Positions 1-64,000 of a DNA stretch of 64,000 nt are shown here, in pieces. Below the pieces are notes generated by a model. That model saw only the letters and a program-made list of their open reading frames with translations, was not told the origin of the DNA and searched no databases. The stretch covers positions 22,833 to 86,832 of the forward strand of contig JAYMGJ010000382.1 of the NCBI GenBank assembly GCA_037178675.1, written 5' to 3'. Both the position numbers and the translations under genes were made by a program. How positions within the stretch are numbered: the first letter of the stretch is position 1; each line of letters begins with the position of its first letter. Source of the stretch: Scleroderma bovista (lineage: Eukaryota > Basidiomycota > Agaricomycetes > Boletales > Sclerodermataceae).

Positions 1-1309
1 AAAGGTACACAATCTATGCAGCCCATTGGAAAGCAAGGGATGCTGTTTCCATGGCTGGCCCTGCAACAAGAAAGGGACACCAAAGATATGGCCCAATGCA
101 AAGCACAGGACACACTATCTCTCTGGCCCATTGACAGAAACAGGACACCAACACCACAGCCCAATTCAAAGCATGGGACACTGGTACAGAGGCCCTTCTA
201 TTGACTCCCGTCCATGGTTAGCCACATTGCAGCACTTACTACTGTCTTTTTGCCGAAATGCTGTGGCAGCTCCCTGCAACCCTCGGCCTGAATGTAGTGG
301 CTACCCTGCAGCATATAGTCCTCTAGCCACATGCCACAGCTCCCTTGCCACATTATGTCCTATTGCCACAGGCCATATCCTGATCTAGTGTACCAGTGTA
401 TCAGCCCACCAATATTGCTTGGTGACAACCTCTCCATGAGCCACCAATATGGCACAGTGAAACACCTTACCATTAGCCCACTTGTATGACATGGGGATGC
501 ACCATAGCTGGGCCCTATCTCAGCTGGCCATGTAGCACGGCCAATTGTCAGCTTCGTCTGTCCGTGTTGTATGGGACAATGCAGGTGCATTATGTGACTC
601 ATAATCGTGTCAGTCGAGTTGGAGAGCCCAGATGGCGGTGGAATACTGCGCGTGCACCTTCGAGGCGCGAATTGGCATGCAGGCAGCACAAACAGCGCTG
701 GACATGGAGTGGATGGGTCGACAGGCGAGACGGATGAGTCAAAAGGCTGGACGGACACTCTGGGTGTGTTGAACAGCGCTGGAACGGCTGGTATGAGTGA
801 TGGTGAGGGTGCAGACACGTACCTGAGCATTAGGGATGTGAAACACGTCGTAAATGCGACGGATGGTGTTGGGAGCTGGACGGACGCGTCAACTGGGCCC
901 ACGGAGGTGCCAAGCGTCGAAACAGATGCAGTAACACCTGCAAACGCGACCCAGATCATCAGTATACCACGAAAAGAGTCAAAAAGGCCAAACTCACCTG
1001 AGGAGACTGCAAGACGGTGCTCAGACAAGCCAGACCGCTGCAGGAGCCGCACGGATGGGTCGAGCACAGCATTGGAAACACGACAGAAATGGCTAGAAAC
1101 GAAGCAGAACATGTTAGAACGTGCACAGAAGAGTCAGAGTCGCAAGGCTCACCTAACGGGCACGATATCGCGACGCCTGAGCTTCCTGGACGATGGAGAA
1201 AGGTTAGCATAGGTGACGGAGATGTGTACGTACCGTGGAACGCGCCGATCAAGGCCCCAAGTCAAAACTTCGTCTTTGGACGACCCGAGAGCGGAGATGA
1301 GGCGATTGC
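1..1309. other. Unassigned sequence left of the inverted LTR arm
   Basis: No recognisable gene. Open frames of 200-250 codons exist on both strands, but their translations are low in complexity and resemble no family I know. From about 550 onward the composition and the recurring GAGTCAAAA-type words resemble the internal part of the LTR element that follows, so this is probably more of the same element interior. The inverted copy on the right stops before this part. Confidence 0.4.
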
Positions 1310-2109
1310 ACCAATCGTTGAGGGTGAAAGGGCTGGCAACGGCGATGGTGGTGGATACGGAGAGGTTGGCGATGTGAACGGCACAACTAGCGGTGGCGAC
1401 GTCGACTCGAAACGAGTCAAAACCGCACTGCTGGCTACAGGGTGTCAGCATATGCACCAGAGTCGAAGAATGCGGAAGAACGACTTACCAGTGTCGTCAC
1501 GGCCACCCATCCAACTCGCAAACCGTCCGTATGGACTCATCAGGCGTCGATGGCAACGTGAAAGGCTCAAGATCGAGCGAATAAACGTCAGCCAAATGAA
1601 GCAAGTTGAAATGACTTACCTAGAGCGCACCAGCGCGACGCAGTCACCCGGAAACGCCCCAAACCAAGCCTATAGAGTCATTGGACTCAGGCGTTGACGC
1701 AGAAGGATCAAGATCGAACCTAGAAATGTCAGTCGCGCGCTGGAAGTCGAGACGACTCACCTTGGACGTGTTAACACGATCCGGTCAAATTGGAGACCTA
1801 AAAAGCGAAGTAGAAGGATAAATAAACTTACCTTCAAATATAGGATGCCGGGGGAGCATTGGCATGACAACGAAGACCACGGATGAGAGATCCGTGCGTG
1901 CTGCAATCAGCAGAGGCATATGAGGCACGACACAACTTACCAAATCGGGTAACAACACAGAAGTCACACAGTCAACAAACCTTCGCATTCAGATGTCTCA
2001 AATTCTATTCGAATCGGACACATACATTGGGAACAACATTTTATTGGATATAGCTAAGTACTACTTTACTATATTTTCTTTCCATCACACCACTTCGTTT
2101 ATGGGGGAG
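1310..2109 (+). mobile_element. Internal end of an LTR element, left inverted arm
   Basis: This stretch matches, as reverse complement, the sequence at about 10,609-11,412, with scattered substitutions and small indels. It ends in a purine run (ATGGGGGAG, 2101-2109) directly before the LTR, which is what a polypurine tract for plus-strand priming looks like. The opposite strand carries several GGTAAGT-like splice donors. No gag, integrase, reverse transcriptase or RNase H motif was found, so the element looks non-autonomous or decayed. Confidence 0.55.
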
Positions 2110-2395
2110 TGTTGGAGATAAACAGAGTTGTTGTGGTATATTTTGCCTACTTACATAAGCATGCATCGCACTAGAGTAGAGTTCTATTACCATAGTCCCT
2201 CAGTAGCTTGCCAGACTACTGAGGGTAAGTACCACTGACTATCTTGTCTATTCCTTACTGATACCTTGTAGTTACCCTACAGGTATATCTAATATATCAG
2301 TAGCTTGCCAGACTACTGAGGTTACCCTACAGGTCTCCTCCTTTTCCCTTCTTTCAGGCTAGACCTTCCCTGTGCAGACCACCACCTTTCTATAC
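2110..2395 (+). mobile_element. Copia-like LTR, left copy (3' LTR orientation)
   Basis: It begins TGTTGGAGAT, a start typical of Ty1/copia LTRs, right after the purine tract, and runs about 286 bp to TTTCTATAC. An inverted copy at 10,325-10,608 shares both edges. A short motif, CAGTAGCTTGCCAGACTACTG, of which the first 20 bases recur, occurs twice inside it. The right edge does not end in a clear CA, so the exact 3' border is uncertain. No 5-bp target duplication can be tested, because the partner LTR lies outside the window. Confidence 0.6.
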
Positions 2396-3239
2396 TTTGA
2401 ACACCTGCAGGACTGAATGGTCAGGGATTCCTGCCAAAGGTCATCAATATCTAATATGGTGGTGGGGACACGATTGCTTTGTCCTGGTGACACGCTGGCC
2501 TCAGCTGTCGGGCAACATAAGTGCATTGGTTACATTGGGGTGCTACTATTATACTAGTACGGGCGCTGGGCGGAGCGTCACTTTAGAGGCGAGGCTGAAA
2601 TTCTGTCAGCGGCTTGAGGTCTTTGAGGACCTGCAGAATTAACAACTACTCAGTACTTGACGGCCCTCCAAAATGATCAGGTTCATCCACTCACTACCCT
2701 AAAGACTGGCATTTATACAAACTAACAGCAGGAAAAGTGGACTCCAGTAATACTAGGTCAGGAACTACTCAGCCAAATTTCCTTTTTAGACCACTGTCAA
2801 GTGTCAATGAACCCTTGCATACCATCATAACTAACCTCACCCACACCACCCGATGAATGACTTATACAATGCTTTGACTCTGCAAAACCAGCCGGTTTGG
2901 TTGCAATTGTACTGCTATTTTTCCATTGTAAAGTGACTTTACAGGACTTTATAATTTGAACCAGCCTGCGGCCTCAAGGCGTCAGGATTCAGGGCATGAC
3001 ATAATGCCTGGGTGCATGGCCAGTTATTGGGCATGCGCTGCCCAGTGCCCATGTGTTTCCCTTATCCAACTCTCCCTCCTTACCTGCTCGTTGCTGCTCA
3101 TCGCCCAGCAATCTTGGTTAGCATCGATGAGCCCCCATGGGTGACAAGCCCTTTCAAAGTTGTACTGACATCGGTCTATTATCACCTCTTCCATAGATAG
3201 TCTATTCCTACTCCTTCCAACGCGCTGACCAGAAATCTC
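2396..3239. other. Unassigned spacer between LTR and cyclin fragment
   Basis: I see no coding sequence I can name. A weak 81-codon frame begins at 2397 but has no family resemblance. The last 250 bases could hold the decayed 5' part of the cyclin fragment that follows. Confidence 0.3.
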
Positions 3240-3745
3240 AATCAGCAGTGTCTGTTTTGCGGCAACCTGACCCCTTCTACGGCCATGAGCCCATATTGCG
3301 CCTATGCGCCAAATTCGTCACCCACCTCTTTGCCTGCCTGGAGTTGCCCCCATCCTCTTCTGGCTTGACAGTGAAGCTGCCTTATTTTATTGCATACTCC
3401 CTCCATTGTACAAAGCTACACTCATCGATCATGTTTGCAGCCCTTGTCCTCCTTCAAAGACTGAAGGCGTGATTTCCCACTGCATGGGAACCATCGGACC
3501 ACCATCTCTTCATATCCGCATTCATGTTGGCCAGCAAGGTCATCCGCCATGATGCCTATTCAAACAAATTGTGGTTGATCGTCATGCAGGGGATGTTCCA
3601 GCTGAGGGAGATCACCCAGATGGAGAAAGAGATGTGCCAGTATTTGAAGTGGGGATTGAACGTTGATCCAGCGACGTTGGAGGAATTCAAGGAGCAAGGA
3701 GATGGTGTGCAAGGATTTTGTGAACCCTGACCCTTATCCTACTCA
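3240..3745 (+). pseudogene. Fragment of a PCL/PHO80-type cyclin gene
   Basis: Conceptual translation, moving between frames, gives blocks typical of fungal Pcl cyclins, which bind the Pho85 kinase: LCAKFVTHLFACLELPP, YFIAYSLHCTKLHSS, FMLASKVI-like text, then QGMFQLREITQMEKEMCQYL and LNVDPATLEEF. These are the cyclin-box helices in order. At least three frame changes and in-frame stops separate the blocks, so it cannot encode a working protein. Downstream text (DFVNPDPYPTHS) fits the end of the cyclin box, after which a minisatellite takes over. Family assignment rests on remembered conserved blocks. Confidence 0.6.
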
Positions 3746-3791
3746 TTCTTTCATCAGTGAAGAAGTCATCCCCTCCCGCTCGTCGCATTTG

Positions 3792-4065
3792 GGTCTGGGG
3801 GATTCTTTTTCTCAATGCCGGTGTGTGGGTGCGCTTGCACCCCTCCCACTCCTCTTGTTGGGTTCTGGGAGATTGTTTTGCTTGACGCCGGTGTGTGAGT
3901 GTGCTTGCACCCCTCCTGCCTGTCTTATTTGGTTCTGGGGGATTGTTTTACTTCGCACTGGTGTGTGGGTGCACTTGCACCCCTCCCTCCTGTCTTATTG
4001 GGTTCTGGGGGATTGTTTTACTTCGTGCTGGTGTGTGGGTGCACTTGTGCCCCTCCCTCTGCTAT
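3792..4065 (+). repeat. 70-bp minisatellite, four units
   Basis: Units start near 3792, 3861, 3931 and 4001. Each begins GGTTCTGGGGGATTGTTTT and contains GGTGTGTGGGTGCACTTGCA followed by a C-rich run. Units three and four are almost identical and the outer ones more diverged. Frames open across the array only because the unit lacks stops in some frames. Confidence 0.85.
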
Positions 4066-5139
4066 GCCATTCTCCCCCACTTGTGGCCTCACCCCATCGC
4101 GAGCTGGAGTCCTGCCATTCAGCGCTCGGGTGCAAAGAGTGGACAGGTGACAGGTTTGTATATACATTTTCCATAGAGACTAGGTTCAAGTTATCAAGGT
4201 ATCAGACATGCTGACTGTGTTGCCACCATCAACCCTTCAAAGTATGGTTTTGTTCAGTCCCTGTCACACTCCCAGGGCATCTAAGTCGGCAACCTCATCT
4301 ACGGGCTTTTTGCGCAAGTATCTGCACAGTTCGCTTCTTCATGGATACTGATGAGGAACAGGCCACTGCTTGCTGTTGACCCAAGCTCCCCCGTGCTGCC
4401 CCTTGTAAAATCAAACCCATCCTCCAGATCAGCACTCCCACACGCACGCTCGGCCAAATGCCTTGTGGGCACTTGTTTGCTATCGGCGTCAAACGAGCAA
4501 TAGTATCCCTCCCCATCTATGTGCCCCACTGCCCTCATTCGGTTTGCTGCCAGAAACTCCCTCGTCCATGTACTCTACATCACCCCCCTGCCTCCTCTGT
4601 GTCACCCCCCACACCAATCAGCATTGAGGACCTTTTGGCCAAGATCGGTTCAGCTTCCTCATCGCTGGTGTACACGAAGTTTGGATTGGGTCGAGGCTGG
4701 TTTGCAGGTTTTTGGGCAGGGCTACTGCATGCTCAATGTGTTGATTCACCACAAGGTATGCATTTATTGTTGTTTCATATTCAGTAGGTTTATGCATCTA
4801 TTCTATAGAATTTGAACTACCTCCATCTTGATTACAACATGAATTTGAAGCCTGTCAAGACCCTCACAATGAAAGAGTGGAAAAAGATGATTTTTGGAAA
4901 TGCATTTCACTGTTGAAGCAATACCTATATACGTAGAGGAACTGTTACTCCAACTCACCTGTTGGGTGGAGTGCACAACCAGAGATGGTAGCAGTAGCTG
5001 GTCAAGAGCTGTTCTATTATATAAGCGATGAACGCTGTTTATATACAACAAATAGTGTGACGTGTGACTGTGATGCATGATGTGTGACATGTAACATCTA
5101 CTCTAGAGAGGACTATTACTAAGTCTACACTAATATGGG
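4066..5139. other. Unassigned interval before the PRP8 fragment
   Basis: No gene recognised. Frames of about 100 codons at 4458-4787 and 4803-5090 have no family signature. The sequence could be decayed 3' flank of the cyclin fragment or 5' flank of the PRP8 fragment. Confidence 0.3.
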
Positions 5140-6394
5140 TTGCAGTCTTGTGCGCACTTCATCGACGGTTTACGCCGGGTGCATGTGCGACTTCAACATT
5201 CACCTGTGCCACAAAATTTTGCATCTTACCAAGCTTGTCATGGAAATGTTGATGCATTCCAACTCGCTGATGCATTGCAATATATCTTTGGTCATATCGG
5301 TGCTTTGACTGGTATGTACCGGTACAAGTACAAGGTTAGTTTATTGTTCTTGTGACTGCCTTCTCAGTTCACATGACTTGCAGCTGATGAGACAAATTCT
5401 CATGACGAAGGATCTAAAACACCTGATCTACTATTGTTTCAATACTGGTCCAGTTGGCAAGGGCCCTGGTTGTGGCTTCTGGGCACCTGGATAGTGCGTT
5501 TGGCTGTTCTTTATGCCTGGCATTGTTCCCCTTCTTGAGCACTGGTTGGGTGACCTCCTTGCTCGACAATTTGAAGGGTGCAACAGTAAAGGTATCACCA
5601 AAATGGTTATGAAGCAGTGCGTGGAGTCGCACTATGACCTTGAACTTCGCGCAGCTGTCATGCACGACATTTTGGACATGATGCCAGAGTCCATCAAGCA
5701 AAACAAGGCAAAGATGATCCTGCAACATCATCCTGTGATATGTGAAGAACAAGGCAGATTGGTGGGTCAGTGCTGCCCATTATAACTGGGAGTGTATTCG
5801 GCACGGTGCCACTGTTGACAAGGCAGTCGTGAAGAAGAACTTGGGCCGTCTCACCCGTAAGTAAAATGTGATTTTCTGCATAGCCCTATTTTGAATGTAT
5901 TATTTAGGTCTTTACTTGAAAGCTGAACAATAGGGGCAGCACGGCTATCTCAAAAATGGAATGTGCATCAGCACCGTTACTGTCCACTGGCTTGAAAGCT
6001 GAAAGTTTGCACCTATCCCATTCCCTTAACTAGTCCTTTTCTTATCATCTTGGAAGACCGCTGTCATACAAGCACGACACCAAACTGCAAGCAAACCCAC
6101 ACAAATGTAAGCTTCAGTCCTTTATCTGGTTTATATATTCGTTTAGGTTTGTCACATACCAAGCGTCTGCTCTTGACCGAGCGTGCATTCAAGGAGGCTG
6201 ATATCAAGATTTTTGGTACCTATGACCAACTCATTCCTTGTTATGATATTGAACCTGTGGAGAAGATTACTGATGCAGTCAGTTTATTTGTATTTTGCTC
6301 TGTACTTTCCCCACTCATGACTTGTTTACAGTACCTCAACCAGTTCCTGTTCTTCAAGGCCAACAAGCAAGTTCATTTTCATTTTGGCAGGGCA
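5140..6394 (+). pseudogene. PRP8: Internally deleted fragment of PRP8 (U5 snRNP splicing factor)
   Basis: Translation matches one stretch of PRP8, the spliceosome core protein, with very high conservation: [116 protein letters not shown] and EPVEKITDA. A normal intron is visible after YRYK. Damage includes a stop after CGFWAPG, loss of the block between ILQHH and the ADWW region, a TAG in the conserved LKAEQ-RQHGYLK segment, and gaps before LLLTERAFKE. The gene is about 2,300 residues in other eukaryotes, so this is roughly a tenth of it. It stops in the middle of a conserved block exactly where the 2.1-kb element begins. The functional PRP8 must lie elsewhere. Confidence 0.85.
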
Positions 6395-8495
6395 GTGTGA
6401 GTCAAAGTGTGGATTTGGGTTGGAGTAATAACCCAAACACAACACCAACAAAGGACTACAAAAATGTGCGAGTGGTGGTTTACCTCCACGGTGTCCAGAG
6501 AGGATATGCTGAGGAGGGGGAAAGGGGATCTACACCAACAGGGTGATGCAGACAGTGATGCAGGATACTCCTGGGGTACAGGAGTAATAGAAGACGAAGG
6601 GGATAGGGGTCTGGACTCTTCCTAAAGCCTAGGAAGTGTCAAAGCGGGGGTTGGGTTGACTGGGACTGAAACAGCAATACTACACCTAGAGGTTGGTGCA
6701 GCAAAGGGGCAAGGGGGCTCCTGATGTCTAGAAGAAATGGGATATGAAGGATAGACAGGCTAGACTCCGCTTGAGCCTAGAGAAATACTTGGACTTGAAT
6801 AGATTGAATAAAACTTGAATATCAGAGTCTTTAGACCTTCACTGAAGCCTACAAGACTCAAAGAGCTGAGGGGATACTGACTGAGAGAGTCTGAGAGAGG
6901 GATAATTTCGTGCAATTTTGGGTCTCTTTTCACTGGGCTGAGCCCAGGGGTTTAAATACATGGGGGGGCACAGCATTAAAGTACAAAAAGAGAAGGGAGT
7001 AAGCAGAATTTGTCAAGGATTGATAAGGGATTGGTAAGAGCTTTGTAAGGGGTTTGTAAGCGACCAGTAAGCAAGGGATAAGCAGGAATGAGTAAGCATA
7101 GGGAGCATGAATAAGCTGCTGAGTAAAGGAATGAGTAAGCTGCATGACAAGATTGATTGGTAAAGGAGTGAGTCATCAGCTGAGTAATATACCAAAAATG
7201 CGAAAGGGATAGAGTAATACTGATGACAAGAGAGCATCAGTAAGCAAGGGATGAGTCACTGCACAGCAGAAGGAGTCATTGATGCACAGCCTAAGAAGTT
7301 TGATGGGGGGCTGTGTACCATCAGGAATTTGATGGGACAACAATGGGGAAGATCTGAGATAAACAGGGGGATTGATCTGAGACAAAACAGCCACAAGAAG
7401 GGTACCAGGGGTCCAGAGGTCTTTTGGGGGGTCAGCATACACTAAGGTATAGTGCATGTGTTCTAGCACCACTGAAGCGCAACCATGGGCTCCCTTGACG
7501 AGCTCTCTTCTGGGAAAGAACAAGAGAGGGTTCTTCTTCCTAATAGCACTATAAAGTGGGGGCATAACTGTCATGGTGCTGGGGGACGTCGTCTGAAAGT
7601 AGGGAAGCAGATAGAGTATTGAATTCAATGCATCCAGGGAAGCGAGATGAACGACAGAGGAAGATGGACATGGCAAGTATCTGGGAGGAAGAGACCATAG
7701 GCTGAGGGCTCAGGGGACACAGAGACGACCAGAGAAGACTTCTCAAGCTTGACAATAGACCTAAGATGATTAAAGTACGTCCTTGACGCAGGACTGACGA
7801 GGAGAATGTGCTGACCAAGAATGAGAGGGACTGAGGGAGCAGGCTGGGAAGATATGTGCCAGGCAGTGCACGGGAACTCTGGGAGAGGCTGTCCTAAGAG
7901 CAGGACATAGTGGAGATCTGCAGCAATAGCGGAGAAATGATCCAGAGAAAATACGGACTCCATAGTGAGCGATGAAGCAAATGTCTGGATTGTGGGGGGA
8001 ATATCTCTGTGGGAAATGAACGGATTTGCATCGGAACTTGACAGGCAGATAGACCAAGTTCTAGGCTCTCTGACAGTATAGTCACGTGCCTGATAGCTTT
8101 AGAAACGATGGAGCTATTCAAAATATCGGAATGCTGGCACTGGGCACCTAAAAATGACATTTGGGGGCTAAAAATCATTTCTTCTCTTTCTCCTTTGTTT
8201 CTCCATCAATTCTTCAGCTTCTTTGATCATTCTGGTATGGGAGTTGGACTGCAGACGTGTGCATTCCTTTCTCATACCACAATTGACATTATTCCTTCAG
8301 TTTCTTCTGCTTCTTGGCGGTTCTCGTGTGATAGATGACTGTCTGCATTGGCATTCATCTCTCGCATCAGGATAGTCTTCTTGTGCAATAGATGGCTATG
8401 ATGAGGGTCCATCGTGCTTATCCTTCGCATAAGGATCATTCAATATAGGCATTATCTTCCATGTTCACTGTACCAAACCTGTTTGGTGCGTGACA
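6395..8495. mobile_element. 2.1-kb repeated element, copy 1 (LTR-like TGT...ACA ends)
   Basis: This sequence recurs in the same orientation at 19,831-21,921, with only scattered differences along about 2.1 kb. Both copies start GTGTGAGTCAAAG and end TGCRTGACA, so the shared unit can be read as TGT...ACA, the end pattern of LTRs. Flanking bases do not form a target duplication in this copy (GGCAG left, GCGGG right). Inside are a GTAAGC-rich stretch near 7010-7260 and open frames on the minus strand with no family I recognise. It may be a long solo LTR or a non-autonomous element. Its insertion broke the PRP8 fragment. Confidence 0.7.
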
Positions 8496-8645
8496 GCGGG
8501 CCATGTCTTTGTCAGCAGGGCATCGGATGACAGCAGTTGACGTACCTCATCTGCCCCTCATCTGCCCATGCATGTCATAGCGTAGTCAGTCATATAAAGC
8601 CTTTCATCCCATTTCATTGCAAGTCCCCCACCACAATCAACTGTC

Positions 8646-10324
8646 ATGGGACTCAATACACTGTGGAAGGCGAGTAAATTTTTCTTGTTCACCTTGGATT
8701 GATTGGACTAATGGCTCACTGTGAATAGGTTCTTGCATCCATGGCAAAGCCTTGTACGATCTACGAGATGGCCATTCAAAGTTTCAAGCCATCTGGGAAT
8801 GAAGCAGGCGGTCGATTGCTAGCTGTTGGATTCAATGCTAGGTGAGTACCTGAATGCCAATGTGCTGTCCATTTCATTGCTCACAAAGCAACAACTAGTG
8901 CATGGATCTCCTCATTGACCAATGTATTTACATGGAGCGGTGCTGGTACAGGAAGAACACATGAAATGCCAATTATTTTCTTCTGGCTTTCAGAAATCTC
9001 AACAATGCCCATCCATCCTCATTTCATTTTCGATGGACTTGACTGCCCATGGTTCAAAGGAGGAAACAAGTGTACTTATGGGACTGGACCACCCCTCCTG
9101 GTGTGCCACTTCCAAGAACTTCTAAGCACATTCAGCTTCAGTTGGCACACGGTAAACCTTTTGCGTGGATTAGCTCAGATGCTGATAGAATTACTAGGCT
9201 CCAGGAGAGGCCAAGGCTGAACTCGCCTACTTTCAATTACATGGACTCGTTGATGTCATGGTGACGCCCTTCAATGATGCATTGTTGTTTGGTGCAAGCA
9301 GTGTCATCCAAAGGTGAGTTCAACAAAACATCAACGCTGCCACTGTTGGACTAACACTACCTACTTTCCGTGCTAGTATTATCCTGCCAAAGTGTGCCAA
9401 GTATGAAGGTGTAGAAGTGTATACAGACGATGCATAAAAGATTGCACCCTCCTTGAGCAGGGGTGCCTCCTCCTGATTGTGCTCATGCGTGGTGCCGACT
9501 ATGATGTAAGTCACTGCTTATTGTGGCCTACTGTGCATACTCACAATCTCATCTCACAGAGTGGGCTCCCAGGGTGCACCACAAACATTGCTCGTCAGCT
9601 GACCCAATATGGATTGGGGAGGTCCCTCCTCTCTGCTGCATCAACACTTCCATTCGCCGAATTCATGGCATTTCACGTCAAATGGTGAAAGCAGCTATGT
9701 GAGGTGTTGGAGAGGGACCCCCAAGGTCACCTTGGATGAACATACTACGAACTTGCTCATGTTATCGATGAGGAATGCACCGAGTTCCCAAACCCTGCCA
9801 TCCTCGCGGCATATGTACTACCTCTCACATCCTGGTCAGATGGTGGCCAACCCCTGTATCTGTGGTCACATCTTGCCAGCCCAACCTCATGGCTCTTGCT
9901 GCGTTTAGCTCAGGATACCTGGGTTGGTCAGCAGAGATCATCCAAATGAAACTGACACAACCTCGTGTTGGCGCGGTTATTCATGCCCTCCTGCAGGTAA
10001 GAGTGTTGCATTCACATGTGACATTTATGCTCGTCTTACCGTCCATTCTAGTTACCAGGCAATGTAGATAGCGAGGCACTACAGCATGACCTCCAGGTCA
10101 TGAATTATTGTGGCGGGTCACTTCTGGTGTACAACATTTCTGTGCCAAGTCAGTTGCTCTTTGCCATGCCAACTGATTTGGCGCACTCACCGTCCAATGC
10201 ACATATCTCACCCCTTGACAAGGATGACATCAATGGTGCAGTGTTCTTTGACATGGCAATCCCAGCGATCGTGTTGGAGAGTTCATGGCCTGACTTGGCA
10301 CAAAGTTCTGAGTCAACTGACATG
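8646..10324 (+). pseudogene. GEN1-like XPG/Rad2-family nuclease pseudogene
   Basis: It starts at an ATG giving MGLNTLWK, like the MG-x-x-LW start of Rad2/XPG/GEN1 nucleases, with a TATA-like CATATAAAG about 55 bases upstream. Later blocks include PGEAKAELAYFQLHGLVDV (the XPG internal acidic motif), ALLFGASSVI, GADYD, SGLPGCTTNIARQL (helix-hairpin-helix-like), LPLTSWSDGGQ and ESSWPDLAQ. Plausible introns remain (for example GTGAGTTCAAC at about 9313). Many stops and frame changes interrupt the blocks, and the usual second aspartate after the PGEA motif is asparagine (FNDA). Such nucleases cut branched DNA; this copy cannot. The 3' end is truncated at the right LTR. Similar XPG-like families are expanded in Agaricomycetes. 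Confidence 0.65.
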
Positions 10325-10608
10325 GTATAGAAAGGTGGTGGTCTGCACAGGGAAGGTCTAGCCTGTAGAAGAAGGGAGAAGGAGCTGTAGGGTAACCTCA
10401 GTATGCTGACAAGCTACTGTATATTAGTATGTACCTGTAGGATAACTACAAGGTATCAGTAGGTAGATGTGGTGGTTAGTAGATGGTACTCACCCTCAGT
10501 ATGCTGGCAAGCTACTGAGGGACTATGGTAATAGACTCTACTCTATGTGCGCTTTATGCTTATGTAAGTAAGTAAATAAACCATAATAGTCTGTTTATAA
10601 CTCCAACA
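10325..10608 (-). mobile_element. Copia-like LTR, right inverted copy
   Basis: Reverse complement of the LTR at 2110-2395, with the same TGTTGG start (here at the right edge) and the same TTTCTATAC end. It is preceded on its own strand by the CCCCCATAAA complement of the purine tract. It faces the left copy, so the LTR sides of the two arms point inward at the gene-fragment island. Confidence 0.6.
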
Positions 10609-11412
10609 CTCCCCCATAAACAGAGTGGGGTAATGGATAGAAAGGTATAGTAAAATCTAAAAGATAGTACTTAGCTGGTTCCAATAAAGTGTAGTGGTTC
10701 CAAATGAATGTGTCCATTTGATATCAATAATACTTGAGACTTGTTGATGTGAAGGTTTGGAGTGACTTCCACATCATTACCCGATTTGGTAAGTCATGTC
10801 GTGCCCATATGCCTGCTGATTGCAGCACGCGCAGAGGACTTCATCCGTGGTCTTCGTCATCATGCCAAGGCTCCCCCGGCATCCTGGATTCGAAGGTAAG
10901 CTTATATAACCTTTTCATTCACTTTTTAGGTCTCTGAAATGGCTGCATCGCAATAGCGTGTCCAAGGTGAGTGATTCAGCCGTTTCACGTTTGACTGACG
11001 TTTATAGCTGCGATCTTGATTTGCCCACGTCGATGCCTGGGTCTATAGACCCTATAGGCTCGGTTTGGGGAGTTCCCGGGTGGCTGCATTGTGCTGGTGT
11101 GCTCTAGGTAAGTGGTTTTGCATTCTGGCATTTGGCTGACTCGATTGTCATTTATTCGCTCGATCTTGAGCCTGCCGCATTGCTGTCAACGCCTAACAAG
11201 TCCATATGGACGCTCCACATGTTGGATGGGTGGCCAGGACGACACTGGTAAGTCATTGTTTCATGTTCTTCGGCTTTGATGTGTATGCTGACTTCCTACA
11301 GCCAGCAGTGCTGCTTCGACTCATTTTGAGTCAATGTTGCTGCTGCTAGTCATGCCGTCCACGTCACCAACGTCTCCATATCCACCACATCAGCAATTCA
11401 ACGTGTGTCTGA
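10609..11412 (-). mobile_element. Internal end of an LTR element, right inverted arm
   Basis: It pairs in inverted orientation with about 1310-2109. On the plus strand it reads as short blocks separated by intron-like pieces (GGTAAGTC, GGTGAGTG, TTTATAG, CCTACAG). No retroelement enzyme motif is visible. The match to the left arm ends near 11,412. Confidence 0.5.
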
Positions 11413-11466
11413 ATGTCCTGAATTTTGTCTGAGTGACCTGGGTGCATGATACAGCCTGGGCAATGT

Positions 11467-11530
11467 CTGGGGTCAGATGACACTCTGGGGTCAGATGACA
11501 CTCTGGGGTCAGATGACACTCTGGGGTCAG
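11467..11530 (+). repeat. 18-bp tandem repeat, 3.5 units
   Basis: The unit CTGGGGTCAGATGACACT is repeated exactly three times plus a partial unit. It sits at the edge of the LTR arm and leads into a CAGAC-rich stretch (11,550-11,690) that resembles the larger satellite at 14.65-16.03 kb. Confidence 0.9.
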
Positions 11531-11726
11531 GCCTGTCAGACAGAATTCAAACCCATCTGACAGGCATGATGACAGACATATTTACATATGTGTTCCAGGT
11601 CTTGTTTAGACACTATCAGACCATCCAGACACCATCAGACATTCAGACACACATCAGACCAATCTGACTGACCAGACCATCAATGCAAGATGTGTTTGTG
11701 TTGGCAAAAGATGGACTGTAAGAATG

Positions 11727-13002
11727 CTAAAATACAAGTGTATTTGCATGGTGATCAATGTACCTATTAACATAATAAGCCTTAAAGGCATCTAAAGACT
11801 CTGAGAAGTGGAGGTCGACAGGAAGAGATTCACTCCCATAAACCCCTATAAGGTGTGCACCCTGAACCACTGACTCCAGAGAAATGACCGACTGAATGCG
11901 ATGTCCATTGTTGTCCACTTCTGGTACCACGATCCACATTCCTGTCAACTCATCGGGCTCCTCCGCAATTGGCACAAACCAGTCAACCAATGTGCACGAG
12001 TAACAGTGCCCTTCATGCACACAAGAAAAGAAGAGGCGCACCCTTCCGACCATTAAACTACGGAAGCCCTCTGCATCTATCCCTCCCTTAGCCACATATA
12101 TACAGTCATAACATGGATGGCCTCCTTGCCAAGAGGGGGTTGCACGTATTATTTCATGGCGCATACCCCCTACGCCCGACTGATCACTTGGTGCACAGAA
12201 TGTCGCTGTAGCGGAGTGAAACACCCGTACTTTTCCATGAAAGGCAGGACAGATGTGGATGTTCGCGCGATCCCCTGATATCTCGGCATCAGGGTTGAGC
12301 TGATCATAAAGAAAATGTCGGATCATGTCTTGCAGTCCTGGGAGACCAAGTTGTGCTGCAACATGCGAAACCAAGCCAGACACACCATACACTGTACAAA
12401 GTGTGTCAACAGCCTAAGCAAATAATCAAAATGAGGGACACACCAGGTTGAGATGCCAGTTTGACCGTATAAGTTGCCGGTTCATCATCCACTGCACCAC
12501 CTTCCTCATCTTCTACATCCACCCTCACAGCCTCCATTCCAACCAGGAGAAGGGGTCCGTCCAACATTCCGTGCTCTGTGAACCATCTTCGTGCCGCAGC
12601 TAGCTTGTCGAGGCGTTGATTTGTGACGAGCATCTGTCCCAGGGCATTGAACCTGTTGGAGCGTCACCATGGTTCTTTTACACCTCTGATATGCTTCGAC
12701 TCTGTTATTGATGAGCACAACTCATTTGGCGCACCAAACAATTCGATAAGTTTGTGATAATGTACCATTGCGTGTTGATGCGGGAGGGACAGATGGATAC
12801 ATACACCAGATGTAATGAAAACAGTGTGTTCTTGATGGAAGCGAGCTATGGCTGCATCGATCGCATCCAGAGTTGCTTCGTTAAGGACAGACCGCCGGAC
12901 TAAATAACAAAAATCAAGAAATGCAGATAGAGCACGCACCATGCCTGGGGGAACATGGCCAGCTATGGCAGGTAAGTAAACCTCACCATTTACAAAGGTG
13001 AC
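11727..13002 (-). pseudogene. C-terminal half of a large agaricomycete transposase (Plavaka/KDZ-like), with a nonsense codon
   Basis: The reverse strand encodes text I associate with large CACTA-superfamily transposases of mushroom-forming fungi: YLPAIAGHVPPGMVRAL, FLDFCYLVRR, LPHQHAMVHYHKLIELFGAP, LCSSITESKH, RFNALGQMLVTNQRLDKLAA, then a C-terminal domain with HPCYDCIYV, LVDWFVPI and YVNRYIDHHAN. Right after VKEPW, where family members usually have arginine, there is a TGA (12,665-12,667), consistent with a CGA to TGA change. A very short apparent intron (about 31 bp) lies near 12,403-12,435. Upstream domains, including any catalytic acidic residues, are absent. The fragment is therefore dead. 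The exact superfamily name is from memory and uncertain. Confidence 0.5.
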
Positions 13003-13170
13003 ACGAAGAGATATGGTGGTTAGTTGATATCATGGATGGTTGGTATGTGTGACTCGCTCACCTTCATTGCAGTTTTGAGTTAGGGTGGCTGAGGGCGAAA
13101 AAAACAAACATACAAGGCAAGGACTTGGTATCCCGAAGGCTAACCTCCCTCCTAGTCACCTAATGCCGCC

Positions 13171-14639
13171 ATGACAAGCCTGCTGGCATGCACTATCGGC
13201 ATGCGATCATCCAACAAGCATGCCCATCCTGGAAAGCCTGACTTACCTGTAGCTCGACGTCCTACGGACGTTGTACAGGCCAAGAAGACAGCCAAGGCAA
13301 TCAAAAGCTCCCAGAGGGCAGCCACTATTCAGGCTGGTATTCAGCGTGCTGCATGTATCGAAGACGATCTGGCAATGAAAGTATCAAACCAAACTCAACG
13401 TTTCAAGAAGCCTATACTAAATTATTCGGATGACAGCACTGGCAGTGACAGGACTCTCAAAAAACAATATTTAGAAGGCACAGGAATGAAGCGCAACACA
13501 CAACCAGCAGTCAATCGTACAACAAGCGGGCTGAGAATCGGCTTCCATCCCAGCAATGCACAAGCAAAGGTAACCCAGGGTCCAACACCATCCAGACTCC
13601 CGATCCTTTGAGTGCATCCTCAGGTCTGACTTATCGAGGCTCACCCATCACTCCCACACCGCATACTTTCGGAGGGTTCTCTACTAGTGACAAAGGCAAT
13701 AACTTTGAGTCATCATCAGACACCTTCTCCGGACCTACAAAGAATGCTAGTCAAACAGTTTTGAAGGCAGTAAACCCAAGGGTGGTACGTGTTACACTTA
13801 TGCCCTCGACCCTTGTGACTGATGGCCTTGTGCCGCTTTGGACGTAGTCCACTGTGACAGTTATACTGAATGCACTGCAACAACACCTTCAGCGGTCCAT
13901 GGTCATCACCAATGCGGTAACGTCAACCAAGTCCCGTCAAGCCCCCTCGAACAATGATCTACCTGCCGCCGGGTCTGTGCGGATGTTCACTACGTGCTTT
14001 GTACCTATTCTGCAGAAGTATGTCAGCTCTTTGCAGAACCCCTGGGTCACCGAGGGACTGGTGACCCCCATGCAATATATATGGGATCATGTGATGCAAG
14101 ACTGGCTGCACACATTCGATGAGGACAACGACAAGATCTACCATTTGGTAAGTGGCCATCCATTATTGCTACCTACAGCTGACCTTACTACTATCATATC
14201 CGCTTTGACAGTGCATGCAAAAAATTTACGATTGGCGCACACAGTTTGGTAAGGCTGCGTTAGATGCCATGGAGGCCCACTGGGCATCGGATGCCAAGTA
14301 CTGCAACTTTCAAGTGCGCAAAGATTATGTGGAAGAAGCACTGAGCCCCGGACTGCCATTCATGTATGGCCATATCGAGCCCCTTGACAACCTGGGCACA
14401 ATTCAGGTGCATGGTGTTTGTAAACAAGGCAATCTGCTGACGCTTTTCATACGTAGATGTCTAAGTCTTTTCTCTCCCCATTCATCCTACAGACCTTTGC
14501 AAGTCATCTAGTGGCTCTCGTGCCAATCGAGAATGATCCAGAACTCTATGAAGGGTTCACTGCCACTCCTCCCTTCGGTGCACTTGTGCTCACAGTAACG
14601 GTGGTACAGTGGCCATGGGATTGTGATTCCAGGGGTTGA
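13171..14639 (+). CDS. Unknown protein resembling DUF6532-type agaricomycete proteins
   Basis: The N-terminal 130 residues are basic and low in complexity (RRPTDVVQAKKTAKAIKSS). The C-terminal half carries the recognisable part: NPWVTEGLVTPMQYIWDHV, IYDWRTQFGKAALDAMEA, LPFMYGHIEP, TFASHLVALVP and FGALVLTVTVVQ. Similar domains occur in many agaricomycete proteins of unknown function, often near transposons. Introns with clean borders are visible at about 13,784-13,849, 14,150-14,212 and 14,406-14,491. A frame change near 13,570 has no good intron to explain it, so the gene may be slightly damaged. I cannot tell whether it is expressed. Confidence 0.45.
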
Positions 14640-14644
14640 TATTG

Positions 14645-16030
14645 ATACAGTCAGACCCCTCAAGCAGTAAGTCAGTCAGACACTTAAGACCACCCAGAGC
14701 AGTCAGAGCAGTCAGACCCCCCAAACAGTAAGTCAGTCAGACATTTAAGACCTGTCAGATCAGTCAGAGCAGTCAGACCCCCCAGACAGACAGACAGACA
14801 GACAGACACTCAGACCAGTCAGACTGGTTAGACCCCCCAGGGTGTCAGACTATCAGACACCCCAGATCAGTCAGACCAGTTGGACCCCCCAGACAGTAAG
14901 TCAGTCAGACATTCAAGATTCTGCCAAACATGTCAGACCAGTCAGACTGATCAGACCCACCAGATAGTCAGACCATTCAGACACTCCAGACCAGTCAGAG
15001 TGGTCAGAGTAGTCAGACACCCCAGCATGTCAGACTATCAGAGAATCCAGGCCACTCCAGACCAGTCAGAGCAGTCAGAGTGGTCAGACCGCCCAGACAG
15101 ACAGGCCAGTCAGACACTTCAAGCCACTCCAGACCAGTCAGAGTGGTCAGACTCACCAGACAGCCAGATATTTCAGGCCACTCCAGACCAATCAGAGCAG
15201 TCAGAGCAGTCAGACCCCCCCAGACAGTCAGGCCAGTCAGACACTTTAACCACTCCAGACCAGTCAGATTGGTCAGACCCACCAGACAGTCCAACCAGTC
15301 AGATATTTCAGGCCACTCCAGACCAGTCAGAACAGTCAGAGTGGTCAGACCCTTCAGGTAGTCAGGCCAGTCAGACACTTCAGACTGCTTCAGACCAGTC
15401 AGAGTGGTCAGAGTGGTCAGACCCACCATGCAGTCAGGCCAGTCAGATACTCCAGGCCACTCCAGAGCAGTCAGTGTTGTCAGAGTTATCAGACCTCCTA
15501 GGCAGCCAGACCAGTCAGAGCAATCAAAGCAGTCAGTCCCCACAGACACTCAGAGCAGTCAGACATTTCAGACATCTCCAGATCAGTCAGAGTGGTCAGT
15601 GGTCAGACCCACCAGACAGTCAGGCCAGTCAGACAGTCCAGACAGCTCCAGACTAGTCAAAGTGCTCGGACCAGTCAGACACTTCAGATCATTCCAGATC
15701 AGCCAACCAGTCAGAGTGATCAGACCCCCTCAGGTGTCAGACTGTCAGATAGTCCAGATCAGCCAGAGCAGTCAGAGTGGTCAGACCCCCTCAGACTGTC
15801 AGACTGTCAGACCAGTCAGACACATTAGATCATTCCAGACTGGTCAGAGCAGTCAGACTTTCCAGTTAGTAAGATTGTCAGATAGATAAGACCATTCAGA
15901 GTAACCAGCACAATCAGGCCCCCCATATAATAAGCCACTCAGAAAGTTTAGAACACCCAGACCATCAGACCATCAGACCCCCCAGCCAGTAAGTTAGTCA
16001 GACAGTTAAGACCATTCAGACCATTCAGAA
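14645..16030 (+). repeat. CAGTCAGAC satellite array, left arm of a foldback
   Basis: About 1.4 kb is built from variants of CAGTCAGACC and CAGTCAGAGTGGTCAGAC, with many CCCCC interruptions. One reading frame stays open for 258 codons only because the unit lacks stops; its translation is a run of S, Q, D, P and T. The reverse complement of the same motif forms the array at 17,630-18,355. Confidence 0.9.
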
Positions 16031-16389
16031 AATGTAATTAACAAACAAAACCTAATAGTCAATCATTGTTGTTGTTGCATCTCAAAAACAAGCAATAGTG
16101 TAACAATATATTTATGTAACTAACCTATCATTGTTGGGGGTCCCTGTTGTCATTTGGGCATGGGTCATCATCACCTGGGGGCACAGGTTGACACCATGGT
16201 TGTCATGTCAACAGTGATGCCACTGGGGTGTGGCTAATGGTGTAGGAATTACTGTAGATGAGAAAATTAGGGCTATACAAATGCAGAGGATTGAACAAAG
16301 GATTATGTAATACCTATTCATCCTGCCTATGGACACCACTGAAATTGTCCAGTACAGTAGTAATAATATGTCAATAAAAAAAAGCCATT

Positions 16390-17500
16390 AAAACAAATAA
16401 TGTTTATTGTATCAAGGTGTCGTTGGTGGCCAGTTGACGACACAGGTGGTGGGGTGTCGTCGTCGTCACGTTGGTGGTGGCCATCGTCGTTGTCGACACT
16501 GGCAGTGAGTGTTGTCGTCTCACACTCGCTGTTGCCATCGCCACCTTCATCCTCATCGCACCGTCCTTGTCGCATCGTCCTCGCCGTCCTCATCATGTCG
16601 TCGTCGACAGTTACAATGCTGGGGTTGGCATGGTCACTGTGGTGTTGTCGTTGTTGACGATGACACTGTGGTCATCGTCGTCGCTGCGGGTGCTGCGGGT
16701 GGTCGTCAGTAGTGGCTGGTGGGGTGCGAAGTACTTAGCTTTGTGCAGAGAATGCAGGACTTGGAAAAAAATTGGAGTTGTTGTGATTACAAATCACATC
16801 ACAACAACTCCAAATTTTCTCTACATAAGTCCCGCATCACCATTCTGTCTCCCATTCAACCATGACCACGACGATGATGCGTCGATCACCACCACCCACG
16901 ATGATGACGACAATGACTCACTATCAGGGTACATACCACCACATGCATGCAGTGTCCACCACTAACACACGACCACGACAACCCTGACTGGTCGACGACG
17001 ACAACCCTCATCCGCAGCGTTGTCTGACCAATGACGACGACCCCCCACCCTAGCATTGTCCGACCAACGACAACGACCTCCGGCCCTAGCGTCATCAGAC
17101 AACCACCACCCCCATCCCGTTGTCGTCCAATGACAACGATGCCCACCCTTAGTCGTCTCTAACGGACGACTACTGACCATAACCACCCTTATCCTAACGT
17201 CATCTGACGACAACGACAACCCCACCACCACCAGCGTCAACAACCACAACAACGACCACTGGCCCCAGTGACGACCAGCCCCGGTAACAATGACCAGCCC
17301 CAGCGTGACAACGACATCCCGCACGTCCTCCACCCCCAGCATTCACCACCATGTCGCCCAAAGGCAATGACACGTGTCCCGTGTCCCCCAGCCCCAGCCA
17401 TGACGCCCCCTGTGTCCCCCCAGCATTGTCAACACAGTCATCACCCCAGTGACAATGATGTCACCACTGCCCACACCCACACCAGTGTCAAGATGCCCCC
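16390..17500. repeat. GTC/GAC trinucleotide-rich low-complexity core with central hairpin
   Basis: From 16,400 to about 16,740 the plus strand is rich in GTCGTC and GTGGTGG. From 16,860 to 17,480 it is rich in the complement (GACGACGAC, CCACCACC). Between them an inverted repeat (GGAGTTGTTGTGAT near 16,774 and ATCACAACAACTCC near 16,798) forms a stem with a loop of about 10 bases. Open frames here are by-products of the composition. Confidence 0.75.
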
Positions 17501-17629
17501 CCTCCATTCATATATAATATATATTTGTTGTACTGTAGTTTTTTCGTAATTAATATAAATTTATTAACATGAATATTGAATAAATTAAGTGGCAAAAGGA
17601 TACAGATAGATACAGCTAATGGCCTGGCT

Positions 17630-18355
17630 GGTCTGGCCAATCTTACTAGTCCAATTGGTCTGAGTCTCTGATTTGTCTGGCCAGTCTGACTGATATGACT
17701 TGTCTGAGTGGCCTGACTGGTCTGGCTAGACTTGATTGTCTTAACTGTTTGACCAACTTACTATATGAGGGGTCTGACAGTCTGGGTGATCTGATTGGGC
17801 TGGGTGGTCTGGATGGTCTGGATGGTCTTGACTGGCTGATTGACTTATGGTCTGGGTGGTCTGACAGGTCTGACAGGTCTGGATAGCCTTAACTGGCTGA
17901 CTGACTTATGGTCTGGGTGGTCTGACATGTCTGACATGTCTGGATGGTCTTAGCTGGCTGACTGACTTATAGTCTGGGTGGTCTGACATGTCTGACATGT
18001 CTGGATGGTCTTAACTGGCTGACTGACTTATAGTCTGGGTGGTCCGACAGGTCCGACAGGTCTGGATAGTCTTAACTGTCTGACTGACTTATGGACTGGG
18101 TGGTCTGACTGGTCTAGATGGTCTTAACTGTCTGATTGACTTACTGCCTGGGTGGTCTGACTGGTCTGACTGGTCTGGGGTGGTCTGGACTGTCTGACAG
18201 GCTGACAGGCTGGGTGGTCTGAATGGTCTGGCTGGTCTGATGGACTGCTGGTCTGACTGGTCTGGCCATCTGGTTTCAGACACCCCTGGTCTGATGGTCT
18301 GGAATGGTCTGACTGACTTATCTGACTTATCCATCTTAACTGTCTGATTCCAGAC
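17630..18355 (-). repeat. GTCTGAC satellite array, right arm of the foldback
   Basis: Built from GGTCTGACTGG and CTTAACTGGCTGACTGACTTA variants, the complement of the left array. A longer period of about 60-65 bp (TGGATGGTCTTAACTGGCTG and neighbours) repeats between 17,820 and 18,130. The array ends directly at the left terminus of the Harbinger element. Confidence 0.85.
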
Positions 18356-18358
18356 AAT

Positions 18359-18407
18359 AGGGGAATTCAAAGCTGGTTTTTGCGAGCGGTTTTGGAGTGG
18401 TTTTGGA
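18359..18407 (+). repeat. Harbinger left terminal inverted repeat
   Basis: It begins AGGGGAATTCAAAGCTGG and continues through GCGAGCGGTTTTGGAGTGG. It matches the reverse complement of 23,229-23,277 except for one T/C difference. Confidence 0.9.
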
Positions 18408-18556
18408 GTCGGTTTTGGGCAGTAGTTTTTGTTGTTGTTGCATCGAAAACCAGTGGCTGGTTTTCGCCTGGTTTTCGCCTTGGTTTTCGCAGCACATAGT
18501 CGGACTTTGAATTCACTGTGTCACCATACAGCGTCGCCCAACTCGACCACAATACC

Positions 18557-19830
18557 ATGCCTAAAGTACCTAAAAATCATTCTAATACAGTCTCTCCTTC
18601 ACTCTCTGGTCCATTGGACAAGTCCGGGCGCTCCAAAAAGGTAACTACGCAGAAGACAAGTGGAAAACCAACCGAAAAGGGAAAGAAGGATCCACTGCAA
18701 GGAAGCGGCAACAAGAAGCCACGCGTTTTTATCTCGTAGGTCATTTTAAATTAATAGAAGTAGTTCTAATACACTATATTTGCAGTTGGTCAAAGTCCGA
18801 GAACCATTCGGTCACGGATGAACTTCTCACGCTCATCGAAAGCAAGACCCGCTGGAAAGTTGCCCTTGGGTTCGACAAGGGTGCCTTTCCTGATGCGGAA
18901 AGTCAAAATAGCCAGGGCAAGACCCTCCTCGAACATTGTGCAGACATTGCTGCTGCCTTGTTCATCAAGGACAAGCCTGATACGAAGTGGACTCATGATG
19001 ACATCAAGGACCTTCGGGTGGTTGTCAAGAACCGGGTAATGAGGTAAGTGTTTCATCAAATTTACTTGATACTTCTTGAGCCTTTATTAGCTTGAAGAGC
19101 TCATATAATGACTATCGGAGTCAACTTGGGGAGACTGGCCATGGCCTCATTGTGTCAGACAAGGAAGATGAGATTGCTGAAGGCACAGAGATTTCAAATG
19201 TCTATGGTGAGTAGCCTGTTGACTTGGACCTAATTTTCTTGTGTCAATAACTCTTGTAGATAGCATTAAATTAAAGTTTCCATGGTACAAGCGGATGCAT
19301 GCACTCATGGGCACAAGCCCTGTTGTCAGCCGTGCAGCTGTGGTTAACAGTAACTCTGTCCCAGACCTGTCTATTCTTGGTGAGAATGCCAATTGTGATG
19401 AGTCTGGTGAGGAGAATGAGGAGGTATGTATGGCTTTTGTGACTGTATCAGATAATCCTAACATATTGTTGACTCAGAAACTTATTCCTTGGCCCAGTTC
19501 ACCTGCTCGTGACTATGGTCGAGAATCACCTGTGCTTGACAACTCCTCTGATGTGTGTGACTTGTCTCCAATTGCTACTCCAGTGAAGATCAAGATTCCC
19601 ATGGTTTCTTCTTTGGCTTCAAAGCCAACCTCGGTGAGGAAGAAGACTGCTGCTGACCTTGCACGGGAGGTGGCAGATGCAGAGCGCCAGGCACGCCTCC
19701 ATATGACCCATATCAATGCCAAGGAGAGGACTGCTCGTGAACAGATCAAGCAAAAGTCTGCTCGTAAATCTGCTCTTGAACTTGAAGAACTGCATCTTAG
19801 GCATCAACAAGAGGAAGGTGAGCGCCAGCG
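18557..19830 (+). pseudogene. Myb/SANT-like accessory protein of the Harbinger element, 3' truncated
   Basis: The start at 18,557 gives MPKVPKNHSN and a lysine-rich N-terminus. Introns near 18,738-18,785, 19,044-19,090 and 19,207-19,259 restore the frame. The conserved part reads WSKSENHSVTDELLTLIES, LLEHCADIAAALF and WTHDDIKDLRVVVKNRV, then SYNDYRSQLGETGHGL, a trihelix/Myb-like DNA-binding fold used by Harbinger accessory proteins to help the transposase reach DNA and the nucleus. The C-terminus is a charged helix (ADAERQARLHMTHINAKER, LELEELHLRHQQEE). The reading frame runs into the 2.1-kb element at 19,831 and stops 25 bases later, so the native end is missing. Confidence 0.7.
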
Positions 19831-21921
19831 GTGTGAGTCAAAGTGTGGATTTGGGTCGGAGTAATAACCCAAACACAACACCAACAAAGGACTACGAAAA
19901 AGTGCAAGTGGTGGTTTACCTCCGCGGTGTCCAGAGAGGATGTGCTGAGGAGGAGGGAAGGGGATCTACACCAACAGGGTGATGCAGGATACTCCTGGGG
20001 TACAGGAGCAATAGAAGATGAAGGGGATAGGGGTCTGGACTCTTCCTATAGCCTAGGAAGTGTCAAAGCGGGGATTGGATTGACTGAGACTAAAACAGCG
20101 ATACTACACCTAGAGATTGGTGCAGCAGAGGGGCAAGGGGGCTCCTGACGTCCAGAAGCAATGGGATATGAAGGATAGACAGACTAGACTCCGCTTGAGC
20201 CTAGGGAAAGACTTGGACTTGAATGGATTGAATAAAACTTGAATATCAGAGCCTTTAGACCTTCACTGAAGCCTACAAGACTCAAAGAACTGAGGGGATA
20301 GTGACTGAGAGGGACTGAGAGAGGGATAATTTCATGCTATTGGGTCCTTTTTTTCACTGGGCTGAGCCCAGGGGTTTAAATACATGGGGGGGCACAGCAT
20401 TAAAGTACAAAAAGAGAAGGGAGTAAGCAGAATTTGTCAGGGATTGGTAAGGGATTGGTAAGAGCTTTGTAAGGGGTTTGTAAGCGATCAGTAAGCAAGG
20501 GATAAGCAGGAATGAGTAAGCATAGGAAGCATGAATAAGCTGCTGAGTAAAGGAATGAGTAAGCTGCATGACAAGATTGATTGGTAAGGGAGTGAGTCAT
20601 CAGCTGAGTAATATACCAAAAATGCGAAAGGGATAGAGTAATACTGATGACAAGAGAGCATCAGTAAGCAAGGGATGAGTCACTGCACAGCAGAAGGAGT
20701 CATTGATGCACAGCCTAAGAAGTTTGATGGGGGGCTGTGTACCATCAGGAATTTGATGGGACAACAATGGGGAAGATCTGGGATTAATAGGGGGATTGAT
20801 CCAGGACAAAACAGCCACAAGAAGGGTACCAGGGGTCCAGAGGTCTTTTTGGGGGGTCAGCATACACTAAAGTATAGTGCATGTGTTCTAGCGCCGCTGA
20901 AGCGCAACCATGGGCTCCCTTGACAAGCTCTCTTCTGGGAAAGAACGAGAGAGGGTTCTTCTTCCTAATAGCACTATAAAGTGGGGGGAATAACTGTCAT
21001 GGTGCTGGGGGACGTCGTCTGAAAGTAGGGAAGCGGATAGAGTATTGAATTCAACGCATCCAGGGAAGTGAGATGAACGACAGAGGAAGATGGACATGGC
21101 AAGTATCTGGGAGGAAGGGACCATAGGCTGAGGGCTCAGGGGACACAGAGACAACCAGAGAAGACTTCTCAAGCTTGACAATAGACCTAAGATGACCAAA
21201 GTATGTCCTTGACGCAGGACTGACGAGGAGAACGCGCTGACCGAGAACAAGAGGGACTGAGGGAGCAGGCTGGGAAGATATGTGCCAGGCAGTGCACGGG
21301 AACTCTGGGAGAGGCTGTCCTAAGAGCAGGACATAGTGGAGATCTGCAGCAATAGCGGAGAAATGATCCAGAGAAAATACGGACTCTATAGTGAGCGATG
21401 AAGTGAACGTCTGGATTGCGGGGGGAATATCTCCGTGGGAAATGAACGGATTTGCGTCGGAACTTGACAGGCAGATAGACCACGCTCTAGGCTTTCTGAC
21501 AGTATAGTCACGTGCCTGATAGCTTCAGAAACGACGGAGCTATTCAAAATATCGGAATGCCGGCACTGGGCGCCTAAAAATGACATTTGGGCGCTAAAAA
21601 TCATTTCTTCTCTTTCTCCTTCGTTTCTCCATCAATTCTTCGGCTTCTTTGATCGTTCTGGTATGGGAGTTGGACTGCAGATGTGTGCATTCCTTTCTCA
21701 TACCACAATTGATGTTATTCCTTCAGTTTCTTCTGCTTCTTGGCGGTTCTCGTGCGATAGATGACTGTCTGCATTGGCATTCATCTCTCGCATCAGGATA
21801 GTCGTCTTGTGCGATAGATGGCTACGATGAGGGTCCGTCGTGCTTATCCTTCGCATAAGGATCATTCGATATAGGCGTTATCTTCCATGTTCACTGTACC
21901 AAACCTGTTTGGTGCATGACA
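19831..21921. mobile_element. 2.1-kb repeated element, copy 2, nested in Harbinger
   Basis: It has the same orientation and the same edges as copy 1 at 6395-8495, with a length difference of about ten bases. Left flank is CAGCG, right flank CCGAA, so again there is no target duplication. It lies precisely between the truncated 3' ends of the two Harbinger genes, so either insertion was accompanied by deletion of host DNA or it arrived by recombination. The unit shows no recognisable enzyme domain. Confidence 0.75.
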
Positions 21922-23042
21922 CCGAATACGGATTTTGGACACATGATAATTATAGGTGGTGTTTTCTGCAGTCTCTTTTTCTGGCCTATAGATATTAGAC
22001 AGATGAGTGGTTTCAGTGTTGATAACAGGTTCAAAAAAATTACTGACTTTTTATATGGGGCCTGACACCAAGTGTGAAGAGGATAAGCAGTGTCAGCCCA
22101 TATAAATTCACCTTCTTTGAGAAGAATATTATGCTCTTGAGAGATACGAGTGTCCAGAAAGGCTGTGGCATCATGTTGACTGCCAGGCAACCCAACAGAA
22201 TAGTCAACAATCTGTAAGTCTGGTGTTGAGACAATCTGGGAGAGTCAGAATGAATAATTGAACAGCAGAAAAACTGAAAATCATACTTGGACATTCATAG
22301 AGTAGTTAGACTTGCGATCATACCAGGTATTCCCATAAAAACCTGGCCTTGCATGGAGTGGAACCAGGGTACCATCCACCATTGCCCATCCATCCCGCCA
22401 AGCAGGGCATGAATTTTCTTCTACCCATGACTTTGCATGCTCAATAGCAGCTGGATCAGGCCAGTGCAAAGCTGCTCGGCAGAATTCTTCCCCACAAACA
22501 GCCTTCATGACACGATTTGTCACCAGACGTACTGTACCATATCCTACCCCCGCCCACAAAGCAGTCTTCATAACATTAGCTGCATTCCCATAATGCCCAA
22601 AGCGGAAAAGGGCTATAGCAAGCTGCTCTGCTACAGGCATCTGGGGTGAAGTTGACTGATTATGGAAGACAGGGTCAACCCCTAATGCAGCTGTAAGCTG
22701 GTCAAAGCAAGCAGGGGTAACTCGGACATAGCTTTGGAATATATCAGGGTGATTGATTCTCCAGTCACCAAGAAGAAGCTGCAGATTGGCATTGCTCTTG
22801 GGAATTGCAGGCTGCTCTGCAATGTATCGATGGGAATAGAGGGCAATGATGTTCTGCAAGATCACAGATGAAGGGGGGATCTGCTCGATCTCATCATCAG
22901 AGGACTGAGAGCTGGCAGAAGAGGAGTCAGAGTCAGAGTCAGGGCTAGGATCCACCAGATCTTGAGATTCCGTGGAAAGTAAAGCAAGATACACATGCAG
23001 AAGGCTCTGTGCTGCTTGTTGGCGCTCCATTTGTCGAGGCAT
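21922..23042 (-). pseudogene. PIF/Harbinger DDE transposase, 3' truncated
   Basis: It starts with MPRQMERQQAAQSLLHVYLA, has an acidic serine-rich N-terminal stretch, then a helical region (FQSYVRVTPACFDQLTAAL, LAIALFRFGHYGN) and the DDE_Tnp_4-type nuclease core. Candidate catalytic residues are D in MVDGTLVPL and D in GSQHDATAFL; WADTAYPL follows. An intron near 22,258-22,211 joins SMNVQV to IVSTPDLQIVDYSVG, and a second intron after YKK leads to NYHVSKIRIR. There the coding sequence meets the 2.1-kb element; the family normally continues with SEH and the last acidic region. The catalytic domain is therefore incomplete and the copy should be inactive unless complemented. Confidence 0.82.
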
Positions 23043-23228
23043 CAGTGGTTATTGCACGAAATCTCTGTTATTCTACACGACACACTGGATTACTGGTGAG
23101 AATTGAAACTCAGCCGTCTGACGCGACAATTCCAAAACCGGCGAAAACCAGTGAAAACCGGGGGTGTCACACCAAAACTGTGGTTTTCGCGTTCACAAAA
23201 CTCATCCAAAACCGATCCCAAAACCAGG

Positions 23229-23277
23229 TCCAAAACCACTCCAAAACCGCTCGCGAAAACCAGCTTTGAATTCCCCT
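23229..23277 (-). repeat. Harbinger right terminal inverted repeat
   Basis: Inverted partner of the left terminus, ending CCAGCTTTGAATTCCCCT, followed by the AAT target duplication. Further CCAAAACC words extend inward. Confidence 0.9.
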
Positions 23278-23280
23278 AAT

Positions 23281-24462
23281 TCTTTTGGCCGCTGGGTCCC
23301 CTGATGTTCCTGCAACCCCCTCGATCCAAGTATTGAAAGCATTCACACTTCGAGGATACATGAAGAACAACCTGACAGCATTTCTCTCCTCTCACGCATT
23401 TCATGCATGGTCTCCAAACCCAAACAACCATTGCGAGGCCTCTTAACCCCAAGCCTTACTCGCGTCGATTATTTCCAACCACGCGATAAACGCGTTCAAC
23501 GGGATCCAGGCCAAATGGGCGGGTGTCAATGAGCTTAAGTTTCAGATTTGGTGCGACCGCCGGGTGGGGAGAAGACGACCATGATGGCCTGATAGCCCTC
23601 TGCTTCGCAGCTCCAGATGTGCGGGCTCTGGAAGTCAGCGACTGAGACCAGAATCGCCTCCTTGCTTTCTGACATGGCTTGTGCCAGTCGAAACACCTCG
23701 AAAAACTCGCTATCCGAATCGGCCATGTTGACCACTTCAGAGGGGTGCAGAAATTCACGGTGTCCGAGTGACTCAGGCAACAACGGGAGATGGAGAAATC
23801 AATGTTAGAAGTCGGGTTTACTGTGGCCAATCCCTCGGACAATGAGTTAGACCAGGGTATCTTGGATGATGTACATAGTCAATACTGTGATCTTGGAGCT
23901 CCTTGCTGTATGCATAGCACGGTTTTTACGAAGTCTGCCAGATGTATGCGAGTGGAAGTCGTACGATGTAGTCCCTGTATTTGTTTCCATCTTGGAATTC
24001 GACGCACCATAGTGGGGGACGAAGCAAGCGTGGTCTCCGACTGCCTGAGCGTGCACCACTCGTGGACATGGCACACCACCACGCACCACCATACAATAAT
24101 CACAACTTCAAAACTTTCATTTACTTCCATCCGCCCATCCAAACTGGTTATATCTGTAACCCCGGGCTCAGCTACTCTACAGCAAGAAGCCCACCATGGT
24201 CTTTGGCTTATTCACGTGTAAACCGACAGCTGGAGACGCGTTCTCCTCAGCCCCAGTAGTACCGGAGTTTAACACCTCTCGTCCCAGTGACTGTGGGGCC
24301 CCGACACCAACACCGTCCACGATCTCTCTCCCTGCCTCGGGTCGCCAATCCCCTATGTATTTGCGGGAAGCACAAGCGACTCGGTGGGGCATAGAGACTC
24401 AGAACTTGGTGGTGCTGATGGCAGCGAGTCCTCGCCAGTTGCTCATCCCCCAACTACCCGGA
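23281..24462. repeat. Partial segmental duplication, copy 1 (of 27,511-28,727)
   Basis: It matches 27,511-28,727 in order and orientation, starting TCTTTTGGCCGCTGGG and ending in the CATCCCCCAACTAC region, with many point differences and indels. It includes a bidirectional upstream region and the first codons of the gene completed at 28,436. The Harbinger element sits exactly at its left edge. Confidence 0.8.
23456..23842 (-). pseudogene. Decayed reading frames shared by the two duplication copies
   Basis: On the minus strand, readable text alternates between frames in both duplication copies (for example DFQSPHIWSCEAEGYQAIMV here and related text at 27,760-27,850). This suggests one ancestral coding exon, now frameshifted in both. 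I do not recognise the family. Confidence 0.3.
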
Positions 24463-24501
24463 ACCCGGGTATCAGCGAGGAGCATTGTAAATTGCTGGTA
24501 A
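24196..24501 (+). pseudogene. Truncated 5' copy of the gene at 28,436
   Basis: The start gives MVFGLFTCKPTAGDAFSSAP, matching MVFGLFTRKPTAGDAFSSAP of the intact gene. After SGRQSP a deletion shifts the frame relative to the full copy, and similarity ends near 24,462. Only about 90 of 587 residues are represented, so it cannot replace the full protein. Confidence 0.8.
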
Positions 24502-24730
24502 GGTTCTCGAAGACCGACTGCGTTAGGAACGTTCGCGTTCGTTACTGTGCGCTAACCAGTTCCTCGGGGGGTAGTACTTGGCAAGCCCAACGTCATTGTG
24601 ACAGGCTTCCCAGTCCAATTGACCAGGCGTGTGCTACGCAATCTCCCTTAGTGAACAGCTTGTTGGAAATATATTACACTTCAATACGGGAGTGGACAGA
24701 CGTCACAACAGTGCAAGTATCTTTCCCCCT

Positions 24731-26246
24731 TCATGGTTCATCTTGGACTATGAACTCACTTATTGTGACTGGATTAGAGCCTGCGACCAAGTGATCTGAA
24801 GTTGCCTCTCGCAAAGAAAGGATAAGGCGGCAACCAGCAGCGATCGTAATTGGTGCGCTGAAAAGTAGAGTGTCGCCGAGCCACTGAATCTCGAGGCTCA
24901 CATTCTGTTGTAGAAGTAGAATAAATGACACGAGAGGGCTACACCTTATTGTCAGATACACTCCAACAGCGACAAGAGAGTTGTTACCTAAGGAAGTATA
25001 CGACATTTCCCTGGATCAGAACATCGACTAATCGTGGTTTGTTCCTGATTGACCGAGAATAAGATCGCTGCTTTGAATGCTTGATACCAGCCCAGACAGC
25101 AAGTATAGCCAGAATCACGTCGAAAGTAAGACAAGGGGTCCATAGTATGTATCTCTTTGTAGGGGTGATGGGTGCGAAACACACGTCTGCCCCCTTGTAG
25201 TAATTACTCGTTGTAACGGTCAAGTGCTCGGCGAATATTTCTGCAGTGGAGATCAGAATCCGTGGTGATGAGAATTTCCATGAAAGCCAATAACCGACCA
25301 TTACTGCAAAGACTGGTTTCAATCAAGATCCACAGCATGATGCCAACCTCGGCGACGAAAAATGTCGCCATGAAGATCAGGAGCCTCTTCGAGCATTGAT
25401 AAAGGGCATAAAGGCGCATCTGTAGTATCACTGAGATGAAGGCTTACGATGAGGCCGTACTAGATGATGGAATTGTAACTTTACCTTGTACCGCCCACCA
25501 AATGATAGAACCTGCCCAGTTTTCAATGTCGGCGTAGAATTCGCCTATTACTTTGTTAATAGAGAGATGACGAGGGTGGTGCAACATACAACTATTAGAT
25601 GACCACAAGGGCATACTTGAAGTTCAGTGGCACAGTCCCAGACACATAATTGAAACAACACCGTACGTCTACTATGCATCAGCTGGTGCAACCCTTGCAG
25701 AGTTCATCCCAAACTCACCTTGTCTGAAAGTGGGAAGAGTAACACTTCACTGATCATCAGCATCATAGTTAGAAAAATGAGGATAGTTCTACGCACCGAC
25801 AGTAGCAGTCCTATGGGTGGAATATAAGCTTCAGTACGTAGTGTATCGCATAGAATTAACTTACAAGGTGTACAACGTTCCGAAGTATCGAACCTATCCC
25901 AACCTAACGTCAGAATCTGACATATACACAGAAGGCATTCTTACGAATACATATAGCGTAGTCGATGTTTTCCAAGGATGCTTCTGTATCCACCATGTCA
26001 GCCCATGTCAGGCGCAATCCATATGATAAAGGAAATACCCAAATTTGTTCGATCTGAGAGTGAGTAATGGAGTTGGCCAGGTAAGGAGGAAAGAAAACAG
26101 AGATAATGTAGTACATGCCTCTTGATCTAGGGTGAGAACTAGCACATTATATTGTCAGAAAACCATCTTCAGTAAGGTACACCTGTATTTAGAAGCTCAC
26201 GGTATTCATAGAATAAGATCACCGTAGTTGCCACTGTAACGTCCAT
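24731..26246 (-). CDS. DUF6533-type multi-pass membrane protein
   Basis: The architecture is that of agaricomycete DUF6533 proteins, seven-helix membrane proteins of unknown function. A proposed start at 26,246 gives MDVTVATTVILFYEY, like the family's N-terminal helix. Further exons carry NWAGSIIWWAVQ, LQMRLYALYQCSKRL, FMATFFVAEVGIMLWIL, YILWTPCLTFDVILAILAVW, the family block RLVDVLIQGNVVYF, and LLFSAPITIAAGCRLILSL. Introns at about 25,312-25,250 and near 25,005-24,920 have acceptable borders. The middle exons (25,500-26,150) are hard to join and may be damaged, so intactness is uncertain. Sequence on both sides (24,548-24,690 and 27,060-27,215) is related, suggesting local duplication. Confidence 0.55.
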
Positions 26247-27510
26247 AGTTGAGCACCCGACTTCGCAATAATCAGGAACACCCACGGCGAGCTTCCAATT
26301 TTATTTGAACTGCTGTGAAGATCTCATCCAAGGGAAGTTCATCTGCTGATATCGGAGACCCGACGACTATCGCCATAAAAAACGGGGTGTTTCCTTGTGC
26401 TTTGCAGAGTACAGAAAACAGGAAGAAACGGAGTCGAGCGATCAAACGGCGAGAAATTTGTGGTCCTTTATCTTATGCCTTGTTCATCATGGTCAAAGCA
26501 CAGGAAATTCGTGATGTGCCTACAGTGGAGCGCTGGTAGTTACTTATCAGCCTGGGGCCCTGATTCTTGCATGGCTCACATCAACCGAATATGTCCACGG
26601 TGTACTTGAAATGACAGACTCACCAGTGTATCTGTTAGAAGAGCACTAATCGATGAAGTTGGTAACAGCGGGGCATGTACTGCGAGAATATATAAGGGAG
26701 TATGGTCTTCCAAACTCTCTTCTACACTCTCGCAGTCCAAGATATCCAAGACTAGCATGGGCCAGGAGTGTGAACTGAACCAACACGCAGCCAGGTCTTG
26801 TTGACTTGAGCTTTGTCGTAGCGTAGTCGGCCATAATATCATATCAGTTCATTTCATTCTAAGGCGTATCAGCCTGTGGTCTCTGACTTGGCATTTGCCG
26901 TGGCCAACGTTAACGCTCAAGAGGAATGATCATCACGCCTCCAACTCCACAACTGCATCAAATACTATGGCTTGGGCCTTGCAACCATCCTTTTGCATCG
27001 TTCTGCATGCAACACCACCATCTGATGCCTTCCGCTGATTTGTTTTAGAAGCCGCCTTTAGTAACCAGTTCCTCTAGAGTCACATGGCATTAGTGCTTGG
27101 CAATCCAGATTTCACGGGTGTCAGATTTCGCAGTCCAAAATGACTAGGCATCTACTAACCACCAATGACAGTCTCCTTCGCTGCATATTACAATTCAATA
27201 CAATAGCTGACGAGCACAAAACAGTGTCAGTGTTCAGTCTAAACTCGCTGGGTCTGCATTGTTAGAAGAGTACGCACCCATGAACAAACCCTCTAGCGAG
27301 TAGCCCTTCAAAAATAGGAGATGATGATCAGTTGTGCACAGAGCCTCGAAAGTGGCCTAGCTACGGACTGATGCGCATGAGACGTGAACGTGTGGCTTTA
27401 GCACCGGTACCCAAGGCACGAGGCAACGATCGTCTAAGCATATGTTTGTTCCTCATCACTGCCCATTACCTTCCACGCTCTTGAAAGCCTCGACCTTGGT
27501 CTTCCTGATC
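26247..27510. other. Unassigned interval with a diverged local repeat
   Basis: No confident gene. Minus-strand frames at 26,576-26,842 show no recognised family. The part 27,060-27,215 is related to 24,548-24,690 (shared TAACCAGTTCCTC, CTTGGCAA, CAGTCCAA and ATATTACA words in order). Confidence 0.4.
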
Positions 27511-28727
27511 AATTCTTTTGGCCGCTGGGGCCCCCGATAATCCTGCAAACCCCTCGATCCAAGGACCAGAAGCGCTCTCACGTCGAGGATACACGACGAA
27601 CTTTGGGAAATACAACCTGACAGCATTTACCTCTGCTCCCGCGCTTTTCATGCATGCTCTCCCAAGCCTCACTCGCGTCGATTATCTTGAACCCTTGTTC
27701 AGTACGCTCAACGGGAACCAGGCCAAACGGGGGTGTCCATGAGCTTAAGTTCGGATTTGATGCGACTGCCGGTGGGGAGAAGACGACCATGATGACCCGA
27801 ACGCCCTCTGCTTCGCAACTCTAGATGTGCGGACTCTGGAAGTCAACGACCGAGACCTGAATCGCCTCCTTGCGTTCTGACATGGTTTGTTCCAGAAACG
27901 CCTCGACAGGCTCGCTATCCGAATCGGCTGTGTTGACCACTTCAGAGGTGTGCAGAAATACATGGTGCCGTGGCTCAGGCGACGAAGGGAGATGGAGAAA
28001 CCAATGTTAGAAGTTGGGTTTACTGTGGTCAATCCCTCGGACGATGAGTTAGACAAGGGTATCCTGGATGATATTGGTCAATGCTGAGATCTTAGAGCTC
28101 CTTGCAATATGCCAGAGGAAAGCATGGCACAGTTTTCACGAAGTTTGCTAGATGCATGCGAATGAGAATCGTACGATGTAGTCCCTGTATTCGTTTCAAT
28201 CTTGGAATTCGATGCACCATAGTGGGGGACGAAGCAAGCGTGGTGTCTGTGCGTCGCTGCAACGAGGTAGCGTGCACCACTCGTGGTGATCAGAGTCATG
28301 GACATGGCACACCTCCACCACGCACCACAACCATACAATAATCACATCCTCGAAACTTTCATTTACTTCCATCTGCCCATACCAAACCTGTTATACCTGT
28401 AATCCTGGGCTCAGCTATACAGCAAGAAGCCCACCATGGTCTTTGGTCTATTCACGCGTAAACCGACAGCTGGAGACGCGTTCTCCTCAGCCCCCGTAGT
28501 ACCGGAGTTTAACAGCCCTCGTCCCAGTGACTCTGGGACACGTCTCCCAACACCAACACCGTCCACGATCTCTCTCCCTGCCTCGGGTCGCCAATCGCCT
28601 GTTCGATTCCCAACGTCTCTGCGTGCCGTATTTGCGGGAAGCACGAGCGACTCGGTCGAGCACAGAGACTCAGAACTGGGTGGTGCTGATGGCGCCGAGT
28701 CTTCGCCGGCTGCCCATCCCCCAACTA
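27511..28727. repeat. Partial segmental duplication, copy 2
   Basis: Counterpart of 23,281-24,462. The left edge here reads CAAT followed by TCTTTTGGCC with a single AAT, which looks like the unoccupied version of the Harbinger target site in copy 1. Confidence 0.8.
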
Positions 28728-30199
28728 CGCCCTCCCCGCCACCACCGCCGTCGATAGCAGCTGCGGATGCCAAACGACTATACGACCTGGTGCTGACTAT
28801 CCCTGCAAAGACGCTCCACGCATATACACTCGCGCACCTGCGTCCGTCCCTCGCCCAGTCTCCCAGCGCGATATCACCACCGGGTGAAAGTGGGACCCGC
28901 GTGGACAGTATCACGACTAATAGTACTAAGGCAGACCCACCATCCCCAGAGACGGTCGGCAAACTGCAAAAGTTCTTTGCGACACTCGCACCTCCGCCGC
29001 TGTTGCACTGCGTGCGGTGCCATGCCGACTTTTACGCAATCGAGAATGAGGAAAAGGATAAGGCGTGCAGGGTCCCGCATGATGACGAGAGCGCGCTGGT
29101 CTCGCGCTTGCCTGGGGCGGGGTATGAGACGCTGTGGGGGTGCTGCGGGCAGACGGCCGATGGGGACGGGGGCGAGGGCCCTCCCGATGGATGGTGCTAT
29201 GAAGGACGACACACGGTGAGCATCGCACCGGATCCCTTCTCGTTTTCGTTTTTGGGAAATTCTATTGCTGACAGTCGTACGCACACATGCTCACAGACAG
29301 ACATCAAGCGCGCACGGTTTCGTGCTGATTCGACGATCTATGAAGATAAACTGACGTCCTGTCTCAAACTCAACTGCCACGGTATCCGTGATAGGCTTCC
29401 GCAGCCTGGTGCAGGCTCAGGTTCAGTTCGGCAAGGCCGGTCTTCGCTCGCACGCGGGTCTAACCCATCCCCTGCGCGTTCTCATGCTGTCGAGTCTGTT
29501 CCGCGTGCGACACGTAAGCGGTCGCGCAAGTCACTCAAAGATAGGTGGTCTTCTGAGTCCGAGGATGACCAGGAGGACCCAAGTGAACGGCAGGGGTCCG
29601 TTCGAAAGGGTCAATCTAAGCAGAAACAGAAGGAAGGGGACGCAAGTATGGTCGTCGACGATCCTCCCGCGAAGTCTCACGCCAGAGCGGCTAAAGCCAG
29701 TGCTCGATCCTCATCTCGTGCTCGTCCACCACGCAGCACATCCTCGATAGCATCGCCTGGCCCAGCATCTACCACCAACACCGTTCCTCCCGTCCCCCCT
29801 CTTCCCCTTCCCTCGCGGCCATCATCGATATCGGTGCTTATGCAAGGTAATGCTGGTACACCACGCAAACCAAAGTCAGACGCACCAGCGAAGCCCAAGG
29901 CCATCTCGCGAATGCTGGTATCGCAGAGCGACGTGCACGCTGCGTCGGACTCGGATAATACATCTTCGCGGGCGCGGGCGCGTCCGCGGACAAGGAGCCT
30001 TGGGCGGGAGCACTCTGATGCTCAGGACGTGCGGTCTCGTGTGCGTGCACTTGCACGGAATCCGTCGCAGGTGCTGCGCTCGAGGCGGGCCGCGAAGCAG
30101 GCTTCTGAGGACGAGGTGGGGATGACTAGCCAGGCTGAGGGTGAGGGTGGGGGTGGGGGTGAGGCACGTGGAAGGAAGAAGAGACGCACTGGTGCTTGA
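28436..30199 (+). CDS. Unknown protein with Cys/His cluster and long basic disordered tail
   Basis: One frame stays open for 587 codons. A probable in-frame 81-bp intron (29,217-29,297, GTGAGC...CACAG) would join EGRHT directly to DIKRARF and give about 560 residues. Residues 1-130 are Ser/Pro/Thr-rich. Residues 165-260 hold a possible metal-binding cluster: CVRCHADF, then CRVPH, WGCCGQ, and WCYEGRH. The rest is Ser/Arg/Lys-rich with nuclear-localisation-like runs (TRKRSRKSLKD, GRKKRRTGA at the C-terminus). This suggests a nuclear zinc-binding protein, an inference from composition. I do not recognise the family. A truncated copy lies 4.2 kb upstream. Confidence 0.65.
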   Translation: MVFGLFTRKPTAGDAFSSAPVVPEFNSPRPSDSGTRLPTPTPSTISLPASGRQSPVRFPTSLRAVFAGSTSDSVEHRDSELGGADGAESSPAAHPPTTPSPPPPPSIAAADAKRLYDLVLTIPAKTLHAYTLAHLRPSLAQSPSAISPPGESGTRVDSITTNSTKADPPSPETVGKLQKFFATLAPPPLLHCVRCHADFYAIENEEKDKACRVPHDDESALVSRLPGAGYETLWGCCGQTADGDGGEGPPDGWCYEGRHTVSIAPDPFSFSFLGNSIADSRTHTCSQTDIKRARFRADSTIYEDKLTSCLKLNCHGIRDRLPQPGAGSGSVRQGRSSLARGSNPSPARSHAVESVPRATRKRSRKSLKDRWSSESEDDQEDPSERQGSVRKGQSKQKQKEGDASMVVDDPPAKSHARAAKASARSSSRARPPRSTSSIASPGPASTTNTVPPVPPLPLPSRPSSISVLMQGNAGTPRKPKSDAPAKPKAISRMLVSQSDVHAASDSDNTSSRARARPRTRSLGREHSDAQDVRSRVRALARNPSQVLRSRRAAKQASEDEVGMTSQAEGEGGGGGEARGRKKRRTGA

Positions 30200-30442
30200 A
30201 TCAGGGGGGATCTTGAACGTTAGGGCAGTCGTTCCTTATTCTCATATTATTGTTGTTCTGTACCGGTCTACAGATCTATAGTACTGTGTATTACCCGTAT
30301 ATCTTGTTTACAAGGTTATTATCGAGGTGTCTATGTATACAAGTCCTGCTCGCTTCGTGAAGAATTCTATTGTGTATTATTTATCTACGGGGCGCACGGG
30401 TGCACCAAAATCCAGTGTATTCTGTCTTTCTCCAACACGATC

Positions 30443-30904
30443 ATGGCCCAGGCAGGCAATTTAAAGACCCTCCTCCCACTTATTGCGAAAATCGCCATTC
30501 TCATTGGTGAAGCTTGTATACAACTTGTAGCTGAAGACATGGAGAACTGGAGCACGGACTCCGAGGAGCAACAGGCCGTCCTCGCAGATGGCTCGTTCAA
30601 GCAAGATGTGTGGAGTGCCGCTGCCAGTACCACGCACCTCACAGAAACTACGAGTGCACCTCAATCGGGCCCCGCAATGACCAGTGAGCGGTGCAGGACC
30701 AAGCTCAATACTGTAAGTGTTATAAGATTTGTTGCCAACTGATCGTTCATATCATTTAAGACTTCCTACAAAGCAATTAACGAATGGCGTGCAACCGTAG
30801 GTGCACACTGGGATGGTGAACATGGGTACAAGAATGCTGGGTCGAGTGCCGGGGTTACACCCCAGTCTGAACGCAGTCCAGGAAGTCCAGGAAGCGCCGA
30901 GTGA
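30443..30904 (+). pseudogene. Remnant of a Myb/SANT-like DNA-binding protein gene
   Basis: Text across one likely intron (about 30,713-30,762) reads EEQQAVLADGSFKQDVWSAA, then MTSERCRTKLNT, then TSYKAINEWRATVGAHWD, the order of conserved blocks in fungal and plant Myb/SANT-like (trihelix) domains linked to transposon-derived genes. The usual N-terminal tryptophan helix is replaced by unrelated text, and the protein ends soon after the domain. It is probably a transposon-derived relic, but a short functional protein is not excluded. Confidence 0.45.
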
Positions 30905-31078
30905 CATTCTAATTATTGGGGCAGTTCAGTGCCTGCCATCCTACCAATTATGTAAGCAAGGACTACCAATCTAGGAAATACCCCGTCTACAGCGGATGTG
31001 TTGGAATCCTAGTTCAATTCTTACATTCTAAGCTCGCGATTACAGGGTCTTGCAGTTATAAACCTAGGGGTATATGTA

Positions 31079-32069
31079 TGGTGCCAATCACTTAGAGGCC
31101 ACTACATTTGTGCAGTGGCCAAATTGGCTGGACAAAAATCAAACCCTAACCCTAACCCTATGGAAGTGCTGACTGGGCAAACTTTGATCAGTCTGAGGGG
31201 GCTGTTGCTGACTGATTGATCTTAGTTCTATTTCAATAAAGTTTATGCTAAGTATCACACACATGTACTACTATAGCACTACTATGTAATAGCACTACTA
31301 TGTATTCCTGTGTAGATGAAGTATTTCAACCCCAAAGAGAGCATCAATCTCATCAGTGATGATGCAAGTGTAAGTTCACATAAAAGAGATAGTAGGGTTA
31401 GGACACCAAATTTTCCATGTAATTGTTATAGTTTGAGCTGTGGGTGGATGTAGTGGCTTTGACAGCTACACCATGTATACATCCTGCATCAACATAATTT
31501 TGAGCCTTGTGCAGATGAAATCAACAAGTGGTTGAAAACTGGTCTACAATGGCACTTTCTATCATGCAACTTGACCTTGAAAGTGCAGTGCTGGGGAACA
31601 GAGCTGCAGTCTACAGTCACCTTGTTTACAAGGTTACTACACATAGAAATTGTAGACACTATTTTTTTCATCTGTGCAATTGTTCATAGCACAGGGACTT
31701 TTCAGTAGGATATAGTTAATGGTTAGAGATATATGACATCATGCATACTACATATAAACAAGGTGTCCTCTATTCTCAATGGCTTTGAGATTCACACAGG
31801 ACTCTTATCAAGAGAAACTCAGTTGCACAGCATTTTCACTAATATGGAGGGTGATATACATCATATTTGGTAATATACCCCTTTCTGGCCAATTTCACAC
31901 TTTGTGAAATTTTTTGATGGTTCAATTTTGACTCAATTAAAAATCCCTCTTACAGTTTTGTTCCCTTGGTCAAATGGAGCATTTTTGTAAGAGGAAATCT
32001 TAATTGGACTTTTTTTGGTGAGTCAAAAATGTTTGCACAAAAGTAGTGGCCTCTAAGTGATTGGCACCA
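31079..32069. mobile_element. 991-bp MITE with TA target duplication (Tc1/mariner-like)
   Basis: The ends are inverted repeats of about 36 bp starting TGGTGCCAATCACTTAGAGG with one mismatch, flanked on both sides by TA (31,077-31,078 and 32,070-32,071). That is the target duplication of Tc1/mariner elements. No transposase frame is present, so it would depend on an enzyme in trans. A second inverted pair lies inside the right end (TTGACTCAATTAAAA near 31,928 and its diverged complement near 31,997-32,028). Confidence 0.85.
31142..31160 (-). repeat. Interstitial telomere-like repeat (AACCCT)3
   Basis: Three AACCCT units, the C-rich form of TTAGGG, lie 60 bases inside the left end of the MITE. 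Nothing else suggests a chromosome end here. Confidence 0.85.
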
Positions 32070-32071
32070 TA

Positions 32072-32669
32072 GGACAAGACGGAAAGGCGGCTATAGTCCA
32101 GATTCCAAAGCCACACCCCTCGACAAGGGAAGATGACTCTCCTCATTATGTAATGTGGGCAAACGATCTAGTCTCGTTCTCGTACCATGTAAAACAAACA
32201 GAACGACCAAATGGAAATGATGAACCACGACATGAGACAAACCGGATGACAAACGAGAAGGAGAAGGAAACATGGCCACCTGGTGAGCACACTACCCCCA
32301 GTCTAGACTCTGGACGGGCATTGCAGGTGCCTTGAAACAGCCTGCAATGCAACAGAAGCCAGCACGTAATAAATTAACACTTCCCAGCATACTGTCTCAT
32401 CCACAGAGAAAATTGAATCAAAGAACAGACTCTGATCGCCGCATCGACAAACATGGTCACCGAAAGGACTCGATGATCCTGAACTGGCGCGCAAAAAAGT
32501 ATATTATCTTGCATGTATTAATTCGTCACACGACTTGCACAGGCTCGCACGGTCAACTTGGCCTTACATTACTGTAATGAGAGCAACAGAAGAAAAAAGT
32601 CGGGTCTGGACATAATGTAGATATGAATGGGAACGGCACATCGCCAGGGACAACACGACGTTCAACTTT
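32072..32669. other. 3' flank of the hydrophobin cluster
   Basis: No gene found. A 92-codon frame at 32,057 begins inside the MITE end and has no recognisable content. The last part should hold the 3' UTR and polyadenylation signals of the first hydrophobin gene on the minus strand. Confidence 0.4.
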
Positions 32670-33140
32670 TTAGATCTGAATGCCAACGGGCATGCAACCC
32701 ATCGCGACCTGGCTGTTGTTGCCCTAATAATCACCCGGTTCAGAAAAATGTGACCCCACCCCCTCGGAGTCCATGACAAGAAACTCACCAAGCCGGTCTT
32801 GTTACAGCAGAGGATTTGGCCGTTGCAGTTAGCACCGTTGGGGATACCGCCGAAGGTGTACGAGGTGCATTGGTCACCGATTTGACCGGCCTGGAGGGGC
32901 TCGGAAATGCCGAGTTGTTGCGCGTTTGATTGGTTGCCCTACAATGGCACGATTAGCGACATTCAACCAAGAAAGGAGGGGGGAAGCTGTAGGACATACT
33001 TGGTAGGTCTTCTGGCAACATTGGGGAGAGGCACCGGAGCACTTGTCACCACCGCGTGCGGCGACGGGCTCGGGCTCTGCGATGACGAAGGAAGCGAGGG
33101 CCAAAACGGGCAAGAGGAGAGTAGCTGCGCGGATGAACAT
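32670..33140 (-). CDS. Class I hydrophobin A
   Basis: Secreted amphipathic wall protein that self-assembles at air-water surfaces. Three exons (33,140-33,000; 32,938-32,789; 32,723-32,670) give 114 residues. The start MFIRAATLLL leads into a signal peptide of about 21 residues. All eight hydrophobin cysteines are present in the class I pattern: DKC, PQCC, GDQC, GANC, ILCC and MGC, with spacings CC-x5-6 apart as in the family. GTATGT and GTGAGT donors and CATTGTAG/TTATTAG acceptors define the introns, and both fall between codons. Its closest relative is the next gene (B), pointing to a tandem duplication. ATG at 33,140 was chosen because the upstream in-frame TTG is not a start. Confidence 0.95.
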
Positions 33141-33251
33141 GATGTTGATCAAACGATTGTGTTGGTTAAAGGATTGGATAAGTTGCAGAAGCTGGAAATT
33201 CCTCGAAAGAGATAGTTCGCTGGAGAAAACTTGGTAGTTCCGCCAGCAGGC

Positions 33252-33259
33252 ATTTTATA
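33252..33259 (-). promoter_or_regulatory. TATA box of hydrophobin A
   Basis: GGTATAAAAT on the minus strand, about 112 bases before the start codon. The same GGTATAAA word lies upstream of hydrophobins B, C and D. Confidence 0.7.
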
Positions 33260-33647
33260 CCTTTCTGTTGTTATTACGGTAATGATCCCACGCAAAGGGA
33301 CGACGTGCTAACCGAAGAAGAAAAAAAGATGGCATTTATCACCACCTGACGACATTTTATGTACTTTACGTTTAGACACATCCGACCCGCCGAGCGGTCG
33401 GCACTGTCAGTGCTGCGTATAGTAACGTAATGCCATTTTAGCCGGATAGTCTCATCCAGCCACGAGTAGACAACGCGCCCCAGGGCGAAATTGGCGAAAG
33501 GTGTAACAGACTTTGCATTCTCTCACACGTCTGAGGTCACAAAACATCGCCTTGCATTCAGAAAAAGAAAAGCAACATCGAGTTCTCGGATATATATGGA
33601 CAGATCGACACGACAAAACAGTATATATATTCCCCGATACGGTGGGT

Positions 33648-34119
33648 CTAGATCTGAATACCGACGGGCATGCAGCCCATGGCCATTGAGGAATTATTGC
33701 CCTATATCATGATGCATTTGATTAAAAAAAACGGTCACCGTTCCTCGTCATGGAGAACCTACCAAACCAGTTTTGTTGCAGCAGAGGATTTGGCCGTTGC
33801 AGTTAGCGCCATTGGGGACACCGCCGAACATGTATGACGTGCATTGGGAGCCAAGTTGACCAGCCTGGAGGGGCTCAGATATGCCGAGTTGCTGCGCATT
33901 TGATTGGGTAGCCTACATTTGGAGAGTGGGTCGATTAGCCATCCAATGAGAAAGGAGCGGCGCTGCAGGACGTACTTTGTAGGACTGCTGGCAACATTGC
34001 GGGGTGGCACCGGAGCACTGGGAGCCGCCGCGTGCAACGAGGGGGTGAGACTGGACTGTGGCGAAGAGGGAAAAGAGAGCCAAAATTGGCACGAGGAGAG
34101 CGGATACGTGGATGAACAT
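33648..34119 (-). CDS. Class I hydrophobin B
   Basis: Three exons (34,119-33,976; 33,912-33,763; 33,701-33,648) give 115 residues. The signal peptide starts MFIHVSALLVPILALFSLFA. The eight cysteines occur as SQC, PQCC, GSQC, GANC, ILCC and MGC. From exon 2 on it is close to hydrophobin A (shared SNAQQLGISEPLQAGQ, PNGANCNGQILCCNKTGL and GCMPVGIQI), while the N-terminal part differs more. Intron positions and phases are identical to A and C, and exon 2 is 150 bases in all three. Same strand as A and C, with about 500 bp between A and B, so it was most likely formed by unequal crossing-over. Confidence 0.95.
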
Positions 34120-34212
34120 GGTTAGTGTTAAACGAGTGGCTGGGTGAAAGGACTGGACTGGATTCACTGGACAGTGGAAGATGTTGTTGGCGAGAGGGAC
34201 TTGGTTCCACCA

Positions 34213-34219
34213 CTTTATA
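34213..34219 (-). promoter_or_regulatory. TATA box of hydrophobin B
   Basis: GGTATAAAG on the minus strand, about 94 bases before the start codon. Confidence 0.65.
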
Positions 34220-35103
34220 CCGAACACAATCGCACCCATTCATTTAGCAGAGTCCTCTCAAAGGCCGTCCGAGTCGCGACGGATGACACGCTCCAAGATG
34301 GAAGCACCGAGATGAGCAAAGCATTCCGGCATCGTCATTTGCGCCCGCTGTCTAATCTTGCTAAATATAGCGGACCCGAAAATTTGACGAACTTCTCTGC
34401 AAACGATATATTGCGCTTACACCTCGAGAAAGGCGGTGGAGACGGGGAGAGAACCCTTCTTGATGTTGTTGAGGTGATTCATTGGATCCCCTCTCACGAT
34501 ATGCCGACAGACTGCATCAAGCACTCAGCGGGGTTCCATACCGACCCACACTCGCTCAATTGTCACGGTAGCGGCGATAAGGCTTCCCCAGCCTGGCATC
34601 ATCCGCGCTCTCGAATACGTACGTTCCGCCGAGCCTTTTACATGTACGACAGGCCGCCGCGATCAGCGGATCGCGCAACTCAAGGGCGGCAACTGCGTAA
34701 AAAAAAATTGCACATGGTCCCACTCGAAAGGATGAGGACATGAACGTGGCCGACGACCCACCTTGAGGCAAGCCAGTCTGTAATCCTTGTCCAGGAGAGC
34801 CGTCTTAGATGAAGCACATTAGGCAGGTAAAGCAAACCATGAGGATGAGATGACGCTAGCAAACTCGGTCGAAGACGATGTTGATGGTGAAATGCGAGAA
34901 GAAAACATACCTAGATAATACAAAGCAGTTGGAATGTTTTGAAGCACAAGCCGAGGAGGGTTCACCGACTATCGGCGTGTCGCGTTTAATCTAATCTTGG
35001 TCGCACACCTGACCAGCTCGCACGATGTTTGCATAATCTCTTGCCTTCATTGGCGCAATAAAAGGTATAGAGTGACTACACATGCTCGGAATTCACGTCA
35101 ACT
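34220..35103. other. Intergenic spacer between hydrophobins B and C
   Basis: A plus-strand frame (34,144-34,743) overlaps the promoter and first exon of hydrophobin B and has no family content. I see nothing else coding. The spacer should hold upstream control sites for B. Confidence 0.5.
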
Positions 35104-35566
35104 TTAAAGCTGAGCGTTAATCGGGTTGCAGCCCATGCTGACAGCGCCACCGCCCTATATCATACACTGGGTCAGAAATTGACCACCCCCTACTCGTCAT
35201 GGAGAACGCACCAATCCAGTTTGCGTGCAGCAGACGGCTTGCTGATTGCAGTTGGCACCAGATGCAAGGCCAACACCGGTAAGCGTCGTGCATTGGGTGG
35301 CGATGTAAGGGCCGACAACGGGAGCCGAAATGCCAAAATTTTGGGCATTCTGTGTGGTGGCCTACGAACGGAAAGTGCGGATTGGTTAACGATAATAGCA
35401 TGATTAAAATCGTAGCGCTGGGACGTACTTCATATTTGTCCAGGCAGCATTGCAAGACGCCACTGGAGCAGCTGTTGCCACGGGCTGCGAGGGCGCCGGG
35501 GGCAGCTGCGACGAAGGAAGAGAAGGCCACGACGGGCAGGAGGAGAGTAGATGCGCTGATGAACAT
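35104..35566 (-). CDS. Class I hydrophobin C
   Basis: Three exons (35,566-35,429; 35,361-35,212; 35,154-35,104) give 112 residues. The signal peptide starts MFISASTLLLPVVAFSSFVA and probably ends after AAA. The eight cysteines are NSC, LQCC, TQC, GANC, VCC and GCN. It shares the exon plan of A and B but is more diverged (NAQNFGISAPVVGPY in the loop after the first CC). The first donor is GTACGT and the second the less common GTGCGT. Confidence 0.95.
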
Positions 35567-35653
35567 AATGATAACGAGTGACTGGGTTAAAGGATTGGAT
35601 AGCTGACACTGGGGGGTGTTGTTTGCTAGAAAGTGAGTTTCTCCGAGCAGGTA

Positions 35654-35660
35654 TTTTATA
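35654..35660 (-). promoter_or_regulatory. TATA box of hydrophobin C
   Basis: GGTATAAAAT on the minus strand, about 88 bases before the start codon. Confidence 0.7.
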
Positions 35661-36505
35661 CCTCTCGGGAAAAGGCGAGCTGTCTGCTTCATTACGGCAC
35701 AACGTCAATTGAACTTGTCATGTTCCCAAAGGCACTCCCGCCGCAGTTTCTGCAAATTTTATGTAAAAAATGCCATTGAACCTCAGTTTGATTTACTTAC
35801 TATCAAAGGGCTCACGACGTGCACCCGGCCTCACCTCAGAGGGAGGAGTTTCCGTGAATACCGCTCGGTGCACGAGTCACAGAAACGGGGAGCACGCCGC
35901 GGAATTAGTATACGGTTGTGCAAAACATATTTCCCGAAGTTCGGAACGACTCAGATTGGTTTAGCGTGTTTGAATAGAAAGAGGACCGAAAAAGAATTCG
36001 GTCTCTATCGCTGCACACACACACATGCCACAGACCAACAGCGGCGATGACGACGTCAACGGTCGGGCTATCACCCCAACAGATAACAGCAGCGACGATG
36101 ATACTCCCAACCGCCAAAAGCGGCCTTACTACCGACGCCGAGGATGTGCCCAGCCAATCACTGCCGCAACGACGAGGATGACATGACCTGGGGCAGCGCT
36201 GAACAATAACCCTTCCTCGACAACGATGCTGAGACTATGCGCGTGGTCCGAAGTACTGCTATGGGCTCAGCGATGATGGCGAACATTCGTACCCGAACCG
36301 ACCATCACCGGGACCCAGTGTGTTTGGACTCGCGGTCGAAGTACTACCAGGCTGTCGAGTATGAAATTAGAACGTATTCCACTTTAAGTTGGCGTGCACA
36401 GCTTCAAGACAATGTGCCCTACTCGTGTATCGCCATTTCAGTGAGATACCAAGCACCCCCTGCGCTCTACTGTATCTCTACCTAATTCCAACGTCGATCT
36501 ATGTG
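35661..36505. other. Intergenic region between hydrophobin C and profilin
   Basis: Divergent promoter region for hydrophobin C (minus) and profilin (plus). A 113-codon frame (35,709-36,050) and a short acidic frame at 36,026 resemble no known family and are probably chance. Confidence 0.45.
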
Positions 36506-37057
36506 ATGTCGTGGCAAGGTATTCTTCAGGCGCAACAACCAATTTCACTCGTAATGCTAATGCAATCCCACAGACTTCATCGACAAAGGCTTACTAGAAG
36601 GCGGATTTGTCCGCGAGGCCGCGATCCTAGGACACGATCCCAACGATGATGACTATGTGTGGGCCCAGTCCGCAGGATGTAACGTGTGGCAAGCTTTTCT
36701 CTCGCTATCTTTCACTGAGACATGTTATGTGATTCGTTACAGATATCCAAGGTCGAACATGCCGCGATTGTTGAGGGACTAAGGGATCCTCCGTTACGGG
36801 AGATCAGCATCGGTGGGCGGAAATACAGATGTACGATGTCGACGCTGGATATGATAATGGGCACTGCTCGATCTGTGGCGTCGGATGCTCCCAAGGGGAG
36901 TGGGTGGGGTGGAGGGTCGGGCGGGGCTGGGTGCATCATCCGGAAGACAAACATGGCTGTGATTGTTGCAGAGCATGGTCCAGCTCGGTCAGGGCACGAC
37001 GAGGTGTTGAGGGGAGTGGACGAGTTTGCAGAGTATTTGATTAGGATGGGTTATTAA
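36506..37057 (+). CDS. PFY1: Profilin
   Basis: Profilin binds actin monomers and poly-proline proteins and supports polarised growth. Three exons (36,506-36,518; 36,574-36,683; 36,743-37,057) give 145 residues. The first exon has only 13 coding bases (MSWQ plus one base), joining to DFIDKGLLEGG; MSWQ is the classic profilin start. Further family blocks are REAAILGHD, VWAQSAGC, GRKYRC, GCIIRKTNMAVIVAEH and the C-terminus FAEYLIRMGY. Fungal profilins are usually about 126-130 residues; the extra length lies in a Ser/Gly-rich insertion (SDAPKGSGWGGGSGGAG) in the loop before the GCIIRKT strand. Splice borders are GTATTC/CCACAG and GTGTGG/TTACAG; the donors are weak but the frame is restored exactly. 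Confidence 0.9.
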
Positions 37058-37205
37058 TTAGCAGTTTATAATTTCTTGTTTGGCAAAAGCCTTGGAATTC
37101 AACAAGGACAAATAATGCCATAACAACAGCGTCGTTGCCAAATGAATTGTTAACTGCGCATACTCTTAGGACTTCTCTGGTTGTCAAATTCTAGTCCTAT
37201 TAGCT

Positions 37206-38957
37206 ATGAAACGGTCACAAGATAGCTACACATTTACAGTCGGGAAACTCGGTGCGACGGTTTCCACTTCATCTACATCCGACCCGCTCTGATCTCAGCT
37301 TCTCTGCCGTGTCCAGATGCGGGCATGGCGGTAGGATGCACATTGACAATTAGTGACGCTCGAAGAACTCACCATGTATCACGGTAGATCCTTATAGGAG
37401 AACGAGCCCACCTTATCGAGTTTCCTTCGGTTCTTCTTCCACCAGGTGCAACAACCGGCTCCATAGTGAATATCGCCGTTCACCAAAACACCTCCGAGGA
37501 ACGAAAACGCGACCAAGAGTTCTGGGACCTTCAAAGCGAAATAGTGGAAATGTTCGGACGCGTCTCACCTGAGTCTCCCCGGATCGAGGTGCTACCCGCT
37601 TCACTGCATCACGCTTTCGCTAACGAGATTGCAGGTCCGTAATGTAACACAGACATCGGTTACTCTCGAATGGGCCCCGCTTAAACTTGGAAAAGCAAAG
37701 TTGCGCTCATTGGACATATACAAAAACTCTCAACGGTTGGCTGCGATTCCCAATCCGATGACCAACACATCTTCGAAACTCTCTGGTCTTTCCCTCGATA
37801 CCCCATATACGTTCCATCTCGTCCTAAAGACGTCAGCGGGAACATACCACTCCAACGTTGCCCGTATACGGACGCATACCATTGCAGACACGACTGGCAT
37901 ATCGGTGTGCTTTGGCACAGTCACAGATCCTGTGCTTCTTGACGATGCCAAGGCAGCACTACACCAGATGAAAGCGAAATGGAGCGATAAGATACAGATA
38001 GATACGACGCATTTCGTGTGCACAACGCCTGCCATGACGCCTTCGGGGGCGCATGCTAGTGGGGGCAGCGTTTCTGGTGGACCCGGTGTCGAGTATCAGA
38101 GAGCACTTCAACTCAGTATACCTGTCGTACAACCCCAGTGGATCATTGCTTGCCGTACGGAGAAAAAGTGAGTGCTTATAGTTCCCGATGCCTATCGTAC
38201 CGGCTAACTTGGGATTGGTAGAATGGTCCCTATCGCTGCTTATTATCTTGGCGTTACACCTCCCAACTCTGCGAGCTATTACTCTCAACGGACACAATCC
38301 ATGTCACAGGCATCTCTCCCTTCCTCAGCAGGGAGCACCGCCAACATGCACAAGGCCCCTCCCAACCGATCGTCGATGCCTGCCACTCCGCGCAACACCA
38401 CCCCCAACGCCAATACCAACGACACCCCGCCAGCTGCCCCAAAGAAATCATTCGACCCCACGCCTGAAGTCCCAGAAGCTGAAAATGAGGCAGAAGCACA
38501 GGATACCAATACCACGCCAGCGGCGCAGGCCCAAGCAGCAGGAAAACGGCCAATGTCCATATCCGAATCGCAGTCGAGACACAGGAGCAATGGAACGATG
38601 GATCGTAATTTCAAATTTCCCCCTCAAGCACATCCGCCGAGCCAGTCTCCACCCCTGCGCCGTGTCGTTTCCCCCCCTGCCGGTGCTGGCGCTGGTACGG
38701 GTGGTGGTGCTTCGTCGGAACCATCATCATCGCCCCCGCTCGTTCCCAGACAGCCCCGTAAACCAACGGCCACGCGACTGTCGCGTGATACTACGACTGG
38801 CGAAGAGGTGCCTCCCGTCAATGCGAACATTATTGCGCCTTCCAGTGTTGAGGTGCCGCCTCCCCCGCCTGTTGAGAAGGAGAATAGGAGAGTAATTGTG
38901 GATGGGGATGAGACGGACGAAGAAGTTGGTGAGACTGTTGAAGTTGATTTGCGATGA
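37206..38957 (+). CDS. CHS5: CHS5, exomer scaffold (FN3 plus BRCT)
   Basis: Chs5 is the scaffold of the exomer coat that carries chitin synthase Chs3 and other cargo from the trans-Golgi to the surface. Five exons (37,206-37,251; 37,317-37,330; 37,388-37,588; 37,635-38,167; 38,222-38,957) give about 509 residues. The N-terminal dimerisation region reads YTFTVGKLDAGMA, then LLPPGATTGSIVNIAVHQN. The FN3 domain follows (VRNVTQTSVTLEWAPL, SKLSGLSLDTPYTFHLVL), then the BRCT domain (ISVCFGTVTDPVLLDDAK, IDTTHFVCTTP, GVEYQRALQLSIPVVQPQWI). The C-terminal 230 residues are disordered and Pro/Ser-rich with an acidic tail. Exon 2 is only 14 bases; it was placed because it completes the conserved DAGMA motif in frame. 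Confidence 0.93.
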
Positions 38958-40530
38958 ACTAAGTGGAGACGGTACTAGTATTTTTGATGAGTAATTCATT
39001 TTTTTAATGACTGGTTAAATCGGTTTGGCCCTGTCGTTAGACGTGCACTGGTGACGAGCGTACGAGCGTGGTGTAAGCGAGGGGGCAATGGTGCATGGTG
39101 TAATTTTTTTTCCTTGAAGGGCGTAACTGATAGGCTCTCAGGCTGTGTTGTGCACGTTACTCTATTTTCTCTAGCAGTGGAGCCACAGTGCCTGGTTAAT
39201 GACGACGAATTTCATTTCTTCGTCAGTGGGTTCTCCAACCTTTGAAAAATGCAAGTTCTCATGAAGATCCCGAGTTTCTGATTCCGTTCGCAGGGGGTGC
39301 TCTGATCATTGTATCAGTGGTTCGCGAGTACCTAGCGCGATTGCTGTATACGCTTACTTCCAAACAATAGTCACTTGGGGGACCGGCGAATAACCCCCAA
39401 CGGCACACTTTATTCCACTGCAATCCTATGAACCTCGACACATTTGATTTGATTTGTTAACGGGAATCCTTCGCATAAAATGGTAACCGTTAAGAACGAT
39501 TATCTGCTAGTTACCGTGTTTCAGAAAGCCCTTAAAGGCGAACCTGCCTTATGTGCCCCGGTCTGCTTGATTTGTTTCAGTTGTCGACCAGGAGACGAAG
39601 AATATATCCCTGACATCAAATGGTAGTCGTTGGTCTATTCACCATCATTGTGGCGTCGGGATGACGCCAAGATTCCCCTCGATGTTCACATATAGCGACC
39701 ATTCACGTGTAGATACTGCATTGATCGATAGTCATCGACTTATGTTGAGTCACGGTTCTGCGTCCGTTGATGCGTTGATTGCGCGTGTACCCAGGTACGG
39801 TGTGCTTCTGTGAGCGGAGCAGTTGTATTGAACGATAATGAATGTGAACGTTTAACGCCCGTGTGCGATACCGGGCTTCCCCTCTGAAATTAGTCTGCTA
39901 GCCGGGGCGAGGTGTAGTATCCGGGGCTCTACGGCTCTGCACTCCATTAGTGGTTATTGTTGGCAATTTGCAAACCTACCATGAATCTGGACAGCCCCTG
40001 CGCTCCAGTCTTTGAAGTAGCCTTCCTTGGAAACGAAGTTCTTCGGGCCATTGAACATAACCCATATGCATACCTGATCTTCTCGATGTGCAATAAGACT
40101 TCTGATGGCGACCATTCTTTGAGAAGGTGTTTGGACAGCTGTGGGGGGTCTGCAGGCGACTGGAAGAGTGGTGAACCTGTACACACCTTACACGTTGTGA
40201 GTGTATCCCTTCTATCCACGCGATAACGGGCGTGGTAGCATTCCAAGCACTGCTTTGCCAACCACACCCAACAGTATTTGCGGACACCATCGATTCTGTA
40301 CCTCCATGGCTTGTACAATGGTCACATCGTAATCCCGCTGGGCGCAATCCTCTTATCGTTTCAGTCGCAAGTACCGTCACGTCTTTGTGGATTCCAATAT
40401 TGGCACTGCGAGCTGGACTCGGAAGGCCTTTCCCGACTCTATACATATATCCCGATCACACGAAGGCGTGTCCTTTTTCTCTCTGTTGCCTGCGCACCAG
40501 CCCTTGCTCTCTCTGCCCTCGCCAACCACC
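38958..40530. other. Intergenic region between CHS5 and the GRDP-like gene
   Basis: Holds the CHS5 3' flank and the promoter of the next gene. Frames of 90-156 codons around 39,950-40,450 on both strands overlap each other and have no recognisable content. Pyrimidine-rich tracts (TTTTTCTCTCTG, TTGCTCTCTCTGCCCTC) just before 40,531 look like a fungal core promoter. Confidence 0.5.
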
Positions 40531-43126
40531 ATGTCCCCTCCGATACTCGGTGGTGGCAGTCCACCACAACCGACATACATGATTGGCCCTCGAAAGCCGT
40601 CAAAGCCGCTAGTTAGCGTCGAACAAGTCCAGGAACACCTCCAGCTTCTTGATGCGTTTCATCGTCTCAGGGTTACCGTAGAGCAGGTCAAAGACAACAG
40701 GATTCCTGGCTTTGCAGTCAGAATGGACAAGGAGAGCAGATGGCGGTGGTTTATTCACCTTGCTATTGACAGGTATGTGTTCTCAACGGTTCATTCATCG
40801 TACCTGGGCCCTACTGACCCCCTCACTCAAGATTTGAAAAATGGGTAGAAGCCCTGCAATTTGCTCGGCCGGGTAAATTTCTCGCAAAGTACCACCCACC
40901 TCTGGATGTGTGTATGGTATGGCACGCATATATGCTCTGCCCCAGGTAATGAACAGTTCTACCGGCCTGTTCGCTGTCGGGGGCTTAATTGGCACGGAAG
41001 TTGGTATGCAGAAGATTGCGAGCGTCTGGACATCCTTCAATACCTTCGTCCGCTGAACATGTTTGTGTTAGGTTCGGTATGTAAATTCGCCATTTCATGC
41101 TATTGTGTACCCATCATCTGGACAATGTCGTAGATGGACACGGAGACCTATGCTGAGCGCCATGCCAGCGGGACACGAGCTTCTTCATGGTATCAACAGA
41201 CGGGAACACACTTTGACCCGTTTGACGCCATGACACGGCGCGCCTATAAACAACTAGAATGCCCCGGGTGTCAAACTAAACTCTACGTTCGTGAGTAGTT
41301 TCGCCATTGAATTTTAAAACAATGCAACTGAGGAAATCGTTCGGAAGCCTTTGTGAACGATAACAACACAGGATATGCAGAAAACTTTTTGGCTATTTGT
41401 CCACGGCATCGTTGCAGAATGAAAATTACCAAGGATAGTCTTGCCGTCGCTAAGTTCGTGCGGGACCTAAATCAAAAGCCGACAAGGCAGGATCAGGACT
41501 ACTACATTGCGTATGTTTCCTTCTTTTTCCTGAAGGACGTATGTGTTCACGATCTGTGTTGCTTAGTGGCAGTCTGATCAATTCTTCTGGAAAGCGCGAC
41601 CCTCGTCGGGCGAGGGTGATACAAGAAAAGCTGATACAATCACTGCAGCATTCTGACAGGGTACCTCTAACCTTGGATGGACGGTTAGCCAAGGCCCGTG
41701 GAATAGGGGAAATCAAAGAATCTGCTGGATATTCATTGGAGAGCCTGCGGGATGCTGTCTCGGCGGCACTAAGGAACTACCCAGCTGCCACGTGCGTTGA
41801 GTGACTTGACTTGATCATATCTCATTATAACGGTCCTTTAGAGCGTCGAGGATACTGAGCGCGTATACCGATGGCAGTCCCTTCTCGGTCGACCTTTTGG
41901 ACGCTGTAAGCTGTCTCTACTAACCTCAAGAATCACTGGTGCGAATCGATGTATACAGGTTCTACGCCAGGCCATCTTTACAGAGAAGATGCACGAGATT
42001 GGATGGACAGATCCTGCAACATTTCAAAAGGGAAAGGTTCAAGTCCTGGATCATGCAATTTTGCGATATCATGCGTACGCACATGTTCCTATGTCCTTAT
42101 GCCTATTGACACAATTGAACTCGAAACCAGTTTCCTTGATTTAGTATCCTCCCGCCCAAACTCAATGTCTGTGCCAACTCTAGATATCGACCTAGTGTGG
42201 CACACACATCAGCTCATGGCAGGCCGGTATGGGTCGGACTGTGAGCTGTATGTCGGGCGCTACGTCGACCAGTCAGTCGTTGTACTCATCTTCTGGAACC
42301 TGTCTAAACCTCCTACGTCAGCGAGCTCAAAGTTCGCGAGAATCGTCTGTCTGCTGCATTTGACGAGACTTGTCTTGCATGGCAGGTAGATCGACTTCCG
42401 ATGCTTATCCTACGTCCTCTGCTAACCCAATTTGCGGTGCAGCTGCGCTACCAAGTTCCGTATATGCAATGCGGGTGTACTCTACCGAACGAGAGCTCTT
42501 GGCGAAAATGTATGCGACTCGTTCGGCAGCATCTGCGCAGCAAGCCGTACCTCCCAACAGCCCTACACCGGGATCATATTCCAGCCACCCATCCAAGTAT
42601 ACACAATGCCATTTTGAGCTCTCATAGGAAGGTGATCGAGTTACCTGGCTGGATGATGAGCGATGGAGGTCGGAACCATGCACATGCCGGTAATGTTGTG
42701 CAAGTTCAGAGTTATACTGTGCGTGCACAGGGACATGATTCACAGGCGCAGAGATATGGCACGCCGGCACAAGGTGATGGCGCGAAACCACAGGGGTATA
42801 ATGTGCAAGCACCAGGACCGCAGCTCTCGAGGAAGTTGAGTGGGCGTGGCACACAACCACAAGGGCATAATGTGCCAGCACCGGGACCGCAGCTCTCGAG
42901 GAAGTTGAGCGGGCGTGGCACACAACCACAACAAGGGCATAATATGCAAACGTCGGGACCGCACCTTTCGAGAAAGACGAGCGGGCGTGGCACGCAAGCA
43001 ACGCCGCATAGGTCGGATAGCGCACGACGGAAGCACGCCCACGGGGGTGCGACGATGGATCGGAAATCGTCTGGGCGTCCTGCGGACTTTGGCTATTATG
43101 GAAGAGGGCCCGTTTATGCGTATTAG
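40531..43126 (+). CDS. Glycine-rich domain-containing protein-like (DUF1399/GRDP)
   Basis: Eleven exons sum to 681 residues with intact frame: borders at 40,772/40,832, 40,945/41,001, 41,076/41,134, 41,290/41,348, 41,510/41,567, 41,791/41,842, 41,905/41,959, 42,074/42,131, 42,271/42,322 and 42,385/42,443. The GRDP signature is the pair of WH motifs, CMVWHAYMLCP and DLVWHTHQLM, with FEKWVEALQF, WYAEDCERL and a CPGC/CPRH pair that may bind metal. The N-terminus starts MSPPILGGG. The last 150 residues are repetitive, with three copies of a block containing PGPQLSRKLSGRGTQ. Plant relatives act in stress and development; the fungal role is unknown. I infer no enzyme activity. Confidence 0.85.
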
Positions 43127-43770
43127 GCCTTGCAGGGACGCCTTCGTGCAACGCAAGAAGCATATTTTAAAGGGTGGAGCGGATGTTGTACGTTGTGGGT
43201 TGTATGATTTATTTACCTCACCTTAGGGTCTGGATACAGAACATGTTCCACGAATCTATAGGGACTGGTTGGGTGGACTGCATGATATTGCAGAACTCAA
43301 CGACCACACAATAAACTATGCCGATTGTGCTTTTCTAAGGATGTCGCGGTAACTGAGTACATGGTGAGATCTCGTGGAGCAGTGCATATATTCAAGCGCC
43401 ACAACGGTCGTCTTGTGGATGACCCGAAGCCGAGCAATATCAAACCACAGCATGCGAACAACACAGTATGGAATCAAGACCCATTTGAGAGTGGAACGGA
43501 AGCAATCGCACGCTGTAGACGCACCTCATTTCAAATACTATGCCCTTCCTAAAATGTGGCCCAGAGCAGGGTCAGAATGGACGGCAGGAGTTGCAGGTTG
43601 GAAATTGCTCGTTTACCAGTTGAATACTGCACCACTCAAGATGTCGGAAATTACTTGTACTCCATGCCGTGGAGCTCACTACGTAGTTAGGCCACATAAT
43701 ATCTTGCTGTGCTATGTGTTCACTGTGGAAACTGGCGCTGTTTCCTGGAGGTTGGGAAGGAACAGTGGTA
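43127..43770. other. Convergent 3' flanks
   Basis: Between the ends of two convergent genes. A 145-codon plus-strand frame (43,374-43,811) overlaps the last exon of the minus-strand gene and is rejected as coding. Confidence 0.5.
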
Positions 43771-44209
43771 TCAAACCTGATATACAAAGTATTCGGTGCC
43801 GTAGAGGATAGCAGACCCCGCAGCACCACCTGCCATAGCGAGCGTTAGTGGATGTCGCGGGGACTTGAACGACTTTCGAAGGTGAAAGAAAAGGTATGTT
43901 AACGACCAAGCTAAATCACGATTTGCGAGGTCAGCGGACAAGAGAAGGTGGTAGAAATTGGATGCTCATACCAGTAGCGATGCCGCTGCCATTTCTGTGA
44001 TCCCCAGCTGCCAAAACGTATGCAGCCCCTCCGAAAACGACAGAAAAGCCGACACGTTGAAGGTATGGAGGGAAATAGGTGCCCTGTCCTAGTACTGCGG
44101 GCGGAACGAGAGCAGAGGTTGCAACTAGATAGGCGACGCATTTCATCACCAATGAAACGAGGTCAAATACATCGACTTACACAGTGCCGAGAGCGAAAGT
44201 GCTGGTATC
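43771..44209 (-). CDS. Small multi-pass membrane protein (possibly Aim19-like), 5' end unresolved
   Basis: Three exons are clear: the last at 43,910-43,771, a middle one at 44,124-43,972, and an upstream one ending at 44,181. The protein reads IPALSLSALFATSALVPPAV, GTYFPPYLQRVGFSVVFGGA, NGSGIATAWSLTYLFFHLRK and GSAILYGTEYFVYQV, with about four hydrophobic helices. I associate this pattern with small fungal mitochondrial proteins such as Aim19, but from memory only. The start codon was not found: the frame has an upstream stop, so a first exon must lie further up, perhaps the one starting MATPHEDEPLDQ at 44,369. It would then start about 165 bases from VPS41, divergently. Confidence 0.6.
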
Positions 44210-44534
44210 CTTGTGATTGTGTTAGATGGACGGGTACAATGTTAGAAGAGTATGACTGAACTTTGAGCGGGCAAGAGGCTGCAGGTATGAAAATGGTCCA
44301 GTTGCACTGCACGACCCACTTGGACCAGTTCTTCTTTGATCTAGAGGCTCATCTTCGTGAGGGGTTGCCATACTCACCGTACACTCGCCGTCCAGACTAA
44401 ACGGTAAAGTCAACAAGGTCAAACATCGTCTTACCCTACGTAACCAGTCGGACGAGCACTGTCTGAGCAACCTTGCAGGTAGAGGCAGTCCACTAGCATT
44501 TGATTTAACTTGTAATGCTCTCATATTTTCCTTA

Positions 44535-47500
44535 ATGGCCTCAGATACATTGGGCGTGGTACCGGATATCCACCGCACTTCCTCGGACGAGAGGTCAGAT
44601 CCACCCCTGGACGATATGGGCCCGGAGCAGACCAACGGACACACACCAGGGCTTCAGGGGCATGAGCAAGATAGTGACACAGCTGAGGACAGCGGGGGCA
44701 GTGATTTGCACGACGACACCGTTGACGAACATACTAGGAGTGGGATAGAAAGGGAAACCGAAGAGGGCGAAGATGAAGACGAAGATGACGAGGAGGAGGA
44801 CGAAGACGACGAAGACGAGGAGCCTACCCTCAAATACGAGAGAATGCCTGGATCCATCAATGATCTCCTCAAGAAAGATTCGATTTCTGCGCTCACAGTC
44901 TCCAACAAGCTCGTTGTAGGTCGATTCCGTGTACAGCTACATATGCATCACCTTGATATATCTATCAGGCCTGTGGTACTCACAGCGGAATCGTACATGT
45001 ACTCGATTTGACAGGGACACGCATTAAATCATTCAAACCTCACCAGGCTTCCATCAGCGACATCGAAATGGACAGTACCGCCGAGTTCGTCGCGACCGCT
45101 TCCATTGATGGTATGTTGGATACATTTGTGATCTATCCAGTATCCTGACCATCTTCACTAGGACAGGTGGTCATACAGTCCCTCTCTACCCAAGAATCTT
45201 ACATGTTTGACATGAAACGTCCCATCCGAACTGTTGCTCTCGAACCTAATTTCGCAAAGAAGGGCACTCGCGCCTTCGTTTGCGGCGGTTTGGCTGGGGC
45301 ACTTGTCCTCCGCGAGAAGGGCTGGCTTGGTCATAAAGAAACTACCCTTCATACAGGTGAAGGCCCGATATGGCATGTGAAGTGGAGGACCCATTTGATC
45401 GCCTGGGCCAATGATCTCGTGAGCGGGTTTACGCCGGACCCTTCACTCCTCCTTCCTTACATTTTCATAGGGTGTCAAGATATACGACACACAATCACAG
45501 ACTCGCATCACCTACATCGACAGAGCTCCAGATAGCCCTCGAGCAGATCTGTTCAAATGCTCTCTGTACTGGCAAGACGACACGACATTAGTTATTGCAT
45601 GGGCCGATCACGTTCAAGTCGCACGGATACGCACACGCCCACGGACAACAGCTTCCTCGTCAAATGCAAACCTCCCCCCACTCATGGCCGAAGTCACAGC
45701 GTCGTTCTCGCTCGACCGCATGATCTCCGGTATCCTTCCACATCCGATGCCATCACCCGCACCGCCGAAAGAAAACGGTTCAGTTACTTCTACCGCCACG
45801 TTCTCGTCGTTCCTAGTGCTGGTATACGAGCCTCCAGATGACTATGGCGAGGAGTTGACAGACGACCGTGCTCGTCAAGCACGCAAGACGGCCGAACGAC
45901 CAGAACTACGGATCATTTCGCGAACTGGGGAGGACCTGAGTGCGGACGAAATTAGTGTCACAGGGTACCAATCTTGGGGCTGCAATGACTACCTACTCAC
46001 AGAGGTCGACATGGGGGGCTCGGAAACGGACCGGTCATACTTGGTTGGAAGCCCGAAGGATATCGTCTTCGTGCGGCCGAGAGACAGGAGGGACCATATA
46101 GCTTGGTTAGTAGACCATCGGCGGTATGAAGAAGCACTGGACGAGGCCGAGAAGCTTGGTGAAGACGAGCAAACGGACTCGGCAGGGTCAAGGATCGACG
46201 CTGTTTATATCGGCGAACGATATCTAAAGCATCTCGTTGGCGAAGGTGCGACATGCATTGCGTCTTCTATAACTGTCTGTCTGCATGATTTATTCTAGGT
46301 CAGTTCACTAAAGCTGCGCGGTTGTGCCCCAAAGTTTGTGGCCAAGACGTCAAACGATGGGAAGACTGGATTTTCGTGTTTGCGCAGAACAGGCATTTAC
46401 AAGTGATACATCTTTTATTCTCGTGCGTCGCTCGCTAATCGTTGGGGCAGTCGATTATTCCTTTCGTTCCAACAGAGGCACCACAACTTAGTCGCTTGGT
46501 ATACGAAATGCTATTGGGCTACTTTTTGAACAATGATAAAGAAGTCAGTATACTCATCCTTTCTATGTTCGTCGAGTCGATGTCAATTACATGATCTCAG
46601 GCGCTCCTACGGACTATACGAGACTGGCCAAAGTCGATCTACGACATTCCAGCAGTTATTGTAGCGATTCAATCCGAGCTGGAGAGGATTCCTATGTCTT
46701 CCTCGCTGAAAGTGTCTAGTTCTGATGCCATTCTGCTGATGGAATGTCTCGCCGAGCTGTAAGTGGTTTCTCGCATCGCCATTTCCACCTTGTTCACGGT
46801 ATAATAGATATACTGCGAACCGTCAGCCCGGGAAAGCGCTGCAGTACTTTTTGCGTCTTCGGCGACCAAATGTGTTTGAGCTTATTCGCGAAAATAACTT
46901 GTTCACGGACGTCCAAGATCAAGTGCTGCTACTTGTTGAGTTTGACCAGGAGCTCAACGAGAAGCGCAAGGAAGAAGGTGTAAATACCGCTGAGACGTCG
47001 AGCGAGGCCATCTCGATGCTCGTAGATCATACCCACTCGATTCCTGTATGTTCATCATGCGCACATGGATCAACTGATGCTGAGACTGTTCTTCTGCAGG
47101 TCGACCGTGTCGTACAACAACTACGTGCTCGCCCATTGTACCTGTTTTTCTACTTGGACGCCCTGTTCAAGAAGGACCAAAACCTAGCTTCTGACTTTGC
47201 CGATATCCAAGTGAAGTTGTTCGCAGAATATGCCACTTCGAGATTAATCGAGTACATGCGGGCAAGTAATTACTACAATCTGGAGGCTGTACGTATCCTT
47301 CTTGGTCACTTTCTGGACCTCAATCCATTCCCCCTCTAGGCGTATAGTATCTGCAGGAGTCGTGATCTTGTTCCGGAGATGGTCTTTCTTCTTGGTCGGA
47401 TGGGCAACAATAAGCAAGCACTAACACTTATCATCGAGCGAATAGGTGATGTTCAACAAGTTGGTGGTCCTTGGTGGTTATTTTGACATCGGTCTGACTG

Positions 47501-48266
47501 AGTTTCGCTAGGCTATCCAGTTTGCCAAAGAACAGGATGACGATGACCTTTGGGAAGACCTTCTCAAGTACGCGGAAACTCGGCCAAGTGAGCCTCAGTA
47601 TGTACATTCCACACCAGTAGTACTAACGTTTTTGTAGCATTTATCCGTGGATTACTCGAAAACGTCGGTGCAGAGATCGACCCGATACGTCTCATTCGTC
47701 GGATAAAGAACGGCTTAGAAATTCCTGGGTTGAAAGAGGCGCTCATCAAGATCTTGCACGATTTCCAACTGCAGATATCCCTCCTGGAAGGATGCCAGAC
47801 GATTCTGAATGGAGACTGCTCAGATTTGGCTAAGATCCGCCAGACGGGTCAGAACAGCGGATTCTTCCTCGGTGGTTCGTGTCGCCTCCTACATAGTGTA
47901 TCGTCCGATTTTGACGTGTGGCCTTTCAGAAAGAGCAACATGCCCGTTGTGTACGGAGCCTCTGCGACGCTCGCCCCAGGATCTTCTGTTGCTCTCTCTC
48001 TGTCGACATATCGTTCACGCTAGTTGTATCGATGGCGTTGATGACCTTCCGAGATTCAATGATGGTGGCATAAACGTTGGCATACGGACCTCTCCGGCTC
48101 ACGAGTTGAGCGCGAAGATTGCCTTGTGAGCGATTACATGCTTGTCAAAATCTGGTATGGGCAATCTTGTCTGATGCATTTCTCTTGCAGCGCTTCGGTC
48201 GTCCGTGCAAAGGTTCACTATGGGTGTCCAGTCTGTCGGAAGAGAGGGGACGGACACGTGTGCTGA
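44535..48266 (+). CDS. VPS41: VPS41, HOPS subunit
   Basis: Vps41 is the HOPS tethering subunit that binds the Rab7 GTPase and drives vacuole fusion and AP-3 vesicle docking. Fourteen exons (13 introns of 50-80 bp) encode roughly 1,000 residues. The N-terminus is strongly acidic (long D/E run at about residues 75-95). A beta-propeller follows: IVHVLDLTGTRIKSF, FVATASIDG, VVIQSLSTQ, HTGEGPIWHVKWRTHLIAWA. A clathrin-heavy-chain-repeat helical region includes YEMLLGYFLNND, LYLFFYLDALF and the highly conserved PGLKEALIKILHDFQLQISL and GCQTILNGDC. It ends in a RING-H2 finger (CPLC, LCRHIVHASC, CPVC). One short conserved segment before IVHVLDL was not placed and may be a microexon near 44,920-44,980. 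Confidence 0.95.
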
Positions 48267-48510
48267 GTGAACCAGGTTGATCTCACTCCTTATATCTACG
48301 ATGTTTTGCAACATATAATGCATTTATACCCTTGTCAATCTGAAATGAAACGACGAGTTACGTGGAAGACAAAGACTTCTCATATGTCATGACATTCGAC
48401 TCGTGCGGAAGATGTGACTAGCAAACCATACATTACTGGTAGTCTGTCTCGATCCACGAAACGCCTACTACCAAGATCTAATCCCGCAGTACTTATGAAA
48501 TTAAAAATAG

Positions 48511-50909
48511 TCAAGCCTTACGCTCATCATTATCATTACTTGCTTCTAAATCCACACTCTGTTCCACATCGTCACCATTCTCATCTTCAGGATGTGACGG
48601 TGCTTCTTGTGGTAAGATAAGATTCAAAACAACAGCTACCAGCCCTGCTGATAAGACTATGGCGCGAAAAGCAGGTGAATCTCCGGAGTATCTAGGGTTT
48701 AAGGGCTTGTTACTTACATGGCGTGCTCAAGATGATAGTGATCGAGTTGAACAAGCCCTGAAGACCTGAGTTCGGGTTCTTGACGCCCTGGAAAAGGAAT
48801 GTGAAGGTATCCGGTACGAGCAAGTTCCCGAATCCGAATGACATCGCTGCTGCGAGGATGAACCGATCTCGACGCGTATAATGGACATAAGAGAGGACAC
48901 GGATGCCAGAGACCGTCACGCTCGCAAATAGGAATGTAGTTACACCGCCCAGGACAGGGTTCGGGACTGCGGATGAGGGTGTTCATAAAGAGACTTGAAT
49001 GAGTGTGGTTACTTACTCGCTAGAAAGAAACCAGAGATTTTTCCGAGGATTCCAAAAAGGATAAGGAACGCACAACACCATCGCCCCGCAGTGCGACTCG
49101 CGCAACGAGTCAGGACAATAACACCGTTGTTCTACGTTGAAATTTTCAATGACGCGAGTTTGACATGTCATTTCCTCTGCCTACCTGGGCAAAAATGGAC
49201 AGCGGTGTTACAGTGAACAATGCGGAGAAGAATCCCCCAAGACCGTCACTCTGTTATCTGGGATCAGCGAGAGTCGTGCTGATGCAGATTACAAATACCT
49301 ACCAAGACACCGCCCTGGATCCTTGAGTCGAACTCCTCACCATCGACCTTTAAGCGGGACGCTTCCGCAGAAGCAGTGATGTCGCCGATGGCTTCCATAG
49401 CCACAGACACTTCACACCGAGCGGGTCATAAAATTTTCGACACTACTCGTTCGAAAGCTAGCAACTCACCATAAACAGCCAGCATGGGTAAAATGGCAGC
49501 GGGGTACACGCCAATCTTGAATGTATGAACCCTTTGGGGGATGAGAAAAAGTCCGCCTAGCATACGGAAATGATTTACCAAAGGAACGTAATGGCAGGTG
49601 CAGACTTGATCGAACTTCCATCTATATAGCCCGCTGCGCCAGCAACAATACAGCCAATAGCAAGGCCCACAATGATACTTGCATTTTTCAAGAAGGGAGA
49701 ACCGAAAAGTTCCGTCAAGATGATGCTCACAAACGAGAGAAATCCAAGGCCGATGAATTCAGGCGAACCCCATCTAAGAACTCCAATGGCAAAACTGTCC
49801 GTCATCGAAAATCATGGCACTCACGGAAGCGGACGGGGAGCATTGATAGTGGGACAAAGCTGGTATAATCCGCTCGTTGGACGCGTTTGGCAACCGTTGG
49901 ATCCTCCACCCCAGTTAAGAATCCCAGAACCCCCTATAAGGGATGCGCCAATCATGACGATGACGGTACCTGCGCGACACGGATAGATATTATATTCAGC
50001 ATATGCCAGTCGCTCAGTTCGCGGAGAGCACCTACCAGTCACGATTGGCGGGAAGATCCGTTGCAAGGTACGTGGTGGAATGAATGACAGGCCAATCTCG
50101 AGGAATGAGCAAATTAGGGACGTGCCTATGGCTAGTGGTGAGTGCTTCTGGAAATAGTGGTTGCATAATGAGAACTGACCGAGGACCATACCGTATGCGT
50201 CAGGACATGCCCCATGAGTGATGGTACCATCTGCAGCAACAACCGAGGGACACGTCCCATCGCTATACATTGTATTAAAGATCTACACGGTGCATTCAAT
50301 ATTATCCGCATCGTAAACAGTGACGAAGGACCTACAGCATTTGCGGTACTCAGCGTTGCAAAACTTGTGCCAACGACGGACAAAAGGCCCGTTCCAAGGT
50401 AATAGTCTTTCCAAAGCTTAATCCGCGACATCTGGACAAGACTGAGGATGCCTATCTCATTTCCGAAAATGAGCCAAGCTTTGCTCATTTAACAGCAATA
50501 ACCACTGCTACGTACCGCAGCCAATGAGCGACGCAGATATCATGTATGCCGAGGTTTGTGCATCTAGCATCAATGTGCTCGCAAATATGATGGGAGGTGT
50601 AATCAAACCAGCAAGCATGGCGAGCGCATGCTGCAACCCATTTGCCATAGCCAAGATAAGCGGAAGTTCGGCATCTACACTATAGAATGGAGGTGGTCTG
50701 CGGGCTGGTCTCTTCCCAGAGACAGAAAAAGGCAAGGTGGGCAAGCAAAGCCAGGCATAGTCGTAGTCTCCGAGCCAGCCGCGTTTCGTCGTCAATTTCT
50801 TCCGAATGGCAGTCGTGTGTTGGCCAATGCCCACGAAAGACTTGGACCTGGGTTGTTCAGTCTGGATAGGTTGCTGGTTTGTCACCAAGGAGGCATCAGA
50901 GGGCGACAT
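48511..50909 (-). CDS. NAT/NCS2-family purine permease (uric acid-xanthine type)
   Basis: Plasma-membrane proton symporter for purines, of the UapA/UapC type. The start MSPSDASLVTNQQP is followed by the family block ELPLILAMANGLQHALAMLA. Later exons carry YYLGTGLLSVVGTSFATL, MYSDGTCPSVVAADGTI, FIPPRTLQRIFPPIVTG, TVIVMIGASLIGGSGILNW, PEFIGLGFLSFVSIILTELF and IIVGLAIGCIVAGAAGY. The NAT signature QNNGVIVLTRCA, which sets substrate recognition, is split by an intron between Q and NNG (near 49,190-49,134). The end reads FRAIVLSAGLVAVVLNLILP and an acidic tail ending NDERKA. At least ten small introns are present. I cannot tell uric acid from xanthine preference. Confidence 0.92.
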
Positions 50910-51206
50910 CTTTAGGGTTCTCGTGACTCATGCGCAGTAGTAGGAGGGAAAGGAAACCAATTGCTTTGAGTCTTATATACACCATTCCCCTATTCCTGAC
51001 ATGGAGATATGCCAGCAGAAGATAAGGCTTGAACCTTTGAAAAAATCATTCTCACGTGATGCGACGCGTCATACTCGCATAAATAGCGTAGTCCCCCCTA
51101 GACTGTTGGAAGAGTAACTCTCAGATCATGGACGGGGAATAATCTGACTACAGATACAGAGCAATTTGCGTGTACTACAAATAAAGCATGAATCAATCAA
51201 AGCTTA
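50910..51206. other. Intergenic region between permease and histone deacetylase
   Basis: About 300 bases between two genes on the minus strand: upstream region of the permease and 3' flank of the deacetylase gene. No coding content seen. Confidence 0.5.
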
Positions 51207-53113
51207 CTACGACACTGACGTCCCGTCCTCCCAGTCGTTATCCATAGTCACATCCACAGGTGTAGCTCGACCACCGCTTTCCATCAGTGCATTCAGTCCT
51301 CCTTGTTTCGCACCGTTGTTCTCAAATACTAGGTCTCGGGCAAGCCTGACACGACCATAGGTGTCGTCCCACTTCGCAGCACTTTTGAAAAACCGCCGAG
51401 GGAGGTTCCTCCCAGAATCAGCGTCAAGGTACCGATTCGTAATAATGCTCATCCGCTTTCTGGGTCGTCTTTGAGATGAAGCGTCAGAGTCGTATCTCTC
51501 GTCATCAGACTGGTCCGATGTGGTTGCTTCTTGTAGTTTGTATACGTAGTGAGCGTGCTCTGGAAAATGGAAGTCAGCTGTCTTTACACCGAGCGTGGAT
51601 ATGCGATGGCGTACGCGCTAACCGACGATCCAGGTCGTCCATCGTGCCATCGCTTCTATCAGTGTCGATCTCCAAATCTAGATGTCGCCCAAGCGATTCT
51701 CGTGGTACATCGTGCATTCCAACTGATGGAACACAGGGTATCTCCGATATTTGCTGCAACGCGTTCAACCTCACTTTATCCAATGATCCATCCTTCACGT
51801 TCAGATCATCCATGTTATTCTCTGGCACCTCAAGGCGGTAGCGCGGGCCAAACCATTCAAAGTACTCGTTCCAAGGCAGGTTAGGATCTATCTCGTTCTC
51901 GACGCCAAGGGCACAAGCCGTTTCGTATGTCCAGGTACGTGCAACATTCTTCACCGTATATCCTCCACCGCCAAGAAGGATGAGAGGAACGTTGAATCGT
52001 CGTAGGAATTGGACACAGCTGGCATGTCCGTGCATTGTGATGTTGAAGCAACCTAGTTTATCGCCAGCTAAGGAGTCTGCACCACATTGCAACACGACTG
52101 CGCTGGGCCGGTAGACTTCCATAATCCTAGAAACGACCTGTAGTAAAAATTAGACACGTTAGCTGAGTTTGAGTTGGGTGGACTCACAGGCTCGAAGACA
52201 CTCTTGAAAGCCTCATCAGTGATTCCATCCTTTAGTGGCACGTTAACAGTGTAATTCTTCCCCTTATCTTTCCCCTTATCCTCTTGAGTTCCAGTACCCG
52301 GAAAGTATTCTCCAAACTTATGGAACGAACATGTCATAACTCGATCAGTGGTATAAAACGCTTCCTCGACCCCATCGCCGTGGTGGCAATCAATATCGAT
52401 ATACAGTACGCGGGGATAGGCCCGCAAGAGTTCCAGTATGCCGAGCACGATGTCATTGATGTAGCAGAAGCCCGAAGCTTCACGTTTTTTGGCATGGTGC
52501 AGACCGCCTGCCCAGTTGATAGAAATGTCGGATGATCCAGAAGTGATACTTTGGGCAGCAGCTAGGGTTTCATTGAGACCATAGATAGACCCAGACGCAA
52601 AGAAAAACTGACCTATCGAGCCTCCAGCCGAAATTGAACAGAACTCGAAGACACCTTCGAATGCCGGGTTGTCTTCGCCCATCAGAACTTACAAAATCCA
52701 ATAGTCAATGTATATCCGGACAGAAATATATTTTGCAACTCACATCGTGTGCCATGAAATGTGAGTTCCTCTGCTGTTTCTGGCGTCACGCGATTCAAGA
52801 AGTGGATGTACTCGTCCGTATGGAAAGCTGCCATTGACTGGGGAGTCGCGCGTTTTGGACGCTAAACAGGAACGGAGAATGGGCATATGCGCAGAATTAG
52901 AGAATAATATGTCCTTACCAGAACTTGCATCCTCGGGAGCATACCGTATGCAGAAACAAGGTCGTGAGTTATCCGTATTCTGTGAGGCTTCATAGGGTGA
53001 CCGAGGCCATATGTATATGCGCCGATATCACCTAGACGCTGTCAGCAATGTAGAACGATGGAATAGTCAACACATATACCCTCGTAGTAGTATGTGACCC
53101 GTCTTTTTGACAT
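51207..53113 (-). CDS. RPD3: Class I histone deacetylase, RPD3 type
   Basis: Zinc-dependent deacetylase that removes acetyl groups from histone lysines in Rpd3/Sin3-type corepressors. The start [12 protein letters not shown] joins across an intron to [20 protein letters not shown] and [10 protein letters not shown], a clear RPD3/HDAC1 N-terminus. The catalytic core is present: [35 protein letters not shown] (zinc and charge-relay residues), [31 protein letters not shown] and [16 protein letters not shown]. The C-terminal tail holds [17 protein letters not shown], typical of class I, then a variable region ending [11 protein letters not shown]. At least six introns are visible. An insert of alternating K, D and G ([10 protein letters not shown]) after the GTG motif is longer than usual. 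No key residue is missing. Confidence 0.94.
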
Positions 53114-53726
53114 GCTGGAGATTCCAAGTTGAAGTAGCCTGTCTTGAGGTCAGCTTCCTGGAACATGTATCGGTCACGTGACATCATCGCGATGGCAGGA
53201 CATGTCTTTAAGACTCTTCACTACTAGGACTACTCATCAGCCTCACAGTCAGCTATTGATCTCTTCAGAAGATTTCAGTCCGAGGTTCTGGTTCCATCGG
53301 TTGGATTAGGTGAACCATGTATGGGTGAGCAAGGGTCCTGTATTTCTGGCGTTAGCATTGGGTGTACCACTGATGGCATTAGCAACATCAACAATCGGGA
53401 GATTAATTCACGAATCAGATTCCCCGCCAAAATGAAGAACTACACTGTTCAATTACCAGTCAATTCGTGTCACAAAATAGGTCCTACGACTGGAAGGCCA
53501 ATCATCGTTCTTCGCGGAAGTTTGGCGCATATCTGGACCCTATTTCTCATATCCCTGCGTGCAAGCCCCCACAAAGTACAACCTCTCTAGTAGTGTATCG
53601 TAAATCAAATCGACCCTAAATGGGCATGAATCACAGTTCTGCAGCCTCCCCTCAGGTTCCGGGATTTGCTGTGACCCCATGATCAAGGCTGTGGAATGCA
53701 AAATGCAAGATGACACCTTACTCCAT
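53114..53726. other. Promoter region of RPD3 and 3' flank of the next gene
   Basis: A plus-strand frame of 89 codons (53,321-53,590) has no recognisable content. I see no other gene. Confidence 0.45.
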
Positions 53727-54270
53727 CTATGTCCCTTCATTTGAGGTCGGGCGGTGATGGGGCTGTAGCTCTTCTCTAACAGCCTCCATATCTGCAACAC
53801 TGCTATTTAGTACTCCCTCAACGGCCTGGATATGACAGTGAGTAACCAGGGGTTGTCAGTCTTCAACGCCCCTTTGCCAGTCAGATCTATACTCACGTTC
53901 CATATTACTCTGAGAGCTGGCGCGAACTTCGCTTCCATTGCGAATCCCTTTGGCGTCAGCAGTTTCTCCGTAGCTTCATCTATCGACTACATGGAATTGT
54001 CGAGATCAGGTCGGAAGGCGGATTCCATTGGTACCCACCTCGACCACCTTCTCCTCGGTCTCAGCGACATGCTGTTGTCGGAGCTGACGCTGGACATCCT
54101 TTTCCGAGTCTACCTTCAATTTCTCTTCTTCCAGGGCGATCTAGATGGCGAGTACCATTAATCTCAGCCACAAGGGTCCTTGGCCAGAAAGGTCGACCTA
54201 CCTCTCGCATAGATTCACTATGAAGCTCCTCCCCATTGGCAAGTATACCTTTTTCGTGGGTGTGAGCCAT
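53727..54270 (-). CDS. Small unknown coiled-coil protein
   Basis: Four or more short exons with good borders (for example GTAGGTCGAC...CATCTAG at 54,208-54,148 and GTGGGTACC...CATGTAG near 54,038-53,987) splice to about 120 residues: MAHTHEKGILANGEELHSES, then IALEEEKLKVDSEKDVQRQL, TEEKVVESIDEATEKLLTPK and KFAPALRVIWNAVEGVL. The central part is a charged heptad-like helix. I do not know the family. It may be the 3' half of a longer gene whose first exon starts at 54,763 (MDKDSRCFIPATPTVRD), but joining them in frame fails at a stop near 54,477, so I keep them apart. Confidence 0.4.
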
Positions 54271-54476
54271 AGGTTGGGGTTAACGGAGGTTCGATCAGCG
54301 TCTATGGCCATTTTATTTCCCTTACTCATCATGCGGATTGCATTACGCGATTTCGGACACTGGCGGTGCAACCATGGATACGCAGCAAGTAAGCCCTTCA
54401 ACGGTCATCATCATACCTGCAGAATTTTGGATCCATCCTAGGTCACCAAAGGTGACGCCCACGATTGACGAACGGA

Positions 54477-54763
54477 CTAGCAATGGCGCCATGAGCCCAC
54501 AGAATCTTGATTTATTTGCCATACCACCAACTGCGGAGGTATAGCAAAGCCTGAGGTGACTGGGACCGAGGGACTCACAACGTAGCTCACCGCTGTGGGA
54601 AACGCAATACTCATCACGGAGACTTTAGGGATCCAGATGTGGAAAAGCTGCCCAGCGCCAAAGTCAACGTAACCATGAATGGCTACTCGCGGCAAATTAA
54701 CATGATCACGGACAGTTGGGGTGGCAGGGATGAAACACCGAGAATCTTTGTCCATCAGCAAGG
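54477..54763 (-). other. Possible coding exon of unknown family
   Basis: The minus-strand frame from 54,763 reads MDKDSRCFIPATPTVRD, VAIHGYVDFGAGQLFHIWIP and KVSVMSIAFPTA, with protein-like composition, then a GTGAGC donor and a CTCCGCAG acceptor. After the intron the in-phase continuation stops quickly (ends GSWRHC), while another frame continues with NKSRFCGLMAPLLVR. It may be part of the following small gene. Unresolved. Confidence 0.3.
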
Positions 54764-54851
54764 ATACACAATTTGATATAACCAATAAATGGAAGTAAAA
54801 GCACAATGAGTTCCACTTAAATGGGGCGTCGTAATAGATTACAAACTCGCT

Positions 54852-57137
54852 CTAATTTGGCCCGATGAACTGGTATAGTATCCGTCTCACAAGGCCGGAT
54901 AGGTGTTGCGGGTCATTCTGAGCGGGAAATATGTCAGTGATGTCCATCAAATGATAGGGCAGATCGAAGTATAGCCATACCTGGTATATGCACTGAATAA
55001 TACCCGACAAGTTAGCAGACGAGGCGAAGCCGCAGAGAGAGAAAGCTTACCATCACCATACCCATCGCCACAGCAGTCAGCTATTACTTGGTATTAAAAG
55101 GGGGGAAGGGCCTGACTACCAGCAAGGTGCTTACCAGTGCCTCACCCATTTTCCCGGTCCTGAATACTAATCCTTTCCCTCTTGCGGTTAGCCAGGCACT
55201 TTCCAATGCCTTGGGTAAGGCATACATTGCCAGCTCGCCGCGTCTCCGTCGCTTCTCGATAAGTATTGACAATGCACCAAAAAATCCTCCTAAACCGTAG
55301 GAATACTTTGACACGAAAAGACCCATTATACTTTGCGGTATATGCAGCACCTTCTGGGTAGAGAGAGCGTCATAGAGGTAGTGTTTCAGACACACCCAAG
55401 CTAATTGCATGTTGTTTGAGACCATCCATAGGGATTCTGGCGGTAGTCACTTGCATCAAACACTTACATTGGAAAGATGCCACAAAGGCGGCCAAGAATG
55501 CTGCACTCCGTGTCGTACCCCACCCCGCTTTCCCAAGCATGGTCATAGGGTTGGAGATAAATGTCTTCCACTTGAACAGGAACATCGGAAGGAAATGTAG
55601 AGCCCCATAGATGGGGAACGCCCACTTAAATACCTTCATGAAACGCGGTAATGGGACTTGTAGACAGGATTCAATCCATGGGTGGATAGCATTGCAAGGT
55701 ATGTATGGGCCAAAATCAGGAGGATTTCCACTGGCCAAGGCCTTAGTGGCCAGAAGCGCAGTTCGGTTGGCGGGGAGCAAATCCTGCACGAATGGAAATA
55801 TTCAGAAATCAAACAACAAATCGACCGACTCACTTCTCGTTGCAGAATTGCGTCAATGTCATGGATATCGAAAGTACTGGTACGATTCATTTCTCGGACC
55901 ATGTCTAGCGCTGACCGGGGAGCTCCAGATGCAGTGGAAAGCCTGAAATGTAGTGAGGGGAAGCAAGTTTGCGTGGTTATTTTGCCCTACCACGTCGAGT
56001 AGGATCTTGCAAGGGTGTCCGGACGGCAGAATAACGCATGTACAATTTGAGCACAGCTAGAACTACGATGAGGTTTTCTTCGACGTGGAATCAAATCCAA
56101 CTTCAACTTACCATAAACAAAATAGCAGTACCTCCCCGTGAGGGAGGTGGAATCCATTTTTGAACGAAAGTGCATTGTAAGAGCCTTGCAGACCACTGCG
56201 GAGGGAGTTGGATCGCCATTCTCATACAATTCCGCAAGCTGGACTTACCGTACAAACATCTGCTGAGCGATTGCTATACGGCGCGATCGTTTTTCGAACA
56301 TTACCGCCATACTTCCTGCTATAGCCCCAGCGAGTGCTGCATGCCAACGACGGGTTTTTTTACGCACCCAGGCTTGCTGTGCATGAGAAGACAAAGAGAA
56401 CCTTACTCGTCTTTGGGAACCGGTTGGGTTGGGCAAGCATTCAATTTCGTCATCAGAGTCCTCGAATGGCGTAGGAGGTGGTTCAGGGGGTCGGGTAGGC
56501 ATGAGAATAGGGAGAGCATTCAAAATTAGTTTATACAGTGTCACGAAAGAACCTGTGCATATGTCAAGATCGTCTGGTCATGAACATAGGGCGTATATAA
56601 ACAACCTAACATTGCCCCAAATCTAAACGAATCGCGGCCGAAGATAGCGTGCCGAATGAGAGTAAACCGCATCTCCCTGGGTGTGAACTTGGTCAACCAA
56701 ATACAGAAACTCAAACAGAGAACTAGTATGTACCTCGGCACTTTGCCGAATCGAAGCATCGCTACCACGATGTTGACACTCGCTCGCAGTGTAAACGCAA
56801 TGGCACCAGCTCCTTTACGTTCGCCAATTCAAATAAGCAGAGACGACGCATCACGGACGAACCAGAACATACGCATTCCACCTCTTCCCGCGTGCTCTAT
56901 ACATTCCCAGATATCCTCCACCTCTGCGACTGGTTCACCTTTGTCGCGCCATATGATTTTTCTAGCCTCTTTCAGTCGTTCTTGATGGTTCGCTAGTGCA
57001 ACAAGGTTCTCAAACGATTCGATGGCACGCCTTGGGGCAAACTGGAGGTAAGAAGGTGCCCTCGACAATGGCTTTGGTCTCGAATGCGAAGGAGCCTGCT
57101 GCGGCGCGTCTTCAGGAATGTCGGGCAGTTGGGCCAT
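54852..57137 (-). CDS. TMEM135-like multi-pass membrane protein
   Basis: The protein resembles the TMEM135/Tim17-related membrane proteins linked to peroxisomes and mitochondria. The chosen start MAQLPDIPEDAPQQ precedes AIESFENLVALANHQERLKE and EDIWECIEHAGRGG. Later exons carry FTLIRHAIFGRDSFRFGAML, LPILMPTRPPEPPPTPFED, WHAALAGAIAGSMAVMFEKR followed by RSRRIAIAQQMFVRGLQGSY, FKWAFPIYGALHFLPMFLF, NPMTMLGKAGWGTTRSAAFL, YGLGGFFGALSILIEKRRRR and RGELAMYALPKALESAW. The final exons (CIYQ, then NDPQHLSGLVRRILYQFIGP) match the usual C-terminus; one is a microexon of about 12 bases near 54,980. The paired glycine-rich membrane segments followed by EK-x-RR fit the family's internal repeat. More than ten introns. 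The function in fungi is not established. Confidence 0.75.
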
Positions 57138-58861
57138 CGGAATGCGAGTCAGAGGAGTACCACGTTGTGAGAGAAGAAATCGCATGGACCATGAAAATCA
57201 GCCAGTCGGAATCCGGATCAAAGGAGCAATCAAATGCGAGATAGACTGCCAAGAGGCGCCGTGGCATGTTCAAAAATACCTTTGCTTGAGCTTGGTATGT
57301 ATCAAATTCATCTCGCACGAATATCGATGTCTGAGACATGTAACAATGTAACCTTTTCTTCTGGTCACCGGGCACTCGCAATTAGACCGTTGGAACCTCA
57401 GACATTCTCTAGGAGTCTAACGGCCCCACTGGGAGTTGCCACGCGACTGTCGCTGGTCGTCGGGTCTATATGGCTTCATGGCTGGTTTAGTGTGGTAATG
57501 GATCCCACTCTACATGTTCGTTTTTCGTCCTCTGGTTCATTGTATGTCCGAGGCTTTCGTGTTCTGGCCAGCTAAACTAAAACAATGCGCTATCGCCCTC
57601 GAAATACTCGCACGTGAAGTGGCCACCTCATGCTGCAGTGGCGCTAATTCATCCTGGCGAGACTGGCCCGGCGGTGCAATTGTGTCCGGGGAACAGAATG
57701 TGTGTGCTTTAGTAAGTGTTGGGTGCGCCTACGCATTGAAGATGCCACCACAGGACTTTGCTATGTCCCTCTAACAACTACAAAAGCACGTTGTAACGAG
57801 CCGCAGAACAGACCACATCATTGTTGCGCAGAAAGGCATTATCTTTACAGCTGGCAATGACGGCGCCGATTCCTTTCTATTTCTTGTGCGTTCGGCGTTG
57901 TCCTAGCTGAGAGGTGGCTGGATACCAGCACCTGCAAGGACTAGATACCGTCAACGATGTAGGACAACAAACTTAGGCTCGACTCCTTCATCGAGAACTT
58001 TACAGATAGATTCTCTGGTAGCATCGGCCTACAACAAACCAGGGCTGCGTACCAATGGGCAAGAATGTGTCATATCGATTTCACCTGCCGTCACGTTGGT
58101 CACAAGGGTCTAGAAGATGCTACAGTATGGGCAAGTTTATTGATGCTTCTTGGGAACCGTTAACCGAACAGTGCCCCTATTATTCACAGCTGCCGTGCTC
58201 TCTTGTGCGCCGCCATCATCTTGACAGCAAGATTGCAACTAGCTCGAGATGGTTAAGCTCGGGGATACGGCCGGAAAAGAATGATAAACAGAGCGCGTCG
58301 ACTGCATCTGCATGTCCCCCTCTCCATTTTATCCCATTCTCGGGTGGGTATGCAGCTGAAGTAATTCGTGAGGTGTGTCTGTTCTTCCTGGGCGGAGGGG
58401 ACACCCTGGTTGGGAGGCTGATTCAATGTGTCTCTTGTCAAGTTTGGATAAGCCATTGATTGACTGGAATCTTCCTGAGAAGACTGAATAGTAGTCCCAT
58501 AATGGCTTGGCTCGCATCACGAAGCATGACGACTGTGGTGGAATGGAATGCAGTGACGAGCATTTCAATGTTCAAAACATTGCTCGCATACTCTGAAGCC
58601 TTATTGATGTTCTCGTCATTTTTTTGTTTGTTTGTTAGACTCATCCTTCATAGATTCCTGTTCTAGAGATGGCACGTCTCTTTGCCGTGGTCGCCTATTA
58701 TTTTCACTCAGGCTTGAAGGCATTTAAGTCTTCGAATCCTGTAATCATTCAAGACAAATATACAAATCACGTCAATGCATATTTTCCAATGCCTAAACCC
58801 CCAATGTTGTACAGACGAGCCAAATAAGATAAGCATATACCATTCCCTAACTTCTTGATCT
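57138..58861. other. Unresolved interval, 57.1-58.9 kb
   Basis: Several 60-130 codon frames exist on both strands but none carries a family signature I trust. Plus-strand text around 58,060-58,230 in shifting frames (CHIDFTCR, HKGLEDATVWASLLMLLGN) looks protein-like and could be a decayed or highly spliced gene. I could not assemble it. Confidence 0.3.
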
Positions 58862-59357
58862 TCATACTGAGATATTGACAACAGTACAATTCACATCGAC
58901 TAGGCCGCTCTTTGTGGAGCATCAGAGACTTTCCTAGTCCGTACAAATGGTGCTGCATTACTTACGAACAGAGTTCCGCCGCAGCAAAGAATTTGCTGAG
59001 TGCAACCACCTTGAACGCCGACGACGTTGACGGTCGAACATTGGATACCGAGAACGCTGCCCATAGCGACACTGACTGTCTCATTGACACCAAAGCGAGT
59101 TAAGTCGACGCTAGTTTGGTTAACCTACGAAGAGGTACCTTAGTCCATGGTTTGGCGAGTGAATCAAGCAACAAAGCAGCAAAAAATATATGGGGAACAT
59201 GGAGACGCACAGCGATCGTTTGCGAACAGCATTGAAGAGAGCCGTTGGGGCAAGTAGTGCCCGTACTCCCTCCACGGGCAATGTTAGGCATTGCTGAGCC
59301 GGTGACGAGGGTGGAGAGGGCAGAAACCAAGATAACTTTGGGTGCGTAGATGAACAT
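58862..59357 (-). CDS. Class I hydrophobin D
   Basis: Three exons (59,357-59,211; 59,124-58,966; 58,909-58,862) give 117 residues. The signal peptide starts MFIYAPKVILVSALSTLV. The eight cysteines appear as TTC, LQCC, IQC, GGC, LCC and VNC. It differs from A-C by a longer loop after the first CC (VNQTSVDLTRFGVNETVSVA, with potential N-glycosylation sites NQT and NET) and by exon 2 of 159 instead of 150 bases. The intron positions are the same. It lies 23 kb from the A-C cluster on the same strand. Confidence 0.94.
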
Positions 59358-59393
59358 TTTAACTGATCGCTAGCCACTCCTAGTGAGCCCCAG

Positions 59394-59401
59394 AATTTAT
59401 A
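59394..59401 (-). promoter_or_regulatory. TATA-like box close to hydrophobin D start
   Basis: GGTATAAATT on the minus strand, only about 40 bases before the ATG. In genes A-C and E the equivalent box is 88-112 bases upstream, so either the leader here is extremely short or another box is used. Confidence 0.5.
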
Positions 59402-61770
59402 CCCCTCTGCATGAAAGGGACTGACCAATTATTTGTCCTGGTTGGCTAGTCGTTTTCTGGCATGTGGCAACGCCACGGAATGGAACAATGAGTTTGCATC
59501 TGCTCCGAGTACATACATTTCTTACGTGACGAGTGCTAACCCAAATCCTTATCCCTCCAAGATTGTTCTCCTTCCACGAAGTGTTCGAAAAGTACGGACC
59601 GAGCAGTCCCGAACATTACGCATCGATGTGATGAAGAAGCATGACTCAAGAATTTCGGCCGCCTGGTGCCTCTTTCGCACTTGATCTTTGTTTTCACGGC
59701 TAGTGGGCCCTTAAGGGCCTCGAACACAGTTGTGATGCGCACACTTTCCATGACTCGCAAGTGCGGGGATCAGATTTAGTGACCCCGACTTGCGCAGACA
59801 GTCGTATATGGCTGAGGGTGGAACCACAAACGTTCTTAGTGTGACTGACTATATTTCGTCGAGCTTACGCAGTAAACTACAGGTCGCTCATCAACTTGGA
59901 TGGCGCTGTATATGTAGTACGACAAGCACATTAGTGTGGCCTTCGAGTCAAAGGTTTTGTCATCGCACACTATCCTACCGTTGGACGATCATCCTCTTCA
60001 TCTAATTTGTTCGATCGTAACTGGTTTGATGGAACTTGACCATAATGATGTTGTTGTGACGAAGGGAAACCTATCTCCTCTTTACATTCATACAGTCCTG
60101 AGCATGATAACGCTGGAGTGCACAGAAAAGGTGTCAGCTTCGGGGTGTGCATCATAAAGTATAATACTATCATAGTTTATATACCGCTCTACGGTCATAT
60201 AAGCAACATGAGTGCGCCGGACTGAACATTGAAATACTGTATAACAGTGGGTGACTTTCGATGGAAAGTCTCACCCCCTAAATCGACTTTGTTCCAAAAC
60301 GAGCGAGCACTGTCTGAGTCAGCATCAGCGTGATAGGTCGTCCAATCAGGTTTCAGTGTTTCACCACGAGTCATCGCAACTTCTGAACATCATCTCTAGC
60401 AATTCTTTGTCACCAGGTCACTGGTGAATATCTCTCGGCTTGTTGGCGTGGCAAGTACTTGGCCAACGAAGACTTGTGCGCTGTAGTGCAAAATGACTTA
60501 TGCCAAACAGATCCCGAAGTAAGTTCAGCCCAGTGTATGCCTCGTGCGGTCGGCTGGTAGCCAGTGAGTCGAGGGATTTGATAAGAGCTGAGAGCGACAG
60601 AGGTACAAACAACGCAGGTTGTCACCTTGATTGCGTAGCTCAGCGGACAGCTCTGCGCCTGTAACGATAGGGCAAGAGCCAGAAGCACTCGGCGTTGTGA
60701 TCTTACCCCTTCAGCTTGCTGTAACCACTCAATTTGTTCGTCCTTGGATGAGTTCTTCGTCCTCCGTGCTCTGGATCTATGTAAATAGGATAATACTATG
60801 TATAGTATTCTCAACTTGTGCTACTATGGTTTATTCGCATCAAATGTTTTGCTCGACTACCACATCGAGTGCAGGTTTCAAGTTCCAATCTTGGATTAGA
60901 AACTCACGGAAAGTCACCCGGTAAGTCGCCAGAGTAATGAAATGGAATAGATTGGCTGACTACACTAGAATAGCTCAGGTGATAGACGATGAGATTAGAT
61001 AATCAACGATGAAACAGCCTCGATGTCGAAAGCGTACACAGGGGAAGATGGGACCTAGGTGACGCGGGCTGCGTTTCCCGTCTCACAGGCAACTTGGCGG
61101 AACGCATCAAAGGAGATGTGGCAGAAACACTGCCCGAGACGTCGCATTGTTACCACGTGATACACAGCTCGTTAAAGTGTACTCTCCCGGAGAGTGTGAA
61201 ATTCTTTCAATGCAATGTTGGCTTAGCTCGCTTGGCTACCAAACCCCTGAGTCGAGGATGTGTCCCATATGCAAGCTTGACTGTGCGCCTTAACAGCACA
61301 CCGTGATCGCTTGGTAGGTTCCTTAGCTAGCACCCATTGGCCATGACAAATTCTTCATAGCTTCGGCCAATGTGATTGTGATGTTGTATACAAATCTCTC
61401 CTATATTACCGTGGACAGGACAGACAGCAGGCGAAAATTGGACTGCTGCAAAGAGTTACTACTGTGCTGACCTTGGCCATGATGGTCCGACCATTCGCTG
61501 CCTCATCTACATCTCTGAACCATCAATGGTTTTTGAGTCAGGCATTCTGCTTTCCTCAATCTTTGAACACCTCAAGAACGAAAGTAAGAATAGGGGAAAC
61601 AAGCGTACCGTACCTAACCACGGACCCGTTAAGTTACGGTTTACGCCCTTCCACAGCAATGTTCCTGCTAGCAAAGAAATTTTCTCAAAACAGACATATA
61701 CACCTTTGCTCACAGGAACTTGACATCTCCCAAACCGTACCCAAACATGGATGCAGTGACCTGAGAGAGA
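59402..61770. other. Long interval between hydrophobins D and E
   Basis: Shared upstream region of two divergent hydrophobin genes, 2.4 kb. A minus-strand frame at 60,410-60,814 contains TKNSSKDEQIEWLQQAEGVR and hydrophobic text and could be part of a small membrane protein gene, but splice structure and family are not clear. I see no other gene. Confidence 0.35.
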
Positions 61771-61777
61771 TATAAAT
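61771..61777 (+). promoter_or_regulatory. TATA box of hydrophobin E
   Basis: TATAAAT about 90 bases before the start codon, followed by C- and T-rich sequence up to the ATG. Confidence 0.65.
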
Positions 61778-61860
61778 CCCCTGTTCATCGGACCAATCCC
61801 CTTCAACAACGTATCTCAACCTTAGTTAGCCAGTCCCCCAATCTCCACATTTCTGTCAGA

Positions 61861-62316
61861 ATGTTCATTCGCGCATCTTCCCTCGTCTTACCACTTGTTG
61901 CCCTGTCCTCGGTCGTCACCGCTGCCCCAGCAGCTCTTTCCGGCCGTGACGCCTGCGGCAACGGCGGAGCGGTGCAATGTTGTAATTCGGTCTTTTCTGT
62001 ATGTCCCCATGCTCCACTTATTCCTGAGGCAACAAATCACCAACACATTTTCATTCGTAGTCTAGCAGCAGCACCGCAAATTTCCTCAGCGGCCTTCTGG
62101 GCCTCGCCGGCTCCGCCGCTGGTCCTCTCATGGGTGTCAGCTGTTCTCCCATCGGCGGAGTTGGTGCGAACTGCGTCCAGCAAACCGTCTGCTGCCAGAA
62201 CGTCCAGTTTGTAAGTGCACTGTCCTAAACAGAGATGGTAGAAGAATCTCACTCAATGTATGTCGCAGAACGGACTCATCAACATTGGTTGCATTGCTAT
62301 AAACATTAGCTTGTGA
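61861..62316 (+). CDS. Class I hydrophobin E
   Basis: Three exons (61,861-61,998; 62,061-62,210; 62,269-62,316) give 111 residues. The signal peptide starts MFIRASSLVLPLVALSSVV, with cleavage probably near TAA. The eight cysteines are DAC, VQCC, SC, GANC, VCC and IGC. The loop after the first CC is a hydrophobic, small-residue stretch (NFLSGLLGLAGSAAGPLMG), unlike the polar loops of A-C. Exon 2 is again 150 bases. It is on the opposite strand to the other four, divergent from D. Confidence 0.95.
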
Positions 62317-64000
62317 AATGAAGATGGGTGATCGGGTAGCGCGTCCGTGGAACATTCGAGGCTGGCACGGCCTGGGATGATTTCTCCAGTATGCATAGCC
62401 GAGGACAATTATTATTGTGAAATTATTGTGTTGAAGGGTGAAACACGTCAGGGGTGACATGCATTGTGACATCAAAAGCCTACCAAGGTTGTGCCTAGCA
62501 GCAGGTCGGGTACCAATTCGAGAACCCACATTTAGGGGTAATTAAGGTGAGATTGATATTCTTGCCATTAATGCAATTAGTCTTTGGCACACACTATCTC
62601 CAGAATTGTGAATGGGAGCACTAACTAATGAGCTGTTCCAAATGCTTGAACATGGACGCTAAACCATTCAACATGAGGCATGGAGTTAACGAGCACAGGA
62701 TTGGATCAAATTTCAAGAAAGCTTGGCAGCTCACCAGGCACCCGTCCCCCCTGTGGACCATGGTTGAGGCGAGTAAACTCTGACTAGCCCACAACGTGCC
62801 AGAAAGAAGTAAAGGTTGTGAGTATCAGCGAACCCGGTTTAGTGCGCCGGTAAGCTTGCTACCAAAAATCGTGCGAACTTGGAACGAACCGCATTGAATC
62901 CAAGCTACAGCAGGCCCTACAAGATATACCATTATTCTAACACCTCAAGTGCCGTAAACGATAGAAATCGTTGGAAACCAAGCACGAATCGTAGCCGTTC
63001 CAGTACCTATTTCCCCAGAATAGAATAACAACGGGGTTAGCCGACTTTTCACTTATCCTTCCGTGATTAGGCCCAGTAAAAATGAGCGTTGTACACGGGA
63101 CCTTTCGAAAGCACAGACGTGATACTAATGTTCTAATGATATTGGTAGCTAACTTCGCCGGTGTGGTGTGTTTGTGACACGTTTGTAGTGACTGTTGGTC
63201 TAGTCCCTTATTGTCCTGTAAATAACCTGTTGCAGGTTTCCTGGCTTCAGTATGCCTACAAACCTCTACCAGCCTGACGAGTTAGCAGCGCAACGAGTTG
63301 CGATCGCTTGGTGGGTTCCCTGGGCATCGCGTAGTTATGTTCCCAGGGGGGCATCTGTTTACTGGGTGGGCGCAAATTAGCACGGAATTGTACTCAACTG
63401 CTCGAAACTCTTTTGAATGGTCTGCGCCTCCGAACCGAAGGCCCCGTGATGGGCATGTTGAGGATCAAAGATAGTCGATAACACCTGGAAGAAAGGGAAC
63501 GTGATGGAGAAATCAAGGGTAGAAGCACATGTTGTCCCACGCTTTGACTCAATGGTTCCTTGCAGAGGCGTGCGCGTCACTTATGTAATGCAACATGATC
63601 ACTCGCGCCACCTTTTTTTTTTTTTTTTTTTTGGACAAGTGATATCATTATGTAGCCCCTGACAAGTCGAGCTGGGATTTTGTTATATCGTGGGAACATA
63701 TCACGACAGAACTTTTTGCCCTCTTTGGAACCGTGTGATTCGGTTGATTTATTTCGATACCCTTCAGTAATTCAGTAGTTAGAATTTGGATTTCCATTCG
63801 TGAGCAAGGGTTCTGCCGACGCAGGCGGCATTTTGAGTGTCTACATTGGGTAGAAAAATTCGTGAGTACGTGGTCGCTGAGTGTGGCTGTTCTTGCCAGT
63901 CTGGCATTGTTTGTTTTTATTTATTTATTTTAAATCCAATTTATGGTCATATGGAGGGACGAGCCCTATGCTAGACCTTACATGCAGATGTGTGCTGAAC
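62317..64000. other. Gene-free right end of the window
   Basis: Beyond the hydrophobin E 3' flank I find no gene. A minus frame at 63,377-63,580 has no family content. Low-complexity features are an 18-base T run (63,615-63,632) and a TTTATTTATTTATTTTA stretch near 63,915. Confidence 0.4.
63615..63632 (+). repeat. Poly-T run
   Basis: About 18 consecutive T bases, the longest homopolymer in the window. It could be the tail of a reverse-complement retroposon, but no body is recognised on its flank. Confidence 0.7.

What the first reader, a model, noticed from the sequence alone, without database searches (positions are those of the whole stretch)
2110..10608. Island of three host-gene fragments enclosed by inverted LTR arms
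Fragments of a Pcl-type cyclin, PRP8 and a GEN1-like nuclease lie side by side between two inward-facing copies of the same LTR arm. These genes are not normally neighbours. The layout suggests gene capture by a large composite element, or a rearrangement between inverted retroelement copies that trapped duplicated gene pieces. Introns in the fragments argue for DNA-level, not RNA-level, capture.
Basis: partly seen in the sequence, partly recalled or inferred. Interest (0 to 1): 0.75.

Follow-up and report, generated by a model that had tools for sequence, protein, structure and literature searches.

The report
Broken gene-carrying recombinase transposon, LTR-flanked
The three gene pieces are not host genes trapped by retroelements but most likely the surviving part of a roughly 9.5 kb mobile element that moves with a Cre-like recombinase and carries a nuclease gene, a cyclin gene and a captured piece of the splicing gene PRP8; retroelements later landed in or beside it.

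The parts
596..2109 (+). 3' part of the body of the left LTR retroelement, ending in a polypurine tract (TATGGGGGAG)
   Evidence: 938-2394 matches the complete C365:34390-38156 copy at 77-78%; 596-735 matches the C60 relative at 79%
2110..2394 (+). left arm: 3' LTR of an LTR retroelement inserted into the YR element; followed by CTTTG, one half of the target duplication
   Evidence: 285 bp LTR with many genomic copies; 100% identical 5' LTR at C756:6989-7273 next to the left continuation of the block with CTTCA; uninterrupted site CTTCG in C277 and C420
2395..10325 (+). remnant of the YR element, equal to C277r 1501-7078 of an element that spans C277r 1205-10706 (C277r = reverse complement of C277:16628-27704)
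   Evidence: 87-97% colinear match, piece by piece, to C277, C420 and C145
3476..3727 (+). cyclin gene piece (Cyclin_N exon)
   Evidence: 88% protein identity to the C277 exon, which scores Cyclin_N 4.7e-7
4679..6371 (+). captured PRP8 fragment (PROCN region), interrupted by the solo LTR
   Evidence: 81-90% DNA identity to the C239 PRP8 gene
4911..5198 (+). solo LTR inserted in the PRP8 piece, TSD TTCAC; its family carries the CTAAGT at which the C222 YR element ends
   Evidence: absent from C277; flanks read directly
6396..8495 (.). 2.1 kb high-copy repeat (TG...CA ends) inserted between PRP8 piece and nuclease
   Evidence: 34 other copies of at least 1.9 kb listed at 91-96%, a lower bound; absent from C277 and C145
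8496..10325 (+). GEN1/XPG-like nuclease gene region, broken by stops
   Evidence: 95-96% to C277, C420, C145; 2 TGA in one matched stretch, 1 TGA and 2 TAA in another
10326..10608 (-). right arm: 3' LTR of a second, opposite LTR element; marks the point where the YR third of the element is lost
   Evidence: 83.7% to left arm; C277, C420 and C145 continue CATGGAACTAG at this point
10609..11388 (-). part of the body of the right LTR element
   Evidence: 80.7% match to the C365 copy up to 11379

Best explanation
The block is a dead remnant of a tyrosine-recombinase DNA transposon. A full-length relative (C277:16999-26500, about 9.5 kb, itself not shown to be active) reads CTAAGT - cyclin - captured PRP8 piece - GEN1/XPG-like nuclease - YR - CTAAGT, all genes on one strand. 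Shown: repeated unit, fixed ends, different flanks, YR fold in a relative and the catalytic motif in C277, PRP8 capture at DNA level. Inferred: the YR exchanges strands at the 6 bp CTAAGT core, lifting the element out (probably as a circle, as proposed for Cryptons) and placing it at another CTAAGT-like site; the nuclease and cyclin are accessory genes of the element. In the window lineage a 288 bp solo LTR, a 2.1 kb repeat and an LTR retroelement inserted, CpG decay occurred, and the YR third was lost at a second LTR element; the order of these events was not worked out.
Against: No copy was shown to be active; the C277 YR exon itself has an in-frame stop. The Pfam scores shown for the YR are below the curated cut-offs. 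Left cores vary (CTAAGT in C277 and C682, CTACGT, TTAAGT, GAAAGT). No matched pair of left and right flanks was tested against an empty site: that search did not complete. Twelve of 41 YR loci have no detected nuclease within 5 kb and 24 of 41 no cyclin within 9 kb, so gene content varies or was missed. The C145 and C566 copies lack the left end. The window itself holds neither end of the element.
Confidence: 0.87

Rival explanations
1. The block was captured and bounded by the two LTR arms (large composite retroelement, or trapping by recombination between inverted copies).
For: Arms face each other and match over about 1 kb.
Against: Same gene order without arms in C277, C420, C145; element homology continues past both arm positions in C277 and C420; the left arm's other half is an ordinary insertion with a 5 bp target duplication.
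Confidence: 0.04
2. An ancestral host gene cluster (cyclin, PRP8, GEN1) was spread by segmental duplication.
For: Fixed gene order in copies down to 67% identity.
Against: Sharp common ends with different flanks; the PRP8 locus on C239 has no nuclease or YR match on its contig; linked YR with Cre fold.
Confidence: 0.05
3. A Helitron captured the pieces.
For: Helitrons are classic carriers of several intron-bearing gene pieces (recalled).
Against: Ends are CTAAGT direct repeats, not 5' TC and 3' CTRR (Helitron ends recalled); a YR, not a Rep-helicase, lies at the end; no helicase hit at E<=0.01 in the 27 frames of 100 or more residues of the C277 element, two of which were scanned in part.
Confidence: 0.01
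4. A YR retrotransposon of the DIRS or Ngaro type.
For: Has a YR; Ngaro 4 is reported as inherited by many Agaricomycetes (PMC3783388, one passage seen).
Against: No reverse transcriptase hit in the same 27 frames; termini are 6 bp direct repeats.
Confidence: 0.03

Closest known systems
Crypton DNA transposons (Kojima and Jurka 2011, PMC3212892, passages seen)
   Same: YR as the mobility enzyme, short (4 or 6 bp) terminal direct repeats, no reverse transcriptase found, fungal host; some Cryptons carry an extra gene (C48 peptidase).
   Different: About 9.5 kb with cyclin, XPG-like nuclease and captured PRP8; no GCR1_C domain found by Pfam; the YR relatives score below Pfam cut-offs where these were shown.
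Starship elements (PMC12134995, passages seen)
   Same: Cargo-carrying YR element with short direct repeats; weak DUF3435 similarity in a few relatives.
   Different: YR is the last gene, not a leading 5' captain; 9.5 kb, not 15 to about 700 kb; the closest named protein relatives are in Boletales basidiomycetes, not Pezizomycotina.
GEN1/XPG nucleases, including proteins named 'PIN domain-like' in Scleroderma and Pisolithus
   Same: XPG_I region and GEN1 profile match.
   Different: Multi-copy neighbour of a YR in this genome; the acidic motif of the I region looks altered (TPYND in the family consensus; the normal motif is recalled).

Membership tests
Crypton | tyrosine recombinase as the only mobility enzyme | tested here: met
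   Cre-like fold of a relative and H-x-x-R motif; no other transposase or reverse transcriptase hit in the 27 C277 frames of 100+ residues, two scanned in part
Crypton | 4-6 bp terminal direct repeats | tested here: met
   CTAAGT at both ends of the C277 copy
Crypton | no terminal inverted repeats | tested here: inconclusive
   Only a short inverted match (AAAACAGCA) near the two ends
CryptonF | GCR1_C DNA-binding domain | tested here: not met
   No Pfam hit in the C-terminal C277 frame at E<=5 or among the families listed for 53 relatives at E<=0.01
Crypton | excision as a circle | not testable with these tools
   needs DNA from living material
Starship | leading 5' DUF3435 captain | tested here: not met
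   YR is the last gene; DUF3435 at E<=0.01 in 2 of 53 relatives
DIRS/Ngaro YR retrotransposon | reverse transcriptase | tested here: not met
   None in the C277 frames scanned
Helitron | Rep-helicase and TC...CTRR ends | tested here: not met
   Ends are CTAAGT; no helicase in the C277 frames scanned
LTR-bounded composite element | block recurs with both arms | tested here: not met
   no such copy among the matches listed, lists partly capped

The most novel reading that the evidence does not exclude
This is a separate lineage of YR mobile elements in Boletales that brings its own junction or flap nuclease and its own cyclin as standard equipment, so that excision or integration is resolved by the nuclease and tied to the host cell cycle by the cyclin; many of the 'PIN domain-like' genes of Scleroderma and Pisolithus would then be transposon genes.
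Probability: 0.4. Interest if true: 0.85.

Novelty: new variant of a known kind. Interest (0 to 1): 0.7.

Why it matters
It turns three stray gene fragments into a defined transposon with ends, recombinase and cargo, and offers an explanation for a repeated family of XPG-like genes in ectomycorrhizal fungi. A YR element that carries a GEN1-like nuclease and a cyclin would be a testable case of a transposon supplying its own DNA-junction processing and cell-cycle control, and of a lasting capture of part of an essential splicing gene outside the Starships.

Tried and rejected
Considered and dropped: LTR composite, segmental duplication, Helitron, DIRS/Ngaro (see rivals). Rfam: no hit in the window at gathering scores. 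The YR profile against PDB sequences gave nothing at E<=1; the fold comparison did. The cyclin exon against PDB gave nothing at E<=0.01. A search for the missing right junction (LTR 5' end next to CATGGAACTAG) found 0 matches with up to 3 mismatches, so the right arm's insertion is unproven. Papers: ten searches and passages of six papers gave no description of a YR element with XPG nuclease or cyclin; for the rest only listings were seen, and preprints and most subscription papers are not in that library. That PIN-like genes are abundant in mushrooms in general is recall only. One search used 50 of the 76 cyclin rows; one search used all 76, merged to 59 loci.

Full report
What was checked. 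The window is C382:22833-86832 of a 51.8 Mb, 850-contig fungal genome. The closest named relatives of its nuclease and YR are from Scleroderma and Pisolithus, so an earthball-like Boletales fungus is likely; this is inference. The inverted arms (2110-2394; 10608-10326) and the three gene pieces are present as described.

The arms. Each arm has a polypurine tract and element body on its outer side, so each is the 3' LTR of an element lying outside the block. A complete relative at C365:34390-38156 has LTRs 99.3% identical and the target duplication ATCTT on both sides. A 100% identical LTR at C756:6989-7273 is a 5' LTR, next to sequence that continues the block leftwards (C277r 1206-1504, 91%). 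The target halves read CTTCA on C756 and CTTTG in the window; the uninterrupted copies C277 and C420 read CTTCG. The two differences are the two CpG transition products of one site. So the left arm is a secondary insertion into the block. Why its two halves lie on two contigs is not settled; the two body parts end near corresponding points (window about 596), which would suit a nested insertion or an assembly break. The right arm begins where C277, C420 and C145 continue CATGGAACTAG; its other junction was not found.

Later insertions inside. A 288 bp solo LTR (4911-5198, TSD TTCAC) and a 2.1 kb high-copy repeat (6396-8495) are missing from C277; the 2.1 kb repeat is also missing from C145.

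The block recurs. C277 and C420 carry cyclin, PRP8 piece and nuclease in this order, and C145 does so from the cyclin exon on, at 87-97% identity piece by piece. More distant copies with nuclease and PRP8 pieces lie on C134, C105, C850, C689, C330, C573, C517, C84 and C73, at 67-88% over the nuclease region. A tree of 14 nuclease regions puts the window with C145, C277 and C420 (support 100/100).

The ends. C277 and C420 are 99.4% identical over 6.3 kb but differ just outside both ends. Homology starts at C277r 1204-1207 in C277, C420, C682, C756 and C244; the C145 and C566 copies do not reach that point. On the right, 12 further copies whose match reached the end were fetched; with C277 that makes 13, and 13 of 13 end at one point (12 CTAAGT, C134 CTAAGA) with 13 different flanks. 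Matches on C655, C73 and C84 stop about 20 bp earlier, and others break off further inside; these were not read. C277 has CTAAGT at both ends (C277r 1205-1210 and 10701-10706), giving about 9.5 kb. C277's left flank ends TTTCTCGAACTAAGT and so looks like the right end of another such element, head to tail; this rests on about 15 bases. C222's right flank is the inside of the 288 bp LTR family, whose copies have CTAAGT at that very place (64 of 76 flank bases match the window copy): the target had the core before insertion.

Linkage across the genome. Of 33 merged nuclease loci, 29 have a YR downstream on the same strand within 5 kb, 25 of them at 557-773 bp; the other four are C302 (a 1157-residue frame at 35% identity, possibly a host gene), the window, C647 and C73. 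Of 41 merged YR loci, 29 have the nuclease, 17 have a cyclin upstream on the same strand within 9 kb (other arrangements 0, 2 and 0; 0.21 expected if cyclins were placed at random), and 8 have PRP8 within 9 kb by the 84-residue query. Distant YRs (34-39% identity) on C207, C251, C346, C541, C552 and C744 still have nuclease and cyclin, without a PRP8 hit. So nuclease and cyclin look like standard genes of the family and PRP8 a later capture.

PRP8. The gene on C239 is the likely parent; only 3.5 kb of it was read, so that it is complete is not shown. The captured pieces differ between elements: C277 holds parent 1219-2874, C330 and C517 hold 1 to about 838 (1 being the edge of what was read) plus about 2730-2880, and C850, C105, C73 and C84 show repeated or out-of-order bits (parent coordinates are in the reverse complement of L045). 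The junction to the nuclease region is at about the same point in the window, C277, C330, C517 and C573, which suggests one capture followed by deletions and duplications.

Decay. Against the agreement of C277 and C145, the window has 163 own changes; 144 are C>T or G>A and 122 of these lie in CpG; 5 are transversions. CpG observed/expected is 0.41 in the window block, 0.81 in C277 and 1.08 at the C239 locus. The copies therefore probably parted recently and the window copy was hit by CpG decay, as expected of methylated transposons (recalled). Nuclease stretches in the window contain stops, and C277's YR exon has one, so no copy read is claimed to be active.

How it likely works. Shown: fixed ends, copies at different sites, YR fold in a relative, a pre-existing core in one target. 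Inferred: the YR cuts and rejoins at CTAAGT and moves the element, probably as a circle, as proposed for Cryptons (PMC3212892, passages). The roles of nuclease (junction or flap processing) and cyclin (timing) are guesses from their families.

Against this reading. The Pfam scores shown for the YR are below cut-offs, left cores vary, no paired empty site was obtained, 12 of 41 YR loci lack a detected nuclease and 24 of 41 a cyclin, and the window itself has neither end.

Noticed in passing
window 6396-8495 and about 19828-21924: Two copies of a 2.1 kb high-copy repeat with TG...CA ends. Its flanks fit a 4 bp target duplication with a central CpG that has decayed differently on the two sides; 2 of 15 complete copies had identical 4 bp flanks and 0 of 15 identical 5 bp flanks.
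   Followed up: partly
C850, C105, C73, C84 (L053, L052, L060, L059): PRP8 pieces inside the YR elements are repeated or out of order relative to the C239 gene, as if the captured piece is rearranged again and again. Unexplained.
   Followed up: partly
C277r about 1190-1210: The C277 element seems to sit directly behind the right end of another YR element (head to tail, sharing one CTAAGT).
   Followed up: no
C580:73331-77157 and C177:53293-57427: YR and cyclin on the same strand 3.2-3.6 kb apart without a detected nuclease: possibly a version of the element without it.
   Followed up: no
window 11466-11661 and 14648-18264: Long arrays built on TCAGAC-like and GGTCTGAC-like units, right of the right LTR element, beginning where its body breaks off.
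   Followed up: no
window 3789-4059: A 70 bp tandem repeat of about 4 units in the cyclin part; matched also in C277, C420, C145, C566 and C244.
   Followed up: no
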